A model generated the notes under the pieces. The model did not search any database, was not told where the DNA came from, and worked only from the letters and a program-made list of their open reading frames with translations. Below are positions 1-64,000 of a stretch of 64,000 bases of DNA, one piece after another; position 1 is the first letter of the stretch, and every line of letters begins with the position of its first letter. The stretch spans positions 59,330-123,329 of the forward strand of contig NZ_KE386821.1 of the NCBI RefSeq assembly GCF_000428945.1, in the 5' to 3' direction. The DNA comes from Hamadaea tsunoensis DSM 44101. GTDB taxonomy: Bacteria > Actinomycetota > Actinomycetes > Mycobacteriales > Micromonosporaceae. A program made the translations under genes and the position numbers.

Positions 1-731
1 GTGGCCAGGATCGTGTTGAAGTTGAGCGTGGCCATCGCCTTCGGCACGAAGCCGATGGAGGCGCCGGACACCACGGCCCCGTGGGTACGCGTACCGGAGG
101 AGGCGTCGACGACGCTGTAGGTGAGCCGCCCGTCGGACAGGACGCCGTAGATGGAGGCGCTGCCGGACAGGTCGTCGACGATGTTCTTGTACCGCAGCGC
201 CTTGTACGCCGACGTCGGGTGGCTGGACAGCTCCGCCCAGCTGAACGAGGCGCCGGTGACCTTCGCCAGCGGTGTCGAGCCGAAGCTGTAGTACCAGAAG
301 TGCGTCTTCGCCGAGTCCTCCCAGCCGCCGAAGAGGATCGTGTGCACGCCCGGGTCGTCGAGGATGTCGCCCGGCTTGAGGTCGCTGCGACTGATCGCGG
401 TCGTGTACGTGGAGGTGTTCAGGCCGTCCGTGTTCGGGTCGGCGTTGAGGTGCCAGGACATGTCGACGTATCCGGAGCAGTCCTTGCGGTACTGGCGCTC
501 GTGGGCGGCGTCCCAGGTCCAGCCCTGCTGGTTGTAGCCCATGTCGGAGTCGTTGCGGCGGTTGTACCAGTCGGTGGCGCGGGAGATCACCTCGGAGCGG
601 GTGATCTGCCCGCCGCGGGTCGAGGAGGCATTCGCCGCCGGCGGCGCGGCCAGGGTGGCGCAGGTGGCTGCGGCGACGAGCAGTCCCAGCGCCGCGGCGA
701 TCGCCCGGCGGGGAAGGGGTGTCGGAGTCAT
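1..731 (-). CDS. Secreted NlpC/P60-like protein with tachylectin-like domain (3' end cut off)
   Basis: The gene starts at the ATG at 731 on the minus strand and runs off the window, so about 243 codons of the N-terminal part are seen. Residues 1-33 form a signal peptide (an RRAIAAA start followed by a hydrophobic core and an A-rich end). Then comes a domain with DCSGYVD and, some 45 residues on, VHTILFGG. This fits the Cys and His of an NlpC/P60-like cell-wall amidase or peptidase fold. The last visible part (IYGVLSDGRLTYSVVDAS) resembles the repeat of tachylectin-like beta-propellers that often follow such domains in actinomycetes. It probably acts on or binds extracellular glycan. No RBS check decided the start; the signal peptide fits it. 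Confidence 0.7.
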   Translation of the reverse strand, partial: MTPTPLPRRAIAAALGLLVAAATCATLAAPPAANASSTRGGQITRSEVISRATDWYNRRNDSDMGYNQQGWTWDAAHERQYRKDCSGYVDMSWHLNADPNTDGLNTSTYTTAISRSDLKPGDILDDPGVHTILFGGWEDSAKTHFWYYSFGSTPLAKVTGASFSWAELSSHPTSAYKALRYKNIVDDLSGSASIYGVLSDGRLTYSVVDASSGTRTHGAVVSGASIGFVPKAMATLNFNTILA

Positions 732-788
732 GGATCGGAGTGTGGCTGTACATCGATGCGTGCGACAGTGACGATGTCTACATTTCAC

Positions 789-3287
789 CTATACATTCAC
801 GCGCAGCGGCTGCCGCAGGGCGCGTACGTCGAGTCCCAGTTCGTTCAGGACGGCTGTGCAGGCGGCCTGGTGCTCGGCCGCGCCGGATTGGCCGAGTGCC
901 GTGGCCGCCTCCGCGAGGCGGGCGTGCAGGCGGGCGGCCTCCAACGGCATCCGCAGCCGCTGCCAGGTCCGCAGCGACCGCCGGAACGGTTCGACGGCTT
1001 CGGCGGGCTGCCGGCGGGCCAGCGCCAGATCGCCCAGCGACCGCAGCGCGTACGCGGCACTCCCGGCGTCGGACAGCCGCTCGAAGGTCGCCAGCGATTG
1101 TCCGATGAGGATGCCTGCGGTGTCCCAGGCACCCCGGCGCACGGCGAGATCACCGAGGCGCAGCTCCGCGTACGCCTGGGCCGCCTCGTGCCCGGCCGCG
1201 TGTACCAGTGCGAGGGCTTCGGCGAACGCAGTCTCGGCGTCGGCGGTCCGGCCCGCGTCGGCGAGCACGTCGCCGTAGGTGAACAGCCGCAGCGCCATCA
1301 TGACCGAGGCGCCGGCGGCCCGCTGGATCGCGATGGCCCGCGCGGCGAGCGGGAGTGCCTCCCCCGGCCGTCCGGATTCGAGCAGGGCGGTGGCGACGCA
1401 CGTCAGCGCCGTCGACAGCAGCAGCGCGGAGGTGCCGTCGCAGACCCGCACGGCTTCCTCGCTGTCCCCGATCGCCCGGTCGAGCCGGCCGCGCCGCTTC
1501 GCGTACAGGCTGGATTGCATGAGCGCGCGCACGAGCAGATCACGGTCGCCGAGGGCGCGCGCGGCGACGAGCATCTCCGCGCTGAGGGCGGCCATCTCGG
1601 CGTCGAGGTCGTGCTCGATGAGGGCACTGAACAGGGTCTGGGACAGCCGCAGCCGCAGGCGGTGGTGACCGGTCTCCCGCACGGCGGCGAGCGCCTCGCG
1701 CAGGGTGCCCAGGTGGTCGTCGCGGTAGCCGCGCACGCGCAGGAAACCGGCGATGCGCAGGGCGAGCGCGGCCGCGAGGTCGGGGCGGTCCCGCCGGCAG
1801 GCGTGGCCGACGGCGGCGACGAGGGTGGCGCGCTCGGCCGCCAGCCAGTCCGACGGCACGGCGCGGGCGGTGGCGGCGGCAGGGCCGTCGATCTGGTGGT
1901 ACGGCAGGTCGTTGCCGTACCCGTAGCCGTAGTCCGAGGCTTCGTCCGCCACGCCGGCCAGTGCGAGCCAGGCGTGCAGCAACCGGTCGCCGGTGTCGCT
2001 CAGTTCCTCGGCGGACTCCTCGGCGCGGGCGCGCTCGCGGCCGAACTCGGCGATCAGGTCGTGCAGCCGGTAGCGTTGCTGGCCGACCGCGTCGACGCCG
2101 GCCGGCTCGACGAGATGCAGGCTCACGAGCTCGTCGAAGAGCGGCTCGGCGGGTCCGGCCGACAGCTCGTCGGCGACCCACATCGGGAAGTCCGGTGCCC
2201 ACTGGACCGCCAGGCGACGCAGCAGCCGCTGCTGCGGCGGGCTGAGCGAGTGGTAGCTCAGGCCGATGCTCGCCCGCACGTCGAGGTCGCCGACGGACAG
2301 CGCGTCCAGCCGTCCGTGCTCGGCCGTCAGCCGCCGCTCGAGTTCGGCGACCGTCCAATCGGGACGGACAGCCAGCCGGCCGGCGGCCACACAGAGCGCG
2401 AGCGGCGAGTACCCGCACGCGTCGACGACCCGCCCGGCGGCGGCCCGCTCGGCCGTGACCCGGTCCGGCCCGGCCAGCCGGCGCAGCAGCTCCAGCGCGT
2501 CGGACCGGGCCAGCGCCGGCACCGTCCACCGGGCCGCCCCGAGCAGGGCGCCCAGGTGGCGGCGCGAGGTCACGATCGCCGCGCCGGCGCCGTCCGGCGG
2601 CAGCAGCGGCCGCACCTGCTCCTCGCCCGCGGCGTCGTCCAGCACGAGCAGCAGCCGCCGCCCCGAGATCATGCTGCGGTACGCGCCGAGCCGCTCGTCG
2701 GGATCGTCGGGCACCTCGGACGGCGGCAGGCCGAGCGCGCGCAGGAACCGGCCCAGCACCGCCTGGGCGTCGGCCGGCTGCTCGTGCGCGCCGCGCAGGT
2801 CGGCGTACAGCTGGCCGTCGGGGAAGTCCTCGGCCGACCGGTGGCCGGCGGCCAGCGCGAGCGCGCTCTTGCCGATCCCGCCCGGGCCGACCAGCAGGAC
2901 CGTCGATCGCGTACCCTCGCGCAGGGTCTCGACGATCTCGCCGGTCATCCGGTCGCGGCCGGTGAGCACGGTGGGCGGCGGCAGCTGTCGGGGCAGGACC
3001 CGCGTACGCGGGTCCCCGACGGGTGCTGGTGGCCGGTCGGGGGCCGGCGCGGACGGCCGGGCCGCGGCGGCGACCAGGACGGCCCGCTCGTCGTCGGCCA
3101 GGCCCAGTGCGTCGGCGATCCGGCTGACCGTGTACTGATGGGGGAACCGGCGGCTGCCGCGTTCCAGGGCGCCGACCGCCTGGCTGCTGATGGAGGCACG
3201 CTCGGCGAGCTGCTCCTGCGTCAGGCCGGCGGTACGGCGATGCTGGCGCAGCAGTACGCCGAACGGGAGCGACAAGAGCTGTTTCAC
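789..3287 (-). CDS. HTH/NB-ARC/TPR transcriptional regulator (AfsR-like signal-transduction ATPase)
   Basis: A large regulator. Residues about 8-62 are an XRE-type helix-turn-helix (GLTQEQLAERASISSQAVG). An NB-ARC ATPase follows with P-loop GPGGIGKS near residue 132 and a Walker B-like RLLLVLDDA near 212. A long helical TPR-like region fills roughly residues 450-800. Such proteins switch by nucleotide binding and usually control secondary metabolism or development, but the target is not visible. I place the start at the GTG at 3287 because homologues begin just before the HTH with a phrase like FGVLLRQHR. A TTG at 3347 in the same frame would add 20 residues unlike the family. It is divergent from the flavoenzyme gene at 3383, with a shared promoter region of 95 bases or less. 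Confidence 0.88.
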   Translation of the reverse strand: MKQLLSLPFGVLLRQHRRTAGLTQEQLAERASISSQAVGALERGSRRFPHQYTVSRIADALGLADDERAVLVAAAARPSAPAPDRPPAPVGDPRTRVLPRQLPPPTVLTGRDRMTGEIVETLREGTRSTVLLVGPGGIGKSALALAAGHRSAEDFPDGQLYADLRGAHEQPADAQAVLGRFLRALGLPPSEVPDDPDERLGAYRSMISGRRLLLVLDDAAGEEQVRPLLPPDGAGAAIVTSRRHLGALLGAARWTVPALARSDALELLRRLAGPDRVTAERAAAGRVVDACGYSPLALCVAAGRLAVRPDWTVAELERRLTAEHGRLDALSVGDLDVRASIGLSYHSLSPPQQRLLRRLAVQWAPDFPMWVADELSAGPAEPLFDELVSLHLVEPAGVDAVGQQRYRLHDLIAEFGRERARAEESAEELSDTGDRLLHAWLALAGVADEASDYGYGYGNDLPYHQIDGPAAATARAVPSDWLAAERATLVAAVGHACRRDRPDLAAALALRIAGFLRVRGYRDDHLGTLREALAAVRETGHHRLRLRLSQTLFSALIEHDLDAEMAALSAEMLVAARALGDRDLLVRALMQSSLYAKRRGRLDRAIGDSEEAVRVCDGTSALLLSTALTCVATALLESGRPGEALPLAARAIAIQRAAGASVMMALRLFTYGDVLADAGRTADAETAFAEALALVHAAGHEAAQAYAELRLGDLAVRRGAWDTAGILIGQSLATFERLSDAGSAAYALRSLGDLALARRQPAEAVEPFRRSLRTWQRLRMPLEAARLHARLAEAATALGQSGAAEHQAACTAVLNELGLDVRALRQPLRVNV

Positions 3288-3382
3288 CTCACACCAGACA
3301 TCGCGGCGGACGCGTCGCAGTGAGGCCGATCGTAGCAACCTGGACAATTCACTGGGAGCTGTCCGTGCCGTCAGGAGGAGCC

Positions 3383-4669
3383 ATGTCCGACCTCGCCCCG
3401 GGCCCCGGCCGCGTACGCCAGTCCCGGATCTACCGTGACGGCGTGCTGGGCTCGCGTCCGGCCGTGCCGACCGACTTCGCCGGCCTGGAACGCGCCGCCC
3501 GCAAGGCGTTGAGCGCGCAGGCGTGGGCCTATGTGGCGGGCGGCGCCGGCGAGGGCCGTACGATGCGCAACAACCGGGAGGCCTTCGACGGCTGGGCGAT
3601 CGTGCCGCGGATGCTGCGCGGCGGCGGCGCGCGCGACCTGACGCGTACGGTCCTCGGCACGCCGCTGCCGGTGCCGTTCCTGCTCGCCCCGGTGGGGGCC
3701 GGCCAGCTCGTCGACGAGGACGCCGACCTGCACACCGCGCGGGCCGCGGCCGCCACCGGCGTCCCCTACGTCTTCACCAACCAGGCCGGTACGCCGCTGG
3801 AGCGGACCGCCGCGGCGATGGGCGACGCGGCCCGCTGGATGCAGCTGTACTGGAGCACGGACGAGGGACTGGTCGACAGCCTCATCCAGCGGGCCGAGAA
3901 CGCCGGCGCCGGGGCGCTGGTCGTCACGCTGGACACGACCGTGCTCGGCTGGCGCCCGCAGGACCTGAACCTGGGCTCGCTGCCGTTCGCGCGGGGCCTG
4001 GGGATCGGCCAGTACACGTCCGACCCGCGCTTCACGGAACTGGTCGACGAGCGGGTACGCCGGGCGCGGCCGGGGGAGCGGCCGAAGGTCACCCTGGCCG
4101 CCATCCGCTCGCTGCTGTCGATCACCCGCCACCATCCGGGTTCGTTCCGGGCGAACCTGCGCTCGCCGAACCCGCGGGCGGCCGTGGAGACGTTCCTCGA
4201 CATCTACTCCAACCCGCTGTTGAGCTGGGAGCACATCGCGACCCTGCGCGGGCGTACGCGGCTGCCGATCGTGCTGAAGGGGATCCTGCACCCGGACGAC
4301 GCGCGGCGGGCGTTCGACCACGGCGTGGACGGCATCGTCGTCTCCAATCACGGCGGCCGCCAGGTCGACTCCGCCATCGCCTCGCTGGACGCGCTGGTCG
4401 GCGTACGCGACGCGGTCGGTCCGGACGCGACGGTCCTGATGGACAGCGGCATCCGGACGGGCGCCGACGTCTTCACGGCCCTCGCCCTGGGTGCCGACGC
4501 GGTGCTGCTCGGCCGCCCCTACATGTACGGGATGGCGGTCGCCGGGCAGCGCGGCGTGGAGGAGGTCATCGCCAACGTGGCGGCCGAACTGGACCTCACG
4601 ATGGCCCTCGCCGGGGTGCGGAGCCTCGCCGAGATCACACGCGACCTGCTCGTGCCCCGCAGGCGATGA
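3383..4669 (+). CDS. FMN-dependent alpha-hydroxy acid oxidase, lactate 2-monooxygenase-like
   Basis: A 428-residue FMN-dependent alpha-hydroxy-acid dehydrogenase with a TIM-barrel fold. IVLKGILHPDDA (~295) carries the flavin-contacting lysine. IVVSNHGGRQVDSA (~320) carries the catalytic histidine and substrate arginine. DSGIRTGADV and GRPYMYGMAV bind the FMN phosphate. The insert WRPQDLNLGSLPFARGLG and the length match the lactate 2-monooxygenase branch better than the shorter glycolate or lactate oxidases. The expected reaction is oxidation of a short 2-hydroxy acid such as lactate. The ATG at 3383 has a good RBS (AGGAGGAG at 3373-3380). The stop lies 22 bases before the next gene, so the two may be co-transcribed. 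Confidence 0.88.
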   Translation: MSDLAPGPGRVRQSRIYRDGVLGSRPAVPTDFAGLERAARKALSAQAWAYVAGGAGEGRTMRNNREAFDGWAIVPRMLRGGGARDLTRTVLGTPLPVPFLLAPVGAGQLVDEDADLHTARAAAATGVPYVFTNQAGTPLERTAAAMGDAARWMQLYWSTDEGLVDSLIQRAENAGAGALVVTLDTTVLGWRPQDLNLGSLPFARGLGIGQYTSDPRFTELVDERVRRARPGERPKVTLAAIRSLLSITRHHPGSFRANLRSPNPRAAVETFLDIYSNPLLSWEHIATLRGRTRLPIVLKGILHPDDARRAFDHGVDGIVVSNHGGRQVDSAIASLDALVGVRDAVGPDATVLMDSGIRTGADVFTALALGADAVLLGRPYMYGMAVAGQRGVEEVIANVAAELDLTMALAGVRSLAEITRDLLVPRRR

Positions 4670-4691
4670 TCGGCGGCGGTATCCTGCGCGC

Positions 4692-5747
4692 ATGATCCTG
4701 GGCGCCTACCTTCCCGCCTACGGCGATCGAGCAGTGGCGGCTGGTGTCCGGGGCGCGGCTGCCGACCAGCTGACACACCTCTTCTACGCCTTCGCCACGA
4801 TCCGGGACGGCCGGTTGCGCCTGCCGTCCCGCGCCTCCGACGAGCTGGCGGCCATCAGGCGGGCGTACCCGCACCTGCGGGTCATCCTGTCCGTCGGCGG
4901 CTGGGGCGCCGACGGCTTCTCCGACGCCGCCCTGACCGCGCGGACGCGTACGCACCTGGTCGACCAGTGCCTGGAGCTCGGCGCCGGCTTCGACGGCATC
5001 GACCTGGACTGGGAGTTCCCGGTCTCCGGCGGTCCCGCCGAGGTCACCCACCGCCCCGAGGACCGCCGCAACTGCACGCTGCTCGCCCGGGAACTGCGCG
5101 ACCGCCTCGCCCCGGGCCGCGAGCTCACCGCGGCCCTCCCGGCCGGGCGGCTGCAGTCCGCCGGACCCTACGACCCGGCCGAGAGCTACGAACTCGCCCA
5201 ACTGGCCGAGATCCTCGACTTCGTCAACCTCATGACCTACGACTTCGGCACCGGCTTCTCGCCGGTCGCCACGTTCAACGCGCCGCTGGCCGAGGTCGCC
5301 GACGACCCGCTCGACCCCGCCCTGCGGCCGTCGAACAACGTCGCCGGCGCGGTCGCGTACTACGAGCGGCACGGCGTACCGCGCGACCGGCTCGTGCTCG
5401 GCGTACCGTTCTACGGCCGCGGGTTCACCGTCGCCGCACCCGGCGACCAGGCCGGCCTGTTCCAGACCCAGACCGGCACCGTCGCCGTCGGCGACTGGCG
5501 CGACATCCGCCGCGACCTGCTGACCGACCCCGCCTGGGAACAGCACCGCCATCCCGTCGCCCGTTCACCGTGGCTCTACCACCGGGGTACGCGTACCTTC
5601 GTCAGCTTCGAGGACGCACAGTCCATTGAGGAGCGATCGGCGTACGCGGCGGGGCTCGGACTGCGCGGCGCGTTCATGTGGCACCTGGCGGGGGACGACG
5701 ACGAGCACACGCTCCTGACGGCGATGACGCGCCCGTTCCGCGGCTGA
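4692..5747 (+). CDS. GH18-family glycosyl hydrolase (chitinase-like)
   Basis: A 351-residue GH18 TIM-barrel protein. The signature FDGIDLDWEFP, with the catalytic DxxDxDxE acid, lies near residues 100-110. SVGGWG of strand 3, NLMTYDF of strand 6 and a late FMWHLAGDD (Trp at strand 8) are also present. No signal peptide follows the ATG at 4692 (MILGAYLPAYGD), so it is either cytoplasmic or exported without a classical leader, which is less usual for a chitinase. It may act on chitooligosaccharides or a related GlcNAc polymer. The gene is compact, with no binding modules. Confidence 0.85.
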   Translation: MILGAYLPAYGDRAVAAGVRGAAADQLTHLFYAFATIRDGRLRLPSRASDELAAIRRAYPHLRVILSVGGWGADGFSDAALTARTRTHLVDQCLELGAGFDGIDLDWEFPVSGGPAEVTHRPEDRRNCTLLARELRDRLAPGRELTAALPAGRLQSAGPYDPAESYELAQLAEILDFVNLMTYDFGTGFSPVATFNAPLAEVADDPLDPALRPSNNVAGAVAYYERHGVPRDRLVLGVPFYGRGFTVAAPGDQAGLFQTQTGTVAVGDWRDIRRDLLTDPAWEQHRHPVARSPWLYHRGTRTFVSFEDAQSIEERSAYAAGLGLRGAFMWHLAGDDDEHTLLTAMTRPFRG

Positions 5748-5778
5748 CCCGTCACCGGGCTTGTCGGGTTGCCGTGGA

Positions 5779-7224
5779 TCAGACCGGGAACCAGTGGTCG
5801 ACGGCGGTCCGCAACGCCTCGTGGTCCGGCACCGCGCCGGGCGCCGCCGCCCACGCGATCACACCGTCCGGTCGCACGAGGACGGATGACAGGCGCTCGT
5901 CGTCCGCCACGGCGGCCCGCACGGCCTTCACCCGGTCGCCGAGGCCCGACCCGTCGGCGGCGGGATGGATCAGCAGCGGCCGGCCGTCGGTGGTGAGCTG
6001 CTCCAACGGTGCCCCGCCGACCGTCAGCGGCGGGCAGTGCGTGCCGACCAGCGGATGCGCCCCGGAGTCCGGTACGGGATACCGGTGGCCGACGCCGGAC
6101 AGCAGCCGAGCCAGGTACCGGTTCACCTCGGGCAGGTCCATGAGATCGCCCATGATGTCGCGCAGGGCGTCGACGTGCGCTCCCGGGGCCAGCAGCGCGG
6201 ACTGCGCCCGGGTGTTGTGCAGGACGGCCGCGCCGACCGGATGCCGTTCGGCGGTATAGCTGTCCAGCAGCGCGTCGTCCGCGCCGCGTACCGTGGCGGC
6301 GAGTTTCCAGCCGAGGTTCACGGCGTCCGTCAGGCCGAGGTTGAGGCCCTGACCGCCGTTGGGGGAGTGCACGTGGGCGGCGTCGCCGGCGAGCACGGTG
6401 CGCCCTCGCCGGTACGCGTCGACCTGCCGGGCCTGGTCGGTGAACCGCAGCCCGCCCTGGAAGTCCTCGACGACGACGTCCACCCCGGTGACCCGGCGTA
6501 CGCTCTCGCGTACCTCGTCGGCGGACAGCGCGCCGGACCGGTCGGCGGTGGGATCGGTGAAGTCGAAGGTGGCGACCACGCCCTCCTCGTGGAACAGCGT
6601 GCCGCCGGGCAGCCGGCCGGGCGGCGGCAGCTGATCGCGCTCGCGTACGCGGGCCTGGGCGTAGCGGACGGTCATCAGGGGCGCGGTGCCCGGGAAGCCG
6701 AATCCGGCGAGCTTGCGGATGGTGCTGTGGCCGCCGTCGCAGCCGGCCACGTGCCCGGCGGTGATCCGGCGGGTGCCGGTGGGCGTGTCGAGGGTGAGGG
6801 TGACCGAGTCGGGGTCCTCCGCCCAGCCGGTGACGGTGTGACCGAAGTGCACCTCGACCCCGAGTTCGGCCAGGTGTCCGCGGAGCAGCCGTTCCAGGGC
6901 GGGCTGGCCGATGAGCGCGCCGTGCCGGCCGGGGTCCGCCGTGTCGGGGTCGATCTTGTGAATCCAGGCGAAGTGCGTCCTGGTGGTGCCGTGCTCCCGG
7001 GCGAGCGCGGCCAGGCCCTTGTCGTGCTCGTGGTCCAGTGCCGGCCCGAGCCCCCGCCGGCGCAGCGCCTCGGCGGCCAGTACGCCGATGCCGCGGGCCT
7101 TCGGCTGCTCGCTGGGGGCGGGCAGCCGCTCCAGCACGATCGGCCGTACGCCGGCCAGGCAGAGCTCGGCGGCCAGCAGCAGGCCGACCGGTCCGGCCCC
7201 GGCGATGCCGACGTCGGTGTCCAT
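5779..7224 (-). CDS. FAD-dependent aromatic monooxygenase
   Basis: A 481-residue class A flavoprotein monooxygenase. The N-terminal Rossmann motif is VGIAGAGPVGLLLAAE. The DG motif is seen as GCDGGHSTIRKLAG, and the ribityl-binding GD motif as VLAGDAAHVHSPNGGQGLNLG. The enzyme should hydroxylate an aromatic or polyketide substrate with NAD(P)H. Relatives include drug-inactivating enzymes of the rifampicin or tetracycline type as well as antibiotic tailoring enzymes. The ATG at 7224 has the RBS GGGGAGGAG. The gene is divergent from a TetR regulator, and two near-identical palindromes sit between them, so expression is probably induced by a TetR ligand that may also be the substrate. Confidence 0.9.
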   Translation of the reverse strand: MDTDVGIAGAGPVGLLLAAELCLAGVRPIVLERLPAPSEQPKARGIGVLAAEALRRRGLGPALDHEHDKGLAALAREHGTTRTHFAWIHKIDPDTADPGRHGALIGQPALERLLRGHLAELGVEVHFGHTVTGWAEDPDSVTLTLDTPTGTRRITAGHVAGCDGGHSTIRKLAGFGFPGTAPLMTVRYAQARVRERDQLPPPGRLPGGTLFHEEGVVATFDFTDPTADRSGALSADEVRESVRRVTGVDVVVEDFQGGLRFTDQARQVDAYRRGRTVLAGDAAHVHSPNGGQGLNLGLTDAVNLGWKLAATVRGADDALLDSYTAERHPVGAAVLHNTRAQSALLAPGAHVDALRDIMGDLMDLPEVNRYLARLLSGVGHRYPVPDSGAHPLVGTHCPPLTVGGAPLEQLTTDGRPLLIHPAADGSGLGDRVKAVRAAVADDERLSSVLVRPDGVIAWAAAPGAVPDHEALRTAVDHWFPV

Positions 7225-7240
7225 GGCTCGTCTCCTCCCC

Positions 7241-7295
7241 AAGACGAGACCGTCTCGTCTTGATATGACCATAACGAGACGAGACGGTCTCGTCT
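7241..7295. promoter_or_regulatory. Twin palindromic TetR operators
   Basis: Two nearly identical inverted repeats lie between the divergent monooxygenase and tetR genes. Site 1 (7241-7261) has perfect 10-base arms AAGACGAGAC around one C. Site 2 (7277-7295) has perfect 9-base arms AGACGAGAC around one G. Their centres are 35 bp apart, about 3.3 helical turns. Their size and position fit autoregulation by the adjacent TetR protein together with control of the monooxygenase. Confidence 0.88.
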
Positions 7296-7308
7296 AGAGT
7301 CGGGTAGT

Positions 7309-7920
7309 GTGGCGACCGTGACAGGTACGCCCTCGGCCGGCAAACGCCAGGCCATCCTCGATGCCGCCATCGAAGCCTTCCTACGCGCCGGGTACGCGGC
7401 CAGCGTCGACGACATCGCGGCCGCGGCCGGCGTGGGCAAGCAGACCGTCTACCGCCATTTCGGCGACAAGCAGGCGCTGTTCGTCGCCGCCGTCGCCGCC
7501 GCGCGGGACACCGCCGGCGTACCCGCGGCCGCCCTGCCGACGGGCACCGGCGACCCGATCGGCGACCTCACCCGCCTGGGCGACCGGATCCTGGCCTCCG
7601 CGCTGTCGCCCACGGTGGCGGCCCTGCACCGGCTGACCATCGCCGAACTCGTCCACCACCCGGAACTCGGCCGGGAATGGGGCGAAAGCGCCGCGCCGGT
7701 ACTGGACGACGAGCTCACCGAGTACTTCCGGCGCTGCGACGCGACCGGCGCGCTGAGCGTCGCGGATCCCGCCCGGGCGGCACGGCAGTTCGCGTACCTG
7801 CTCATCACCGAGGGCCGGGTCGCCAGCGCCTACGGCACCCGCCCGCTGACAGCGGCCCGCCGCAAGGCGATCGCGCACGAGACCGCCGACCTTCTCGTAC
7901 GCGCGCACCGGCCGGCCTGA
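7309..7920 (+). CDS. TetR-family repressor of the adjacent monooxygenase
   Basis: A 203-residue TetR protein. The N-terminal HTH (about residues 10-56) contains YAASVDDIAAAAGVGKQTVY and HFGDKQALF, typical of the family. The C-terminal region is a helical ligand-binding and dimer domain with TetR_C-type features (RLTIAELVHHPELGREW). The GTG at 7309 is chosen; another GTG nine bases later is possible. The palindromes at 7241-7295 lie immediately upstream and are its likely binding sites. Its ligand is not evident, although an aromatic compound would fit the neighbouring hydroxylase. Confidence 0.9.
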   Translation: MATVTGTPSAGKRQAILDAAIEAFLRAGYAASVDDIAAAAGVGKQTVYRHFGDKQALFVAAVAAARDTAGVPAAALPTGTGDPIGDLTRLGDRILASALSPTVAALHRLTIAELVHHPELGREWGESAAPVLDDELTEYFRRCDATGALSVADPARAARQFAYLLITEGRVASAYGTRPLTAARRKAIAHETADLLVRAHRPA

Positions 7921-8039
7921 CCGGCCGTCTCGTGTGGATCGAGGCGTTCCGCGGCGCCTCGTGACCGTCGCCCTGCCCGGGTATCGTGCGAAGCTCCGGC
8001 GACACCGGCCGGCGCCATCGGGGGACGGGACCTTCGCGG

Positions 8040-9251
8040 ATGAGAGACGAACGCAGGCGCTGGCTGATCCTCGTGGTCGGCCTGCTGGCCATGATCTCCG
8101 GCAGCACCTTCCAGTTCGGACTCGCGTACCTCATCCCCGCGCTGCGGCAGGACGGGTTCTCCCTGGAGATGGCCGGAGTCCTGGTCGCCTGCCCGACGGC
8201 GGGCGTACTGCTGACCTTGATCGCCTGGGGCGCGGCGGCGGACCGGTGGGGCGAACGCGTGGTCCTGTCCACCGGCCTCGGGTTCGCGGGCCTGGTGCTC
8301 ATCGCCGCCCAGTGGGCACCCGGTACGGGAGGCCTCGCCGCGTGCCTCGCCCTCGCCGGTGTCGGCGGTGCCTCGGTCCTCGCGAGCGGCCGGCTGATCC
8401 TCGGCTGGTTCGCCCGGCACGAGCGCGCCCTGGCGATGAGCATCCGGCAGAGCGCCCAGCCGCTGGGTGTCGCGCTGGCCGCCGCGACCCTGCCCGCGCT
8501 CGCGACCGGCGGCCTCGACCGGCCGCTGCTGTTCCTCGGGGCGCTGCTGCTGCTGGCGGCGCTCGCGGCGCTGGTTCTCGTCCGTGACCCGGTACGGCAG
8601 GAAGCCGATCCGGGCCCGCAGGAGCCGGCCGTGTCGCCCTACCGCACGCCGATGCTGTGGCGCATCCACGCGGCCAGTGCGCTGCTGGCCATCCCGCAGG
8701 TCACCGTGACCACGTTCGCCATCGTGTTCCTCACCGACGCCCGCCACTGGTCGGCCCTTTCCGCCGGGCATCTGCTGGCCGGTGCGCAGGTCTGCGGCGC
8801 GCTCGGCCGGCTGGGGGCGGGGTACTGGTCGGACCGCACCGACAGCCGGCTGCGGCCGATGCGGATCATCGCCCTGGCCACCGGCGCGGGCATGCTGGTC
8901 CTGGCCGGCGCGGCCGCCGCCGGGTGGAGCCTGGCGGTACCGGTCCTGCTGGTGCTCAGCGTGATCGCGGTGACCACCAACAGCCTCGCCTTCACCGCGG
9001 TCGCCGAGCACGCGGGGCCCGCCTGGGCCGGCCGCGCCCTCGGCATCCAGACGACCGGGCAGAACAGCCTGGGTGCCGCCACCCCGCCGGTCCTGGCGCT
9101 GACGATCGGCCTCGCGGGCTTCGCCACGAGTTTCGCCGTGGTGGCCGCGCTGCCGCTCGTCGCCGCGCTGCTCGTACCGGTCGCGGCCGAACATGCCGCC
9201 ACCCGGGACCGCACCGAGGCACCGGACCCGCAACCGGCCTCGGCTCGCTGA
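8040..9251 (+). CDS. MFS transporter
   Basis: A 403-residue major facilitator with about 12 hydrophobic segments. The first is LILVVGLLAMISGSTFQFGL. The loop 2-3 motif region reads WGAAADRWGERVVL, the usual gated-pore signature. The second half repeats the pattern (GRLGAGYWSDRTDSRL). It belongs to the general sugar/anion/drug MFS group; the substrate is unknown. The ATG at 8040 is preceded by GGGGACGGGA. An in-frame start at 7986 would add a hydrophilic 18-residue stretch and looks wrong. The stop codon runs almost directly into a long inverted repeat that could terminate transcription. Confidence 0.85.
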   Translation: MRDERRRWLILVVGLLAMISGSTFQFGLAYLIPALRQDGFSLEMAGVLVACPTAGVLLTLIAWGAAADRWGERVVLSTGLGFAGLVLIAAQWAPGTGGLAACLALAGVGGASVLASGRLILGWFARHERALAMSIRQSAQPLGVALAAATLPALATGGLDRPLLFLGALLLLAALAALVLVRDPVRQEADPGPQEPAVSPYRTPMLWRIHAASALLAIPQVTVTTFAIVFLTDARHWSALSAGHLLAGAQVCGALGRLGAGYWSDRTDSRLRPMRIIALATGAGMLVLAGAAAAGWSLAVPVLLVLSVIAVTTNSLAFTAVAEHAGPAWAGRALGIQTTGQNSLGAATPPVLALTIGLAGFATSFAVVAALPLVAALLVPVAAEHAATRDRTEAPDPQPASAR

Positions 9252-9254
9252 CCC

Positions 9255-9347
9255 TGGGGCCAAGATCCCGCTTGGATCAGGTTTTCGCACGTAATCATGG
9301 CCCATGATTCGGGTGATTTCCCTGATCCAAACGGGATCTTGGGGCCA
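9255..9347. repeat. Long imperfect inverted repeat, terminator-like
   Basis: Two ~46-base arms begin TGGGGCCAAGATCCC and end GGGATCTTGGGGCCA. They meet near 9301 and also share GGATCAGG/CCTGATCC and ATCATGGG/CCCATGAT. The element starts 4 bases after the MFS stop codon, so it probably terminates that gene. It resembles the GATC-containing inverted repeats at 36709-36816, 46573-46646 and 46709-46781. Confidence 0.75.
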
Positions 9348-9477
9348 TGGGCGGCACGGTGCGGTCGCGATCCGGGCGATCGCCGCAGGGGTGCGCTCAC
9401 GCAGGCGTACGGAGAGCCGTAAGTTCGTCGGCTGTGGAACGTATCGGTCTCACCATGACAACCCGAGGCGGTCGCGT

Positions 9478-9897
9478 ATGAGTCAGAACTTCCGGATCGG
9501 GCGCCGGATCCTGTGGAATCCGTCGAACCGCGTCGCCCGGCTGTTCCTGGACGTCGCGGCGGCCGCGGCCGGCATCGCGGAGAAGCCGGTCGGCCTGCGT
9601 GACACCGGCGCCGACGAGCACGAGGTCGATCTCGCGACCTTCGAGGCGTTCGTGAACGCGCTGGTCCGCACCTACCTGGGGTCGAACCATCCGATCCTGC
9701 GGGCCCTGCTGGAGGACTTTCTGGCGACGGCCCTGGTGCTGGTGAACCGGGCCGGTGGAACCGTGGGCGCCCTCGAGGAGGACCCGGTGCTGTCCGGCCG
9801 GGACGTGTCGGCCGGACCGCAGGGGATCGGGCCGCTCGGCGACGCCGCCCGGCTCCTCGGTCTGGCCGCCGAGTACGCCCGCGGGATGCCCGTCTGA
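9478..9897 (+). CDS. Hypothetical protein, 139 residues
   Basis: I do not recognise this family. The protein begins MSQNFRIGRRILWNPS, contains alanine- and leucine-rich helices (LFLDVAAAAAGIAEKP; LLEDFLATALVLVNRAGG) and ends in a small Ala/Gly-rich tail. No signal peptide, catalytic motif or clear membrane span is present. The ATG at 9478 follows GAGGCGG at a sensible distance. It converges on the large unknown gene at 9920-11428, with 22 bases between stops. Codon use matches its neighbours, so it is probably a true gene. Confidence 0.6.
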   Translation: MSQNFRIGRRILWNPSNRVARLFLDVAAAAAGIAEKPVGLRDTGADEHEVDLATFEAFVNALVRTYLGSNHPILRALLEDFLATALVLVNRAGGTVGALEEDPVLSGRDVSAGPQGIGPLGDAARLLGLAAEYARGMPV

Positions 9898-9919
9898 GCC
9901 GCCCGGCGCATCGTTCCAC

Positions 9920-11428
9920 TCAGGACGCTGGGTCGGCTGGTGGCACGATGTGGCCGCCGTTGACGGCGCGGGCCGCCCGCAGTTGCTGATCCCGGACCGC
10001 GTTCACGAGGGTCTTCTCCCGCTCGTGCCGCAGCTGCTTGCGTTGCTGGCGGCCGCGTGCGATCTGGCGCGAGATCGCCAGCACCACGAGCGGCAGCAGG
10101 CCGAGCAGCAGGGCGAGCAGGTATTCGTCGTGGTAAAGGCGCCAGTTGAGCATCGACTGGCCGGGATCGACGTCCTTGGCGCTGACCCCGAAGAACGCCA
10201 GCAGCGCACCCAGCGGTACGCCGACGATCGCGAACACGTTGAAGGCGACCTCGTTGCGGTGGTTGCGTACGTCGGAGTCGCGCTGGCTGCGGATGTCGAT
10301 CGCGGTGATCTCCGACTGGATGCTGCCGCCGAGCTGCTCGAACATGCTGCTCAGGCGGCCGGCCTGCAGGTCGAGTTCGAGCACCTCGGTCAGCGCCGAG
10401 TGGTAGCTCTCGATACGCATCAGCGGGAACTCGACGCTGAAGGTGAGGTCGAACTCCAGGTTGCCGAGCAGGTCCACGAGGCGTTCGAGGTCGTCGCGGG
10501 TCTGGGTGTCGGGGTTCTTGGCCGGCTTCTTGCGCACCGGCGTCTCGTCGTCGGGCGTGTTGTCGCGCTGCTTGTCCCGCCGGAACCGGCGTACCTCGGA
10601 ATAGGCCTGGTCCCAGATCTGGCGGAAGCGGGCGAGGGTGCCGACGATCTGGACGGTCGACAGGAAGACGCTGTCGCGCAGGGCACGGTCGTGGCCCTGG
10701 ATGAGGCTGACGTTGGTGGTGACGATGCCGCGGTTCGGCCCGGTGTTGAGCTCGTCCGGCTCCTGGCGCTGGGTGAACTCCTGGCGGTAGCGCGGCTGGT
10801 CACGGTAGACCAGCGCGTCGATGACGTCCTCGTCGAGTTCGGGGCTACGGGGCAGGAACACGATCTGGTGCTGCTCGGTCACCTCGATGCGGGGCGGCGG
10901 GTCCAGCGGCGGGACGTCCGGCGCGCGCCAGGACCACCACCGCGGGCGGGACAGGGCGGCGGCCTGCCGGGCGGCGGTGTCGTAGTTCTCGGTGCCCATC
11001 GGGGCCATGGCGCTCAGGTAGTCCGTCAGCCCCCGGCCGCGGATGGTGAACCGCTGCGCGGTGAACTCGTCGAGCATCACGTCGGCCGGGCCGTGCACCT
11101 CGTTCAGGCGCTCGGTGCGGCACTCGACCGTCAGCGTGGCGACGACCTGGTCGGAGGGCAGCACGAACAGGGACGCGTACGCGGCCTCGACGGTGATCCC
11201 GGCCAGGTCCTCGTCGAAGGCGATCCGGTCGGGCGGGATCTCCTCGTTGGCGATCGGGCTGGGCAGCCGGGGGAGCAGGTCGCCGAAGTCCTCGCCGAAC
11301 TGCTCCAGGCGGGTGCCGTGGAACTTGTCCTGCGACGGGGGTTCGATGTCGGCCGGGTAGCGCCACTTGGTCGCGTAGATGCCGACGACCTTCATCCGGT
11401 CCCCGCCGTCCGTCGCCGCACCCGTCAT
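9920..11428 (-). CDS. Uncharacterised protein with large cytosolic part and two C-terminal membrane helices
   Basis: A 502-residue protein of unknown function. Residues 1 to about 400 are soluble, with mixed alpha/beta character at the start (MKVVGIYATKWRYPADI) and a long charged, helical middle. The last ~100 residues hold two hydrophobic spans (VFAIVGVPLGALLAFFG and YLLALLLGLLPLVVLAIS) and a basic tail. This soluble-plus-two-helix layout recalls CorA-type channels, but no GMN motif is present. Membrane-anchored conflict-system proteins of actinomycetes have a similar layout. Neither link is secure. The ATG at 11428 follows GGAAGGCGG; an in-frame ATG 33 bases later is possible. Confidence 0.65.
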   Translation of the reverse strand: MTGAATDGGDRMKVVGIYATKWRYPADIEPPSQDKFHGTRLEQFGEDFGDLLPRLPSPIANEEIPPDRIAFDEDLAGITVEAAYASLFVLPSDQVVATLTVECRTERLNEVHGPADVMLDEFTAQRFTIRGRGLTDYLSAMAPMGTENYDTAARQAAALSRPRWWSWRAPDVPPLDPPPRIEVTEQHQIVFLPRSPELDEDVIDALVYRDQPRYRQEFTQRQEPDELNTGPNRGIVTTNVSLIQGHDRALRDSVFLSTVQIVGTLARFRQIWDQAYSEVRRFRRDKQRDNTPDDETPVRKKPAKNPDTQTRDDLERLVDLLGNLEFDLTFSVEFPLMRIESYHSALTEVLELDLQAGRLSSMFEQLGGSIQSEITAIDIRSQRDSDVRNHRNEVAFNVFAIVGVPLGALLAFFGVSAKDVDPGQSMLNWRLYHDEYLLALLLGLLPLVVLAISRQIARGRQQRKQLRHEREKTLVNAVRDQQLRAARAVNGGHIVPPADPAS

Positions 11429-11567
11429 CGTTCCGCCTTCCCAGCCTTACCTGGGATTCAACAGCGGGTGACGGTCCGGCGGTGTCCGCCGGACCGTCCG
11501 TGACCGTGGGCTGATCAATTGATGTGTATCAACCATGCGTCCACAGTGTTCGGACGCGCGGACGGGA

Positions 11568-12101
11568 TTACGGCTTCGCCTTGCGGGGCGACAGCGTGTA
11601 GCTGAACGAGACCACGAAGTCGATGACCAGGGCGATCGCCCAGCCGCCCATCGGGCCCCAGATCGGCAGGACCCGGTCGGAGTCGCCGACGAGCAGGGTG
11701 AACATCCCCATGATCGTCACGGCGATCGCGTACGCGAGGAGATGGCGCAGCCACTGCCGCCGCTCGTGGGCCGTGTGGGCCTGACCGTACTTCGGCGGCC
11801 GGACGGGGGCCGGACCGCCCGCGAACCGGTGGGCGAACCGGCTGTCGGCCCAGCGGACGATCTGGCCGCCGAAGGCGACCGACACTCCGATGTAGATGGC
11901 GGCGAGCCCGTGCGCCACGGTGGCCGTACCGCCGCGGCGCAGGTCGATGATCGATGCGGCCAGCAGCACCACGTCCACCAGCGGTACGCAGATCAGCAGC
12001 ACCGTGCTGAGCGCCCTGGCCTTGAGCGGGTAGCGAGCGGCGAGTCCGGTCAGCAGCAGTACCCAGAAGCCGACCTCGCACGCGATGATCAGCGGAACCA
12101 T
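11568..12101 (-). CDS. Multi-pass membrane protein
   Basis: A 177-residue protein with about five hydrophobic segments, including PLIIACEVGFWVLLLTGLAA near the N terminus and a GWAIALVIDFVVSFSY segment near the C terminus. The middle has a charged loop (RPPKYGQAHTAHERRQ). It resembles small actinobacterial integral membrane proteins of unknown function. It is divergent from the TetR gene at 12160, and two palindromic boxes lie in the 58-bp gap, so it is probably the TetR target. It might be a small-molecule exporter or an envelope stress protein, but nothing in the sequence decides this. Confidence 0.75.
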   Translation of the reverse strand: MVPLIIACEVGFWVLLLTGLAARYPLKARALSTVLLICVPLVDVVLLAASIIDLRRGGTATVAHGLAAIYIGVSVAFGGQIVRWADSRFAHRFAGGPAPVRPPKYGQAHTAHERRQWLRHLLAYAIAVTIMGMFTLLVGDSDRVLPIWGPMGGWAIALVIDFVVSFSYTLSPRKAKP

Positions 12102-12120
12102 GACGTCCTCCCCCTATTTA

Positions 12121-12154
12121 GCACGACCGTGTTTTAACACGACCGTGTCATAAT
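12121..12154. promoter_or_regulatory. Two TetR operator boxes and a leaderless promoter
   Basis: Two copies of the palindromic core CACGACCGTG occur at 12121-12132 and 12137-12148, the second flanked to give ACACGACCGTGT. Immediately after them is CATAAT (12149-12154), a good -10 hexamer only 5 bases before the tetR GTG. This suggests a leaderless tetR mRNA whose promoter would be covered by the repressor. Confidence 0.8.
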
Positions 12155-12159
12155 AGCCC

Positions 12160-12771
12160 GTGCCCAAAATCGTCGACCACGAGCAGCGCCGCCGGGAGCT
12201 GGCCGCCGCCGTGTGGCAGGTGATCGTCCAGCACGGCGTGGCCGAGGTGTCGATCCGCACGGTCGCCACCGCCGCGGGCTGGTCGACGGGGTCGCTGCGG
12301 CATTACTTCGCCACCCGCGCGGAGCTGCTGGCCTTCGCCTGCGACCATGTCATCGACCAGGTGACGGAACGGATCCAGGCGCTGCCGGTGCCCACCGAGC
12401 CCGTCGCCGCGGTACGCACCGTGCTGCTGCAGACGATGCCGGTGGACGACGTACGGCGTACGGAGGCGTCGATCGCGTTCTCGTTCCTCGCCCTCGGCCT
12501 CGGCGATCCGGAACTGGCGCGGGTGCAGCGCCGGCACTTCAGCTCGATGTACGGGCTGTGCCTGCAGATGGTCGAAGGGCTGAGCGAGGTCGGCATCCTC
12601 GCCCCGGCGCCGGAGGACCTGTCCGCGCGGGCACACCGGCTGCACGCCGTCGTCGACGGGCTCAGCGTCCAGGCGATGGCCGGTCATCTCACGGTCGAGG
12701 CGATGATCGCGCAGCTCGACGCGTACCTGGCGCGGTTGACGATCATTCCGGCGCCGCCCGAGAACGGCTGA
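12160..12771 (+). CDS. TetR-family regulator
   Basis: A 203-residue TetR protein. The HTH lies at about residues 10-55 (VSIRTVATAAGWSTGSLRHY followed by FATRAELLAFA). The C-terminal part reads like the BetI/TetR_C_6 type (IAFSFLALGLGDPELARVQ). The GTG at 12160 is supported by the -10 hexamer directly upstream, giving a leaderless message. It most likely represses itself and the divergent membrane protein through the two boxes at 12121-12148. Confidence 0.88.
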   Translation: MPKIVDHEQRRRELAAAVWQVIVQHGVAEVSIRTVATAAGWSTGSLRHYFATRAELLAFACDHVIDQVTERIQALPVPTEPVAAVRTVLLQTMPVDDVRRTEASIAFSFLALGLGDPELARVQRRHFSSMYGLCLQMVEGLSEVGILAPAPEDLSARAHRLHAVVDGLSVQAMAGHLTVEAMIAQLDAYLARLTIIPAPPENG

Positions 12772-12839
12772 TCCGCCCCGCGGTGTAGCGTCTCCTCACG
12801 TGTCCGACGCTGACGGACGCGCGGCTGCGGGGGTGGCGA

Positions 12840-13160
12840 GTGGATATTCAGCAGATGCGGTACGTGCTGGCGATCGCCCGGGCCGGCGGTCTGCGACCGG
12901 CCGCGGTCGGCCTGTACATCGCCCCGCAGACCCTGTCGGAGCAGGTCCTGCGCGTCGAGCGGATCATCGGCGGCACGCTGTTCGACCGTACGCGTACCGG
13001 GATGACGCCGACCCCGCTGGGTGAGACCTTCATCGAGCACGCCACGCGCGCGGTCGACGCCTTCGACCAGGCCGCAGCGGCGATCCGCGCGGCCGTGGCG
13101 GCGAGCGTGGCCGAGGCCGGGAGTGCTGTCGAGGCCGGCCGGGACCCGGCCGCTATCTGA
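12840..13160 (+). CDS. Stand-alone LysR-type DNA-binding domain
   Basis: A 106-residue protein containing a complete LysR HTH at residues 3-62 (MRYVLAIARAGGLRPAAVG, then APQTLSEQVLRVER and FDRTRTGMTPTPLGE). The start of the linker helix (ATRAVDAFDQAAAAIRAA) is also present. The ~200-residue effector-binding domain of normal LysR proteins is missing, and the reading frame simply stops. The GTG at 12840 is a natural start. The 3' end overlaps the convergent methyltransferase gene by 8 bases. It could be a truncated remnant, or a functional mini-regulator or dominant-negative protein. Confidence 0.75.
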   Translation: MDIQQMRYVLAIARAGGLRPAAVGLYIAPQTLSEQVLRVERIIGGTLFDRTRTGMTPTPLGETFIEHATRAVDAFDQAAAAIRAAVAASVAEAGSAVEAGRDPAAI

Positions 13161-14376
13161 CCGCGACGCAGCCCCAGAACGCGTCCGGTACCGCTTCGGG
13201 GTCACCCTCCGGCCGCCATCGCGCCACCGGCACCACGCCCTCCGGTCCAGGGCGCCACCGCCCGAGCAGTGCCCCGAAATCGCGCGGGTCGCGCATGTGG
13301 AATCCGTCGCCCATCATGGCCAGTGCCTGCGGGTACGCCGTCAGTTCCGTCCCGTCGAAGTCGACGATGAGCAGGCTGCCTTCGGGTACGCCGGCGTACA
13401 GCATGTCCAGTGTGGAGCGGAGCTGGTCGTCGGTGAGGAATGCGGCCAGGCCGAGGAAGACGAGTCCGACCGGGCGGCTGCCCCAGCCGGGCAGGTGGGC
13501 GGCCGCCGTCCCGTCGGTGAGCAGGCCGGGGTCGGTGGCGTCGGCCCGCACGTAGTGGACCAGATCGGACCCGGCGACTAGGGCCGCCCCCTGGGCGACG
13601 ATCTCCGGGTCGGCGTCGGTGTACAGCACGTGCGCCGCCGGCACGACCTCGTGCACGTTGCCGTGGCTGGGAATGCCCGCACCGAAGACGAGGAAGTCGC
13701 GTACGCCCTGATCGAACGCGTACGCGACGGTGCGGCCGAGGTAGCTGCGCAGCGACCGGAAGATCTCGGCGCACGGCCCGTACGCGCCCTCGAAGGCGTG
13801 CGCGGCGGCGACGTCGACGGGGAAGTGGTCCGTGCCCCCGAGCCAGTAGTCGATCATGCGGGCGGTGCTGGGAGCGCTGGGCTCGACGTCGGCCATGCCC
13901 GCCAGGTTACCTGTCCGGGGCGGGTGTTCCGGGCGATGCCAGCGATGCAGCTTGTCGGGATTCAGCACGAGCAGAACCCCGGTCACCTGTCCGTTGTGGA
14001 CGCTGAGGCCGGCGACCCCGACCGCGTGGCCGGTCTGCCGCAGGACCACGCCGGGCCGGCCGTTCACGGCCTCGACGGTCGCCACGGTCTCGGCGCTCCC
14101 GGTGGTCTCGGCGCTCCCGGTGGTCTTGGCGCTTCCGATGGTCTCGGCGGTCGCGGTCGTCTCGGTGGGAGGCTCGGCCGCCGGGCCGGTCCGCAGGTCG
14201 GTGAGGAGGTCGGCGAGGACGCGGGCGACGACTGCCCGGCCGCGTGCGGGCGCGAGCGGCAGCGGCCGCCGCCCGCCGTGATCGCAGACCAGTACGGCGT
14301 CACCGGCGAGCACCGCCTCGAAGGCGGACGGATCGGCGGCGGCGCAGGCGGCGGCGAACCCGGCGTACGCGCTCAT
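13153..14376 (-). CDS. SnoaL-like (ECF41-type) domain fused to SAM-dependent methyltransferase
   Basis: A 407-residue fusion. Residues 1 to ~145 look like the C-terminal SnoaL-like extension of ECF41 sigma factors: FAAACAAADPSAFEAVLAGD, DHGGRR, NGRPGVV and the hallmark VLNPDKL. This half is interrupted by a Thr/Ala/Ser/Glu linker built from four 18-bp repeats. Residues ~160-407 are an actinobacterial S-adenosylmethionine methyltransferase of the DUF574 group (STARMIDYWLGGTDHFPVD; a glycine-rich segment FGAGIPSHGNVHEV in place of the usual DIGTGLPT; YTDADPEIV). The ATG at 14376 overlaps the stop of the upstream sigma gene (ATGA), so the two are translationally coupled. It might sense the same ligand as the sigma factor. 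Substrate unknown. Confidence 0.82.
   Translation of the reverse strand: MSAYAGFAAACAAADPSAFEAVLAGDAVLVCDHGGRRPLPLAPARGRAVVARVLADLLTDLRTGPAAEPPTETTATAETIGSAKTTGSAETTGSAETVATVEAVNGRPGVVLRQTGHAVGVAGLSVHNGQVTGVLLVLNPDKLHRWHRPEHPPRTGNLAGMADVEPSAPSTARMIDYWLGGTDHFPVDVAAAHAFEGAYGPCAEIFRSLRSYLGRTVAYAFDQGVRDFLVFGAGIPSHGNVHEVVPAAHVLYTDADPEIVAQGAALVAGSDLVHYVRADATDPGLLTDGTAAAHLPGWGSRPVGLVFLGLAAFLTDDQLRSTLDMLYAGVPEGSLLIVDFDGTELTAYPQALAMMGDGFHMRDPRDFGALLGRWRPGPEGVVPVARWRPEGDPEAVPDAFWGCVAVR
14086..14157. repeat. Four tandem 18-bp coding repeats
   Basis: Four consecutive 18-bp units of GGTCTCGGCGCTCCCGGT type (14086-14103, 14104-14121, 14122-14139, 14140-14157). The first two are identical and the last two diverge. 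On the minus strand they encode TTGSAE-like hexapeptides within the SnoaL-like half of the fusion protein. The unit length is a multiple of three, so copy-number changes keep the frame. Confidence 0.9.
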
Positions 14377-15254
14377 GGGCGTGAGCGCAGCTTGGCGGGG
14401 TTCATCATCCACTGGATCTGCCCGATGCCGTCGGCCGAGGCGTCGATCGTGACGACCGCGAACAGCCGGCCGTCCCGCCCCAGCAGGGCCGCCGGCCGGC
14501 CGTTGGCCTCACCCCAGCCGATCTCGACGCCGGACCAGAAACGGGCGGCGAACGCGTGGACGTACCTGGCCACCGTGGCCGCGCCGACGACCGGGATGCG
14601 GGAGGCACGGGCCGCGCCGCCGCCGTCGGCGTAGCTGACCACGTCGGCTGCGAACAGCTGCTCCAGGGCGGCCAGGTCGCCGTCGCGGGCCGCGGCCACG
14701 AACGCCGTCAGCAGCCTGCGCTGATCCGCCGGGGACACCGGGGTACGCCGCTGCGACGCCAGATGCTTGCGGGCCCGGCTCACGAGCTGCCGGGCGGCCG
14801 CCTCGCCGACCTGCACGATCTCGGCGATCTGCGGATACGGGTAGTCGAACGCCTCCCGCAGCACGTAGGCGGCCCGTTCGGTCGGGGTCAGCTTCTCCAG
14901 CAGGAGCAGCACGGCCAGGCTCAGCGCCTCACCCCGCTCGGCGCCGAGGTACGGGTCCGCGCTGGTGTCCACCGGTTCCGGCAGCCACGGCCCGATGTAG
15001 GTCTCGCGGCGTACGCGGGCGGACTGCAGGGCGTTGATGGCCAGCCGGGTCGTCACCGTGGCGAGGAACGCGGCCGGTTCGGCGACCGTCGAGCGGTCGT
15101 AGCCCTGCCATTTGATCCACACGTCCTGGAGCAGGTCCTCGGCCTCGGTGACGCTGCCCAGCATCCGGTACGCGATCCCGAACAGCCGGCCGCGTACGCG
15201 CGCGAAGACCTCGACGGCATCCGCCCCGGGGACGGCTTCGGGGCGGATGTCCAT
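14373..15254 (-). CDS. ECF41-group RNA polymerase sigma factor (SigJ-like)
   Basis: A 293-residue sigma-70 family factor. Region 2 lies at about 14-85 (VRGRLFGIAYRMLGSVTEAE, DLLQDVWIKW). A WLPEP linker motif (IGPWLPEPVD) precedes region 4 at ~125-175 (LTPTERAAYVLREAFDYPY). The C-terminal SnoaL-like extension has DGGG and NPAKL, the features that define the ECF41 group. In that group the extension, not an anti-sigma factor, controls activity, and the sigma factor usually activates a nearby COE gene (CMD, oxidoreductase or epimerase). Here the NmrA-like oxidoreductase gene directly upstream fits. The ATG at 15254 has the RBS CAGGAGAC. Confidence 0.93.
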   Translation of the reverse strand: MDIRPEAVPGADAVEVFARVRGRLFGIAYRMLGSVTEAEDLLQDVWIKWQGYDRSTVAEPAAFLATVTTRLAINALQSARVRRETYIGPWLPEPVDTSADPYLGAERGEALSLAVLLLLEKLTPTERAAYVLREAFDYPYPQIAEIVQVGEAAARQLVSRARKHLASQRRTPVSPADQRRLLTAFVAAARDGDLAALEQLFAADVVSYADGGGAARASRIPVVGAATVARYVHAFAARFWSGVEIGWGEANGRPAALLGRDGRLFAVVTIDASADGIGQIQWMMNPAKLRSRP

Positions 15255-15260
15255 CGTGTC

Positions 15261-15320
15261 TCCTGTGTGGACTGAGCGTCTCGTGTGCGGACTGAACGGC
15301 TCGTGTGTGGACTGTGTGGG
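15261..15320. repeat. Three tandem 20-bp repeats between oxidoreductase and sigma genes
   Basis: Three consecutive 20-bp units at 15261-15280, 15281-15300 and 15301-15320 share TCGTGTGYGGACTGAACGGC-like sequence with a few changes. They fill almost the whole gap between the oxidoreductase stop (15321) and the sigma start (15254). They could be a regulator-binding array or a simple slippage product. Confidence 0.8.
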
Positions 15321-16064
15321 CTATTGAGCGGCGAGCCACTCGGCGTACGTGACGGTGCCCAGGGTCGCCTCGCCGATCGGGACCAGGTTGAGCTCGGTCA
15401 GCTCGGCGCCGAAGTACCGGGCGTGCTCGTCGGTCACCACCTGCCGGGGATCGTTCCAGGCCGACAGCGCCGACCGGAAGAACTCGTCCATGCGTACGCG
15501 TTGCGGCCCTGCGATATCCGTGCGGCCGTTCAGCGGTGCGCCGGCCGCCACGTCGGCCACCGCCCGGGCGACGTCCTCGCCGGCGATCGGCTGGAACTGC
15601 ACGGGTGCGATCCGGACGACGTCGCCGTCGGTGGCGTTGTCGGCGATACCCCGGACGAACTCGAAGAACTGCGTCGCGTGCACCAGCGAGTACGGGATCT
15701 CCGAACTCTCGATGAGCTTCTCCTGGGCGATCTTGGCCCGGAAGTAGCCGCTGCCGGACAGCCGGTCCGTGCCGACGATCGACAGGGCGACGTGGTGGCC
15801 GACGCCGGCCGCCGCCTCGGCCGCCAGGAGGTTGCGCGTCGAGGTCTCGAAGAAGTTCAGGACGGCCGCGGCGTCGAAGTTCGCCGTGTTCGACACGTCG
15901 ATCACCACCGAAGCGCCCGTCAGGGCGTCGGCCAGGCCTGCACCGGTCAGCGTGTCGACGCCGGTCGACGGTGAGGCGGCGACCATCTCGTGACCTGCCT
16001 CGCCGAGTCTCGCCACCAGTTTCGCACCGATCAGGCCGGAACCGCCGATGACCACGATTTTCAT
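15321..16064 (-). CDS. NmrA-like NAD(P)-binding oxidoreductase, ECF41 partner
   Basis: A 247-residue atypical SDR. The N-terminal nucleotide site is KIVVIGGSGLIGAKLVARL (GGSGLIG). Further family landmarks are VIDVSNTANFDAAAVLNFFE and YFRAKIAQEKLIE, the last replacing the usual YxxxK. This NmrA/epimerase-like class is one of the three enzyme types found beside ECF41 sigma genes (COE modules). The reaction is unknown in that group. It precedes the sigma gene on the same strand, separated by 66 bp of tandem repeats. The ATG at 16064 has AGAAGGG upstream, and an ECF41-like promoter candidate lies at 16093-16119. Confidence 0.85.
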   Translation of the reverse strand: MKIVVIGGSGLIGAKLVARLGEAGHEMVAASPSTGVDTLTGAGLADALTGASVVIDVSNTANFDAAAVLNFFETSTRNLLAAEAAAGVGHHVALSIVGTDRLSGSGYFRAKIAQEKLIESSEIPYSLVHATQFFEFVRGIADNATDGDVVRIAPVQFQPIAGEDVARAVADVAAGAPLNGRTDIAGPQRVRMDEFFRSALSAWNDPRQVVTDEHARYFGAELTELNLVPIGEATLGTVTYAEWLAAQ

Positions 16065-16092
16065 GACAAAGCCCTTCTGCCTCCGGGGTCCC

Positions 16093-16119
16093 GATGCGCC
16101 CCGGTCGCCAGCTATGACA
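16093..16119 (-). promoter_or_regulatory. Candidate ECF41-type promoter upstream of the oxidoreductase
   Basis: Read on the minus strand, TGTCATA (16113-16119) is followed after exactly 16 bases by CATC (16093-16096). The known ECF41 consensus is TGTCACA, 16 bases, CGTC. The match is one mismatch in each element. It lies about 30 bases before the oxidoreductase ATG, the expected target of the adjacent sigma factor. Confidence 0.55.
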
Positions 16120-17473
16120 GGGCAGCCGGGCCGGTTGTGACGGCTTCCGGCGACTTTTCCGCGGTCTGCCCGCCCGTGACGAACGCCTGCCGCGGGTGCT
16201 GCACCGACACCAGCGACACGATGTCCCGTCCGAAGAGCGCGGCGGTCAGCCAGACGGCGAGGACGCGTACCTTGCGCTCCCAGCTCGGCACGGCCAGGAC
16301 GTGGTAGCCCCGGTGCATCAGCCAGGCCGGGAAGCCCTTGATCACGATCCGCTTGTACTGGAAGATCCCCCGGCCCAGCCCCAGCGTAGCGATCGTGCCC
16401 AGGCTGTGGTGCTCATACGGGCGTACCCTGCCGCCGCGCAGTTCGGCGATGATGTTGCGGGCGAGCAGCTTGCCCTGGCGTACCGCGTGCTGGGCGTTCG
16501 GCACCGTGGTGGCGCCGGGGGTGGCGGCCGCGAGGTCGGGGACGGCCGCGTCGTCACCGGCGGCCCAGGCGTCCGGGACCGGTTCGGCGTCGGTGCCGAT
16601 CCGCAGGTCGGCCCGCACCACGATCAGACCGCGCTCGTCGACCGGCAGGTCGGTGTGGTTGCGTACGCCGGGGTTGGCGGCGTTGCCGACGGTCCACACG
16701 ATCAGGTCGGAGTCGAACTCCTCGCCGGTCGACAGGACGACGTGCCCGCCCTTCGCCGAGACCATCTGCGCGTTCAGGTGTACGCGTCCGCCGCGCCGCT
16801 CCAGCGACCGCACGACCCAGGCGCCGGGCTTGTCGGTGACTTCGGGCAGGATCCGGTCGCGGGCCTCCACGAGGTGGAAGTCCAGCTCCGCCGGGTCGAG
16901 TTCGGGGTAGCGGCGTACCAGGGACTGAGCCAGCGACAGCAGCTCGCCGAAGCCTTCGACGCCCGAGAAGCCGCCGCCGACGAAGGTGGCGGTCAGCAGC
17001 CGGCGGCGCAGCGGCCCGGCGGGCAGCGCGGCCGCCCGGTCGAAGGCGGTCAGCAGCCGGTCGCGGATGGCGACGGCCTCTTCGACGTGCTTCATGCCGA
17101 TCGCCTCGTCGGCCACGCCGGGCACGGCGAGCTTGCGGGTGACCGCGCCGGCGGTGAGCACGATGACGTCGTACGCGAGCGCGAACCGCGGGCCGTCGGG
17201 CGGCTGGACGGTGACCGAGCGGTGTGCGTGGTCGACGGCCGTGACCGACCCCGGCACGAGGGTGGTACGCCGCAGGTGGCGGCGCAGCGAGACGGCGGCG
17301 TGCCGGGCCTCGACCGAGCCGGCCAGCACCTCGGGCAGGAAAGGCTGGTAGGTCATGTAGGGGCGGGGGTCGACGACGACCACCCGGGCCTCGTCCCGCC
17401 GGAGCTTCTTCTCCAGCTTCCAGGCCGTGTAGAAGCCGGCGTAGCCACCGCCGACCACCAGGATCGTCCGCAT
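16112..17473 (-). CDS. Type II NADH:quinone oxidoreductase-like flavoprotein
   Basis: A 453-residue pyridine-nucleotide disulphide-oxidoreductase family protein. The FAD motif is ILVVGGGYAGFYTAWKL. The NAD(P)H motif is TFVGGGFSGVEGFGELLSL. A second FAD segment is DAWAAGDDAAVPDL. The hydrophobic C-terminal end (PAWLMHRGYHVLAVPSWER and following) matches the membrane-associated tail of NDH-2 enzymes. It should pass electrons from NAD(P)H to quinone without pumping protons. The ATG at 17473 with RBS GGAGGAA is preferred over an ATG 30 bases upstream. It is divergent from a TetR operon whose operator lies in the 135-bp gap. Confidence 0.88.
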   Translation of the reverse strand: MRTILVVGGGYAGFYTAWKLEKKLRRDEARVVVVDPRPYMTYQPFLPEVLAGSVEARHAAVSLRRHLRRTTLVPGSVTAVDHAHRSVTVQPPDGPRFALAYDVIVLTAGAVTRKLAVPGVADEAIGMKHVEEAVAIRDRLLTAFDRAAALPAGPLRRRLLTATFVGGGFSGVEGFGELLSLAQSLVRRYPELDPAELDFHLVEARDRILPEVTDKPGAWVVRSLERRGGRVHLNAQMVSAKGGHVVLSTGEEFDSDLIVWTVGNAANPGVRNHTDLPVDERGLIVVRADLRIGTDAEPVPDAWAAGDDAAVPDLAAATPGATTVPNAQHAVRQGKLLARNIIAELRGGRVRPYEHHSLGTIATLGLGRGIFQYKRIVIKGFPAWLMHRGYHVLAVPSWERKVRVLAVWLTAALFGRDIVSLVSVQHPRQAFVTGGQTAEKSPEAVTTGPAALS

Positions 17474-17572
17474 GGGTTCCTCCGTTGTCTCAGTCACCTG
17501 CATAGACCGGACAGCGCAGCTGATTGTGACACCCGGCCGCCGAAGGTGACGCAGACCGCAGCGGTCCAGCGC

Positions 17573-17618
17573 TTGACGCTTGTTACTTGCATGAGTAACG
17601 TCTTACTCATGCAAGTAA
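17573..17618. promoter_or_regulatory. Promoter with 36-bp perfect TetR operator
   Basis: A perfect 16-base inverted repeat, TTACTTGCATGAGTAA (17583-17598) and its complement (17603-17618), is separated by CGTC. A promoter overlaps it: TTGACG at 17573-17578, 17 bp, then TAACGT at 17596-17601. The tetR ATG at 17609 lies inside the second arm, so the message is leaderless or nearly so. The repressor would block its own promoter. Confidence 0.88.
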
Positions 17619-18247
17619 CTCCGCCGGTCGACGGCCAGAGCACCGCGAATGCGGCCCGTCGCGCGCAGATCGTCGAATCCGCGATCGAGTGCATCGCCGA
17701 GCTGGGCTATGCGAAGGCCTCCTTCGCCCAGATCGCCCAGCGGGCGGGCATCAGCAGCACCCGCCTGATCTCGTACCACTTCGCGGGCAAGGAAGACCTG
17801 ATCAAGGCGGTCCTGCAGGAGGCGCTGCGGGCCGCCGCCGCGTACATGCGCCCGCGCCTTCAGGCCCAGACCAGCCCGTCGGCGACGTTGGCCGCCTACA
17901 TCACGTCCAACCTGGAGTTCATCCAGGACCACCCGGCGCACATCCGGGCCGTCGTGGAGATCGCGGCGCACGCCCGCCCCGAGACCGGGCCGCCGATGAT
18001 CGGGCCGGCCGATCCCGCGTCGCCGATCGCGCTGCTCGAACGGATGTTCCGGCAAGGGCAGGAGGCGGGCGAGTTCCGTGCCTTCGATCCGCACGTCATG
18101 GCCGTGACCCTGCGCGCGGCCATCGACACAGCCGTCCACGAGCAGGCCGCCCGCCCCGGCCTGGACCTGACCGCGTACGCGCACGAGCTTGTCACACTCT
18201 TCGACCTGGCCACCCGGAAAGACGGACACCCTGGAGGTACGCGATGA
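17609..18247 (+). CDS. TetR-family regulator
   Basis: A 212-residue TetR protein. The HTH is at about residues 15-62 (KASFAQIAQRAGISSTRLIS followed by YHFAGKEDLIKAVL). The C-terminal ligand domain is of the TetR_C_6 type (TLRAAIDTAVHEQAARPGLD). The second of two in-frame ATGs (17609) is chosen because the promoter -10 lies at 17596-17601, leaving no room for a leader before the first ATG at 17591. The stop overlaps the start of the next gene (ATGA), so regulator and membrane protein are coupled. Confidence 0.9.
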   Translation: MQVTPPVDGQSTANAARRAQIVESAIECIAELGYAKASFAQIAQRAGISSTRLISYHFAGKEDLIKAVLQEALRAAAAYMRPRLQAQTSPSATLAAYITSNLEFIQDHPAHIRAVVEIAAHARPETGPPMIGPADPASPIALLERMFRQGQEAGEFRAFDPHVMAVTLRAAIDTAVHEQAARPGLDLTAYAHELVTLFDLATRKDGHPGGTR

Positions 18248-18876
18248 AGGCGCCGGTCAGCCGCCGGGCGCTCGCCGGCTCGGTGCTCCTCGACCTCGTC
18301 GCGCCGCTCGCCGTCTACTACGGGGCGCGTGCCCTGGGCGTCGGCCAGTGGGCGGCGCTGGCAGCCTCGGCGGTCATCCCGCTGGGCGTCGTGGTGTACC
18401 GGTTCGTCCAGCGCCGCCAGATCGAGTACTTCGCCCTGTTCATCGTCACGGCCGTGGCGCTCGGGCTGGTGCTGTCGGCGCTCACCGGCGACCCCCGCAC
18501 GATCCTCGTGCGCGAGGCGTGGACCGGCATGCTCGGCGGTCTCGCCGGGCTGTGGCTGCTCGGCTCGCTCCTGCGTGGACGGCCGGCCCTGATGGTCCTG
18601 TTCCGCTCCTTCGTGCTCGCCAAGTCAGGCCCCGAAGGCCTGCGGACCTGGGCGGCCCGCTGGGACGACGAGCCGCGGTTCCGGCACGGCCTGCGGGTAC
18701 TCACCGCCGTCTGGGGCGTGGCCTTCCTGCTCAGCGCGGTGCTGCAGCTGCTGTTCGCGTACGCGTTGCCGCTCGACGTCGCGCCCGCGGCCATGAACGG
18801 TGCGTGGCCGGTCATCGCCGTGCCGCTGTTCGTCTTCCATCTGACCTACACCAAGCGCCACAGCCTGCGGGCCTGA
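18244..18876 (+). CDS. VC0807-like integral membrane protein
   Basis: A 210-residue membrane protein with about six hydrophobic spans, for example GSVLLDLVAPLAVYYGARAL, IEYFALFIVTAVALGLVLSA and RVLTAVWGVAFLLSAVLQLL. The layout and the GVVVYRFVQRRQIEYFALF segment resemble the VC0807 family of unknown function. It is translationally coupled to the upstream tetR gene. The alpha/beta hydrolase follows after 29 bases, so regulator, membrane protein and hydrolase form one operon. A role in export or in resistance to the hydrolase substrate is possible but unproved. Confidence 0.8.
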   Translation: MKAPVSRRALAGSVLLDLVAPLAVYYGARALGVGQWAALAASAVIPLGVVVYRFVQRRQIEYFALFIVTAVALGLVLSALTGDPRTILVREAWTGMLGGLAGLWLLGSLLRGRPALMVLFRSFVLAKSGPEGLRTWAARWDDEPRFRHGLRVLTAVWGVAFLLSAVLQLLFAYALPLDVAPAAMNGAWPVIAVPLFVFHLTYTKRHSLRA

Positions 18877-18905
18877 CCGCGCCCTACCCCTGGGAGGAAG
18901 ATCCG

Positions 18906-19763
18906 ATGTCCCGCCCGACGTTCGTCTTCGTGCACGGCGCCAACGGCAGCGCCGGCGTGTGGAGCCCGGTCGTTGCGGAGCTGGTCGCGCTCGGGCACCG
19001 CGCCGTCGCGGTCGACCTGCCCGGCCACGGTCTCCAAGCCGGCTATCCGCCGTCCTACCAGACACCGCAGGACCTGACCGCCTTCGCCGCCGAGCCGTCC
19101 GCCATGGCCGGCGTCACCCTCGACGACACCGTCGACCACCTGACCAGCGTGGTACGCCGGGTCGCCGCACACGGGCCGGTGATCCTGATCGGCCAGAGCC
19201 TCGGCGGGATCAGCCTCACCGGGGTGGCCAATCGGGCGCCCGAGCTGGTGGAGCACCTGGTGTACGTGTCGGCGTTCTGCTGTGTCGAGCTGCCGACCGT
19301 GTACGACTATTACCTCACCCCCGAGGGAAGCCCGAGCGCCGTCCTCGCCGTCCCCAAGGTGGGCGATCCGGCACGGACGGGCGCTCTGCGTACCAACTGG
19401 CGTTCGGGCGATCCGGAATTCCTCGCCTCGGCCCGGCGCGCGTTCCTGGCCGACTCCACCGAGGAACACCTGCGCGCGCTCATCGCCGGCTGCCAGCCCG
19501 ACGAGTCCGTGCTGCTGTCGTTCACCGACGCGCGCATCGATCCGGCGGCGTGGGGACGCGTACCGCACACCTTCGTCCGGCTCGCCCGGGACCAGGCGAT
19601 CCCGCCGGCCCTGCAGGACAGGATGATCGCCGAGGCGGACCGGGCCGTGCCGCACAACCCGTTCCGCGTGCACACCCTGGAGTCGAGCCACCTCGGCTAC
19701 CTGACCCGGCCGGCCGAGATCTCGTCGCTGCTGGCCCGGCTCGCCGACGGCAAGGACGCCTGA
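18906..19763 (+). CDS. Alpha/beta hydrolase
   Basis: A 285-residue alpha/beta hydrolase. It starts with the oxyanion region FVFVHGANGSAGVW. The nucleophile elbow is ILIGQSLGGISL (Ser near residue 100), and the catalytic histidine is probably in LESSHLGYL near the C terminus. It is of the esterase/lipase or haloperoxidase-like kind rather than a protease. The ATG at 18906 follows GGGAGGAAGA. It belongs to the operon led by the TetR gene at 17609. Confidence 0.88.
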   Translation: MSRPTFVFVHGANGSAGVWSPVVAELVALGHRAVAVDLPGHGLQAGYPPSYQTPQDLTAFAAEPSAMAGVTLDDTVDHLTSVVRRVAAHGPVILIGQSLGGISLTGVANRAPELVEHLVYVSAFCCVELPTVYDYYLTPEGSPSAVLAVPKVGDPARTGALRTNWRSGDPEFLASARRAFLADSTEEHLRALIAGCQPDESVLLSFTDARIDPAAWGRVPHTFVRLARDQAIPPALQDRMIAEADRAVPHNPFRVHTLESSHLGYLTRPAEISSLLARLADGKDA

Positions 19764-19837
19764 GCCCGGCGCGGCGGCCGCGATCGGGCATGATCTGCTG
19801 GTCCCCTCAGGGACGGCGACCGGAAGGGGTACTGGCG

Positions 19838-20443
19838 GTGCGGACGAGTCGGCTGGAGGCGTTCAGCGACGGGGTGCTGGCCATCATCATCACGATCATG
19901 GTGCTGGAACTGAAGGTCCCGCACGGGCACACGCTGTCCGATCTGGTGCACACGACCGGCGTCGGGCTGCTGACCTACGCGCTGAGCTTCATCTACGTCG
20001 GCATCTACTGGAACAACCACCATCACATGTTCCAGCTCGTCGATCGGGTCAGCGGCGGCGTCCTGTGGGCCAACCTCGGACTGCTGTTCTGCCTGTCCCT
20101 GCTGCCGTTCACCACCGGCTGGATGGACGAGTCCAGGTTCGAGCACACCCCGGTCATCATCTACGGCGTCAACCTGCTCGCCGCGGCGATCGCGTACTAC
20201 GTACTCCAGACGACGATCATCCGCCAGCAGGGCCCCGAGTCGCTCCTGCGGCACGCCATCGGCCGCGACCTCAAGGGCAAGCTCTCCCCGATCTTCTACA
20301 TCGTCGGGATCCTCAGCGCCGCGCTGATTCCCGGGTACGCGGGCGTGGCGATCGCGGTCGGCGTGTTCGTCGCGGCGGCGATCATGTGGATCGTCCCGGA
20401 CCGCCGGATCGAAGGTGAGGTCCGCCAGGCCGACCAGCCCTGA
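19838..20443 (+). CDS. TMEM175-like (DUF1211) membrane protein
   Basis: A 201-residue protein with six predicted membrane segments. The N-terminal RLEAFSDGVLAIIITIMVLE contains the FSDG motif of the TMEM175/DUF1211 potassium-channel family, in which this helix lines the pore. Other spans include LTYALSFIYVGIYWNNHHHM and GYAGVAIAVGVFVAAAIMWI. Bacterial members are lysosomal-channel homologues that conduct K+. The GTG at 19838 is preceded by GGAAGGGG. It seems to be a single gene. Confidence 0.88.
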   Translation: MRTSRLEAFSDGVLAIIITIMVLELKVPHGHTLSDLVHTTGVGLLTYALSFIYVGIYWNNHHHMFQLVDRVSGGVLWANLGLLFCLSLLPFTTGWMDESRFEHTPVIIYGVNLLAAAIAYYVLQTTIIRQQGPESLLRHAIGRDLKGKLSPIFYIVGILSAALIPGYAGVAIAVGVFVAAAIMWIVPDRRIEGEVRQADQP

Positions 20444-20513
20444 CGATCAAGCCGGGCCAAAAGATCGTTCCCGCGGTGGCGTGCGCGGGCCGTCGTGCGG
20501 GTATCGGCTTGCC

Positions 20514-21206
20514 ATGAGAAAGGTGCTGCCCGTCGCCCTGTCCGTGGTGTTCCTCAGTGGCGGGTGCGGCCTGCCGTGGCTGCACGACGGTCCCGGTGAC
20601 AACGGCGACCACGTGGTCACCGCCGACCGGGCCGGCCGCGACACCGCCACGCTCGCGGTGGTCAGCGGCGCCACCACCGTGACGGTGCGGGCGGCGGACC
20701 TGCACGGCGACCTCTTCCGGATCAGCACGCCCGACGACTCCGGCCTGGTCCCGTCGGTTGACGACGACCTCAACGTGCACCTGGCCGACCGGGGCGGTAC
20801 CGGACCGAAGGCGCTCGACATCCTGCTGTCCGACGACGTGACCTGGGATCTGCGGTTCTCCGGCGGTGCGAACTCGACCCTCGTGGACCTCTCCGGCGGC
20901 CGGCTCGCCGCGGTCGACTTCGCCGCCGGGTCGAGCCGGATCGAGGCCGTCCTGCCGCACCCCGCCGGCCCGGTACGCGTACGCATGGGGGGCGGCGCCG
21001 GCGAGTTCGTCGTCCGGGCCCCCGACGGCGTCCCGGTACGCGTAGCCGCCGACGGCGGGGCGGCCTCGGTCGACATAGACGGCGAGCACCACACGGGGAT
21101 CGCCGGCGGGACGGTGTTCGTGCCGGACGGGTGGGACGCCGCCCATGACCGCTACGACGTCCAGAACGAGGCCGGGGTCTCCACGTTCGAGCTCACCCGC
21201 GCCTGA
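20514..21206 (+). CDS. Secreted lipoprotein with predicted beta-helix (DUF4097-like)
   Basis: A 230-residue predicted lipoprotein. The signal peptide MRKVLPVALSVVFLSGGCG ends in a lipobox (LSGGC). The mature part is beta-rich with repeated short strands (LFRISTPDDSGLVPSVDD; TWDLRFSGGANSTLVDLSGG; RLAAVDFAAGSSRIEAVL), as seen in adhesin-like DUF4097/DUF2807 proteins. It probably sits on the outer face of the membrane. No enzymatic motif is visible. The last 55 bases overlap a poorly supported open frame on the other strand. Confidence 0.78.
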   Translation: MRKVLPVALSVVFLSGGCGLPWLHDGPGDNGDHVVTADRAGRDTATLAVVSGATTVTVRAADLHGDLFRISTPDDSGLVPSVDDDLNVHLADRGGTGPKALDILLSDDVTWDLRFSGGANSTLVDLSGGRLAAVDFAAGSSRIEAVLPHPAGPVRVRMGGGAGEFVVRAPDGVPVRVAADGGAASVDIDGEHHTGIAGGTVFVPDGWDAAHDRYDVQNEAGVSTFELTRA

Positions 21207-21538
21207 CCCTTATACGTCGGTTCGAACCAGCCAGGCGCGGACACCGCCGCCGCATACCTGTCGAGGTCGACCGGCCCGACGCCGGCGGCCAGCCGCAGCC
21301 CCTCCCAGTACGCGCCGTGAGCGTCGATGACCGCCCGCCCCTTCGCCGAGTCTGCCGGCTCGCCGAGGGCGACGAGGACACGCTGGGCCACCGCCTGGAA
21401 GTCCCGATACGGCACGGCGTTACAGGTCAGCGTGCTCTCGTTCCACTGCCAGCCGGGCAGCGGGTACGTGCGTCGTCGCGGGATGACGGGCGACCGTTGA
21501 GCCTGCCAGTCGGCAGAGGAGAACGGCCAGATCGTCAA
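21152..21538 (-). pseudogene. Hypothetical gene or gene remnant
   Basis: An open frame of up to 128 codons beginning at a TTG. The middle, such as FQAVAQRVLVALGEPADSAK and HGAYWEGLRLAAGVGPVDLD, has the codon bias of real genes. I do not recognise it. There is no good start or RBS, and the 3' end overlaps the convergent lipoprotein gene by 55 bases. A C-terminal fragment of a once longer gene is the simplest reading. It lies at the edge of the degraded stretch at 21.2-23.2 kb. Confidence 0.35.
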
Positions 21539-21703
21539 GGGGCCAGGGCGATCTCGACCAGTGACCGTGCCGCGGCTGGACTCCTGGGCACCGCTTCACC
21601 GTGCCGGCCGACTCCGCCCTGGCCATCCATACTCCATCGAAACCGGCAGCTGAGCGAGTCGTATCAGCGTCGGTTCAGGGTTTGCACAGCCTTGTGACGG
21701 GGC

Positions 21704-22255
21704 CTACTTGATGATGGCTGCTTGCGCGCGGGTGAGTGCGACCTCCGCGAACGACAGGTGCGCGACCGGTCCAAGTGGGTTGACGTTGACCGGCATGGGC
21801 GTGATCTCGAGAGTATCGCCGTCCTCCGGACCGCTGGTGATCACGGCGGCGACCGGGCAGATGGCCAGCGCGCCGGCGACACAGACCCCCTGGAACGTCT
21901 CGGTGATCGCAGCGCCGTTGCCGAGGTGGTAGGTTAGCGTGCCCCCGCCGCTGAAGTTCGAGGTCGTCGTGGAGGCCGAGCCACTGAACTGGCCGACGAT
22001 CGTCACCCGTGACACGCTCACAGCATCGGACCCGACGGTAAGGTTGACGTCGACGCAATTGGAGCCTTCCGAGTGCAGGTCTATGACCGTGCTCTTGGGT
22101 AGAGCGGTGAGCGCGGGACTGTAGTCCAGATCGCCGACCACGAGCGTGCAGTGACCGACCGGGCTCGCAGGATCGGCGTGCGCCGGTGAACTCGGAAAAG
22201 CGAGCAGGCCGATCGCCGTCACTGCGGTGGCGGCGATCATTCGAGACCTGAGCAT
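21704..22255 (-). CDS. Small secreted protein of unknown function
   Basis: A 183-residue protein with a clear signal peptide (MLRSRMIAATAVTAIGLLAF, cleavage probably after AHA). The mature part is rich in Thr, Ser and Val, with likely beta strands and four cysteines that could form two disulphides (GHCTL, SNCVD, GVCVA, AICPV). The ATG at 22255 follows GAAGGGAAA; an earlier ATG at 22285 would spoil the signal peptide. GC content is lower than in neighbours. I cannot assign a family. Confidence 0.65.
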   Translation of the reverse strand: MLRSRMIAATAVTAIGLLAFPSSPAHADPASPVGHCTLVVGDLDYSPALTALPKSTVIDLHSEGSNCVDVNLTVGSDAVSVSRVTIVGQFSGSASTTTSNFSGGGTLTYHLGNGAAITETFQGVCVAGALAICPVAAVITSGPEDGDTLEITPMPVNVNPLGPVAHLSFAEVALTRAQAAIIK

Positions 22256-22349
22256 TGTGATTTCCCTTCGCCTACGGCACACCATCGTGCCCTTGAGGCG
22301 CCTATGGTCGGTCCGCGCGCCTTCGAGGTGCTGCCGTCCGGCATCGGGT

Positions 22350-22368
22350 ATCGATCAGAATGATCGAT
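22350..22368. promoter_or_regulatory. Short palindrome upstream of the secreted protein gene
   Basis: ATCGATCA (22350-22357) and TGATCGAT (22361-22368) form a perfect 8-base inverted repeat with a GAA spacer, about 95 bp upstream of the secreted protein start. It could be an operator. No regulator gene is adjacent. Confidence 0.4.
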
Positions 22369-22377
22369 TCTCTATTT

Positions 22378-22424
22378 AGGAGGATGCACGTCACGCACAC
22401 TGAGAGCGTGACGTGCATCCTCCT
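22378..22424. terminator. Perfect 19-bp stem hairpin
   Basis: AGGAGGATGCACGTCACGC (22378-22396) is followed by a 9-base loop and its exact complement (22406-22424). It is the strongest hairpin in the window. There is no T-run. The stem contains an RBS-like AGGAGG, but no gene follows on the plus strand. A bidirectional terminator, or the end of a vanished mobile element, are both possible. Confidence 0.6.
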
Positions 22425-22466
22425 GCAGGTCGTGCGGCGGTAAGCCTGACGCGTCCCCGCCCCGGG

Positions 22467-22736
22467 TCAGTCGCGACCGGCGGTGGGATCATCGCCCATC
22501 GCGCTCGCGTCGAACGAGATCAGCTCCCAGGAGTGGCCATCCGGATCGTCGACGGCCCGGTTGTACAGCCACCCCAGGTCCTGCGCCGACCGCGGCTCGA
22601 CCGCGCCGGCGGCCAGCGCCGCCCAAGGTCGGTTCGGGCGGCCGATACAGCAGCAAAGTACAGTAGCGCGCTCCCAACAGCCGTCGACGAGTTGGCCCCT
22701 GACGGCGTGAACTCGGCGTCCGTGTAGGTCAGGCAT
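22467..22736 (-). pseudogene. C-terminal remnant of a VOC (glyoxalase/bleomycin-resistance-like) protein
   Basis: The end of this open frame reads AVDDPDGHSWELISFDASAM, the typical last strand of VOC proteins including the metal-ligand Glu in HSWEL. The upstream part (ERATVLCCCIGRPNRPWAAL) does not look like the rest of the fold. A parallel frame is open over the same bases. The N-terminal half of the gene is missing or frameshifted. It lies beside the perfect hairpin in the degraded region. Confidence 0.55.
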
Positions 22737-23166
22737 CGGCTTCCGGAGGCTTCAGCAGCGCCTGCTGTGCGTGTTCCATGTCGTGAGCCGCTTCAGCCGG
22801 ATCTTCATCATCTTCAGACGGAGACGCTGCACGCCAAGACGAGTCGTCCTGTCGAGCGCCTTGCGATTTCGACCCGCTGAAGGTCGGAACTAGAACGGCG
22901 GTAAGGGCTTGATCTCGTCGAACGCAGCTAAGAAGCGTCTGTTGCCGAAACGGTCTCTTCTAGATCAAGGCGCCGCGCAAGCGCGGCGTGTACGCCCCAG
23001 AGACTTTGGACCGAATCCTCCGCACGATGACCGGACCGCCGGCGGCGACGGCGTCCAGGACGACAGAGCCGATGGCGCGCCTCTGGCAGGGGCGCTCGGC
23101 AACAGGATGGTGGCGACCGTGAGCCATCATCGACCTTCCGGGCCGAAATCCGTAGTTCGGGGCGCT
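22737..23166. other. 430-bp stretch without an intact gene
   Basis: GC drops here. On the minus strand a frame open from 22960 to a stop at 22729 has coding-like sequence (SSEDDEDPAEAAHDMEHAQQ) but no start codon. A 56-codon frame at 22960-23130 ends AYTPRLRGALI. A tight GC palindrome CGCCGCGC-AA-GCGCGGCG lies at 22971-22988. These look like debris of a deleted or mobile gene. I see no complete gene, RNA gene or promoter. Confidence 0.5.
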
Positions 23167-24336
23167 TTACCTTCTCAGTTCGGGGTAGCGTCCGTCGAGC
23201 CGGTCGGGCGCCGGGCCGGACCGCAGCACGTGGTCGAGGAACGCCAGCACGCACCCGCCCGTGATCTCCAGCGCCCGGCGGCCGTCGATCGGGCCAAGCT
23301 GACCGAGCAGGTGCGTGATCGGCGGCAGCAGGAAGTACGCGGCATAGTCGGTGAAGTCGAAGTGCTCCGCGCCGTCGACGGCGTACCACCAGGACGGTCC
23401 GGTGGACGCGGCGGCCAGCCGGCGGGCGGCGGCCTCGATCTGGCGTTCGTCCGCGGAGGCGCCGGGCCGGCAGGTGCCGGTGAGGCAGCCGTTCTGGGAG
23501 CTGAGCAGCAGCATCGGCCGGTCGAGTCCGCCGGTGGCCACCGGACCGAAGGGCGTACCGTCGAGGTCCACGGCGCCCGCGCAGGCCGGATCATCGTGGC
23601 AGGCCTGCAACGACGAGGCCCCGCCGAGCGAGTGCCCGATGTAGGCGACCCGGCCGGTGTCGACGTGCCCCGCCAGTCGGTCGGCCGGGCCGAACTCCGC
23701 GACCTGCCGGGCGGCAAAGCGCGCGTCGGCCGACCACACCGCGACCAGATCGCCGCCGTCCTGATCGGTGAAGTCGCCCGGGTTCCCGGCCGGCGTACGG
23801 CCGATCACCGTGCCGTCGAGCACCGTGATGTTCGCGCTGTAGGTGGGCGTCACCCCGGCGACCACGTAGCCGTGCGACGCCAGCTCCTGCGCCAGCGTCG
23901 TGAACTCGGGCGCCGCCAGACCGAGCCCGGGTTCGAGGACCACCAGCGGAAACCGGCCGGCCGCGACCGGCGCCTCGTCGTACTCACCGGTCCGGATCCG
24001 GTCCAGCGGCCCGGCCAGGAAGCCCTGCTGCTGCATCCGGCTCCACAGACCCGGCGCGTACGCGGCCGTCGGCCCGGACGTCCCGGTGGCCGGATACCAC
24101 AGCCACACCGACAGCGCCCGGCCCTGACGCGGCTGCGGGGCCAGCGCGTCGACCCGCGTCGGGTCGGTCCACTCCCTGATCGACCGGCCGACGGCGAACG
24201 GCCCGGTCGGCGCGGGCAGCGTACGCGGCTGTTCGCGGGCGATCCCGGCGACACTCACCAGCGTGCTCGCGAGCAGGACGAGGCCGGCGAGGACACCGGC
24301 CGACCAGCGCAGCCACCGACGGTTCACACGCACCAT
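23167..24336 (-). CDS. PAF-acetylhydrolase-like alpha/beta hydrolase, membrane-anchored or secreted
   Basis: A 389-residue protein. An N-terminal hydrophobic segment (WSAGVLAGLVLLASTLVSVA) is a signal anchor or signal peptide. The catalytic domain resembles platelet-activating-factor acetylhydrolase/dienelactone-hydrolase-like enzymes. Landmarks are PLVVLEPGLGLAAPEF for the oxyanion region, VAYIGHSLGGASSLQACH with the nucleophile near residue 235, and DGAEHFDFTD with the likely histidine near 323. It would hydrolyse esters outside the membrane. It is downstream of and on the same strand as the galactosidase operon, but a strong hairpin separates them. Confidence 0.85.
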   Translation of the reverse strand: MVRVNRRWLRWSAGVLAGLVLLASTLVSVAGIAREQPRTLPAPTGPFAVGRSIREWTDPTRVDALAPQPRQGRALSVWLWYPATGTSGPTAAYAPGLWSRMQQQGFLAGPLDRIRTGEYDEAPVAAGRFPLVVLEPGLGLAAPEFTTLAQELASHGYVVAGVTPTYSANITVLDGTVIGRTPAGNPGDFTDQDGGDLVAVWSADARFAARQVAEFGPADRLAGHVDTGRVAYIGHSLGGASSLQACHDDPACAGAVDLDGTPFGPVATGGLDRPMLLLSSQNGCLTGTCRPGASADERQIEAAARRLAAASTGPSWWYAVDGAEHFDFTDYAAYFLLPPITHLLGQLGPIDGRRALEITGGCVLAFLDHVLRSGPAPDRLDGRYPELRR

Positions 24337-24460
24337 CCGACCACGGTAGGACGAAGAGGTACGCGTACCCGAATGAGGCTCAGCGGGTACTCAGTAAGTC
24401 GCGGACAGGATCCCAGGAGTCTGCGCGACGTTGGGCTGACCCGCGCGACTGGGCCGTGCC

Positions 24461-24489
24461 TGGTGGCGCCGGATCGTCCGGCGCCACCA
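24461..24489 (-). terminator. Hairpin terminator after the alpha-galactosidase gene
   Basis: Perfect 13-base arms TGGTGGCGCCGGA (24461-24473) and TCCGGCGCCACCA (24477-24489) with a 3-base loop. The stem begins 15 bases after the alpha-galactosidase stop codon (24505). It has no U-tract, which is common in actinomycete terminators. Confidence 0.8.
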
Positions 24490-24504
24490 CCAGTCGGCCC
24501 CGAG

Positions 24505-26001
24505 TCACGAGATCGGGTAGAGCTGCCCGGCGTTGTGCACGGTGGCGGAGAAGTCCACCTTCCTGCCGTCCACTGTGTACACGTACCGGTCGAGGCGGCG
24601 GATCTCCGGCCGGTGTTCGAGGTACGCGGTCATCGCCTGGATCTCGGTCGGCGTCAGCCAGTGCGGCGGGTCGGAGATCGCCCGGAAGCCGCAGATGTCG
24701 GCGAGGTCGCGCAGCAGGTCGGCCTGCTGGTCGGTGAGCAGGTTCAGCCGGCTGCGGAAGTAGACGACGTCGGGGTCGATCTCGATCAGCCGGGCCTGCC
24801 ACAGCCGGTGGACGGCGTTGACGACGGCGTTGCGGGCCATCGCGTCCGACGGGTCGGTGGAGGCGTAGTTGTCCCACATCGGCGCCACGTCCGGCCCGGT
24901 ACGCAGCCCGTCGAGGATGCCGAGCGACGGCAGCAGCATCCCGCCGCTGCCGAGCAGGTAGACGTCGTCGCCGGCGGCCGCCCGGATGAGTTCGAGGCCC
25001 TCCCGGTACGCCTGCTCGCGCCCGTACCCGTCGGGGCGTACGCCGGGCGCGGCGGCGGCGTTGATGAAGTCCAGTTTCAGGTAGCGGAATCCCCAGTCGT
25101 GCACCACCCGGCGGATGGTCTCGGCGACGTGCTCGCGCGCCTCCGGCCGGGCCATGTCGAGGGCGTAGTACGGGCCGCCCCAGTTGTTCCCGGCGACGGC
25201 CGGGTCGCCGTTCCCGTCGCGCAGCAGCAGCTCCGGCCGTCGCCGGGCGATCCGCGAGTGCGGCAGTGCGATGAAGGGCGCGACCCACAGGCCCGGGACG
25301 AAGCCGGCGTCGGCGATCCGGGTGGCCAGTTCGGTCATGCCGCCGGGGAACTTGGCGTTGGGGTGCCAGTCGCCGACGAGTTCCTCCCAGCCGTCGTCGA
25401 CCTGCACGACGTCGAACGGCAGCCCGCGCAGGTCGGCCACGTCCTTGGTGAGGTGGTCCTCGCTGACCGTCTCGTAGTAGGCGTACCAGCTGCACCAGAC
25501 GTTGCCGGCCCGGCGGTGGGTACGCCCGAGCCGCTCGCCGAGCAGCCGCGCGTAGTCGGCGAACACCTGCTCCTCCGGCCCGTACGCGAGGAACCAGTCG
25601 GCGCCGCCGGACTCGTACCAGCCGGCGAGGGTGTCCTGGTCGGCGACCAGCCGGGGGACGTCGAGGCCGAGCGCGCCGAGCAGGAGCACCTGGCCGTGCT
25701 CGTCGCTGAGGGCGGCGACCGCGGAGGAGTGGTGCCGGTTCGGGTCGTCCCACTGCGGGTCGTCGGCGGTGACGAGGCGGTCGGGGTTGGCGATGCGCAG
25801 CGGCGGTTCGGACAGCCGGCGCCAGCCGCAGGGGCTCCACGAGTTCCAGCCGTGCCGGTAGAACAGCGCGTCGCCCATGCCGTGCAGGACGGCCACCCGG
25901 CCCGGCGGCAGCAGCAGCCCTCCCTCGGTCGGCTGCGGGGCGCCCGGCCCGGTCAGTTCGACCGCCAGGGTCCGGCCAGCCACCTCGACGAGCGTTGCCA
26001 T
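24505..26001 (-). CDS. GH36 alpha-galactosidase
   Basis: A 498-residue GH36/GH-D clan protein. FDVVQVDDGWEELVGDWHPN is the substrate-binding loop. FRYLKLDFINAAA carries the nucleophile Asp (KLDF, near residue 307). TGPDVAPMWDNYAS carries the likely acid/base Asp near 370. It lacks a signal peptide, so it acts in the cytoplasm. It is shorter than the 700-residue GH36 enzymes, lacking much of the N-terminal beta-sandwich. The ATG at 26001 has the RBS AAAGGAGA. It is the last gene of the sugar ABC operon, implying import of an alpha-galactoside before cleavage. Confidence 0.9.
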   Translation of the reverse strand: MATLVEVAGRTLAVELTGPGAPQPTEGGLLLPPGRVAVLHGMGDALFYRHGWNSWSPCGWRRLSEPPLRIANPDRLVTADDPQWDDPNRHHSSAVAALSDEHGQVLLLGALGLDVPRLVADQDTLAGWYESGGADWFLAYGPEEQVFADYARLLGERLGRTHRRAGNVWCSWYAYYETVSEDHLTKDVADLRGLPFDVVQVDDGWEELVGDWHPNAKFPGGMTELATRIADAGFVPGLWVAPFIALPHSRIARRRPELLLRDGNGDPAVAGNNWGGPYYALDMARPEAREHVAETIRRVVHDWGFRYLKLDFINAAAAPGVRPDGYGREQAYREGLELIRAAAGDDVYLLGSGGMLLPSLGILDGLRTGPDVAPMWDNYASTDPSDAMARNAVVNAVHRLWQARLIEIDPDVVYFRSRLNLLTDQQADLLRDLADICGFRAISDPPHWLTPTEIQAMTAYLEHRPEIRRLDRYVYTVDGRKVDFSATVHNAGQLYPIS

Positions 26002-26071
26002 GCTTCTCCTTTGGTAAGAGGTGCGGCGGGGCGCGTACGCCCCGCCGCACGACAGGTTGTGCGGGGTCGTG

Positions 26072-27441
26072 CTACTTGAACAGCGCGTTGACCTGGTCGT
26101 TGGCCTTCTTCAACGTGTCACCGGCGCCGGCCTGGCCGAGGACGACCGACTGGATCGCGTCTTGGATGGCCTGGCTGACCTCGTTGCCGTGGTCGGTGAT
26201 GGGCAGGAAGAAGGTGCCGCCGGACGCCTTGGCCTCATCGGTGAAGACGTGCACGTCCTGGCCCTTGGCCTGGTGGGCGGCCAGCGCCTTGTCGGTCGCC
26301 GAGCTGATCGCCGGGAAGACGACCGCGTTGGCGGCCACCAGGTCCTGGCAGTCGGTGGAGCCGAGGAACTTGACCCACTTCCACGCCTCCTCCTGGTGCT
26401 TGGTGCCGGCGTAGATGGCGTCGGACAGCCCGTTGATGGCGGACTTGCGGCCCTGCGGACCGGTCGGCAGCGGGGCGAAGGACCGGTCGGCAGCGGGGCG
26501 AACGCGTACTTCTGCTTGGCGCCGGAGCCGAGGTAGGAGTTGATGGTCCAGGAGCCGACGATCGTGAGGGCGCCCTGGCCGGCGTCCATCACGGCGTCCC
26601 GGCTGAGGGTCGACTGCTTGTCGAACTTGGGCGCGTAGCCCTTGTCGATCAGGTGCGTGAACCAGGTGATGGTGTCGGCGAGCTTGGGGTCGTCGAAGTT
26701 GTAGTGCGTGCCCCACGGGTTCTTGTCGAGGTAGGTGAACCCGTTGCTGACGGCCAGGTCGCCCCAGCCGTTCTGGCCCTGGGAGCCGTCGCCCCACTCG
26801 GGCAGGAAGCCGTAGACCTTCACGTGGGCCTTGTCGAAGGCGGGGTCGAGACCGTTGTGGCCCTTGGCGTCCACGGTCGCGGCCGCGACGGCCTGCTCGA
26901 AGCTGCCGCCGTCGGTCGGGTTCCAGGTCAGGTTGGCGAGGTCCACGCCGGTCTTGGGGGCGAGCGCGGTGTTGTAGACGATCGCCATCGTGTCCCAGTC
27001 CTTCGGCAGGCCGTAGCGCTTGCCGTCCTTCACGAACAGGTCCGCGAGCCCGGCCTGGTACTGGTTCAGGTCGACCTTGTCCCGGTCGATGAACGGCTGG
27101 ATGTCGAGGATCTGGCTGCTGGACACGAACTGCGGGTAGTACGAGGCGTGGTCGGTCCACACGTCGGGGGCGTCACCGGAGGCGAGCTGCGTGGTGAGGT
27201 TCTGCCAGTACTGCCCCCACGCCGTCTGGGTGAGCTTGACGGTGATGTTCGGGTTGGCCGTGTGGAACGCGTCCGCGCAGGCCTGGTACGACGCCTTCTG
27301 GTTGTCGTCCCAGAGCCAGTAGTTCAGGGTCACGGCTCCGCCCGAGCCGCCGTCCTTCGAGTCGTCGGAGCAGGCCGCAAGGGTGGTAGCGCCGAGCACG
27401 ACGGCGAGCAGCGTCGCTGCCGTCTTGTGTCGTCGGTTCAT
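26072..27441 (-). pseudogene. Sugar ABC transporter substrate-binding lipoprotein, frameshifted by a 23-bp duplication
   Basis: The intact version would be a 448-residue family 1 sugar-binding lipoprotein. The signal peptide ends in a lipobox (TTLAAC). The protein continues TLNYWLWDDNQKASYQACAD and ends KKANDQVNALFK. At 26457-26502 a 23-bp sequence is repeated exactly in tandem. Translation after KYAFAPLPTGP therefore shifts frame and continues into an unrelated Pro/Arg/Ser-rich tail. Removing one copy restores TGPQGRKSAINGLSDAIYAG and the normal C terminus. The two permease genes and GH36 in the operon look intact. Either the strain has lost import of this sugar, or the duplication is an assembly error or a reversible switch. 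Confidence 0.9.
26457..26502. repeat. Exact 23-bp tandem duplication
   Basis: The 23 bases at 26457-26479 (GGACCGGTCGGCAGCGG and the next six) are followed directly by an identical copy at 26480-26502. Both translate as the same segment FAPLPTGP in different frames. The absence of any mismatch implies a recent event. Confidence 0.97.
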
Positions 27442-27478
27442 CGGTGTCCTTTCCAAGGGGTGTATCCGGGCGTGCGGG

Positions 27479-28363
27479 TCACTTGATGCCGGTGAAGTTG
27501 AGGGACTGCACCAGCCGCTTGCCGAGGAAGATCAGCAGGATCAGCACAGGGACGACGGACAGGGTGGAGGCGGCCATCAGGCCGGTCCAGTCCGGTTGGG
27601 TGTTGGGGGATTGCTGCAGGAACACGCCCAGGGCCACGGTCAGCACCCGGGTCTTCTCCTCCCGGCCGACGAGCAGCGGCCAGAGGAAGTCTTTCCAGGC
27701 CCACACCGTGGTGGTCAGGCCGATGGTGATCAGCGGGCCGCGGGTCATCGGCATGACGACCCGCCAGAACAGCCCCCACTGGCCCACGCCGTCGAGGACG
27801 GCGGCCTCCTCGACCTCGGCCGGGACCGACAGGAAGAACTGGCGCAGGAAGAACACCGCGAACGGGGTCATCAGCAGGGAGGGCGCGGCCATGCCGAGGA
27901 AGGTGTTCATCAGGTCGAGGTTCTTCACCAGGGTGAAGTTGGGCAGCAGGGTGAAGATCGGCGGCACCATGAGGGCGCCGACGAGGATGCCGAACAGCAG
28001 GTCGCGGCCGGGGAAGCGGAGCCGGGCGAAGGCGTACCCGGCCATGGCGCAGAAGAACGTCTGCACGCCGGCGATCAGGCCGCAGTAGATCACCGAGTTG
28101 AGGGTGTAGCGCAGGAAGTCGATCTGCGCGCCCGAGCCGCCGGCCGCGCGCGCCTCCTCCGCGCTGACCAGCCCGAGTACGCGTTCGAAGTTGATCAGCG
28201 TCGGGTGCTGCGGGAACAGCCGGCCGTTGTCGGCGAAGAGGTCGTTCGCCGGGGTCAGGGCGGTACGCACCATCCAGAGGAACGGGAAGATCGTGATGAT
28301 GATCGAGAAGCCGAGCGCGCACCAGGCCAGCAGCCGGCCAGGGGTCATCGTGGGGCGGTTCAT
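27479..28363 (-). CDS. Carbohydrate ABC transporter permease (MalG-like)
   Basis: A 294-residue permease with six membrane spans, beginning LLAWCALGFSIIITIFPFLW. The EAA loop that docks to the ATPase is seen as EEAAVLDGVGQWGLFWRVVM. The C terminus reads VQSLNFTGIK, typical of the MalG branch of CUT1 sugar transporters. No ATPase gene is present here, so a shared MsiK-type ATPase elsewhere is expected, as in other actinomycetes. It sits 12 bases after the first permease gene. It should import the oligosaccharide recognised by the (broken) binding protein. Confidence 0.93.
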   Translation of the reverse strand: MNRPTMTPGRLLAWCALGFSIIITIFPFLWMVRTALTPANDLFADNGRLFPQHPTLINFERVLGLVSAEEARAAGGSGAQIDFLRYTLNSVIYCGLIAGVQTFFCAMAGYAFARLRFPGRDLLFGILVGALMVPPIFTLLPNFTLVKNLDLMNTFLGMAAPSLLMTPFAVFFLRQFFLSVPAEVEEAAVLDGVGQWGLFWRVVMPMTRGPLITIGLTTTVWAWKDFLWPLLVGREEKTRVLTVALGVFLQQSPNTQPDWTGLMAASTLSVVPVLILLIFLGKRLVQSLNFTGIK

Positions 28364-28375
28364 GGCGGTGTTCTC

Positions 28376-29374
28376 CTAGCCCAGGTCGGAGCGGGAGGCG
28401 CGTAGCAGGCGCATCTGGACGAAGGTGAGGATGCCGAGGATCACGACGAGGACCATCGCGGCGGCCGAGGCGTACCCCATGTGGAAGTACGTGAATGCCT
28501 GCTGGTAGATGTAGTAGTAGATGACCCGCGTGGCGCCGACCGGGCCGCCCTTGGAGGTCACCGCGACCGTGTCGAAGATCTGGAACGAGCCGATCATCGA
28601 CACGACCAGCACCAGGGCGATGATCGGGCGCAGCAGCGGCAGCGTGACGTTGCGGAACATCCGCAGCTCGCCGGCGCCGTCGAGGGCGGCGCTGTCGTAG
28701 AGGTGCTGCGGGGTCTGCAGCATGCCCGCGTAGAACAGCAGGGCCGTGTAGCCGGTGTACGCCCAGGTGTTGACCAGCGCGACCGACGGCATCGCCCAGC
28801 TCGGCGAGGTGAAGAAGCCGATGTTGTCCAGCCCGACCGCGGTGAGCAGGTGGTTGACGAAGCCGAGGTTGGCGTCGAGGAGGAACAGCCAGAGCAGGCC
28901 GACGGTCACGTTGGGCACGAGCCACGGCACGAGGAGCATGGCGCGGACCCAGACCGACCTGGTCAGCCGGTGCATCAGGGCGGCCAGGCCGAGCGCCAGC
29001 ACCGTCTGCGACCCGATGTTGATCAGCACGTAGTACGCGGTGACCTTGAGCGAGTCCCAGAACTGGGGGTCGTGCACGAGCTTCGTGTAGTTGTCGGCGC
29101 CCACGAACGACGGCGTGTTGAGCAGCGAGTAGTCCGTGACCGAGAACCACACGCCGCGAATCGTCGGGTAGACGTAGAACAGCGCGAAGCCGATCAGCAC
29201 GGGGAGCAGGAACAACGGCGCCACCCGCCGGTCGTCCCGCTTGCGGCGCGCGGCCGCGCCGGCGGGCTGGGAACGGGGGCCGGACCGGCCGCCGCCGGGG
29301 AGGTCGGGCCGGCCGCGGCCGGACGCGGCCGTCGCCACGTTCGTGCCGGGGGTGCCCTGCGGCTGGGTCAACAT
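28376..29374 (-). CDS. Sugar ABC transporter permease (MalF-like)
   Basis: A 332-residue permease. A ~45-residue Gly/Arg-rich cytoplasmic extension precedes six membrane spans, the first at VAPLFLLPVLIGFALFYVYP. The EAA loop appears as YDSAALDGAGELRMFRNVTL. It pairs with the MalG-like protein to form the CUT1 channel. It is the first gene of the operon permease-permease-binding protein-galactosidase, an unusual order because the binding-protein gene normally comes first. A TTGACA-containing promoter lies about 50-80 bases upstream. Confidence 0.92.
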   Translation of the reverse strand: MLTQPQGTPGTNVATAASGRGRPDLPGGGRSGPRSQPAGAAARRKRDDRRVAPLFLLPVLIGFALFYVYPTIRGVWFSVTDYSLLNTPSFVGADNYTKLVHDPQFWDSLKVTAYYVLINIGSQTVLALGLAALMHRLTRSVWVRAMLLVPWLVPNVTVGLLWLFLLDANLGFVNHLLTAVGLDNIGFFTSPSWAMPSVALVNTWAYTGYTALLFYAGMLQTPQHLYDSAALDGAGELRMFRNVTLPLLRPIIALVLVVSMIGSFQIFDTVAVTSKGGPVGATRVIYYYIYQQAFTYFHMGYASAAAMVLVVILGILTFVQMRLLRASRSDLG

Positions 29375-29426
29375 GATCGAAACCTGTCTGTGATTGGGCT
29401 CTTGCCTTCGTCGAAGACTCGCCCTA

Positions 29427-29457
29427 ATAATGCAATGGCTCAGCGAAACTTTGTCAA
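29427..29457 (-). promoter_or_regulatory. Candidate promoter of the galactoside ABC operon
   Basis: On the minus strand TTGACA (29452-29457) is followed by 19 bp and CATTAT (29427-29432), about 53 bases before the first permease start. CGAAAC occurs twice nearby on the plus strand (from 29379 and in AGCGAAACTTTG). CTTCG-T-CGAAG (29406-29416) is a small palindrome that a LacI or ROK repressor could use. Confidence 0.5.
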
Positions 29458-29574
29458 CACCTCATCGTCTCAAGTCGGAAACGGTCCGGACTGGACCGGC
29501 TCTGACGATCCGTGTATGCCCAGCTCCGCTAGCACATGCCTGTCTCAAGTCCAGCTCTGGAGGTCCGGCACAGC

Positions 29575-30972
29575 ATGGGTACCTCGACGCGAAAGCGCGG
29601 CCTCGCCGTGCTCGTCGCACTCCTCGCCACCGTGGCGGCCGGCGTACCGGCGACCCCGGCGGCAGCCCAGCAAGCCCCTTGGCGGCCGGTGCCGCCGGGA
29701 CCCGCCCCGGTCGTCAACCCGCTCACCGGCTTCATCCCGTACGCCGGGAGCTACAGCACGTTCCCGTACTCGATGGAGTGGTTCTACCTGCCGGTCAACG
29801 CGGTCATGTCCGGCCCGGACCGGCTCGACTGGTCCGCCGTGGAAAGTCAGCTGAACGCGATCGCCGCCCGCGGGCACCAGGCCGCGTTCCGCTTCTACCT
29901 GGACTATCCGGGCAAGCCGTCCGGCGTACCGCGGTTCCTGCTCGACGGCGGTCTCGTGACGCATTCCTACGACGACTACGGCAACGACGGGATCAGCGTG
30001 TCCCCGGACTACGACGACCCGGCCCTCGACACCGCCCTCGACACGTTCATCGCCGCCTTCGGCCACCGGTACGACGGCGACCCGCGGATCGGCTTCATCC
30101 AGCTCGGCCTGATCGGGTTCTGGGGCGAGTGGCACACCTACCCGTACGACGGCTGGGCGAAGCCGGAGAACTGGCTCGCCTCCGCCGCCGAGCAGGCCCG
30201 GGTCGTCAACGCGTACACCAGTGCGTTCCGGCGTACGCGGCTGCAGGTCCGGTATCCCGGCGCGGACAACGCGGCGGCGCCGGTCGGCTACCACGACGAC
30301 TCGTTCGCGGTGGAGACCCTGCCCGGGCCCGGCTGGCACTTCATGGACAAGATGACCCAGGCCGGGGCGACCGGCAAGTGGCTGACGCAGTCGATCGGCG
30401 GGGAGCTGCGCCCGGAGATCCAGGGCTGCATCTTCGACGCGCCGGCGGACTGCCCCGTCATCGAGGACTTCGCCGACAACGACTTTCCCGGCGGGGTCGC
30501 CCAGACGCACGTGTCCTGGCTGCTCAACCAGTACGCGTTCGCGCCCGGCTACACAGGTGGCAACTACGACCGGGCCCTCGCCGGTGCGCAGTCGATGGGC
30601 TACCGGCTGCAGGCGACCGGCGTGCGTACCACTGTGGACGGACGGCGGCACGAACTCGGCGTCGACGTGCGGATGCAGGATCTGGGCGTCGCCCCGTTCT
30701 ACTACGACTGGCCGGTGCAGATCGCGGCCGTCGACAAGCACGGCCGCATCGCGAAGACCTGGACCACGCCGTGGCGGCTGACGACGGTCACTCCGCAGGC
30801 CGCCGCGCAGTTCAGTACCCGGCTACCCCTACGCGACCTTCGTCCGGGCGCGTACACGCTGGTGTTGCGGGCGGCCAACCCGATGCCCAACGGGGTGCCG
30901 CTGCGCTTCGCCAACGCCGGGCAGGACCAGACCCTCACGGGCTGGCTGACCCTGGGCGGCATCCGCCTCTAG
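29575..30972 (+). CDS. Secreted DUF4832-type protein 1
   Basis: A 465-residue protein with a signal peptide (GLAVLVALLATVAAGVPATP; cleavage after AAA). The rest matches the DUF4832/DUF4874 family: NPLTGFIPYAGS near the start, FIQLGLIGFWGEWHTYP in the middle, GGELRPEIQ, and a C-terminal beta domain (FYYDWPVQIAAVDKHG, LRDLRPGAYTLVLRAANP). The family looks like a glycoside-hydrolase-type barrel followed by a beta-sandwich. The conserved Glu and His of GEWH are candidate active-site residues. It has no extra binding modules, unlike the two genes that follow on the same strand. It is divergent from the sugar ABC operon. Confidence 0.8.
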   Translation: MGTSTRKRGLAVLVALLATVAAGVPATPAAAQQAPWRPVPPGPAPVVNPLTGFIPYAGSYSTFPYSMEWFYLPVNAVMSGPDRLDWSAVESQLNAIAARGHQAAFRFYLDYPGKPSGVPRFLLDGGLVTHSYDDYGNDGISVSPDYDDPALDTALDTFIAAFGHRYDGDPRIGFIQLGLIGFWGEWHTYPYDGWAKPENWLASAAEQARVVNAYTSAFRRTRLQVRYPGADNAAAPVGYHDDSFAVETLPGPGWHFMDKMTQAGATGKWLTQSIGGELRPEIQGCIFDAPADCPVIEDFADNDFPGGVAQTHVSWLLNQYAFAPGYTGGNYDRALAGAQSMGYRLQATGVRTTVDGRRHELGVDVRMQDLGVAPFYYDWPVQIAAVDKHGRIAKTWTTPWRLTTVTPQAAAQFSTRLPLRDLRPGAYTLVLRAANPMPNGVPLRFANAGQDQTLTGWLTLGGIRL

Positions 30973-31033
30973 TAACACCCACAGACTCCGCGTCCCGTCC
31001 CAACCCGCCCCTCTACCCGGAGGTTGGTTTCGC

Positions 31034-34000
31034 ATGCGCAGTTCATCCCTGCGACGAAGGCTGTCAGCGGCGCTGCTGACGACCGCGCTCGTCGCTTCCG
31101 TCCTCACCGGCGGCCCCGCCGCGGCGTTCACCCCGACGCCGCACGGCGTACCGGCCCGGCCGGCGGCGCCCGCCACTCCCGACCCGGCCCTGACGGCACA
31201 CGCCCTCGCGTACGCCGACGGGGCGCTGGACAACCCGCTCAAGGGTTTCGCCCGCTACTACTTCCCCGGCGACAACGAGAACTCCGGCTACCCGCACTCG
31301 TTGCAGTGGAGCTACTTCGGCCTGTCCGAGGTGATGACCGACGCCGCCAACTGCAACAGCTACAACTGGACCGTCCTGGACAACGCGCTCAACGAGATCG
31401 CGTCCTACGGCAACCAGGCCGCGATCCGCTTCTACCTCGAATACCCCGGCGGCAGCGGCACCCACCCCGGCAACGCCATCCCGCACTGCTTCGACGGGCA
31501 CGTCACCTACCGCAACAACACGTACTGGGGCACCGTCAGCCCCGACTACGACAGCGCGTACCTGCTCACGGCGCTGGGCAACTTCATCGCCGCGTTCGGC
31601 GCCCGCTACGACGGCGACCCGCGGATCGGCTTCATCCACCTGGGTCTCATCGGCCTCTGGGGCGAGTGGCACACCTGGCCGTTCGACACCGACACGACCG
31701 GCGACAGCTACCCGAACCTGATGCCCACCGACGCGCACGCCGCGCAGATCATCACCGACTACGACAACGCCTTCAACAAGACCAAGCTGGAAGTACGCTA
31801 CCCGGACTCGGGCGGCGGCGGCGCCAACAACCTGGACGTCGGCTACCACGACGACTCGTTCTGCTACAAGGAGGGCAGCCCGCTCGCGGGCGTGACCCTG
31901 CCGCAGTCCCTCGGCGGCGCGAACTACGCGCAGCTGCAGCGCGCGCTCAACGTGGGCGTGGAGAACAAGTGGACCACCGACTCGATGGGCGGCGAGGTCC
32001 GGCCGGAGATCCAGTCCTCGGCGTTCTCGTTCTGGCCCGGCGGCTCCGGGCAGGTCGACAACATGAAGGCCTGCATCGAGCTGGAGCACACCACCTGGAA
32101 GATCAACCAGACCAGCCAGAGCTACGCGGCGACCGACGCCAACGTCGCGGCCGCCGTCCGGCTCATGGGCTACAACCTGAGCGTCAGCAACGCGTACTTC
32201 AAGAACTCGGCGACCGGCACGACCAACGTCGGCGTGCAGATCAAGAACGACGGCGTCGCCCCGTTCTACTACCCGTGGACGGTCACCCTCGGCGTCAAGG
32301 ACAGCACCGGAGCCGTCGTACGCAGCTGGGACACCTCCTGGGATCTGCGTACCGTGCAGCCGCTGAAGATCCGGGCGTTCCCGGACTGGGGCGTGGGATC
32401 GGACCCGACCTACCTCGACTACGGCTATCCGCAGTACTTCCAGTCGGCGGTCGACCTGTCGGGGCTCGCTTCCGGCGCGTACTCCCTGGTGTTGCGGGTG
32501 AAGAACCCGCTGGAGACGGTGTCGGCGAGCGCGAAGAAGTTCCGGTTCGCCAACGCCACCCAGGGCAGTGACGGCTGGGTCGGCCTGGGGTCGATGTCGG
32601 TGGGTTCGGGCGGCGGCGGGGACACCGCGGCGCCGAGCGTGCCCGGTGGCCTGGCGTCGCCGAGCCAGACGAGCGCGTCGATCAGCCTGACCTGGAACGC
32701 CTCGACGGACAACACCGGTGTCACCGGCTACCGCGTGCTGCGCAACGGTACGCAGATCGCCACCACCACGACGACCGGCTACACCGACGTCGGGCTGGCC
32801 GCCGGAACGTCGTACACCTACACGGTCGCGGCGTACGACGCGGCCGGGAACGTGTCGGCGGCGTCGAGCCCGCTGACGGTGTCGACGCAGACGGCCGGCG
32901 GGGGCGGTTCCCCGGCAAGCTACGAGGCCGAGGCGAGCGGCAACACCCTGGCGGGCGGGGCGGCGGTGTCCGCGTGCGGCCCGTGCTCGGGCGGTTCGAA
33001 GGTCGGCTACCTCGGCAACGGCGGCACGCTGACCTTCACCGGCGTGGCCGGCGGCAGCGGCGGCAGTACGCCGGTGACCGTCTACTACGCGTCGGCCGAG
33101 GCCCGGTCGGCGACCCTGTCGGTCAACGGCGGTACGCCGACCACGGTGAACTTCGCGGCCAGCGGCGGCTGGACGACGGTCGTCTCGGCGACGGTCAACC
33201 TGGCCCTGGCGGCCGGGAACAACACGATCACCGTGGCCAACGCGAGCGGATGGGCCCCGGACGTCGACCGGATCACGGTCGGGACCGGGGGAGCGGGGGA
33301 CACCGCCGCGCCCAGCGTCCCGACCGGCCTGACCTCGCCGAACCAGACGACCACGACGATCGGCCTGTCCTGGACGGCGTCGACGGACAACGTGGGCGTC
33401 GCGAGCTACCGGGTCTACCGCGGCACCACCCTGGCGGGAACGGCGACGACGACCTCGTTCACCGACACCGGCCTCACCGCCGGTACGCAGTACAGCTACA
33501 CGGTCCGGGCGGTCGACGCGGCGGGGAACGTGTCCGCGGCGTCGAGCGCGCTGAACGTCAGCACGTCGTCCGGCACCACACCGCCGCCCACCGGTCTGGT
33601 CGTGGACGACTTCGACGGCGTACCGACGTATCCGAGCACCGCGCTGAACGACCTCGGCCGGTGGACGGGCGGCAACTGCTTCCTCAACGGCGGCGGTTCC
33701 GGCGTCGAGTCGGGTGGCGCGCTCGCCTTGCAGTACAACAACTGCGGCTGGTTCGGCAGCGACGTGGCGACCGACGTGTCCGGCTACACCTACCTGGTCG
33801 TGCGGATCAAGGGGGCGGCCGGTGGCGAGCAGACGCACTTCACGCTCGGCCTCGGCGGCGTCACCCTGCCGTTCAACCAGTTCACCCTCAGCGGTGGCGG
33901 GCATCCGGTGATCACGACGGCCTACCAGGACGTCAAGATCCCGATGGTCGCCAACGGGATGAGCCGCACCAGCCCGGGGCAGCTCGCCCTGGCCTTCTGG

Positions 34001-34051
34001 TACGGCGGCGCGAGCACGGTCTCCATCGATTCGATCAGCTTCACCAACTGA
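31034..34051 (+). CDS. Secreted DUF4832-type protein 2 with FN3, CBM6-like, FN3 and a C-terminal binding-like module
   Basis: A 1005-residue secreted protein. The order is: signal peptide (1-32); DUF4832-type core (~50-520) with NPLKGFARYYFPG, LGLIGLWGEWHTWP near 212 and GGEVRPEIQS; FN3 (~533-617); a CBM6/35-like beta-sandwich (~629-750) starting YEAEASGNTLAGG and ending in WAPDVDRITV; FN3 (~757-845); and a C-terminal module (~855-1005) from DDFDGVPTYP to SIDSISFTN. The CBM-like part suggests attachment to a polysaccharide. The ATG at 31034 has GGAGGTT upstream. It begins 61 bases after DUF4832 protein 1 and may be co-transcribed. The function of the core is unknown. Confidence 0.82.
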   Translation: MRSSSLRRRLSAALLTTALVASVLTGGPAAAFTPTPHGVPARPAAPATPDPALTAHALAYADGALDNPLKGFARYYFPGDNENSGYPHSLQWSYFGLSEVMTDAANCNSYNWTVLDNALNEIASYGNQAAIRFYLEYPGGSGTHPGNAIPHCFDGHVTYRNNTYWGTVSPDYDSAYLLTALGNFIAAFGARYDGDPRIGFIHLGLIGLWGEWHTWPFDTDTTGDSYPNLMPTDAHAAQIITDYDNAFNKTKLEVRYPDSGGGGANNLDVGYHDDSFCYKEGSPLAGVTLPQSLGGANYAQLQRALNVGVENKWTTDSMGGEVRPEIQSSAFSFWPGGSGQVDNMKACIELEHTTWKINQTSQSYAATDANVAAAVRLMGYNLSVSNAYFKNSATGTTNVGVQIKNDGVAPFYYPWTVTLGVKDSTGAVVRSWDTSWDLRTVQPLKIRAFPDWGVGSDPTYLDYGYPQYFQSAVDLSGLASGAYSLVLRVKNPLETVSASAKKFRFANATQGSDGWVGLGSMSVGSGGGGDTAAPSVPGGLASPSQTSASISLTWNASTDNTGVTGYRVLRNGTQIATTTTTGYTDVGLAAGTSYTYTVAAYDAAGNVSAASSPLTVSTQTAGGGGSPASYEAEASGNTLAGGAAVSACGPCSGGSKVGYLGNGGTLTFTGVAGGSGGSTPVTVYYASAEARSATLSVNGGTPTTVNFAASGGWTTVVSATVNLALAAGNNTITVANASGWAPDVDRITVGTGGAGDTAAPSVPTGLTSPNQTTTTIGLSWTASTDNVGVASYRVYRGTTLAGTATTTSFTDTGLTAGTQYSYTVRAVDAAGNVSAASSALNVSTSSGTTPPPTGLVVDDFDGVPTYPSTALNDLGRWTGGNCFLNGGGSGVESGGALALQYNNCGWFGSDVATDVSGYTYLVVRIKGAAGGEQTHFTLGLGGVTLPFNQFTLSGGGHPVITTAYQDVKIPMVANGMSRTSPGQLALAFWYGGASTVSIDSISFTN

Positions 34052-34076
34052 TTCCACCGGTTCCGACCACTCAGCC

Positions 34077-34109
34077 GGCCCGGGGGTGCTGGGAGCGCAC
34101 CCCCGGGCC
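34077..34109 (+). terminator. GC-rich hairpin between the DUF4832 genes
   Basis: Perfect 13-base arms GGCCCGGGGGTGC (34077-34089) and its complement (34097-34109) enclose a 7-base loop. It begins 25 bases after the stop of protein 2. It could stop or attenuate transcription before protein 3. Confidence 0.75.
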
Positions 34110-34139
34110 TCTTCCGCTCACGGAAAGGGATCCGTGTCC

Positions 34140-36653
34140 ATGAAGCCCCGTCTTGCCTTCTTACTCCTCGCGGCGGTCACGGCGCTGGCCATGACCGTCA
34201 CCGGTCCGGCGGCCGCCGACACCGGTACGCGTACCGTCACGTTCACCGGTGACCTCGGGACCGTCTTCCCGAATCCGGACCGGGGATTCCACAACCGGTA
34301 CGAGATCATCAACGACCCGACGGTCAACGACTACGCCACCAACAACAGCATCGCCGGGTTCTCGCCGGACATGCTCGACCGCACCTTCGCCCGGGCCAAG
34401 GGCGACGGCGACACGTTGATCCACAGCTACGTCCACCTCGACAAGTACAAGACGGCCGATCTGCCGCCCGCCCTGCTGGACAATCTCGGCACCGGTCTCG
34501 CCGCGATCCGGGCCCAGGGGCTGAAGATCGTGCTGCGGTTCGCGTACGCGTGGTCGGAGTCCACGGCCGTCACCGAGGCGCAGATGAACCGGCACCTCGA
34601 CCAGCTCGGCCCGGTCCTGACCGCCAACGCGGACGTGATCGACCACCTGGAGGCCGGCTTCCTCGGCGCCTGGGGCGAATGGCACGACAGCCAGTTCACC
34701 GACGCGTTCAACGCCGACCAGGCGCTCGTGCGCTACCGGCTGATCAAGAAGATCATGGTGTCGACCCCGGCTTCGGTCCCGGTCGCCGTCCGGTACCCGA
34801 TCTTCAATTACGAGTTCCTGCAGCGCACCACGCCGCCGTCGCCGTGCTCGCTGCCCGACAACTGCCTGCTGACCACCCAGGACAAGGATCGCCTGGGCTT
34901 CCACGACGACTGCTTCCTGTCCGACAGCGCCGACATGGGCACCTACGACCAGAACTCGTGGCTCGGCTGGTTCGACACCAGCGCCAAGAAGCAGTGGGTC
35001 TACAACATGGCCACCTCCACCGGCGGCAACCAGTTCGTCGGCGGTGAGACCTGCGACTCCGCCGGCGCCGACGACGCCGCCGGGGTCAACGCCCAGTACG
35101 AGCTGTCCCACCAGCACTGGACCGAGATCAACGAGGACTACGCGCCGGTCAACATCAACATCTGGAAGGCGGCCAACCTCGCCGCCGCCGGCAACGACCC
35201 GGCCGAGACCCTCTTCACCCGGGCCAAGCGCAAGCTCGGCTACCGCCTCCGCCTGATCGACGCCACCTTCACCAGCGCGCCGACGCCCGGTTCCGCCTTC
35301 ACCTTCGCCGCGCATCTTGCCAACGACGGGTACGCGTCGCCCATCCAGCAGCGCCCGGTCTACCTCGTGTTCGACAGCGGTACGCATCGCTACGACATCG
35401 CGTTGCCGGGCGTGGACGCGCGTACGTGGGTGCCGGGGGCGGTCACGATTCCGACCCAGACGGTCACGTTGCCGTCGATGGCCCAGGGCTCCTACACCGT
35501 GGCCCTCTGGCTGCCCGACCAGTACGCGAGCCTGCGCTCGAATCCCGCGTACGACGTCCGGCTGGCGAACACCGGCACGTGGAACGCCACGACCGGCTAC
35601 AACACGCTGGCGACCGGGGTCACGGTCGGACCGTGCCCGGGGGACTGCGATCCGCCGAGCACCCCGACCCTGTCCAGCCCGAGCCACACGACGACCGCGG
35701 TCTCCCTGTCCTGGACGGCGTCGACCGACAACGTCGGCGTGACCGGCTACGACCTCTACCGCAACGGCACCAAGATCACGACCGTCACGGGGCTGACGTT
35801 CACCGACAGCGGTCTGGCGCCGGGCGGGTACGCGTACACGGTCCGGGCCAAGGACGCGGCCGGCAACGTGTCGGCGGTGAGCAACACGGTGACGGTCAAC
35901 GTCGGGTGCACCGACTGCGCCGCCCCGAGTACGCCCACCGGCCTCACCTCGCCCAACCAGACGGCGAGCACGATCGGCCTGTCCTGGACGGCGTCGACCG
36001 ACAACGTCGGCGTCACCGGCTACCGCGTCTACCGGGGATCCACCCTGGCCGGCACGGTCGCCGCGACCACGTTCACCGACACCGGGCTGACCGCCTCGAC
36101 GGCGTACGCCTACACCGTCGTGGCCGTCGACGCGGCCGGGAACGCCTCGGCGGCCAGCTCTCCGCTGACCGTCAGCACCACGGCACCGCCGCCGGCCGGG
36201 CGCGTTCTCGACGACTTCGACGGGACGCCGGCGTACCCGGGATCGGCGCTGAACGACCTCGGGAAGTGGACCGGCGGGAACTGCTTCCTCAACGGAGGCG
36301 GCTCCGGGGTCGTGTCCGGCGGGGCGCTCAGCCTGCAATACAACAACTGCGGGTGGTTCGGCAGCGACGTGAACACGGACCTCTCCGCGTACACGTATCT
36401 GGTGGTCCGGATCAAGGGCGCGGCCGGCGGCGAGCAGGCGCACTTCAACCTCAACCTCGGCGGGGTCACGAAGGTCTTCGGTGACTTCACCCTGGACGGC
36501 GGCGGGCATCCGGCCGTCACCACCGCCTACCAGGACATCAAGATCCCGATGGTCGCCAACGGCATGAGCCGGACCAGCCCGGGGCAGCTCGCGATGGGCT
36601 TCTGGTACGGCGGCGCGAGCACCATCACCATCGACGCCATCTCGTTCCAGTGA
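34140..36653 (+). CDS. Secreted DUF4874/DUF4832 protein 3 with two FN3 domains and a C-terminal binding-like module
   Basis: An 837-residue secreted protein. After the signal peptide (1-28) it has the DUF4874/DUF4832 pair: NPDRGFHNRYEI, VLRFAYAWSE, FLGAWGEWHDSQF near 176, GFHDDCF, GGETCD and a C-terminal beta domain (~380-495). Two FN3 domains follow (~503-585 and ~593-680), nearly identical to those of protein 2. A C-terminal module (~688-837) is close to 80 percent identical to that of protein 2 by eye. A GTG six bases before the ATG at 34140 is an alternative start; the RBS GGAAAGGGA serves either. It belongs to a different subbranch of the core family, so the trio is not a simple triplication. 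Confidence 0.82.
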   Translation: MKPRLAFLLLAAVTALAMTVTGPAAADTGTRTVTFTGDLGTVFPNPDRGFHNRYEIINDPTVNDYATNNSIAGFSPDMLDRTFARAKGDGDTLIHSYVHLDKYKTADLPPALLDNLGTGLAAIRAQGLKIVLRFAYAWSESTAVTEAQMNRHLDQLGPVLTANADVIDHLEAGFLGAWGEWHDSQFTDAFNADQALVRYRLIKKIMVSTPASVPVAVRYPIFNYEFLQRTTPPSPCSLPDNCLLTTQDKDRLGFHDDCFLSDSADMGTYDQNSWLGWFDTSAKKQWVYNMATSTGGNQFVGGETCDSAGADDAAGVNAQYELSHQHWTEINEDYAPVNINIWKAANLAAAGNDPAETLFTRAKRKLGYRLRLIDATFTSAPTPGSAFTFAAHLANDGYASPIQQRPVYLVFDSGTHRYDIALPGVDARTWVPGAVTIPTQTVTLPSMAQGSYTVALWLPDQYASLRSNPAYDVRLANTGTWNATTGYNTLATGVTVGPCPGDCDPPSTPTLSSPSHTTTAVSLSWTASTDNVGVTGYDLYRNGTKITTVTGLTFTDSGLAPGGYAYTVRAKDAAGNVSAVSNTVTVNVGCTDCAAPSTPTGLTSPNQTASTIGLSWTASTDNVGVTGYRVYRGSTLAGTVAATTFTDTGLTASTAYAYTVVAVDAAGNASAASSPLTVSTTAPPPAGRVLDDFDGTPAYPGSALNDLGKWTGGNCFLNGGGSGVVSGGALSLQYNNCGWFGSDVNTDLSAYTYLVVRIKGAAGGEQAHFNLNLGGVTKVFGDFTLDGGGHPAVTTAYQDIKIPMVANGMSRTSPGQLAMGFWYGGASTITIDAISFQ

Positions 36654-36660
36654 CCCGCCT

Positions 36661-36689
36661 CCCGGCTCGCCGCCCGTCGGCGAGCCGGG
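36661..36689 (+). terminator. Hairpin terminator after DUF4832 protein 3
   Basis: Perfect 11-base arms CCCGGCTCGCC (36661-36671) and GGCGAGCCGGG (36679-36689) enclose a 7-base loop. It starts 8 bases after the stop codon. There is no T-run. Confidence 0.82.
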
Positions 36690-36708
36690 CCGGTTCGGCT
36701 CGACGTCC

Positions 36709-36816
36709 ATGATCATGTCGCGCATATCTGTCGAAGGTGATGGCCAGACCTTGATCATGTCGCGCGTATATGTTGCGACGGCCGGATTTCGACGTATACG
36801 AGCGACATGATCAAGG
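36709..36816. repeat. Inverted repeat with TTGATCATGTCGC arms and a third partial copy
   Basis: Arms of 22 bases, CCTTGATCATGTCGCGCGTA-type (36749-36770) and its near-perfect complement (36795-36816, one mismatch), enclose a 24-base loop. A direct partial copy, TGATCATGTCGCGCATAT, lies upstream from 36710. The element sits between converging genes (stops at 36653 and 36886). Confidence 0.85.
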
Positions 36817-36885
36817 CCGGCGGGCGCGCTTGGCGGGTTCGGGTGAAACGGTGACCGATCCGCGGTGGACGATGCGTCGCCCCAC

Positions 36886-38496
36886 TCAGGTGGCAGTGGA
36901 GTCCCCGGAGCGCAGCGATAGGGGCGGAACGGTCTCCCGCGGGAGGAGCGGAGGCGAGATCGACGAACCCGGGACACCATGCCCAAAAAGATCTTGATCA
37001 TGATCAGACGCTCTGCGGAGGGCGGCGAGCGCGACCACGGCGGCGAGCAGCATGATCGCGGCGCTGGTCCAGACGGTGGTGTGCATGCTGGCGACGAACG
37101 CCTCCCGGGCGGACCGCAGCAGATCCGCGGCCGCGGTCGGGGACAGGCGCCCGGCGGTGGCCACGGCTCCGCCGAGGGTTTCCCGGGCCAGGGCGGGTGC
37201 CGCATCGGTGATCCGGGCGCGGTAGACCGCGGTGGCGACGCTGCCGAGGATCGCTATTCCCAGCGCGCCGCCGAATTCGCTCGCGGTCTCCATCAACGCC
37301 GACGACGCCCCGGCGCGCTCAGGGGGAACGGTGCCGACGGCGAGCTCCGTGGCCGTCGACAGCACCACGACGATGCCAGCCACGTAGAGCGCGGATCCCA
37401 CCAGCCACACGCCGAGGCCCGACGTGACCGGCACGGCGCTGAGTACGGCGAACCCGGCGGCGGCCACGACGAACCCCACGGCGATGATCTTCGCCCGGTC
37501 CACGCCGCGCCGGGCCAGCGTGGCCGCGATCGGGGCGGTCGCGCCGACCCCGGCCGACGGCACGAGGCTCCACAGTGCACCCCGCAGTGGGCTCATGCCG
37601 AGGACCAGCTGCAGGTACTGGGTGGACAGGACCGCGAAACCGATCATCGCGAAGGTCGCGAGCAGGCTCACCGCGACCGAACCCGCGAACGCCGGTCGGC
37701 GCAGGATCGCGAGGTCCAGCATTGGGTCCGCACGGCGCCGCTGCCGCCGGACGAACACCGCCGCGATCACCAGACCGGCGAGGCCGGCGGCGGCCCGGGT
37801 CAGGTCGGCGCCGTGCGCGGCGATCTCCTTGATCGCCCAGATGACCGGCAGGACCGCCACGATCGAGAGGACGGCACCGGCGAGGTCGAACCGGCCGGCC
37901 GCCGGGTTGCGGTACTCCGGCAGCAGGACCGGCGCCAGGGCCAGCAGCAGCACCATCGCCGGAATGTTGATCAGGAAGACCGATCCCCACCAGAAGTGTT
38001 CGAGCAGCAGGCCGCTGACGATCGGGCCGAGCGCGATACCGCCGGTCATCACCCCGGTCCAGACCGCGATCGCGGTGGCGCGCTGCTTGTCGTCGTGGAA
38101 CATGTTGCGGACGAGCGCGAGGGTGGAGGGCATCAGGGTCGCGCCCGCCACGCCGAGAATCGCCCGGGCGCCGATCAGCATCGGTGCGCTGCCCGCGTAC
38201 GCGGCCAGCGCGGACGCCGAGCTGAAGCCCAGCGCCCCGATCATCAGCAGGCGGCGGCGTCCCATCCGGTCGCCGAGCGCGCCCATGGTGATCAGGAATC
38301 CGGCGAGCACGAACCCGTAGATGTCGAAGATCCACAGCTGCTCGGTGCTGCTCGGCGCCAGGTCCCGGCTGATGAACGGCACGGTGAAGTACAGGACCGA
38401 GACGTCCATCGAGACCAGCAGCAGCGGCAGGATCAGTACCGCGAGCCCGATCCACTCGCGCCGGCCCGCTCGCGGCGGGGTCGTCGTGTCTGGCAC
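36886..38496 (-). CDS. DHA2-type MFS multidrug exporter (14 membrane spans)
   Basis: A 536-residue QacA/EmrB-like drug:H+ antiporter. The first span contains LAVLILPLLLVSMDVSVLYF with the conserved Asp of the DHA2 group. Loop 2-3 reads GALGDRMGRRRLLM (motif A). Motif C appears as AILGVAGATLMPST. The GTG at 38496 with the perfect RBS AGGAGGAAG is chosen over an upstream ATG. The last ~35 residues (from HDQDLFGHGVPG) are encoded in a GATC-rich sequence and look like a random extension. It is divergent from the TetR gene at 38662, presumably its repressor. Confidence 0.9.
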   Translation of the reverse strand: MPDTTTPPRAGRREWIGLAVLILPLLLVSMDVSVLYFTVPFISRDLAPSSTEQLWIFDIYGFVLAGFLITMGALGDRMGRRRLLMIGALGFSSASALAAYAGSAPMLIGARAILGVAGATLMPSTLALVRNMFHDDKQRATAIAVWTGVMTGGIALGPIVSGLLLEHFWWGSVFLINIPAMVLLLALAPVLLPEYRNPAAGRFDLAGAVLSIVAVLPVIWAIKEIAAHGADLTRAAAGLAGLVIAAVFVRRQRRRADPMLDLAILRRPAFAGSVAVSLLATFAMIGFAVLSTQYLQLVLGMSPLRGALWSLVPSAGVGATAPIAATLARRGVDRAKIIAVGFVVAAAGFAVLSAVPVTSGLGVWLVGSALYVAGIVVVLSTATELAVGTVPPERAGASSALMETASEFGGALGIAILGSVATAVYRARITDAAPALARETLGGAVATAGRLSPTAAADLLRSAREAFVASMHTTVWTSAAIMLLAAVVALAALRRASDHDQDLFGHGVPGSSISPPLLPRETVPPLSLRSGDSTAT

Positions 38497-38547
38497 GGCT
38501 TCCTCCTGTTGTCCGGCTGTTCCATGGCCATCGCACACGCGCGAATC

Positions 38548-38598
38548 TACTGCGTAAGGCTTATGCGTTACTGTTTAAGTATTACGCAGTACTAGAAT
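38548..38598. promoter_or_regulatory. TetR operator and promoter between exporter and regulator
   Basis: TACTGCGTAA (38548-38557) and TTACGCAGTA (38582-38591) are perfect complements 24 bases apart. A further TGCGTTACTG lies between them. TAGAAT (38593-38598) is a good -10 for the tetR gene. The AT-rich operator fits repression of both the exporter and the regulator. Confidence 0.8.
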
Positions 38599-38661
38599 GA
38601 CGGTCAAGCCCCGCGCAGCGAAGGCGGCGTCACAGCAGGCAGCGTCGAGAAGGCAGCGTCG

Positions 38662-39414
38662 ATGACCGAGACCGGCCCGGTGCCCCCGGCCCTGCAAGCG
38701 GCCTGGGGTCTGCGGGAGCGGCCCACCAAGGGGCCGAAGCCGACCCTGAACGCCGAGCGCATCGTCGCGGCCGCCGTCGACGTCGCCCGTGCCGAGGGCT
38801 TTCCCGCGGTGTCCATGCCCCGGATCGCCCAGCAGTTGTCGACCTCCGCGATGGCGCTCTACCGCCACGTCGGCAACAAGGATGAACTGGTCCTGCTGAT
38901 GCTGGAGGCGGCGGCGGGCGAGCCGCCGCCGCCGAAGGCGGCCGGTGAGACCTGGCGGGCCGCGGTCGAGCGGTGGGCGCACGGCATGGCCGCCCTCTTC
39001 CAGGAGAGCCCGTGGATGGTGCAGGTGCCCATGGCCGCGCCGCCGGTCACCCCCCGGCAGCTCGCTTGGATGGAGGCCGGTCTGCACGCCCTGACCGGCA
39101 CCCCACTGGCGGAGGTGGAGAAGCTGTCCCTCCTCATGCTGATCAACGGCTACGTCCGGCACGGCGCCCTCATGCAGGGCCAGATGGTCGAGGCGGCGCG
39201 GGCCGGCGGGCGGAGCCCCGACGCGGTGATGGCCGAGTTCGGCGGGTTGCTGCGGCACCTGGTGCAGGCCGATCGATTTCCCTTGCTGCGCAAGGCGATC
39301 GACGGCGGCGCGATGGACCGGCCGGAAGATCCGGCCGCCGATTTCTCCTTCGGGCTGGCCCGCATCCTGGACGGCATCGCCGCCCTCATGGCGACCCGCG
39401 CGGGGAGCGTGTGA
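38662..39414 (+). CDS. TetR-family regulator of the MFS exporter
   Basis: A 250-residue TetR protein. A ~30-residue N-terminal extension (WGLRERPTKGPKPTL) precedes the HTH (~35-80, FPAVSMPRIAQQLSTSAMAL, YRHVGNKDEL). The C-terminal region is of the TetR_C_1/TetR_C_33-like actinobacterial type, with ADFSFGLARILDGIAALMA near the end. The WGLR-GPKP leader is characteristic of drug-sensing TetR proteins next to MFS pumps. It probably represses the exporter until a drug binds. Confidence 0.9.
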   Translation: MTETGPVPPALQAAWGLRERPTKGPKPTLNAERIVAAAVDVARAEGFPAVSMPRIAQQLSTSAMALYRHVGNKDELVLLMLEAAAGEPPPPKAAGETWRAAVERWAHGMAALFQESPWMVQVPMAAPPVTPRQLAWMEAGLHALTGTPLAEVEKLSLLMLINGYVRHGALMQGQMVEAARAGGRSPDAVMAEFGGLLRHLVQADRFPLLRKAIDGGAMDRPEDPAADFSFGLARILDGIAALMATRAGSV

Positions 39415-39495
39415 CCTTGAGATCGGCCCCCTGACGAGGGTCGGGGAATCAGGTAGAGTTCGTAAAGACTACAGCGATATTCGGAGGGGGTACTC

Positions 39496-40662
39496 GTGAC
39501 GGGGGCCATGACCGGCACCGACCTGGCCCGCTTGCGCGAGCTGAACTCCCTGAGCGTCGTACGCGCGCTGCGCGGCCAGCCGCCGGCCACCGTCACCGAG
39601 TTGGCGCAGCGTACCGGCCTGTCCCGGCCGTCGGTCGACGTCATGGTGCAAGGACTGATCGCCGAGGAATGGGTCACGATCGTCGAGCCGACCGGCAGCA
39701 TCGTCGGCCGCCCCGCCCGCCGCTACCAGTTCCGGGCGAGCGCCGGCCATGTACTCGGCGTCGACATCGGTGGGCACAAGGTGCTGGCGATGATCGCCGA
39801 CCTCGACGGTACCGCTGTGCATTCTGTACGCCATCCGGTCGCCCCCGACGCCGATCCTTCGACCCGGCTCGAGGCGGTCGACGCGGCGATCGCCGAGGCG
39901 CTGGAGTACACGAAGATCCACCCGGCGGACATCTGGGCGATCACCGTCGGGGTCACCGGCCCGGTCGACGCGAGCGGCCGGACCACCCTGTTCACTCCGC
40001 TGCCCGGGTGGTCCTCGGTCAACCCGGTGGAGCACCTCGGCCGGCGGTTCTCCTGCCCGATCCAGGTCGAGAACGACTGCAAGCTGGCGGCCGTCGCCGA
40101 GCGGTGGCACGGGGTGGCCCAGGACGCCGACGACATCGTCTACGTGCTGGCCGGAATGCGTACCGGCGCCGGTTTGATCATCGACGGGACGCTGCGGCGC
40201 GGCTTCGGCGGCGCCGCCGGTGAGATCGGCGCCCTGCGCGCCGTACGCTGGCTGGACGCCCCCTCGCATCTGCAGGGCTGTCCGGGCGTACCGGAGTCGG
40301 TGGGGCCGGACGACGCGGCGGCCTGGGTGTTCGCGGCCGCCCGCGCCGGCGACCCGGCCGCCAAGACCGCGGTACGCCGATACACCAAGGATCTCGCCGT
40401 CGGCACGGCCGCCCTCGTGCTGACCCTCGACCCGCAGGTGGTCGTGATCGGCGGCGGCTTCTCCCGGTCGGCCGACCTGATCAGCGACGTGCTGCGCCGC
40501 GAGCTGGAACGGTTGTGCCTGCGCGTACCGGAGATCCGGGCGTCCACATTGGGCGACGAGAGCGTGGCGCTCGGCGCGTTGCGGCTGGCCCTGGACGAGG
40601 TGGACCTGCGGCTGTTCGGCGCGGGCCTGTCCGCACCGGTGGCGCCGCGCCGCGCGTCCTGA
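39496..40662 (+). CDS. ROK-family transcriptional regulator lacking the zinc/kinase motif
   Basis: A 388-residue ROK protein. The winged HTH (~10-65: LNSLSVVRALRGQPPATVTE, TGLSRPSVDVMVQGL) is followed by a sugar-kinase-like domain (GVDIGGHKVLAMIADLDGT, VENDCKLAAVAE). The usual zinc motif (GHxxxxxxxxxCxCGxxGCxE) is replaced by GEIGALRAVRWLDAPSHLQG, with the His and most Cys gone. It is therefore unlikely to be a kinase and may use a different sensing mode. A likely client is the galactoside ABC operon 10 kb upstream, but no binding site was proved. The GTG at 39496 has the RBS GGAGGGGG. Confidence 0.87.
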   Translation: MTGAMTGTDLARLRELNSLSVVRALRGQPPATVTELAQRTGLSRPSVDVMVQGLIAEEWVTIVEPTGSIVGRPARRYQFRASAGHVLGVDIGGHKVLAMIADLDGTAVHSVRHPVAPDADPSTRLEAVDAAIAEALEYTKIHPADIWAITVGVTGPVDASGRTTLFTPLPGWSSVNPVEHLGRRFSCPIQVENDCKLAAVAERWHGVAQDADDIVYVLAGMRTGAGLIIDGTLRRGFGGAAGEIGALRAVRWLDAPSHLQGCPGVPESVGPDDAAAWVFAAARAGDPAAKTAVRRYTKDLAVGTAALVLTLDPQVVVIGGGFSRSADLISDVLRRELERLCLRVPEIRASTLGDESVALGALRLALDEVDLRLFGAGLSAPVAPRRAS

Positions 40663-40691
40663 TTCCTCCTCACGAGGTCTCGGCGCCGCCC

Positions 40692-41240
40692 TCATCGCGG
40701 TAGCGGGGCCGGGGCCTGCGGCCGCATCGCGGCCTCGACCTGCGCAGCGAACTCCGGCGCGGCCCGGCGGACCCGGATCTCCCCGCCGTCGCGGCTGACC
40801 TGTGCCCGGGCGATCACCGCGCGGCGCGAGAAGAGCAGGACGATCCAGCCGGCCAAGCCCGCGACGATCAACCCCACCGCCTGGCCCGCGTCGAGGCCGA
40901 ACTGCTCGACATCGTGCTCCGGGTGGGTGGTCAGGGCGATGCCCAGCGCGAATCCCGCCACCATCAGTCCGATGAGGACCCAGCCCGCGGTGAGCAGCGT
41001 CGTCCGCCGCCGCCCGCACCGGTCGCAGTACGCCCACCGGGGCACGTCCACCACCCGGCGCGTCGCCGCCCGGATGGCGAGGAACACGACGCCGCCCAAC
41101 GGAAGAGTCGCCCAGGTCCACGGCGCCGGGGCCGACTCGAACCTCGTCGCCGGGGTGCGGGTGGCGGCAGCGCCGTGACGCGTACAGACGGTCGTGTGGA
41201 AGCCGTTCGCGACCCAGTACGCGGGGATCGACACCTGCAC
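40692..41240 (-). CDS. Membrane protein of unknown function
   Basis: A 182-residue protein with three hydrophobic spans (TWATLPLGGVVFLAIRAAT; LLTAGWVLIGLMVAGFALGI; AVGLIVAGLAGWIVLLFSRR). A CDRCGRRR cytoplasmic loop with two cysteines lies between the first and second spans. The N terminus carries CTRHGAAAT. It is not recognised. The GTG at 41240 follows AGAAGGAG. Codon use fits, so it is likely real. The much longer open frame that includes it is an artefact of high GC. Confidence 0.68.
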   Translation of the reverse strand: MQVSIPAYWVANGFHTTVCTRHGAAATRTPATRFESAPAPWTWATLPLGGVVFLAIRAATRRVVDVPRWAYCDRCGRRRTTLLTAGWVLIGLMVAGFALGIALTTHPEHDVEQFGLDAGQAVGLIVAGLAGWIVLLFSRRAVIARAQVSRDGGEIRVRRAAPEFAAQVEAAMRPQAPAPLPR

Positions 41241-41265
41241 AGCTGCTCCTTCTCGTGGATGCGGC

Positions 41266-41469
41266 TCAGCCGGCGGCGATGACCTCGATCTCGACCAGCC
41301 AGTCGCCGACCAGTGTTTCGGCGACGATAGCGGTCGTCGGCACCGGCCGCCCGCCGAGGGCCGCGATCCGGGCGGCGGCGTTCGCCTCGGCCCACTCACG
41401 ACCGGCCAGGAAGCGGGCCCAGTCGCGGCGCCGGGGGTGTCGCAGGCGCCTGTTAATGTCCGTGCGCAC
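41266..41469 (-). pseudogene. Remnant of a RidA/YjgF-family gene
   Basis: The last 45 codons read EANAAARIAALGGRPVPTTA and TLVGDWLVEIEVIAAG, the end of RidA-like enamine/imine deaminases (normally ~130 residues). The N-terminal two thirds are absent. The first 20 codons (MRTDINRRLRHPRRR) look random. It is probably a deleted gene, sitting between a membrane protein and the STM4015 operon. Confidence 0.65.
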
Positions 41470-41501
41470 GCGACACCCTCGACCTCACCGGGAGAACCGC
41501 C

Positions 41502-42425
41502 GTGGCCATCGCCCACCACATCACGACCTTCGCGGGCCTGCCCGTCGTCGACTACCCCGCCGGTGCGCCGGTGGCGGACCCCGCCGCGGTCGCGTGGCGC
41601 ATCGACGACCCGGAGTACGACGGCAGCGGCGCGTTCGAGCAGCACTTCTCCGCGCTGCTCGCCGAGGAGTGGGCGGGCGAGGTCACCACGCTGGTCATCG
41701 GCAACTGGGGCAGCTCCTACGACAGCCCGCCGCCGGTCGACCGGATCGCCGGCGGGGCCGCCCGGCTGACCTCGCTGCGGGCCCTGTTCCTCGGCGAGAT
41801 CACCTTCGAGGAGTGCGAGATCTCGTGGATCCAGCACACCGACATCACGCCGATCTTCGAGGCGTACCCGGGGCTCGTGACGTTCACCGTCCGGGGCGGG
41901 CAGGGCCTGCTGTTCAAGGCCCTGCGGCACACGTCGCTGCGCAGCCTGACGTTCCAGGCCGGCGGCCTCGGCGCCGAGGTCGTGCGCGCCGTCGGCGACT
42001 GCGACCTGCCCGAGCTCACCCACCTGGAGCTGTGGCTGGGCACCAGTGAATACGGCGGCAGCGCCATCGTCGACGACCTCGCCCCGATCCTGGCCGGCAG
42101 CCGGCTGCCGAAGCTGACGGCACTCGGCCTGAAGAACGCCGAGATCGCCGACGAGGTCGCGGCGGCCGTCGCGTTCGCGCCGGTCGTGGCCCGCCTCGAA
42201 GAGCTCGACATGTCGATGGGGGTCCTCACCGACACCGGCGCCGCGGCCCTGCTCGCCGGCCAGCCCCTGACCCACCTGCGCCGCCTGGACCTGCACCACC
42301 ACTACCTCACCGAGCCCGTGATGCGCCGGCTGACCGCCGAGCTCGCCGAGGCCGGGGTCGCCGTCGACCTGTCCGAGCTGGTCGAGGACGACGACGGCTG
42401 GCGCTACGTCTCGGTCGCCGAGTGA
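41502..42425 (+). CDS. STM4015-family leucine-rich-repeat-like protein
   Basis: A 307-residue protein that matches the STM4015 family. Regular leucine-rich-type units occur (SLRALFLGEITFEECEI; SLRSLTFQAGG; ELTHLELWLGTSEYGGS; KLTALGLKNAEIADEVAAAV; LRRLDLHHHYL). It is cytoplasmic with no signal peptide. In other bacteria it accompanies STM4014-4011. It may be a binding or recognition scaffold for the modifying enzymes encoded after it. First gene of the five-gene operon; STM4014 follows after 12 bases. Confidence 0.85.
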   Translation: MAIAHHITTFAGLPVVDYPAGAPVADPAAVAWRIDDPEYDGSGAFEQHFSALLAEEWAGEVTTLVIGNWGSSYDSPPPVDRIAGGAARLTSLRALFLGEITFEECEISWIQHTDITPIFEAYPGLVTFTVRGGQGLLFKALRHTSLRSLTFQAGGLGAEVVRAVGDCDLPELTHLELWLGTSEYGGSAIVDDLAPILAGSRLPKLTALGLKNAEIADEVAAAVAFAPVVARLEELDMSMGVLTDTGAAALLAGQPLTHLRRLDLHHHYLTEPVMRRLTAELAEAGVAVDLSELVEDDDGWRYVSVAE

Positions 42426-42437
42426 GGGTCGCGTGAC

Positions 42438-43508
42438 ATGCGGCTGACCGTCGTCGCCAACCCGGGCAGCCGCCGGGCGGTGCTGTTCGCCGCCGCGGCG
42501 GCGCGGGCCGGCCTGCCCGAACCCGAGATCGTCGCCTGGCACGACGTCGCCGCCGGCGCCGCGCTCCGTCTCACACCCCATTCCCTGGTACGCCTGGAGT
42601 CCCCCGGCGAGGACCCGGAAGTGGACCGGCTGCTGCGCGGCGCCGCCGTGCCGCTCGAGCACGGCGAGCTGGCCGGCGGCCGGTCCTGGTACGCCGGATT
42701 CCGCCGGGCCGTCGAGCGGGTCGCCGACGCCGCCCGGGAACAGGGCGCGTACCTGTGGGGGGACCCGGCCGAGGTGGCGGTCATGTTCGACAAGGCGGCC
42801 TGCCACGCCCGGCTGTCCGCCGCGGGCATCCCGGTCCCGCCCGCCCTGCCGGAGTCCCCCGTGGACTGGGCGGATCTGCGTACGCGGCTGACGGACGCGG
42901 GGTGGCGGCGCGTCTTCGTCAAGCCCCGGCACGGGTCGTCGGCCGCGGGCGTGATCGCGCTCGAATTCGGGCCCGCGGGGCGGCTGTCGGCCACCACGTC
43001 AGTGGAACCGGCCGGCGGCAAGCTGTTCAACTCCCTGCGCGTACGCCGCCATCGCGACGAACAGACGGTCGCGGCGATCGTCGACCGGCTGGCCCCCGAC
43101 GGCCTGCACGTCGAGCGCTGGTTCCCGAAGGCGGGGCTCGGCGGGCGCGTCATCGACCTGCGGGTCGTGGTGATCGGCGGCGAACCGTCGCACGTGGTCG
43201 TGCGGGGCAGCACCTCGCCGATGACCAACCTGCACCTCGGCGGCGTCCGGGGCGACCTGGCCGAGGTGCGCGCCGCCGCCGGCCCCGAGTACGCGGCGGC
43301 CCTGGACACCTGCCGCCGGGTGGCGGACGCGTTCCCGGGCAGCCCGCACGTCGGCGTCGACCTGATGCTCGGCTCCGGCTGGCGCTCGCACGCCGTCGCC
43401 GAGGTCAACGCGTTCGGCGACCTGCTGCCCAACCTGCTCGTCGACGGCCGGGACACCTATGACGCGGAGCTGGCCTCGCTGGCGGCGAGCCGGTGGGTGA
43501 CCGCGTGA
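42438..43508 (+). CDS. STM4014-family ATP-grasp-like protein
   Basis: A 356-residue protein of the STM4014 family. The C-terminal two thirds look like an ATP-grasp ligase: RRVFVKPRHGSSAAGVIALE is the Lys-Gly ATP loop. DGLHVERWFPKAGLGGRVID and DLRVVVIGGEPSHVVVRGS form the central sheet. HVGVDLMLGSGW and VAEVNAFGDLLP carry metal-binding Asp and Glu/Asn residues. It would form an amide or similar bond with ATP. The substrate is unknown. The stop overlaps the start of STM4013 (GTGA). Its place between the repeat protein and two radical SAM enzymes suggests modification of a peptide or small molecule. Confidence 0.85.
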   Translation: MRLTVVANPGSRRAVLFAAAAARAGLPEPEIVAWHDVAAGAALRLTPHSLVRLESPGEDPEVDRLLRGAAVPLEHGELAGGRSWYAGFRRAVERVADAAREQGAYLWGDPAEVAVMFDKAACHARLSAAGIPVPPALPESPVDWADLRTRLTDAGWRRVFVKPRHGSSAAGVIALEFGPAGRLSATTSVEPAGGKLFNSLRVRRHRDEQTVAAIVDRLAPDGLHVERWFPKAGLGGRVIDLRVVVIGGEPSHVVVRGSTSPMTNLHLGGVRGDLAEVRAAAGPEYAAALDTCRRVADAFPGSPHVGVDLMLGSGWRSHAVAEVNAFGDLLPNLLVDGRDTYDAELASLAASRWVTA

Positions 43509-44320
43509 GCCCGGACATGACGGCGGTCGTCGGCTCGCACGACCTCGCCCTGATCACCCTGGACACGCTGCGCTACGACGTGGCCGCGGACCTCGCCGCC
43601 GCCGGGCGTACGCCGAACCTGGCCCGGGTCCTGCCCGGCGGGGTCTGGGAGCGGCGGCACACGCCGGCGAGCTTCACCTACGCCGCGCATCACGCGTTCT
43701 TCGCCGGCTTCCTGCCGACCCCGGCCGGGTCCGGTCCCCACGCCCGGCTGTTCGCCGCCCGGTTCCCCGGCAGCGAGACGACCGCCGACGGCACCTGGGT
43801 GTTCGACGCGCCCGACCTGGTCGCCGGGCTGGCCGACGCCGGGTACCACACGCTGTGCCTGGGCGGCGTCGGCTTCTTCAACCGCCGCTCGGCGCTGGGC
43901 AGCGTCCTGCCGGGACTGTTCCGCGAGGACCACTGGCGGCCGGAGTTCGGCGTCACCGAACCCGATTCGCTGCGCCACCAGCTCGACCAGCTCCAGGCGA
44001 GCATCGGCGGGCTGGCACCGGCGCGGCCGCTGTTCACGTTCCTCAACGTGTCGGCCCTGCACCAGCCCAACCGGCACTACCTGCCGGGCGCCGACGCCGA
44101 CAGCGTCGACAGCCACGCCGCCGCGCTGTCGTATGTGGATGGACGGCTGCCGCGGCTGTTCGCCCTGCTGACCTCGCGCGGCCGGCCGTGCTTCGTCATC
44201 GTGTGCGCCGACCACGGCACCGCGTACGGCGAGGACGGGCACCAGGGGCACCGCGTCGGCCACGAGGTCGTCTGGACGGTCCCGTACGCCCACTTCACCC
44301 TGCACCCCGGAGACTGGTGA
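43505..44320 (+). CDS. STM4013-family alkaline-phosphatase-fold metalloenzyme
   Basis: A 271-residue member of the sulfatase/alkaline-phosphatase superfamily. The N-terminal LALITLDTLRYDVAADLA carries the metal Asp and the Thr that is often the nucleophile. Near the C terminus IVCADHGTAYGEDGHQGHRV carries the Asp and His metal ligands. The rest includes FLNVSALHQPNRHYLPG. It is shorter than normal sulfatases and cytoplasmic. It might act as phosphatase, phosphodiesterase or mutase in the cluster. The GTG at 43505 overlaps the stop of STM4014. Its own stop shares one base with the STM4012 ATG. Confidence 0.83.
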   Translation: MSPDMTAVVGSHDLALITLDTLRYDVAADLAAAGRTPNLARVLPGGVWERRHTPASFTYAAHHAFFAGFLPTPAGSGPHARLFAARFPGSETTADGTWVFDAPDLVAGLADAGYHTLCLGGVGFFNRRSALGSVLPGLFREDHWRPEFGVTEPDSLRHQLDQLQASIGGLAPARPLFTFLNVSALHQPNRHYLPGADADSVDSHAAALSYVDGRLPRLFALLTSRGRPCFVIVCADHGTAYGEDGHQGHRVGHEVVWTVPYAHFTLHPGDW

Positions 44321-45642
44321 TGATGCTCGACGGCTCGCCGTACCAGGGCTACCTGTACGCGTACCCGCACAAGACGGCGTACCGGCGGCTGGAACCGCGG
44401 CCGGCGTTGAAGGACGTGTGGCGGGACGAGCCGCGCGACGGGCTGTTCCTCTACGTGCACGTTCCGTTCTGCGAGATGCGCTGCGGCTTCTGCAACCTGT
44501 TCACCCGCGCCCGGCCGCCCGCCGAGCAGGTGTCGGCGTACCTGCGGCAGCTGCGGGTGCAGGCCGAGGAGGTCGCGTCGGCGGTCGGCCCGGCCGCGTA
44601 CGCCCGGGCGGCCTTCGGCGGCGGTACGCCGACCTACCTGACGGCCGCCGAGCTGGCCGACCTGTTCGCGGTCACCGAAGACGTGCTGGGCCTGCGGCCG
44701 GCCGCGGCGGGGCTGTCCGTCGAGACCTCCCCGGCGACCGCGACCCCCGACCGGCTGGAGATCCTGGCCGCCCACGGTACGCAGCGGGTCAGCATCGGCG
44801 TACAGAGCTTCCTGGACACCGAGGCGCACGCCGCCGGGCGGCCTCAGCACCGGGAAGACGTCGACCGGGCGCTGGACGCGTTGCGGGCGGCCGGTTTCCC
44901 GATGCTGAACCTCGACCTGATCTACGGCATTCCCGGGCAGACCGCCGACACGTGGGACTACTCGCTGCGTACGGCGCTGGGCTGGCGGCCCGAAGAGCTC
45001 TTCCTCTACCCGCTGTACGTGCGGCCGCTGACCGGTCTCGGCCGGCGCGGCGCGCCCGACGGGCCCGACGACGAGTGGGACCGGCAGCGGCTCGACCTCT
45101 ACCGGCAGGGCCGCGACCTCCTGCTGGCGGCCGGCTACCGGCAGCTGTCCATGCGCCACTTCCGCCGGGCCGACGTCGCCGATCCGGGCGGCCCGGACTA
45201 CTGCTGCCAGGACGACGGCATGATCGGACTCGGCTGCGGCGCCCGCTCCTACACCCGGGACCTGCACTACTCCTTCGATTACGCGGTCGGCATCGCCGAG
45301 GTGCGCGGCATCATCGAGGACTACCTGGACCGGCCGGCCGGCGACTTCGCGTACGCGGAGGTGGGTTTCGCCCTGGACGAGCGCGAGCAGCGGCTGCGCT
45401 GGCTGGTGAAGACGTTGCTGCGGACCGACGGGCTCGACGCGGCCGCCTACCGCGCGCGGTTCGGCACCGAACCGGGCGCGGACCACCCGCACCTGGGTGA
45501 GCTCGAAGACCGGGGCTGGGCGGCGTGGGACGGCGACCGGCTCGCGCTGACCCCGGAGGGTGTCGGCCGCGGCGACCAGATCGGCCCGTGGCTGATCTCC
45601 GACACCGTCCGCGCCGCGATGACCGGGGCGGCCGTACGGTGA
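44320..45642 (+). CDS. STM4012-family radical SAM protein (HemN/HemW-like)
   Basis: A 440-residue radical SAM enzyme. YVHVPFCEMRCGFCNLFTR holds the iron-sulphur CxxxCxxC at residues 51, 55 and 58. RAAFGGGTPTYLT binds S-adenosylmethionine. SIGVQSF and LNLDLIYGIPGQT match the HemN/HemW-type barrel. A helical HemN_C-like domain follows. GCGARSYTRDLHYSFD is also HemN-like. Despite this likeness it is not part of a heme operon and is distinct by family and context. It is translationally coupled on both sides. Probable radical chemistry on the cluster's unknown substrate, perhaps with heme or a methyl group as cofactor. Confidence 0.88.
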   Translation: MMLDGSPYQGYLYAYPHKTAYRRLEPRPALKDVWRDEPRDGLFLYVHVPFCEMRCGFCNLFTRARPPAEQVSAYLRQLRVQAEEVASAVGPAAYARAAFGGGTPTYLTAAELADLFAVTEDVLGLRPAAAGLSVETSPATATPDRLEILAAHGTQRVSIGVQSFLDTEAHAAGRPQHREDVDRALDALRAAGFPMLNLDLIYGIPGQTADTWDYSLRTALGWRPEELFLYPLYVRPLTGLGRRGAPDGPDDEWDRQRLDLYRQGRDLLLAAGYRQLSMRHFRRADVADPGGPDYCCQDDGMIGLGCGARSYTRDLHYSFDYAVGIAEVRGIIEDYLDRPAGDFAYAEVGFALDEREQRLRWLVKTLLRTDGLDAAAYRARFGTEPGADHPHLGELEDRGWAAWDGDRLALTPEGVGRGDQIGPWLISDTVRAAMTGAAVR

Positions 45643-46535
45643 ACCTGCTCATGCTCTACCGGGGGCCGCTTTCCAGCTGCAACTACGACTGCCCGTACTG
45701 CCCGTTCGCGAAGCGGCGCGACAGCCCGGAACAACTGCGCGCCGACCGCGCGGCGCTGGACCGGTTCGTCGACTGGACGGTGGCGAACCCGTTCGGCGAC
45801 AAGCTTTCCGTGCTCTTCACGCCGTGGGGCGAGGGCCTGACCCGGTCGTGGTACCGCGACGCCCTGGTACGCCTGTCGCACCAGCCGCACGTCGAACGGG
45901 TCGCCATCCAGACGAACCTGGCGGGCCGGCTCGGCTGGGTGGCCGAGGCGGACGCGTCCCGGCTCGCGCTGTGGGCGACCTACCATCCCGGCCAGACGAC
46001 CCGGGAGCGGTTCCTGCGCGCCTGCGCGACCCTGGACGGGCACGGCATCCGGCATTCGGTGGGCATGGTCGGGCTGCCCGAACACCTCGACGAGGCGAGG
46101 GCGATGCGGGCCGCCCTGCCCGCCGGCACGTACCTGTGGATCAACGCGGCCGACGGGCACGGGTACACCGCCGACGAAGAGACACAGTGGACGGACATCG
46201 ACCCCCTGTTCGGCTACAGCGTCCGCCCGCACGCCTCGGCCGGCCACGAGTGCTGGGCCGGTGAGACGGCGGTGTCGGTCAACGGAGACGGCCTCGTACG
46301 CCGCTGCCACTTCCTGCCCGAGCCGCTCGGCAACCTCTACGACGGCTCGTTCCGGGCAGCCCTGAAGCCGCGGGCGTGCCCGGCGACCAGCTGCGACTGC
46401 CACATCGGATACGTGCACCTCAAGCGGCTCGGCCTGCACGAGGTGTTCGCGGGCGGGGTCGCCGAACGCATCCCCGCCAACCTGCCCACCTGGGGTACGC
46501 CCCACCAGTCCATCAGATCGGCGGCACACCTCTGA
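45639..46535 (+). CDS. STM4011-family radical SAM protein with a SPASM-like cysteine cluster
   Basis: A 298-residue radical SAM protein. SSCNYDCPYC gives CxxxCxxC at residues 14, 18 and 21. The C-terminal part has a Cys, then 12 residues, Gly, 4 residues, Cys (HECWAGETAVSVNGDG followed by LVRRC), and further on CPATSCDC. This matches the start of the SPASM/Twitch auxiliary-cluster pattern used by peptide-modifying enzymes. The GTG at 45639 overlaps the stop of STM4012 (GTGA). It is the last gene of the operon. Together with STM4014 and STM4012 it suggests modification of a peptide or amino-acid-derived product; no precursor peptide is visible. Confidence 0.87.
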   Translation: MNLLMLYRGPLSSCNYDCPYCPFAKRRDSPEQLRADRAALDRFVDWTVANPFGDKLSVLFTPWGEGLTRSWYRDALVRLSHQPHVERVAIQTNLAGRLGWVAEADASRLALWATYHPGQTTRERFLRACATLDGHGIRHSVGMVGLPEHLDEARAMRAALPAGTYLWINAADGHGYTADEETQWTDIDPLFGYSVRPHASAGHECWAGETAVSVNGDGLVRRCHFLPEPLGNLYDGSFRAALKPRACPATSCDCHIGYVHLKRLGLHEVFAGGVAERIPANLPTWGTPHQSIRSAAHL

Positions 46536-46572
46536 CGCGGTCTCCGCTCGTGATCGAGGCACGCCGAATGTG

Positions 46573-46646
46573 GATCGTGACGGATGCCTGGAAAGTGACG
46601 TCATTCCGGCCAGAATGATGTTTCTCTCCGGACATCCGTCAAGATC
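46573..46646. repeat. 34-base imperfect inverted repeat (GATC-capped)
   Basis: Arm 1 (46573-46606) starts GATCGTGACGGATG and ends TCATTC. Arm 2 (46613-46646) is its approximate complement and ends CATCCGTCAAGATC. The loop has 6 bases. About three quarters of positions pair. It is similar to the next repeat in its GATCTTGACGGATG core. Confidence 0.85.
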
Positions 46647-46708
46647 CGGTCTGCTGCGGCCCGCTCCAACTCGGATGAATGCGGAAAGGTACCGACTGCC
46701 GGCGACAT

Positions 46709-46781
46709 GATCTTGACCGATGTGGCGAAACCGACCCTACCGGCGGCGGGAAGCGTTGATTTCGCCACATCCGTCAAGATC
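46709..46781. repeat. 22-base near-perfect inverted repeat (GATCTTGAC core)
   Basis: Arm 1 (46709-46730) is GATCTTGACCGATGTGGCGA followed by AA. Arm 2 (46760-46781) is its complement with a single mismatch. The loop has 29 bases. It belongs to the same GATC-capped repeat family as the neighbouring element and those at 9255 and 36709. Confidence 0.88.
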
Positions 46782-46893
46782 CCGCTTGCCCTTCGACGCC
46801 ATCCCGGTGACGGCGTGATCGCCGGATCCCGGCGAAGCGACGCCGAGGAAGGCAGGGCGGGCCGATCCACACAAGCGACCGCAGAGCCGCGAC

Positions 46894-47442
46894 CTACAGG
46901 CCCAGCGGGACCGGAGCCGTCGGCGTACCGGTGGTGAGCAGCGCCGTCAATGGTGTGGCGAGGTCGCGGGGCGAGAACAGGTCAGGGCCCGTGTAGCCGA
47001 CGATCTCCGAGAGCCGCCACCAGCGGAACGCGGCCAGGTTCTCCTCCGCGGCGAGCACGTCGTCGGTGAACTCGCCGCGGGGCTCGAAGTGGCTCACTCG
47101 GACGAGGAAGTAGTCGTTGACGATCCCGTCGAAGCCCGGCGCCGAGTCGGCGAAGAGGATTTCCTGGTGCCAGACGTGCGGTGGGTCCGCGATGATCGGG
47201 AGACCGGTCTCCTCGCGTAGCTCGCGGCGCAGGGCCGTCAGCGGATCCTCGCCGGATTCGACGCCCCCGCCCGGTGCCGCCCACACGCCCGTCGCCTGGC
47301 TCGGCACCGCCGGGTGCGGAGGGACGAACCGGCACAACAGGATGCGGTCGTCCTCGTCCACCATGATCGCCCGGACGGCCCGGCGCAACCTCGGCGTCGT
47401 AGTCCGCCGGGTGGGGCGATGATCTCCGGACACTACGATCAC
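46894..47442 (-). CDS. Nudix hydrolase
   Basis: A 182-residue Nudix protein. The Nudix box GGVESGEDPLTALRRELREE, then TGL, has all metal-binding glutamates (G-5x-E-7x-REUxEExGU). The preceding AVRAIMVDEDDRILLCRFVP is the usual first strand. It should hydrolyse a nucleoside diphosphate linked to another moiety; the substrate cannot be told. The start is one of two GTG codons (47442 or 47433), neither with a strong RBS. It is downstream of and on the same strand as the DUF6745 gene, 32 bases away. Confidence 0.88.
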   Translation of the reverse strand: MIVVSGDHRPTRRTTTPRLRRAVRAIMVDEDDRILLCRFVPPHPAVPSQATGVWAAPGGGVESGEDPLTALRRELREETGLPIIADPPHVWHQEILFADSAPGFDGIVNDYFLVRVSHFEPRGEFTDDVLAAEENLAAFRWWRLSEIVGYTGPDLFSPRDLATPLTALLTTGTPTAPVPLGL

Positions 47443-47474
47443 CTCGTCTGGTCGCTGCCGTACATAGGCGAACG

Positions 47475-48614
47475 TCAGGTCTGCTGCTGCGGCGCGTACT
47501 CGTCGGCGGTGAGGTCGAACGTCCACGCCACACCCTCCCGGGCGGTACGCACGCTCGGCGGCACCCGCAGGAAGTAGGTGCGGCTGGTGCCGTCCGGTTC
47601 CGGCGTGGAGTTGACGACCTCGACCATGACCAGCGGCTCGTCGCCGGGCAGGTCGACGCGCCACAGGATGCCGTAGTCGTCGGACTGGACCCGGGTCGCG
47701 TCGGACTCGCTGAGGTAGCGGTCGAAGCCGAAGTACTCCAGCATGACCCGGCGGATCTCGGCGTTCTCCTCCGTCCGGATCCGTTCGGCGGTCAGGTCCG
47801 GCAGCTGCGCGGCGACGTCGTCGGGGACCGGCATGCCGCGCCACGCGTACATGCTGAAACCGTCCGGGTAGGACAGTGCCGGGCCGCCCGCCTGGTGCAG
47901 CCGGCCGAGGTTGTCGCGGTGCAGCTGCGCGGGCCGCTCGGTGACGACGGCGATCCGCTCGAACGCCCACCACCAGCCGGCGGACCGGGCGACCTGGGCG
48001 AGCCCGGCCAGCTCCGGCTGCTCGTCGTCGAACGCGGCCAGCCACGCCGCGTCGTACTGGCCGTGGATGACGTCGAGCAGCGCGTCCCGGGCGGCCTCGC
48101 CGAGGTCGCCGTCGGCCGAGAAGTCGGCGTCGAGCCGGGTGCGGACCGGGCTGACGATCCGCTCGGTCAGCTGCTGCCAGCAGCGGCGGGTCGTCGCCAC
48201 GCTGTGCCGCGCGTAGCCGACCGGGCCGAGGGCGCCGGCGATCGCGGACCGGGCCCGCGCCCACGGGCCCGTACGCACTTTCGACCGCACGCTCGCGCCC
48301 AGCGTCACCTCGCCGGGCACGACGCCCTGCTCGGCGAGCCAGTCGGCGACGTAGGGATCGCCGGATTCGCCTCTCGACAGCATGGCCACGGCGGCGGCCC
48401 CGGCCGCGGGGGAGCCGAGCCACACGATGTGCTCGGGCTCGGCCAGCCCGGCGGCCCGGTACGCGGCGCGGACCCCGGCCTCGGCGGCGGGACGGTCGGC
48501 CGGTGCGGTGGACAGCCCGTGGGCGAGCCATTCCTCGGCCCGCTCGGCGAGCCGGGCATCGTCGATCAGCGGGTCGGTCGGCGCATCGACGGCGGTGTCG
48601 GTCGGCTGGCCCAT
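47475..48614 (-). CDS. DUF6745-like protein
   Basis: A 379-residue protein that resembles DUF6745 family members. The core phrase is GGPALSYPDGFSMYAWRGMP, followed by AEIRRVMLEYFGFDRYL. The N-terminal ~100 residues are helical (WLAHGLSTAPADRPAAEAGV). Related proteins often occur beside leucine-rich-repeat proteins and are of unknown function. There is no signal peptide or membrane span. The ATG at 48614 shares a base with the stop of the small upstream gene (TGATG), so the two are translationally coupled and probably act together. Confidence 0.75.
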   Translation of the reverse strand: MGQPTDTAVDAPTDPLIDDARLAERAEEWLAHGLSTAPADRPAAEAGVRAAYRAAGLAEPEHIVWLGSPAAGAAAVAMLSRGESGDPYVADWLAEQGVVPGEVTLGASVRSKVRTGPWARARSAIAGALGPVGYARHSVATTRRCWQQLTERIVSPVRTRLDADFSADGDLGEAARDALLDVIHGQYDAAWLAAFDDEQPELAGLAQVARSAGWWWAFERIAVVTERPAQLHRDNLGRLHQAGGPALSYPDGFSMYAWRGMPVPDDVAAQLPDLTAERIRTEENAEIRRVMLEYFGFDRYLSESDATRVQSDDYGILWRVDLPGDEPLVMVEVVNSTPEPDGTSRTYFLRVPPSVRTAREGVAWTFDLTADEYAPQQQT

Positions 48615-48934
48615 CAGTCGGCCACGAACCGGATCGCGCCGGGGAAGTACTCGCGCTGCCGCACGACGCGGTACGCGCCGGGGCTCAGCGACACCGGGCC
48701 GTGCTCCTCGTGCACGAGCCGGCCGTAGCCCTCGATGACCAGGTAGAGCCGGTCGGGTTCGTCGGGCGGGCACAGCAGCGACACCCGGTCGCCGGTGGCC
48801 ACGTGCGCGTGGCCGGTCGCCTCGCCCAGGGCCAGCACCATGCGGTTGCGGCGGTCGCGCGGCGCGGCCACCAATCCCGCCGGAAGATCCGCCTCGTCGA
48901 GGGGGACCACCAGAACGTCACCTTGCCTGTGCAT
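48614..48934 (-). CDS. Small conserved partner of the DUF6745-like protein
   Basis: A 106-residue protein beginning MHRQGDVLVVPLDEADLPAG. It contains LALGEATGHAHVATGDRVSL and ends SPGAYRVVRQREYFPGAIRF. Short beta strands with GHAHV suggest a small beta-barrel such as a cupin-like fold. The family is not recognised by name. The RBS GGGAGCG precedes the ATG at 48934. It is coupled to the DUF6745 gene, so the pair is likely one functional unit. Confidence 0.72.
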   Translation of the reverse strand: MHRQGDVLVVPLDEADLPAGLVAAPRDRRNRMVLALGEATGHAHVATGDRVSLLCPPDEPDRLYLVIEGYGRLVHEEHGPVSLSPGAYRVVRQREYFPGAIRFVAD

Positions 48935-49002
48935 CGCGCTCCCACATCCGAGACTGACCCACACCCAAGGACGGACCCACGTCCGTCGGGAATGGCCACA
49001 GG

Positions 49003-49824
49003 CTACGCGGCGGGTACGACAGTTCCGTCCGGGACCGCACGGGAGGCCGCCAGCCGTTCCAGGACGAGCGCCACCCCGTCCTCGTCGTTGCTGGCCGTCA
49101 CCAGGTCGGCGCGTTCGCGTACCTCTGGGTGGGCGTTGGCGACCGCGACCGACAGGCCCGCCCACTCCAGCACCGGCAGGTCGTTGGGCATGTCGCCGAA
49201 CGCGACCACCCGGTCCGCGGTCACCCCCCACCGCTCGCACAGCGCGCGTACGGTGGCGGCTTTCGAGACGCCCGCGGCCGCGATCTCCACCATCCCGGCC
49301 GCGCCCGAGTAGGTCACCGACAATCCGAGCGCCGCGCGCCACCGCTCCAGCGCCGCGGTGGTCACCTCACCGCCGGTCCAGCCCAGCAGTTTCACGCACT
49401 GTTCGGCGTCCCAGAGTTCTTCCACGGTACGCACATCCAGCCGCGCCGGATCACGCCGGGCGCCGCGGCGCCAACCTGGTCCGGCCAGTGCTCGCGTACC
49501 GGTCTCGACCGCGAAAGCCATGTCCGGTGCGATCGCCGCCATGGTCTCCGCGGCGGCCCGGGCGACGTCCGACGGCAGGGCGGCCAGGACCTCGGTGACG
49601 CCGGTGTCCATGTCGTGCAGGACGGCTCCGTTGCAGCAGACCGCGAGGCCGCCGAGTCCCGCGCCGGCGATGAGGACGGGCAGGAACCGGGGCGGCCTCG
49701 CGGTCGCGACGACGATCCGCATCCCGGCCGCCCGGGCCGCCGCCAACGCCGCCCGCGTCCGCTCCGACACGGTGGCATCGGAGCGCAGCAGGGTTCCGTC
49801 GAGGTCGACGACGGCCAGATCCAT
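49003..49824 (-). CDS. HAD-superfamily phosphatase, Cof type
   Basis: A 273-residue HAD-IIB protein. Motif I is AVVDLDGTLLRSDATVS. Motif II is IVVATARPPRFLPVL. Motif IV is VVAFGDMPNDLPVLEWAG. The C2-type cap lies between. It should dephosphorylate small phosphorylated metabolites such as sugar phosphates or flavin precursors. It stands 20 bases after the MMPL gene on the same strand and may be transcribed with it. Confidence 0.9.
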   Translation of the reverse strand: MDLAVVDLDGTLLRSDATVSERTRAALAAARAAGMRIVVATARPPRFLPVLIAGAGLGGLAVCCNGAVLHDMDTGVTEVLAALPSDVARAAAETMAAIAPDMAFAVETGTRALAGPGWRRGARRDPARLDVRTVEELWDAEQCVKLLGWTGGEVTTAALERWRAALGLSVTYSGAAGMVEIAAAGVSKAATVRALCERWGVTADRVVAFGDMPNDLPVLEWAGLSVAVANAHPEVRERADLVTASNDEDGVALVLERLAASRAVPDGTVVPAA

Positions 49825-49844
49825 CGGGTCAGACTACGGCGCGC

Positions 49845-52130
49845 TCATTCGTCGTCGGTCGCGTACGCGGGCCGCCGGCGCCGGATCAGCTGGCGGCCCG
49901 GCCACTGGCTCGCCGTGCCGATGACGCTGAGCAGGGCCGGGGCCAGCAGCGAGCGGACCACGAAGGCGTCGATGAGGATGCCGACCGACAGCGCGAAGGC
50001 GAGTTCCTGGAACGGTCCGAGCGGGATGAGCAGCAGCAGGCCGAAGCTGACCGCCAGGGTGATCGCGGCGGTCCGGATCGCCCGGGCGGACTGCGGCAGG
50101 GTGAGGGCGAGCGCTTCGCGCAGCGGTCTCGTCCCGGCCTCCTTCCAGGCCGGCCCGATGCCGAAGATGTTGTAGTCCGAGCCGAGCGCGACCAGCAGCA
50201 CGGCAGCGGCGAACGGCACGTAGAACGTCAGCCCATCGTGGCCGAGGATGTCCTGGAACAGCCGCGTGGTCAGGCCGAGCGTCGCCCCGATGGCCAGGAC
50301 GCTGCACGCCAGCAGGGCGATCGGGGCGATCAGCGCCCGCAGGTACAGGGCGAGGAACAGCAGGTTCGCGGCGAGCGCGGCGATCGCGATCCGGCCGAGG
50401 TCGTGTGTGGTCTGGTCGACGACCACCTGGGCGATCGCCGTGTCCCCGCCGAGACTCGTGCGCACCCCGGTCAGCCCGGCGTGCTGGGCGAGGCCCGGCA
50501 GGTCGTCGCGCAGCCGGTCGAGCGTACGCACAGCCGTCGCGCCGAGCGGTTCGTCCTTGAGCACGATGAGGAACCTGGCCGCGGTGCCGTCGGGCGTCTG
50601 GAACAGCTTGCGTACCTGGGGAGCGGCCTCCGGTGGGACGCCGACCTGGCCGGGTCCGATGACCGCGGCGACCCCGGGCTCGTGGCGCAGCGCGGCTGCC
50701 AGCTTCGCGAGCTGGCTCTCGTGCGACGGCAGGTCGGTGCCCTCGACGAGCAGCTCGGTCGGGGACAGGATGCCGCCGGCGAACCCGGCCTCGGCCTGGT
50801 CGGCCGCCTGCCGGGTGGGGTCGTCGGCGGGCAGCGACGAGACGAACGAGACCCCGAGCGACATGTGCTGGATCGGCGCGGCCGCCCACAGCAGGCCGCC
50901 GACGCAGGCGACCAGCACGACGAACGAGAATCCCGGCCACGTCAGTACGCGCGCCCACCAGCGCCCGGACGCCGCGACCCTTTCCTCGGCGGGGTCGTCG
51001 CGGACGTCGCGGCGCGGCGACCACAGCACGACCCGGCCGAGGATGGCCAGCAGCGCGGGCACGAGGGTGACGGCGACGATCATGCCGATCAGCACGGCGA
51101 CGGCCATCCCCGGGCCGAAGGCGCGGAACGTCGGCGAGCCGGCCACCAGCAGCGCCCCGGTCCCGGCGGCGGCGGTCGCCCCGGCGGTGGCGATGATGGG
51201 GGAGAAGCGGGCCGTGGCCCAGCGCGCCGCCGTGATCCGGTCGGCGCCCGCGGCGAGCTGTCCGCGTACGGCGGAGAGGTAGAAGACCACGTAATCGGTG
51301 ACGACGCCGAGCAGGAGGGCCACCAGCAGCGGCTGGGTCTCCTGCGGGACGGCCACCCCGAAATGCGTGGCCAGCGCCCCGCCGACGTGCAGGGTCAGCA
51401 GTGCGGACAGGCCCGCGACGGCCAGGGCCAGGATCGGTGCGACGACGGACCGGAACGCGAACGCCACGATGAGGAAGACCGCCGCGACGGTGGCCGCCTC
51501 GACCCAGCGTACGTGGGACAGGACGATGTCGCTCTGCTCGACCCGGGCCGGCACCGATCCCGTGACGCCGACGACCTTGTCACGCTGGTCGTAGTGCTTG
51601 TCCACGAAGTCGTGCGCGGCCTGCACCTGCCCGGCGAAGGTCACGTCCGGCCCGGTGAACAGGTACGTGATGATCGTGGTGCCGTCCTCGCGCGACCCCG
51701 GCACCAGCTTGGCCGTGTTGGTCACGGGCACGGCGGCGAGGATCGGCCCGGCGTCGGGGTCCTTGCCCTGGCTGACGTCCCACGCGCGGGTGGCCGCCTC
51801 GGCCTGTACGTCCATCGGCAGCCCGTGCGGGTCGCGCTGGACGATCGCGACCCGGCTGAGCAGTGGGAAGCCGAACTTCTGATAGGACGCGAGTTCACTG
51901 TGGACGGCCGGGTTGTCCAGCGACACCAGCTGTTCGAGATCCTCGCCGCCCTGCCCGACCGCCGGCAGGAAGGCGACGGCGGCCCACGCCGCGACCACCC
52001 ACCCGGCCACGATCACCCAGCGCGAGGCGACGATCAGGCGCGCGTACACGGCCAGGAGGGTGCTCGGCCGCCATCGGGGGCGAGGGGCGTCGAGGTCGTC
52101 GTCGAGCTGGGGGTTCAAGACCGCCCTCAC
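49845..52130 (-). CDS. MMPL/RND-family membrane transporter
   Basis: A 761-residue protein with 12 membrane spans in two repeats. Each repeat has a large extracytoplasmic loop after the first helix (VIVAGWVVAAWAAVAFLPAV; WPGFSFVVLVACVGGLLWAA). Helices 2-6 include LLLGVVTDYVVFYLSAVRGQ with the Asp-Tyr pair of MMPL proton-driven exporters. It probably exports lipids or a lipid-like molecule. The start at 52130 is a GTG; no strong RBS is seen. The N-terminal ~30 residues are hydrophilic. Confidence 0.9.
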   Translation of the reverse strand: MRAVLNPQLDDDLDAPRPRWRPSTLLAVYARLIVASRWVIVAGWVVAAWAAVAFLPAVGQGGEDLEQLVSLDNPAVHSELASYQKFGFPLLSRVAIVQRDPHGLPMDVQAEAATRAWDVSQGKDPDAGPILAAVPVTNTAKLVPGSREDGTTIITYLFTGPDVTFAGQVQAAHDFVDKHYDQRDKVVGVTGSVPARVEQSDIVLSHVRWVEAATVAAVFLIVAFAFRSVVAPILALAVAGLSALLTLHVGGALATHFGVAVPQETQPLLVALLLGVVTDYVVFYLSAVRGQLAAGADRITAARWATARFSPIIATAGATAAAGTGALLVAGSPTFRAFGPGMAVAVLIGMIVAVTLVPALLAILGRVVLWSPRRDVRDDPAEERVAASGRWWARVLTWPGFSFVVLVACVGGLLWAAAPIQHMSLGVSFVSSLPADDPTRQAADQAEAGFAGGILSPTELLVEGTDLPSHESQLAKLAAALRHEPGVAAVIGPGQVGVPPEAAPQVRKLFQTPDGTAARFLIVLKDEPLGATAVRTLDRLRDDLPGLAQHAGLTGVRTSLGGDTAIAQVVVDQTTHDLGRIAIAALAANLLFLALYLRALIAPIALLACSVLAIGATLGLTTRLFQDILGHDGLTFYVPFAAAVLLVALGSDYNIFGIGPAWKEAGTRPLREALALTLPQSARAIRTAAITLAVSFGLLLLIPLGPFQELAFALSVGILIDAFVVRSLLAPALLSVIGTASQWPGRQLIRRRRPAYATDDE

Positions 52131-52282
52131 CTTCCGCGGTCACCCGCTGTACGCGCGGGCGGGGTCCCGGCGCGCGGTCGCGGATACCCGGCGCCGGCGG
52201 AGCCGAAACCGGCGAGGTGCGGGCATCTTCCCGCCCGGCGATGTGAGTGAGCTCTCGGTGTGCTCGGCGGGCCTCGTGTCGC

Positions 52283-52294
52283 TATAGTCTACTA
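52283..52294 (+). promoter_or_regulatory. Candidate promoter -10 and small palindrome upstream of the Liv-type operon
   Basis: TATAGT (52283-52288) is a -10-like hexamer and overlaps TAGT-CT-ACTA (52285-52294), a short palindrome that a repressor could use. It lies about 75 bases before the binding-protein start. Confidence 0.4.
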
Positions 52295-52363
52295 AACCAA
52301 TGGGAGATGTGGTGATTCGGCTTACGGGCCGCCGCCGACATAGCAGTCCTAGGAGGATTCGTC

Positions 52364-53527
52364 GTGAGTACCGTGCGCAGGCGTGCGCTGGCCGCCGGTG
52401 CGGCCGCGCTGATCGCGGTGGCGCTGACCGGTTGCAGCCTCAGTGAAGGCGGCAGCGGCTCCGGTGGCGCCTCCCCGGGCGGCACCGTCTACTTCGGAGT
52501 GTCGGCGCCGGTCACCGGCAACCTGGCCGAGTACGGCCGGTTGTGGAAGCTCGGCTTCGAACTCGCCCTCGACAAGATCAACGCCGACGGCGGGATCGAC
52601 GGCCGGCCGGTCGGCCTGAAATGGGAGGACTCGCAGTCCGACCCGAAGCAGTCCGTCGTGGTGGCGCAGAAGTTCGTCGCCGACACGAGCGTCATCGCCG
52701 AACTCGGCGACTTCTCGTCGAACGCGTCGATCGCGGCCAGCCCCACGTACACGGCCGCGAAGCTGGTGCAGTTCGGCTTCACCAACTCCAACCCCGACTT
52801 CACCGCGAAGGGGACGGACTACCAGTGGTCGACGTCGCTGACCCAGGACTTCTTCCAGGACTGGAACGCCCGGACCGTGAAGAAGTACGCCACCACGGTC
52901 TCGGTCGTCTACCAGGAGACCGACTGGGGCAAGAGCGCGTTCGGGTTCTTCGCGGCCGCGGCGAAGAAGTACGGCCTGAACATCGCGTACTCCTCGGGCT
53001 TCGACCCGAAGGGCACCGACTTCCGGCCGACCCTCATCCACGCCCGTGACGCCAAGCCGGACGCCGTCGTCCACATCGGATACGGGCCGGACGGCGTACT
53101 GGTCGCCAACCAGCTGCGCGACGTCGGCTACACCGGCCGGTTCTTCGGCGGGCAGAACGTGCCGGAGTTCACGTCGGGCGCGGCGAAGTCGGCCGACGGC
53201 GACGTCATCTCCGGCGCCTTCGTCACCGAGGACCCCGCGGCCGGCGTGCAGTCCTTCGTCACCGCGTTCCGGGCCAAGTACCCGTCCGAGGAGCCGAGCG
53301 ATTTCATCGTGTACGCGTACGACGCGCTCAACACGATCGTGCGGGCGGCCCGCAGCGGCGGAGCGAGCCGGGAGGGCGTACTGAAGGGCTTCCAGCAGTC
53401 CACGACGTTCCCGAGCGTCCAGTGGGGCGACTTCTCCTTCAACCCGCAGACCCGCCGGCCGAACAACCCGACGCTCAAGGCGCTCGTGCTCAAGGACGGC
53501 AAGTTCGTCCTCGACGCCAACGACTGA
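52364..53527 (+). CDS. Branched-chain-amino-acid-type ABC substrate-binding lipoprotein
   Basis: A 387-residue LivJ-like lipoprotein. The signal peptide ends in VALTGC (lipobox). The mature protein begins VYFGVSAPVTGNLAEYGRLW, the usual first strand of the periplasmic-binding type I fold. EDSQSDPKQSVVVAQKFV and ASPTYTAAK follow. The GTG at 52364 has AGGAGGATTCG upstream. It is the first gene of a coupled operon with a fused permease, two ATPases and oxidative enzymes. The ligand is probably not an amino acid but an organic compound metabolised by those enzymes; this is inference from context. Confidence 0.9.
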   Translation: MSTVRRRALAAGAAALIAVALTGCSLSEGGSGSGGASPGGTVYFGVSAPVTGNLAEYGRLWKLGFELALDKINADGGIDGRPVGLKWEDSQSDPKQSVVVAQKFVADTSVIAELGDFSSNASIAASPTYTAAKLVQFGFTNSNPDFTAKGTDYQWSTSLTQDFFQDWNARTVKKYATTVSVVYQETDWGKSAFGFFAAAAKKYGLNIAYSSGFDPKGTDFRPTLIHARDAKPDAVVHIGYGPDGVLVANQLRDVGYTGRFFGGQNVPEFTSGAAKSADGDVISGAFVTEDPAAGVQSFVTAFRAKYPSEEPSDFIVYAYDALNTIVRAARSGGASREGVLKGFQQSTTFPSVQWGDFSFNPQTRRPNNPTLKALVLKDGKFVLDAND

Positions 53528-53543
53528 TCCCGCACCCGTGGCC

Positions 53544-53569
53544 GGGGCCGGACGACACCGTCCGGCCCC
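53544..53569 (+). terminator. Hairpin between binding-protein and permease genes
   Basis: Perfect 11-base arms GGGGCCGGACG (53544-53554) and CGTCCGGCCCC (53559-53569) enclose a 4-base loop. Lying between two genes of one operon, it probably protects the binding-protein mRNA or attenuates downstream expression rather than stopping it fully. Confidence 0.75.
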
Positions 53570-53599
53570 GCGACCCGGCCGACCCCGCCGAGGACTCCG

Positions 53600-55417
53600 T
53601 TGCTCGACACACTGATCGCCGGCCTGCTGCACGGCAACGCGTACGCGCTCGTCGCGGTCGGCATCTCGCTGATCTTCGGCGTGACGAACGTCGTGAACTT
53701 CGCCCACATGTCGGTCTTCGGCCTCGGGGCGATGTGCGCCTGGTTCTTCATCGCCGACCTGCGCTGGCCGTTCTGGGCGACCCTCGCCGTCGTCGTGGCC
53801 GTCACCGGCCTCACCGGGCTGCTCATCAACCTGCTCGTCGTGCGGCCGCTGGCCCGGTACCTGCCGATCGCCGCCCTGCTGGCCACCTACGCGGTGGCCC
53901 AGATCCTCGACAGCGTCTCGCAGTGGGTCTTCGGCCCGCGCGTACGCCCGTTCCCCGAGGTGCTGCCGACCGACGACCTGCACATCGGGCTGATGCGGTT
54001 CGGCACCTCCGACGTCGTCATGCTCGCCCTCACCATCGCGGTCATGGCGGCGCTGGGCCTGTACCTGAAGTTCGGCAAGTCCGGCCGGGCGATCCGGGCG
54101 ACCAGCCAGGATCCGGAGGCCGCGCTGCAGATGGGCATCCCGGTCGGGCGCATCCAGCACCTGTCGTTCGTCATCGCCTCGGCGCTGGGCGGCGTCGCCG
54201 GGGTGTTCGTCGCCCTCTACACCGGAACGGTCTCCCCGACCTCGGGCGCGACCGCCGGCCTGACCGCCTTCGTCGCCGCCACCCTCGGCGGCCTCGGATC
54301 GATCCCCGGCGCGGTGATCGGCGGCTTCGTCCTGGGCGTGGCGGAGGCGTTCGGCGTCTCGCTGTTCGGCGGCAGCGTCGACGACATCATCATGTTCGCG
54401 ATCCTCATCCTCGTCCTGCTCGTACGCCCCGGCGGACTGCTCGGCCGGGTCCCGGTCCTCGCGCCGGAACCGATGACCGGCACGTTCCTCGGCCGCGGGC
54501 GACCCATCCGGCTCGGCCGCTGGGGTCTGGTCGCGGTGCTGGCCGTCGGCGGGGTCGTCATCCCGGTCCTCGGCAGCCGTACCTTCCTGACGATCGGCAC
54601 GCAGGTGCTCATCTACGCGATCATCGGCGCCGGCTTCACGGTCACGGCCGGGCAGTCCGGGGTGATCGCGCTCGGCCAGGCCGGTCCGATCGCCCTCGGC
54701 GCGTACGCGTCGGCGCTGCTGGCCCTGCTCGCGCACTGGCCGTTCTGGGTGTCGCTGCCGGTCGGCGGGCTCGTCGCCGCGGTCGGCGCCTCGGTGCTGG
54801 GATCGGCGCTGTGGCGGGTGAAGGGGCACTACATCTCGATCGCGACCCTGGGCATGGGCATCGTCACGGTGGCGATACTGCGGGTCGCCGAGCCGCTGAC
54901 CCGGGGCGTGTATGGCCTGTACGGCATACCGACGCCGCACATCGGCGGTCTGGCCCTGGACACGCCGCTCGCGTTCTACCTGATCGACTTCCTGGTCCTC
55001 GTGGGTACGCTGGCCGTCGTCGTCCGGCTGCGCTCCTCGCACCTGGGCCGGGTCATGTCGGCCGTGGGCTCGGACGAGGTCGCCGCGTACGCGTCCGGCA
55101 TCCGCGTACGCGACTACAAGGCGCTGGCGTTCGCCGTGTCGGCGTTCTTCGCCGGAGTCGGCGGCGCCCTGCTGGCCCACCAGTACACCTACATCGACCC
55201 GGACCTGTTCGGCCTGACGATGTCGCTGCTGGTGCTGACGATCGTGGTGCTCGGCGGGGTGAACGTGCCGTTCGGCGCCGTGATCGGCTCGATCGTCCTC
55301 ATCGGAGCGCTGGAGGTCTTCCGGGTCACGCCGCAGCTGCGGGTGATCCTCTACGGACTCGCGCTGATCCTCGTGGTGCGGTTCCGGCCGGGCGGGGCCT
55401 GGGTGAGGCGGGCATGA
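53600..55417 (+). CDS. Fused LivH-LivM ABC permease
   Basis: A 605-residue fusion of two branched-chain permeases that are usually separate (about 290 and 330 residues). The N-terminal half begins with LLHGNAYALVAVGISLIFGV and contains AATLGGLGSIPGAVIGGFVL (LivH). The C-terminal half begins near residue 310 (AVGGVVIPVLGSRTFLTIGT) and contains AVGSDEVAAYASGIRVRDYK and VVLGGVNVPFGAVIG (LivM). Start is a TTG at 53600 with GAGGAC upstream. The stop overlaps the next ATG (ATGA). Confidence 0.92.
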   Translation: MLDTLIAGLLHGNAYALVAVGISLIFGVTNVVNFAHMSVFGLGAMCAWFFIADLRWPFWATLAVVVAVTGLTGLLINLLVVRPLARYLPIAALLATYAVAQILDSVSQWVFGPRVRPFPEVLPTDDLHIGLMRFGTSDVVMLALTIAVMAALGLYLKFGKSGRAIRATSQDPEAALQMGIPVGRIQHLSFVIASALGGVAGVFVALYTGTVSPTSGATAGLTAFVAATLGGLGSIPGAVIGGFVLGVAEAFGVSLFGGSVDDIIMFAILILVLLVRPGGLLGRVPVLAPEPMTGTFLGRGRPIRLGRWGLVAVLAVGGVVIPVLGSRTFLTIGTQVLIYAIIGAGFTVTAGQSGVIALGQAGPIALGAYASALLALLAHWPFWVSLPVGGLVAAVGASVLGSALWRVKGHYISIATLGMGIVTVAILRVAEPLTRGVYGLYGIPTPHIGGLALDTPLAFYLIDFLVLVGTLAVVVRLRSSHLGRVMSAVGSDEVAAYASGIRVRDYKALAFAVSAFFAGVGGALLAHQYTYIDPDLFGLTMSLLVLTIVVLGGVNVPFGAVIGSIVLIGALEVFRVTPQLRVILYGLALILVVRFRPGGAWVRRA

Positions 55418-56301
55418 CCGAGACGCAGGCCGCGACCGCGCAAACCGTTGCGGGCACCGCCATCCCCCCGCTGCTGTCCGTACGCGGTCTCCGGCGCACC
55501 TTCGCCGGGCTGGCGGCGGTCGACGCGGTGAGCTTCGACGTCGCGCCGGGCGAGGTGGTGTCGATCATCGGACCGAACGGCTCGGGCAAGACCACCACGC
55601 TGAACCTGGTGACCGGGGCGATCCCGGCGGACGCGGGGGAGATCCTGCTGGACGGGCGCCGCATCGACCGGCTGGACCCGGCCCGGATCGCCGAGGCGGG
55701 CATCGCCCGGACGTTCCAGAACGGCCGCGTGTTCGGCGCCCTCAGCGTCGCCGACAACGTCGCGGTCGGGCTGCACACGACGCTGCGCGCCGGGCGGCCC
55801 GCCCGCCGGCTGTCGACCTGGTTCCTGCTGCGGTGGATCCCGCTGCTCGCCGAGCTGGCCGTCGCGCTGGTGCCGACCCGGGCGGCGCGCCGCGAGCAGG
55901 CCCGGATCGAGGCCGCCGTCGCCGCCGAACTGGACCGGTTCGGCCAGCGTCTCGCACCCCGGCGCGACGACTTCGCGTATACGTTGAGTTATGCCAACCG
56001 GCGGCGTACCGAAATCGCGCGGGCCCTGGCACCGCGGCCGAGGCTGCTGGTGCTCGACGAGCCGACCGCCGGCATGAACCCGTCGGAGACCGCCGAGGTG
56101 CTCGACCAGCTGCTCCAGCTCAAGGCCGAGGGCCAGGCGATCCTGCTGGTCGAGCACAAGATCGACCTGGTGATGACCGTCTCCGACCGGGTCGTCGTCA
56201 TCGACGGCGGCCGGGTGATCTCCGAAGGGCGTCCGGACGCCGTACGCCGCGATCCGTTGGTCGCCGAGGCGTACCTCGGCCGGCGCAGGGGGAAGGCATG
56301 A
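55414..56301 (+). CDS. LivG-type ABC ATPase
   Basis: A 295-residue ATPase. Walker A is IIGPNGSGKTT, Walker B is LLVLDEPTAGMNPSE, and the H-loop is LLVEHKID. The signature motif reads LSYANRRRTEIARAL, the divergent LivG-like form rather than LSGGQ. An insert of ~50 residues (~115-175, LLRWIPLLAELAVALVPTRA) is longer than in typical LivG. It energises the fused permease. Coupled by ATGA overlaps to both neighbours. Confidence 0.93.
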   Translation: MTETQAATAQTVAGTAIPPLLSVRGLRRTFAGLAAVDAVSFDVAPGEVVSIIGPNGSGKTTTLNLVTGAIPADAGEILLDGRRIDRLDPARIAEAGIARTFQNGRVFGALSVADNVAVGLHTTLRAGRPARRLSTWFLLRWIPLLAELAVALVPTRAARREQARIEAAVAAELDRFGQRLAPRRDDFAYTLSYANRRRTEIARALAPRPRLLVLDEPTAGMNPSETAEVLDQLLQLKAEGQAILLVEHKIDLVMTVSDRVVVIDGGRVISEGRPDAVRRDPLVAEAYLGRRRGKA

Positions 56302-57023
56302 CGACGCTGTTGCGGCTGGCCGACGTCAACGTGTACTACGGGGCGTTCCACGTCCTGCGGGACGTCCGCCTGGAGGTCGGGGCCGGCGAGATCGTCTCGC
56401 TGCTCGGCGGGAACGCGTCGGGCAAGTCGACCACGATGAAGACGATCCTCGGGCTGACCAGGCTGCGAAGCGGCACCATCACGTTCGACGGCGTACCCGT
56501 CGAACACCGGTCCACGCCTGCCCGCGTACGGGCCGGTATCGCGTCCGTGCCCGAGGCGCGCCGCGTCTTCCCGCAGCTGACCGTCGACGAGAACCTGCTC
56601 GCCGGCGCGTACACGCGCAAGGATCGGGCCGGTGTCGCCGAGGACCTGGAGCGGATGCGGGAGCATTTCCCGCGGCTGGCCGAGCGGCGGCGGCAGGAGG
56701 CCGGCACGCTGTCGGGCGGTGAGCAGCAGATGCTCGCCTTCGCCCGGGCGCTGATGAGCCGGCCCCGGCTGATCTGCATGGACGAGCCGACGATGGGCCT
56801 GGCGCCGAGGCTGGTCGACCAGGTCCTCGACGAGATCGCCCGGCTCAACCGGGAGCTCGGCGTGGCCGTGCTGCTCGTCGAGCAGCAGGCCGAACTCGCC
56901 CTGTCCATCGCGAGCCGCGGCTACGTGCTGGCCACCGGCGAGATCGCGGTGCAGGGCACGGCGGACGAACTCCTCCGCGATCCCCGGATCCAGGAGGCCT
57001 ATCTCGGCAGGAGTACGGCATGA
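56298..57023 (+). CDS. LivF-type ABC ATPase
   Basis: A 241-residue ATPase. Walker A appears as LLGGNASGKSTTMK, where the middle residues differ from the usual GxNGAGK. The signature LSGGEQQMLAFARAL, Walker B LICMDEPTMGLAP and LLVEQQAELAL are normal. It pairs with the LivG-like ATPase. Overlaps at both ends with ATGA junctions. Confidence 0.93.
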   Translation: MTTLLRLADVNVYYGAFHVLRDVRLEVGAGEIVSLLGGNASGKSTTMKTILGLTRLRSGTITFDGVPVEHRSTPARVRAGIASVPEARRVFPQLTVDENLLAGAYTRKDRAGVAEDLERMREHFPRLAERRRQEAGTLSGGEQQMLAFARALMSRPRLICMDEPTMGLAPRLVDQVLDEIARLNRELGVAVLLVEQQAELALSIASRGYVLATGEIAVQGTADELLRDPRIQEAYLGRSTA

Positions 57024-58030
57024 CGGTGCCACGGCTGGGGTTCTTCACCCGGCTTCTGGAGGACGCGTCCCCGGCGGAGCGCTACCGGTTCGCGCTGGAG
57101 CAGATCCGTACGGCCGAACGGGTCGGATTCGACTCGGCGTGGGTGGCGCAGCACCACTTCCACGCCGCGGAGGGCGGCCTGCCGGCGCCGCTGCTGCTGC
57201 TGGCCCAGGCGGCGGCGCTGACCTCCCGCATCGTCCTGGGTACGGCGATCGTGACGCTGCCGCTGGAGTCGCCGGTACGCGTCGCGGAGGACGCGGCGGT
57301 GCTCGACGTGCTGTCTGGCGGCCGGTTCGAACTCGGCATCGGCAGCGGCGGTACGCCGACCTCCTTCCCGCCGTTCGGGCACGACCCGGCCGACCGGGCC
57401 GCCGTCTTCGTCCGGCACATCGAGCAGCTCGTCACCGCCCTGCGCGGCGATGTGCTCACCACCGACGGCGGAGCGCTCTACCCGCCCGCGCCGCACCTGC
57501 TCGACACCCTGTGGCAGGCGACGTTCTCCGCGGAAGGAGCCGCCCGCATCGGCGCGGCCGGCTTCGGGCTGATGCTGTCGAAGACGCAGCCGCACACCGC
57601 GGCCAACCTCGCCGACACGCAGCGGCCGCTCGTGGACGCGTACGTCGCGGCGCTCCCGGCCGGGGTCCGGCCGCGCGTCTTCGGCTCGCGCGGGCTGGTC
57701 GTGGTCGACGACGAGGCGGACGGCCGGCGGCTGGCCGCCCGGGGCATCGAACGGTCGCTGCCCATGGCCAAGGCGCTCGGCTACCAGTTGCCCGCCGGTG
57801 CCACCCCGGACGAGCTGCTGAAGATCTTCGACATCCACGTCGGCACGCCCGAACAGGTCATCGCCGAGCTCGGCACCGACCACGTCCTGGCCGCCGCGAC
57901 CGACATCGTCTTCCAGGTCCATCCGGTCGACCCCCCGCACGAGCTGACGCTGCGGTCGATCGAACTCATCGCGTCCGAGGTCGCGCCGGCGCTCGGCTGG
58001 ACGCCCGCATCCACAGGAGACACTGCATGA
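57020..58030 (+). CDS. Luciferase-like FMN-dependent monooxygenase (KPN_01858-like)
   Basis: A 336-residue LLM-type flavin-dependent oxygenase. Landmarks are LGFFTRLLEDASPAERYRFA at the start, FDSAWVAQHHFHAAEGGLPA, VLGTAIVTLPLESPVRVAED and FELGIGSGGTPTSF. The family resembles the KPN_01858 type that co-occurs with Avi_7170 and Avi_7169 CMD proteins and an ABC transporter. It probably oxidises the imported compound with FMNH2 and oxygen. Coupled by ATGA overlaps to the ATPase before it and the CMD gene after it. Confidence 0.88.
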   Translation: MTVPRLGFFTRLLEDASPAERYRFALEQIRTAERVGFDSAWVAQHHFHAAEGGLPAPLLLLAQAAALTSRIVLGTAIVTLPLESPVRVAEDAAVLDVLSGGRFELGIGSGGTPTSFPPFGHDPADRAAVFVRHIEQLVTALRGDVLTTDGGALYPPAPHLLDTLWQATFSAEGAARIGAAGFGLMLSKTQPHTAANLADTQRPLVDAYVAALPAGVRPRVFGSRGLVVVDDEADGRRLAARGIERSLPMAKALGYQLPAGATPDELLKIFDIHVGTPEQVIAELGTDHVLAAATDIVFQVHPVDPPHELTLRSIELIASEVAPALGWTPASTGDTA

Positions 58031-58632
58031 CCATCAGTTCCGAGCCGGCGGACGTCATCGACCGCCTGGTCGGCGTACGGGCCGGGGATCCGATCGACGT
58101 CTTGCGGGCCGAACGCCCCGCGGCCAAGGCGAACGCGCAGGCCAGCTACGAAGCGCTGTTCGCGCCCGCGCAGCCGGGCGACATCTCGCCGGCCGAACGG
58201 TTCGCGGTCGCGGCGTGGGTCGCGTACCTGAGCCAGGCCCCGGCCGTCGCCGACTTCTACCGCGGCCACCTCACGGCCGTCGCCCCGGCGATCGCCGCCG
58301 CCGTCGACGCGGCCGTCGCGGGCGCGGTGACCAGCGGACCGTACGGCACCTACCCGGCCGGGCCGCTGTCGGCCGAGGACGTGCAGGGTCCGCACTGGCA
58401 GCCCGACGCCGACCTGCGCGCCGCCGTCGGCGACCGGCTCGCCCGTGCGCTCGCCCACGCCCACCTGCTCACCTACCGGCCGCGGGACGCCAGCCCCGGT
58501 GCCCTGCAAGACCTCGTCGACGCCGGCTGGTCCACGACCGGCATCGTCACCCTGTCGCAGCTCATCGCCTTCGTCCACTTCCAGCTCCGCGTCGTCGCGG
58601 GGCTGACCGTCCTTGCGGGAGCCCGCCGATGA
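58027..58632 (+). CDS. CMD-domain protein, Avi_7170-like
   Basis: A 201-residue protein of the carboxymuconolactone-decarboxylase (AhpD-like) fold. PAERFAVAAWVAYLSQAPAV and ALAHAHLLTYRPRDASPGAL, then TGIVTLSQLIAFVHFQLRVV, match the Avi_7170 family. It lacks the CxxC of peroxidases, so it may act structurally with its partner Avi_7169-like protein or bind the product. Coupled to both neighbours. Confidence 0.87.
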   Translation: MTISSEPADVIDRLVGVRAGDPIDVLRAERPAAKANAQASYEALFAPAQPGDISPAERFAVAAWVAYLSQAPAVADFYRGHLTAVAPAIAAAVDAAVAGAVTSGPYGTYPAGPLSAEDVQGPHWQPDADLRAAVGDRLARALAHAHLLTYRPRDASPGALQDLVDAGWSTTGIVTLSQLIAFVHFQLRVVAGLTVLAGARR

Positions 58633-59240
58633 CCGGCACCGTCCAGCGGCCCGAGATCGAGCGGCCGAACGCCTTCACCCAGGCGCACCTCGGGTGGACG
58701 CCGTGGCTCGAACCGCTGCCCGAGGAAGAGCTGACCGAGGCCCACTACGCCGCGCTGGTGGAGCGCTCGCGGGCGCAGAGCCCCTACTTCCGGCTGCTCG
58801 TCCGCGACCCGGAGATCCTCGCGGCGCGTACGCGCACCGACAACGACATCTTCTACAACACCCACGCGGGGCTGCCGAGGGCCGAGCGGGAGCTGTCGGC
58901 CACGGCGGCTTCGCGTACCAACGGATGCCTGTTCTGCGCGTCGGTGCACGCGCGGTTCGCCGCGCACCACTCGCACCGCCCCGACGACGTCCAGCGCCTG
59001 CTCGACGAGGGCATCGACGGCGAGCAGGATCCACGATGGACGGCCATCATCGCGGCGTCCGCGGCGCTGACCGCCACACCGGGCACGTTCGGCCCCGAGC
59101 ACGTGGCGGCGCTGCGGGAGGCCGGCCTCGACGACCTGTCCATCGCCGACGTCGTGCACGGCGCGGCGTTCTTCAACTGGGCCAACCGGCTGATGCTGTC
59201 CCTCGGCGAACCGACGCCCCCGGCGGACGGCGGCCGCTGA
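58629..59240 (+). CDS. Alkylhydroperoxidase-domain protein, Avi_7169-like
   Basis: A 203-residue AhpD-like protein with the redox pair CLFCASVHARFAAHH (CxxC and following His) near residue 100. NAFTQAHLGWTPWLEPLPEE at the start and VVHGAAFFNWANRLMLSLGE at the end match the Avi_7169 family. It is expected to handle a peroxide or another reactive product of the luciferase-like oxygenase. Ends one base into the VOC start codon. Confidence 0.88.
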   Translation: MTGTVQRPEIERPNAFTQAHLGWTPWLEPLPEEELTEAHYAALVERSRAQSPYFRLLVRDPEILAARTRTDNDIFYNTHAGLPRAERELSATAASRTNGCLFCASVHARFAAHHSHRPDDVQRLLDEGIDGEQDPRWTAIIAASAALTATPGTFGPEHVAALREAGLDDLSIADVVHGAAFFNWANRLMLSLGEPTPPADGGR

Positions 59241-59908
59241 TGCCGATCCCGTCCACACTGGACCACATCATGGTGGTCGTGCCCGACCTCGCCGCCGGCG
59301 TCGAGGCGTTCCGGGAGCTGACCGGCGTCACCCCGGTGCCCGGCGGGCGGCATCCGATCGGCACGGCCAACGCGCTCGTCGGGCTGCGGCGTACCGACGG
59401 CGGCGACGAGCGCGTCTACCTGGAACTGCTCGGGCCCGACCCGGACGCGTCCGCGGCGGCCTTCGACTCCGGCGGCCGTTTCCTCGTCGGGGACGCGTCC
59501 GGGCTGGTCGGCCGGACCTGGCTGATCCACCCCGCGGATCTCGACGCGACCGTCGCCGCCGCCGAAGCCGCCGCCGTCGACCTCGGCGACGTACGCCCGC
59601 TCTCGCGCGAGACCCCGTCCGGCGAGACGCTCTCGTGGCGGCTGTCGGTCGCGTACCCGCTGCCGTCGGGTGGCGCCCAGCCCGCGCTGATCGACTGGGG
59701 CACCACCCCGCATCCCTCGACCCGGCTCGCGGCGGAGGTCGTGCTGGAATCGCTCGACGTGCTCTCGCCCGAGCCGGATCGCGTACGCGCCGGGTTGGCG
59801 GTGCTCGGCACCGACGCCGTCGTGGTGGAGGGCGAGACCCCTGGCGTGCGCATCGTGCTCGGTACGCCGCGCGGCCGGGTGGTCATCGGCCCGGCCGGGG
59901 TCGAGTAG
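59240..59908 (+). CDS. VOC/glyoxalase-like protein
   Basis: A 222-residue protein of the Glyoxalase-like (VOC) type. LDHIMVVVPDLAAGVEAFRE is the first strand with the His ligand. ERVYLELLGPDP carries a likely Glu ligand. LSWRLSVAYPLPSGGAQPAL is the second half. The ATG at 59240 overlaps the previous stop by one base. As the last gene of the operon it may act on the oxidation product by isomerisation or ring chemistry. Confidence 0.85.
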   Translation: MPIPSTLDHIMVVVPDLAAGVEAFRELTGVTPVPGGRHPIGTANALVGLRRTDGGDERVYLELLGPDPDASAAAFDSGGRFLVGDASGLVGRTWLIHPADLDATVAAAEAAAVDLGDVRPLSRETPSGETLSWRLSVAYPLPSGGAQPALIDWGTTPHPSTRLAAEVVLESLDVLSPEPDRVRAGLAVLGTDAVVVEGETPGVRIVLGTPRGRVVIGPAGVE

Positions 59909-59925
59909 CGGCGGCCGTGACCGTG

Positions 59926-60876
59926 TCAGTGCACGAGCACGATACGGCCGCGGGCGTGGCGGGTCTCGCTCAGTTCGTGCGCGGCCGCCGCCTCGGCCAG
60001 CGGGAACGCACGGGCGATCGGAATCCGCAGGCGTCCCCGGCCGGCGAGGTCGACAGCGCGGGCCAGACCGTGCACCGCGAGCGGATCGGCGCTGGAGTCC
60101 AGCCGCTCGCCGGTGCCGTCCGCCGGTGCCCCGTGCGACAGGTGTACGCCGTGCGCCGCCGCCGTGAAGTCCGCGATGGTGACCACGCGGGCCGGATCGC
60201 CGGCCAGGGCGACGAGGTCGGGCAGCGCGCCGCCGGCACAGTCGAAGACCGCGTCGATGCCTTGGGGCGCAAGGGATCGGACCCGCTCGACGAGGCCGGG
60301 ACCGTAGGTCGTCGGCTGGACGCCCAGCGACCGCAGGAAGTCGTGGTTGTGCTCGCCGGCGGTGCCGATGACGGTGGCACCGCGCTCGGCCGCGAACTGC
60401 ACGGCGACGGTCCCCACCGCGCCGGCCGCCCCCTGCACCAGCAGCGTCTGGCCGGCGGCGACGCCGAGCCGGTCGAGGACCCGGGTCGCGGTCTCGACGC
60501 TGCCCGCGGCCCCGCCGGCCTCCTGCCAGGTCCACGCGGCCGGCTTCGGCGCCCAGGCGGTCAGGACGGCGTGGTCCGCGTTGGCCGCGCGGCGGGTCAT
60601 GGCGACCATGCCGAACACCTCGTCGCCCGGCCGGACCCCGGTCACCCCGGCGCCGATCTCGTCGACGACGCCCGCCGCGTCGAAACCGGTGCGGTAGGGG
60701 AACGTCACGGGCACCAGGTCGCGCAGCCGGCCGGCCCGGATCATCGTCTCGCCGGGGGAGACGCCGGACACGCGTACGCTGATCCGGATCTCGCCGGGCC
60801 CGGCGTGCGGCGGCTCGATCTCGGCGACGTGGACGACGCCGGCCGGCCCGTACTCAAGGAATTGAACGGCTCTCAT
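59926..60876 (-). CDS. Zinc-independent NADPH:quinone oxidoreductase (MDR family)
   Basis: A 316-residue medium-chain dehydrogenase/reductase. The N-terminal GroES-like domain contains GVVDEIGAGVTGVRPGDEVF. The cofactor motif is LLVQGAAGAVGTVAVQFAAE. It lacks the catalytic zinc ligands. It resembles quinone oxidoreductases. It converges on the VOC gene (17 bp between stops) and is divergent from a TetR gene with a palindromic operator between, so it is probably the TetR target. Confidence 0.9.
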   Translation of the reverse strand: MRAVQFLEYGPAGVVHVAEIEPPHAGPGEIRISVRVSGVSPGETMIRAGRLRDLVPVTFPYRTGFDAAGVVDEIGAGVTGVRPGDEVFGMVAMTRRAANADHAVLTAWAPKPAAWTWQEAGGAAGSVETATRVLDRLGVAAGQTLLVQGAAGAVGTVAVQFAAERGATVIGTAGEHNHDFLRSLGVQPTTYGPGLVERVRSLAPQGIDAVFDCAGGALPDLVALAGDPARVVTIADFTAAAHGVHLSHGAPADGTGERLDSSADPLAVHGLARAVDLAGRGRLRIPIARAFPLAEAAAAHELSETRHARGRIVLVH

Positions 60877-60881
60877 GGATT

Positions 60882-60907
60882 CGGACCGTAACGGACCGCG
60901 CGGTCCG
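60882..60907. promoter_or_regulatory. TetR operator
   Basis: A perfect 16-base palindrome CGGACCGCGCGGTCCG (60892-60907) plus an extra half site CGGACCG (60882-60888) lie between divergent start codons at 60876 and 60918. TAAAGT (60914-60919) could be the -10 of the tetR gene, giving a leaderless start at the GTG at 60927. Confidence 0.85.
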
Positions 60908-60917
60908 GCTGGCTAAA

Positions 60918-61553
60918 GTGAGAGCGGTGACGGGTGAAGTGAGGCAGCCGGCGCGGTCGGACGCGCGGGACAACCGGGAGCGGATCCTGGCGGCGGCGCG
61001 CCTGGCGTTCGCGGGCGAGGGGCTCGACGTGCCGATCCGGGAGATCGCGCGGCGCGCGCAGGTCGGTGCGGCGACCGTCTACCGCCATTTTCCCACCAAG
61101 GAGGCCCTGCTGAGCGCGGCGCTCGCGGACCGGATGACCCTCTGCTCCTCGGTCGTCGAAGAGGGGCTGGCCGCCGCGGACCCGTGGGACGGTTTCTGCC
61201 AGGTCGTCGACACGCTCATACGGGTGCACGCCGTCGACGACCGGGGATTCTCGCGGGCGGTCACCGCGCGGCTGCCGGCTGCCGCCGGTGCCGCGGCGGA
61301 CCGCGATCGTACGCTGCGCCTGTTCGCCCGGCTGGTGGAGCGGGCGAAGAAGACGGGGTTCCTGCGGGCGGACTTCGAGCTGGAGGACCTCGTCTTCGCG
61401 CTGATGGCCAACGAGGGCATCCGTGCCGAGTCGCTGCGGACCCGGGAGGCGGCGTCCCGCCGGGTCGCCGCACTGATGATCCAGTCTTTCCAGGCGCATC
61501 CGGTGGCGGCGCCGCTGCCGCCCGCCGTCCGGCTACCGCTCACGGTCCGATGA
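60918..61553 (+). CDS. TetR-family regulator
   Basis: A 211-residue TetR protein. The HTH (about 22-70) contains LDVPIREIARRAQVGAATVY and HFPTKEALLSAAL. The C-terminal region (CSSVVEEGLAAADPWDGFCQ; EDLVFALMANEGIRAESL) is the common TetR_C-type helical domain. Two GTG codons (60918 and 60927) are possible starts. It should repress the divergent quinone oxidoreductase through the palindrome at 60892. Confidence 0.9.
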   Translation: MRAVTGEVRQPARSDARDNRERILAAARLAFAGEGLDVPIREIARRAQVGAATVYRHFPTKEALLSAALADRMTLCSSVVEEGLAAADPWDGFCQVVDTLIRVHAVDDRGFSRAVTARLPAAAGAAADRDRTLRLFARLVERAKKTGFLRADFELEDLVFALMANEGIRAESLRTREAASRRVAALMIQSFQAHPVAAPLPPAVRLPLTVR

Positions 61554-61572
61554 GACAGAGACGTACGCCGAT

Positions 61573-61596
61573 CTACTATTCCTATGGAATTAGTAG
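61573..61596. promoter_or_regulatory. AT-rich inverted repeat
   Basis: CTACTATTCC (61573-61582) and GGAATTAGTAG (61586-61596) are complementary with one bulged base and a TAT loop. The repeat lies 20 bases after the tetR stop and before the end of the converging deaminase gene. It may be a terminator or an operator for a lost gene. The bases that follow hold only a 33-codon open frame starting near 61630. Confidence 0.5.
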
Positions 61597-61718
61597 ACAT
61601 TGATCACCCGGGCGACTACGGTGAACACAATGGACGCAGTTGAGATCGACTGGCCGTGCGCCGGCGTGTCCGCCCGCCGACGGGCCCACCAGTCGCCTCC
61701 ACCGGTGAACGCCGGTCC

Positions 61719-62150
61719 TCAGCGCAGGTAGAAGGCCTCGATCGGGATGCGGGCCTCCTCGTAGAGCGCCGGCCCCTCCGGTCGGACGTCGGGCCAGTTG
61801 GAACCGGGGTTGAGCCCGATGAGCTGGTCGGTGCTGAGGGCGTACACGACCCGGCCGAGGCCGGACCGGACGATGCCGCCGGTGCACATGCCGCACGGCT
61901 GGCAGCTGGTGTACATCGTGGTGCGGGCCGCGACGGCGGGATCGAGTTCCCGGGCGGCCCAGCGGGCGAGCTTCAGCTCAGGATGGGCCGCGATGTCGTT
62001 GTCGCGCCTCACGGTGTTGTGCTCCTCGGCCAGGATCAGCCCGTCGGGGTCGGCGAGCAGCGAGCCGTAGGGTGCGTCGCCGATGGTGACGGCGTGGGCC
62101 GCGAGGGCGATCGCCCGGCGCAGGAGTACCTCGTCGGCTTCGGTGATCAT
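61719..62150 (-). CDS. Nucleoside/guanine deaminase-like protein
   Basis: A 143-residue cytidine-deaminase-fold enzyme. The zinc site uses AHPELK (HPE in place of the common HAE) and SCQPCGMC (PCxxC). The N-terminal ALAAHAVTIGDAPYGSLLAD is normal for the family. It would deaminate a base, nucleoside or related amine. Its ATG overlaps the stop of the upstream F420-type oxidoreductase gene (ATGA). Confidence 0.88.
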   Translation of the reverse strand: MITEADEVLLRRAIALAAHAVTIGDAPYGSLLADPDGLILAEEHNTVRRDNDIAAHPELKLARWAARELDPAVAARTTMYTSCQPCGMCTGGIVRSGLGRVVYALSTDQLIGLNPGSNWPDVRPEGPALYEEARIPIEAFYLR

Positions 62151-62944
62151 GGGGTGCTCCTCCGGTGTTCGGCCAGTGCGGTCAGTGCCTGCCAGGCGAC
62201 CTCGGGCCGCCGGGTCTCCTCGGGGTCGCCGTTGTACGGGTCGAGCACCACGGTTTCCGCGCCCAGCAGGCGCAGCTGTTCGAGGTCGTCGAGGACCTGC
62301 TCGATCGTGCCGACGCCGGCGAGCCGGTCGGCCCCGTCGGCGGGTTCGCCGGTCAGGCGCAGCGCGATCCGCGGGGCGAATCCGGCCGGGGCGTGCTCGG
62401 CGACGGCGGCGCGCAACCAGCCGATGGTGTTGCGCAGCGGATGCCAGGCGTCGCCGAACCGGGCGGCCCGCCGGATCGCGGCGTCGCTGTTGCCGCCCAC
62501 CCAGATCGGCACGGAGACGGTCTCGCGCAGCACGGTCAGATGGGCGTCGGTCAGCCGGCCCCGTTGCGCGAACGGTACGCCGAGCGCCGCGTACTCCTGC
62601 TGGGACCAGCCGATCCCGGCGCCGAGCACGAACCGGCCGCCGCTGAGCTGGTCGAGGTTGGTGACCATCCGGGCGACGAGGGCCGGGTGCCGGTAGGGCA
62701 GGACGAGCACCGTGGTTCCCAGACGGACCCGGGTCGTCTGTCCGGCCAGCCAGGACAGTGCGGTGAACGGCTCGTAGAACGGCTCCGGGTAGCGCTGCGA
62801 CACCTCCGGGGTCACGACGACGTGGTCGGACATCATCAGCAGCTCGAATCCCAGACCTTCGACGACCCGCGCCCACTCGCGCAGCACGCCCGGATCGGTA
62901 CCGGGGCCGAAGTTCGGCACGTTCACACCCAGTTGCATGCCCAT
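62147..62944 (-). CDS. LLM-class F420-dependent oxidoreductase
   Basis: A 265-residue luciferase-like protein of the F420-using type. LGVNVPNFGPGTDPGVLREW and LMMSDHVVVTPEVSQRYPEP are near the start. VRLGTTVLVLPYRHPALVAR and FVLGAGIGWSQQEYAALGVP are the cofactor and substrate strands. GGNSDAAIRRAARFGDAWHP is also diagnostic. The start is either 62944 or 62938. It precedes the deaminase and is coupled to it. The substrate is unknown. Confidence 0.88.
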   Translation of the reverse strand: MGMQLGVNVPNFGPGTDPGVLREWARVVEGLGFELLMMSDHVVVTPEVSQRYPEPFYEPFTALSWLAGQTTRVRLGTTVLVLPYRHPALVARMVTNLDQLSGGRFVLGAGIGWSQQEYAALGVPFAQRGRLTDAHLTVLRETVSVPIWVGGNSDAAIRRAARFGDAWHPLRNTIGWLRAAVAEHAPAGFAPRIALRLTGEPADGADRLAGVGTIEQVLDDLEQLRLLGAETVVLDPYNGDPEETRRPEVAWQALTALAEHRRSTP

Positions 62945-63030
62945 ACGCTATCCCGGTGATCATGTACGCGGAACGGCATCCCCCCGGTCCCGTGGCTGTT
63001 TCGCGGTGAGTTTCACGGTAGAGTCGAGGA

Positions 63031-63498
63031 ATGGCCGATAATCTCACCGGTGTCGATATGGATGACGTGGACTGGGCCATCGTCGACCAGCTTCAGCAGG
63101 ACGGCCGCATCAGCCTCAGCGAGCTGGGCCGCCGGGTGAACCTCAGCGCCTCGGCCACGACCGAACGGGTCCGGCAACTGGAGGCCTGCGGAGTGATCGC
63201 GGGCTACCGCGCCGTGGTGGACCTGACCCGGGTGGGCTATCCCGTGCTCGCGGTCGTGCGGCTGAAGTATCCGGGCAACCAGCACCAGCCGCTGCACAAG
63301 CTACTCGCCGAGCGCCGCGAGATCCTGGAGTGCCTGCGTACCACCGGGGACGACTGCTACACGCTCAAGATCGCCGCGACCTCGATGGGGCACCTGGAGC
63401 GGCTCGTCGACGAACTGGCGGGGCTGGGCAGCACCACGACCAGCGTGGTGTACGGGCAGACCATGCCCTTCCGCGGGCCTCGCCGGCCCGAACGCTGA
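63031..63498 (+). CDS. Lrp/AsnC-family regulator
   Basis: A 155-residue Lrp/AsnC protein. The HTH (residues ~9-55) contains VDQLQQDGRISLSELGRRVN and LSASATTERVRQLE. The C-terminal RAM ligand domain (~70-150) contains PVLAVVRLKYPGNQHQPLHK and DDCYTLKIAATSMGHL. It may respond to an amino acid. It is divergent from the LLM oxidoreductase (62944) and upstream of a Ddn-like gene. Confidence 0.92.
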   Translation: MADNLTGVDMDDVDWAIVDQLQQDGRISLSELGRRVNLSASATTERVRQLEACGVIAGYRAVVDLTRVGYPVLAVVRLKYPGNQHQPLHKLLAERREILECLRTTGDDCYTLKIAATSMGHLERLVDELAGLGSTTTSVVYGQTMPFRGPRRPER

Positions 63499-63558
63499 AG
63501 CTTCGGCCGGTGCGCCGGGAGACGGAATCACCGGCCGCGGAAGATCGTTGAACAGCAC

Positions 63559-64000
63559 ATGACTCTCTCTGGTGACTACGAGCCGAGCGCCACCGCCTGG
63601 GTACGCAACCACGTCGATCAGATCCTCAAGACGGGCACGACCGACGGAGTGACGATCCGGGGCCTGCCGACCGTGCTGCTGACCTATCGCGGCAAGGCGT
63701 CCGGCAAGGTACGCAAGACGCCGGTGATGCGCGTCGAGCACGACGGCGTCTACGCGGCGGTCGCGTCGCAGGGCGGCGCCCCCAAGAACCCCCAGTGGTA
63801 CGCGAGCATCGTCGCGGATCCGGTCATCGAGCTGCAGGACGGCACCGAGTCCGGCCGCTACCACGCCCGTGAGGTGTCCGGTAAGGAGAAGGAGGCGTGG
63901 TGGGCGCGGGCCGTGGCCGCGTATCCGGACTATGCCGACTATCAGCGAAAGACCGATCGACAGATTCCGGTCTTCGTCCTCGAACCGGCTGATGCCGCAT
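63559..64000 (+). CDS. Deazaflavin(F420)-dependent nitroreductase-like protein (3' end cut off)
   Basis: The first 147 codons of a Ddn/DUF385-type protein are visible. [20 protein letters not shown] and [20 protein letters not shown] are the usual cofactor-binding phrases, and [20 protein letters not shown] is near the C terminus, so only a few residues may be missing. These small split-barrel enzymes reduce quinones or nitro compounds with reduced F420. It starts at the ATG at 63559, 60 bases after the Lrp gene. Confidence 0.9.

Follow-up and report, generated by a model that had tools for sequence, protein, structure and literature searches.

The STM4015 protein of Hamadaea tsunoensis DSM 44101 ends in a conserved tail whose last residue is glutamate, and its gene adjoins that of STM4014, an enzyme of the type that ligates molecules to such tails; the cluster therefore probably builds or modifies something on the tail. 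New here are the Glu-ended tail itself, the likeness of the STM4014 model to ArgX, RimK and LysX, and a set of recurrent partner genes. In our preferred reading, to which we give a little short of an even chance, STM4015 serves as a carrier or substrate to whose C-terminal Glu STM4014 couples a molecule, and two radical SAM enzymes and phosphohydrolases act on that molecule. The five families span at least five bacterial phyla, and the tail and ligase fold suggest one concrete function to probe. If true, this would be a new carrier-tethered radical SAM pathway; it would explain why a leucine-rich protein is associated with four enzymes and would provide a handle on DUF6745 and HEEH, two partner families.

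The window is the whole stretch of 64,000 nucleotides that was analyzed. Its relevant features, with NCBIfam bit scores and curated cut-offs where given, are:

41502..42425, + strand: STM4015 family protein, 307 aa, GTG start (361 bits, cut-off 275)
42402..42422, + strand: codons of the STM4015 tail R-Y-V-S-V-A-E, Glu last
42438..43508, + strand: STM4014, ATP-grasp protein with LysX/ArgX/RimK fold, 356 aa (427 bits, cut-off 175; model pLDDT 91)
43505..44320, + strand: STM4013, alkaline-phosphatase-superfamily hydrolase, 271 aa (413 bits, cut-off 250)
44320..45642, + strand: STM4012, HemN-like radical SAM enzyme with HemN_C domain, 440 aa (606 bits, cut-off 380)
45639..46535, + strand: STM4011, radical SAM enzyme, 298 aa (394 bits, cut-off 200)
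46894..47460, - strand: NUDIX hydrolase
47475..48614, - strand: DUF6745 protein (PF20530), recurrent partner, start placed by eye
48614..48934, - strand: 'HEEH' protein, 106 aa, just before DUF6745 (phrog_27831)
49003..49824, - strand: Cof-type HAD-IIB hydrolase, 273 aa, occasional partner

An earlier note had described a complete STM4015-4014-4013-4012-4011 operon coupled by overlapping start and stop codons and conserved as a unit. The operon is indeed complete: all five genes are intact and in that order on the + strand at 41502-46535, and all five products exceed the cut-offs of their NCBIfam families, the names of which say nothing of a mechanism, a tail or partner genes. Overlaps were found at three of the four junctions (GTGA at 43505-43508 between STM4014 and STM4013; a single shared A at 44320 between STM4013 and STM4012; GTGA at 45639-45642 between STM4012 and STM4011); STM4015 and STM4014 are instead 12 bases apart. 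CX3CX2C is intact in both radical SAM proteins (C51/C55/C58 in STM4012; C14/C18/C21 in STM4011, invariant in 14 sequences), and the family-invariant residues of STM4014 and STM4013 are in place. A promoter and terminator scan gave one promoter-like site, on the opposite strand, and no terminator. Conservation as a unit was borne out by 88 of 95 loci having all five families in the window's gene order, in a sample biased toward intact operons because most of these loci were fetched via their own STM4014. Two to five STM4015 copies occur in 33 of the 88.

STM4015 has a leucine-rich fold to about residue 290, then an acidic disordered linker and the conserved tail; from residue 291 onward the two final blocks of the model have pLDDT 59 and 54, and the tail is predicted to be disordered. 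The family consensus of the tail is R-[YF]-[VIT]-[AS]-V-[SAG]-E. Once the frame-broken reads L062_1 and L102_2 were excluded, here and from the paralogue comparison below, Glu was last in 46/46 non-redundant proteins and was the sole fixed position. Position -5 is Y in 34 of them and F in 9; 25 have S or T at position -1, and 15 have W at position -7. Information content is 2.4-4.3 bits at the last seven positions versus 0.8-1.9 upstream; the control C-termini set beside these values retained redundant sequences. Among the 161 proteins read, a subset of the STM4015 proteins found, 156 have the final Glu; the other five comprise two whose tail lies in a different frame, one interrupted by an internal stop, one that runs into a contig end and one that is tailless. 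In a first-pass set the count was 137/139, and both misses have the tail in another frame.

Paralogues within a locus (59 pairs) have a mean identity of 0.64 in the body, 0.77 in the tail and 0.14 in the linker; tail and linker were aligned from the C-terminus without gaps, a procedure that depresses the linker figure. Glu is final in both members of all 59 pairs; counting against a carrier, the tail is no more alike than the body in 14. Remote copies, defined as lying on a different contig or 100 kb or more from the operon, also have Glu last (8/8 intact ones of L190-L196, 3/3 in Embleya), and the residues preceding it vary. Also against a carrier is L198, an intact-looking paralogue that has no tail in an operon-bearing genome. 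Searching the 9.5 Mb genome of H. tsunoensis with a tail pattern gave one match, STM4015 itself, with F-type tails missed since the pattern demands Y at -5; in relatives' genomes there were unrelated matches too, as there were with a reversed control.

In the PDB, the STM4015 model is matched best by 2ra8 (E 1.2e-19), the uncharacterized B. fragilis protein Q64V53, which is very close to B. finegoldii STM4015 (E 2e-176). In the 362-residue chain of 2ra8 the sequence ..YPMITE ends at residue 354. The B. finegoldii protein has an additional N-terminal WGR domain, which was not found in the window's STM4015.

The search for a conserved short peptide beside the cluster that the earlier note had proposed came back empty: of the 809 short ORFs lying up to 900 bases to either side of the operon at 89 loci, none was seen to be such a peptide. 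Judged by position and by eye, the biggest groups of similar short ORFs (23, 10 and 7 loci) seem to be antisense to DUF6745 or an upstream gene. The conserved peptide is STM4015's own C-terminal tail.

The top PDB neighbor of the STM4014 model is ArgX with LysW (3vpb, Z 23.6, rmsd 2.8 over 272), followed by RimK (7qys, Z 23.2; one RimK entry includes RpsF) and LysX (3vpd, Z 22.9). Other ATP-grasp enzymes score 1.7-3.6 Z units under ArgX: glutathione synthetase 21.9, the D-cycloserine synthetase DcsG 21.2, inositol-pyrophosphate kinases 20.8 and DdlB 20.0. Since ATP-grasp folds are widespread, and the top sequence-profile match of STM4014 is biotin carboxylase, the fold does not prove the acceptor. 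This model and that of STM4015 were both built on actinobacterial alignments.

LysX and ArgX attach an amino group to LysW at the gamma-carboxyl of its C-terminal Glu, according to the available portions of PMC10433800 and PMC9303977, the former adding that the ligase motif GSWGR reads the carrier's EDWGE. As in LysW/LysX and ArgW/ArgX, an ATP-grasp ligase of similar predicted fold here adjoins a candidate carrier with a conserved final Glu. Unlike the small, zinc-binding LysW, however, the candidate carrier is leucine-rich with only two Cys; the window's STM4014 lacks GSWGR and its STM4015 lacks EDWGE, which counts against a carrier, and the remaining operon enzymes are of radical SAM and phosphohydrolase types. 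The system has in common with RimK-RpsF the ligase fold (Z 23) and a presumed acceptor that is the C-terminus of a protein; it differs in that this presumed acceptor is non-ribosomal and three further enzyme families are present. In pearlin pathways (3-thiaglutamate, 3-thiahomoleucine, ammosamide) the loader is a tRNA-dependent PEARL, whereas here it would be an ATP-grasp enzyme; no tRNA-dependent PEARL ligase domain was recognized among the five operon proteins.

What the analysis shows is the genes, the conserved tail and its predicted disorder, the predicted fold of the ligase, the co-occurrence and the partner genes; we infer each reaction, which molecule is attached, in what order the steps run and how release occurs, and likewise the radical SAM and phosphohydrolase chemistry. 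STM4015 would act as a covalent carrier or substrate, its leucine-rich scaffold presenting a flexible Glu-ended tail. STM4014, as a LysX/ArgX/RimK-type ligase, would use ATP to activate a carboxylate of the C-terminal Glu and join to it a molecule that bears an amine, in the simplest case an amino acid. STM4012 (HemN-like) and STM4011 (SPASM-like) might then modify the molecule while it is tethered, and STM4013, plus HAD-IIB where present, may dephosphorylate an intermediate, transfer its phosphate or aid release. Multiple STM4015 copies, some remote from the operon, could provide the operon's enzymes with alternative carriers in trans. A point against a carrier is that none of the five operon proteins was recognized as a peptidase-like release enzyme. 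The earlier note had suggested that the operon makes or repairs a modified peptide or cofactor; this is compatible with the findings and can be made more specific, though repair found no support.

STM4012 matches HemN (1olt, E 6e-51) and NocN (E 1e-33) by profile. By profile it is clearly related to HemN, the oxygen-independent coproporphyrinogen oxidase, but its 119.7 bits fall below the NCBIfam cut-off of 324.95 for that enzyme. STM4011 has a C-terminal cysteine cluster resembling SPASM/twitch (C205/C223/C247/C252/C254, invariant in 14 sequences). In STM4013, T58 is by family analogy a candidate nucleophile, and D20, D236, H237 and H249/H253 are candidate metal ligands. Type I sulfatases have a C/S-x-P-S-R formylglycine motif, which is absent from STM4013, the corresponding stretch reading SFTYAAH with T58 invariant.

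Instead of carrying something, the tail could itself be the product: a RiPP-like core peptide, with the leucine-rich body as an oversized leader. We consider this unlikely, and just as unlikely the chemistry that goes with it, in which the radical SAM enzymes would edit the tail's aromatic, Arg or Val and STM4014 would make a graspetide-like link from Glu. It would fit a conserved, disordered terminal peptide on the one non-enzymatic-looking protein of the operon, the divergent STM4015 copies in many operons, and the pair of radical SAM enzymes, of which STM4011 has its only PDB profile match (E up to 0.1) in the maturase SkfB (E 2e-4, C-terminal part). The graspetide ligase PsnB ranks 10 among Foldseek matches of the STM4014 model, and an MFS transporter gene lies within 2.5 kb of the operon in about ten loci. 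The residues to be edited vary, however, only the final Glu being fixed in the 46 proteins, and protease and transporter domains are absent from the five operon proteins.

The tail could also be a docking site, which would count against a carrier. Leucine-rich proteins are usually binding proteins, and conserved short tails often dock. STM4015 might on this basis be a scaffold that gathers the enzymes, with STM4014 joining free small molecules as do DcsG, Ddl and glutathione synthetase, which reach Z 20-22 against its model. We regard this as quite improbable. A docking motif does not in itself call for a single fixed last residue, and Glu is found in 46/46; yet the terminal carboxylate and Glu could belong to the epitope that is bound. 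Least probable of all is a RimK-like modification, in which STM4014 would lengthen or cap STM4015 by adding glutamates or some other residue for regulation while the radical SAM enzymes act elsewhere. In its favor, RimK structures (Z 23.2, 23.1, 23.0) tie with ArgX against the model, and RimK adds Glu to the RpsF C-terminus, as the available portion of PMC10092738 has it; against it, the ordered five-gene linkage (88/95 loci) is left unexplained.

Beyond 46535, genes that recur at other loci continue to about 49824. DUF6745 relatives were found at 59 of 92 STM4014 loci (none in the flank at 33) and HEEH at 64 (none at 28), counts that are lowered by short flanks at contig ends and that include self-matches, as several queries were taken from the searched loci. 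The HEEH protein reads ..GHAH..VHEEHGPVSL..GAYRVVRQREYFPG.. in sequence. HAD-IIB occurs at 7/92 loci; it is fused to STM4011 in Bacteroides, overlaps it in Salmonella, adjoins DUF6745 and HEEH in Deinococcus taeanensis, and is also near the operon in Catellatospora and Nocardiopsis, associations that favor the carrier reading. Among 246 genomes, STM4013 was found in 6, DUF6745 in 7 and both in 4 (hypergeometric 3.5e-6, which overstates independence as three of the four come from one genus). Against the link, DUF6745 and HEEH also occur without STM401x genes (L157, L159). The NUDIX hydrolase has a relative at one of 92 loci, the window itself, and is probably not a member. More tentatively, the whole may be a carrier or protein-modification system in which the leucine-rich protein, in tandem or dispersed copies, tethers a small molecule at its C-terminal Glu for the two radical SAM enzymes and the phosphohydrolases to act upon, and DUF6745, HEEH and HAD-IIB are accessory; we hold this possible rather than probable.

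No published function was found for the STM4011-STM4015 families in open-licence PMC papers, searched by family names and gene combination, nor any paper on DUF6745 in that literature, nor any on 2RA8 / Q64V53 in a combined-term search of it. In the available portions of three papers, STM4013.S has a sigma-54 site, intragenic and on the opposite strand (PMC3844500), STM4015 is entered under positive selection (PMC2784778), and an account of CDC123 / RimK-like ATP-grasp proteins mentions neither leucine-rich nor radical SAM genes (PMC4431377).

Members occur in Actinomycetota, Deinococcota, Bacillota, Alpha- and Gammaproteobacteria and, in reduced form, Bacteroidota; the 80 actinobacterial loci are the best 80 of 560, other phyla were sampled from plasmid records, and some genomes counted may be the same organisms as other loci in the sample. 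STM4015 was found in 49 of 345 genomes and STM4014 in 48, all 48 common to both, a pairing that favors the carrier reading. A Calothrix plasmid has an STM4015 with no nearby copies of the other operon genes, and this solitary copy counts against a carrier. Phage origin was rejected, STM4011 appearing in only 2 of 50,697 phage records, both labeled Salmonella and probably host DNA; so was a defense system, the best PADLOC values being only E 1.7e-5 (STM4012) and 4e-4 (Deinococcus DUF6745 protein). In a near-identity search, which would miss diverged copies, none of 5,426 complete E. coli genomes had a site covering 80% of the Salmonella operon; 94 matched it partly, and among the ten matches listed all fell in a HAD gene.

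The operon encodes five intact proteins, each scoring over the curated cut-off of its NCBIfam family (STM4011-STM4015), and this five-family assignment is far beyond chance.

41502-46535, plus strand: STM4015, STM4014, STM4013, STM4012 and STM4011
41270-41440, minus strand, directly 5' of STM4015: a stretch that by eye resembles a piece of a RidA-family gene and may be a remnant

Three of the operon junctions overlap, and a gap of 12 bases separates STM4015 from STM4014. Pfam searches with the window proteins gave sulfatase and phosphodiesterase matches for STM4013, radical SAM and HemN_C matches for STM4012, sub-threshold matches for STM4015 (leucine-rich) and STM4011 (radical SAM), and no domain match for STM4014.

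All five families occur in the same order in 88 of 95 loci (the window and 94 fetched loci), a share to be taken as an upper estimate since most loci were retrieved through STM4014 or STM4013; STM4015 is present in two to five copies in 33 of the 88. The seven incomplete loci comprise two with only STM4015 (L040, L041), one with only STM4013 (L036), a Bacteroides locus without STM4012 (L039) and three with genes missing, at least one of these a 3.5-kb contig (L065). Within the phylum, 6 of 246 genomes have an STM4013 match above its cut-off. At E 1e-10, STM4015 was found in 49 and STM4014 in 48 of 345 genomes of the class, all 48 being common to both; the sole further genome with STM4015 (G467) is an assembly of ~1,310 contigs in which the gene sits close to the end of its contig. 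Plasmid records from Salmonella, Paenibacillus, Methylobacterium and three Deinococcus carry annotations of all five genes, extending the set beyond Actinomycetota. The Bacteroides finegoldii plasmid record (L039) lacks STM4012, keeps STM4015, STM4014 and an STM4011-HAD fusion, and holds an STM4013 remnant of 58 aligned residues at 8755-9082.

Stray members were also seen. A Calothrix plasmid (L040, 2014-3285) has an STM4015-like gene standing alone; its product ends in ..RYCSVAE and is extended at the N-terminus by a region resembling part of GUN4-domain proteins. A second, divergent STM4013 (L036, 447-3385; genome G161, contig 52) stands without the other four operon genes. Its neighbours are a NUDIX gene, a gene for a MoaA-like radical SAM protein and, by eye, a P-loop kinase-like stretch, a setting suggesting that hydrolases of the STM4013 type may also work for a different radical SAM cluster. 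An unannotated 5.9-kb record labelled Salmonella phage (OR850900.1, hit H70) contains an STM4011 gene, probably host DNA.

Each STM4015 was translated through to its stop codon, and 137 of the first 139 end in Glu; the two other reads (L062 and one L102 copy) have the tail in another frame. When redundancy was cut by protein body and these off-frame reads were left out, the last residue was Glu in 46/46 proteins, with information at positions -6 to 0 of 3.12, 3.18, 2.40, 2.88, 3.66, 2.54 and 4.32 bits, falling in the acidic stretch upstream to 1.59 bits at -7 and 0.94 at -8. As a control we used the C-termini of the other four operon proteins, with redundancy retained: STM4014, STM4013 and STM4011 carry 0.6-1.5 bits over their final ten positions, while the STM4012 C-terminus is also conserved (up to 4.05 bits) but its last residue is not fixed (R in 66/87). 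The 59 within-locus paralogue pairs average 0.77 identity over the last seven residues, 0.64 over the body and 0.14 over the linker; in 45 of them the tail exceeds the body in identity. Copies remote from an operon (on another contig or >=100 kb away; L190-L196) end in Glu in all 8 intact cases, as do 3/3 in Embleya (L205, L206); the residues preceding the Glu vary more in these copies (for example WRFPSATE and YYTAASE). Of the copies without it, one has an internal stop (L197), one has no tail (L198) and one, in G467, loses similarity near the contig end (L199). Overall 156 of 161 STM4015 read (sets of 139, 12 and 10) have the final Glu, and the solved B. fragilis structure 2ra8 likewise has ..YPMITE in its sequence.

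The STM4014 model (23 sequences, pLDDT 91) was compared with the PDB, counting Z differences below 1 as ties, and was also run through Foldseek. The closest match is ArgX with LysW (3vpb, Z 23.6, rmsd 2.8 over 272), followed by RimK (7qys, 23.2; 5zct, 23.1; 5zk6, with RpsF, 23.0) and LysX (3vpd, 22.9), and then by glutathione synthetase (21.9), DcsG (21.2), inositol-pyrophosphate kinases (20.8) and DdlB (20.0). Sequence profiles agree weakly, with biotin carboxylase on top (E 3e-5), LysX next (1e-4), then cyanophycin synthetase and RimK; an ITN..GG stretch aligns to LysX at low score. LysX is described as joining an amino group to the gamma-carboxyl of Glu54, the last residue of LysW (PMC10433800, PMC9303977), and RimK as adding Glu onto the RpsF C-terminus (PMC10092738).

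HemN (E 6e-51) and NocN (E 1e-33) are the nearest PDB matches of STM4012, whose CX3CX2C is intact. That motif and five further cysteines are invariant in 14 STM4011 sequences; the only PDB profile match of STM4011 is SkfB, over the C-terminal part (E 2e-4). STM4013 matches nucleotide pyrophosphatase/phosphodiesterase at E 3e-7 overall, single stretches being weak, around D20, T58 and D236-H237; the nucleophile of that enzyme is a threonine. The sulfatase motif is absent from STM4013.

A ligase of LysX/ArgX/RimK fold lies beside a protein nearly always ending in Glu, both in the same genomes, and on this we base a tentative reading with a little less than an even chance of being right: STM4014 would load STM4015 at its final Glu with something on which the phosphohydrolases and the radical SAM enzymes would work, and STM4015 paralogues would be alternative carriers. 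Our searches of open-licence PMC papers gave no earlier proposal of this kind. The system may work like LysW/LysX, but we do not class it there, because the motifs EDWGE and GSWGR are absent from the window's proteins and the carrier fold differs. The near-invariance of the final Glu favours chemistry there over editing of the more variable positions that precede it, and RiPP-like editing of the tail seems less likely. In the STM4015 model the leucine-rich body has high confidence, whereas pLDDT falls to 59 and 54 in the two final blocks, which start at residue 291; the conserved tail is also predicted to be disordered, as expected for a substrate or a docking peptide. A tail serving docking only seems improbable, and RimK-like glutamylation we consider the least probable.

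DUF6745 lies beside the operon in 55 loci including the window, 53 of them within 2.5 kb (flanking-gene clustering). By tblastn, 92 STM4014 loci hold HEEH (the ~100-aa protein encoded just before DUF6745) in 64, DUF6745 in 59 and a HAD-IIB relative in 7; four further operon loci add three, three and one. The DUF6745-HEEH pair lies on the opposite strand either upstream or downstream of the operon, or else on the operon's own strand, there downstream except in Methylobacterium, where it is upstream; its position has therefore been rearranged more than once. Since the pair is also found alone, it is a module often, not always, linked to the operon. In Bacteroides the HAD enzyme forms a fusion with STM4011, in Salmonella the two genes overlap, and in Nocardiopsis the HAD gene lies 3' of STM4011; the window, Catellatospora and Deinococcus taeanensis (43% identity to the window's) have it together with DUF6745 and HEEH.

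No paper was found under the name DUF6745. DUF6745 also occurs at L157, L158 and L159, whose genomes yield no STM4013 match above cut-off; in L157 and L159 a HEEH relative adjoins it. In Deinococcus and Methylobacterium (L043, 12068-13078; L044, 5592-6614) the DUF6745 protein has, by eye, its own leucine-rich-looking N-terminal part, and the Deinococcus protein matches XopL-type leucine-rich effectors (E 5e-8, far under cut-off). In about nine loci, Actinomadura and related ones, the operon is preceded by methionine-type ABC transporter genes (NlpA lipoprotein, NIL-domain ATPase, permease), for example:

L082, 5266-7103: methionine-type ABC transporter genes
L114, 7054-7905: methionine-type ABC transporter genes

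About ten loci have an MFS transporter gene within 2.5 kb of the operon (e.g. L035, 10410-11903), which may export a product or be there by chance.
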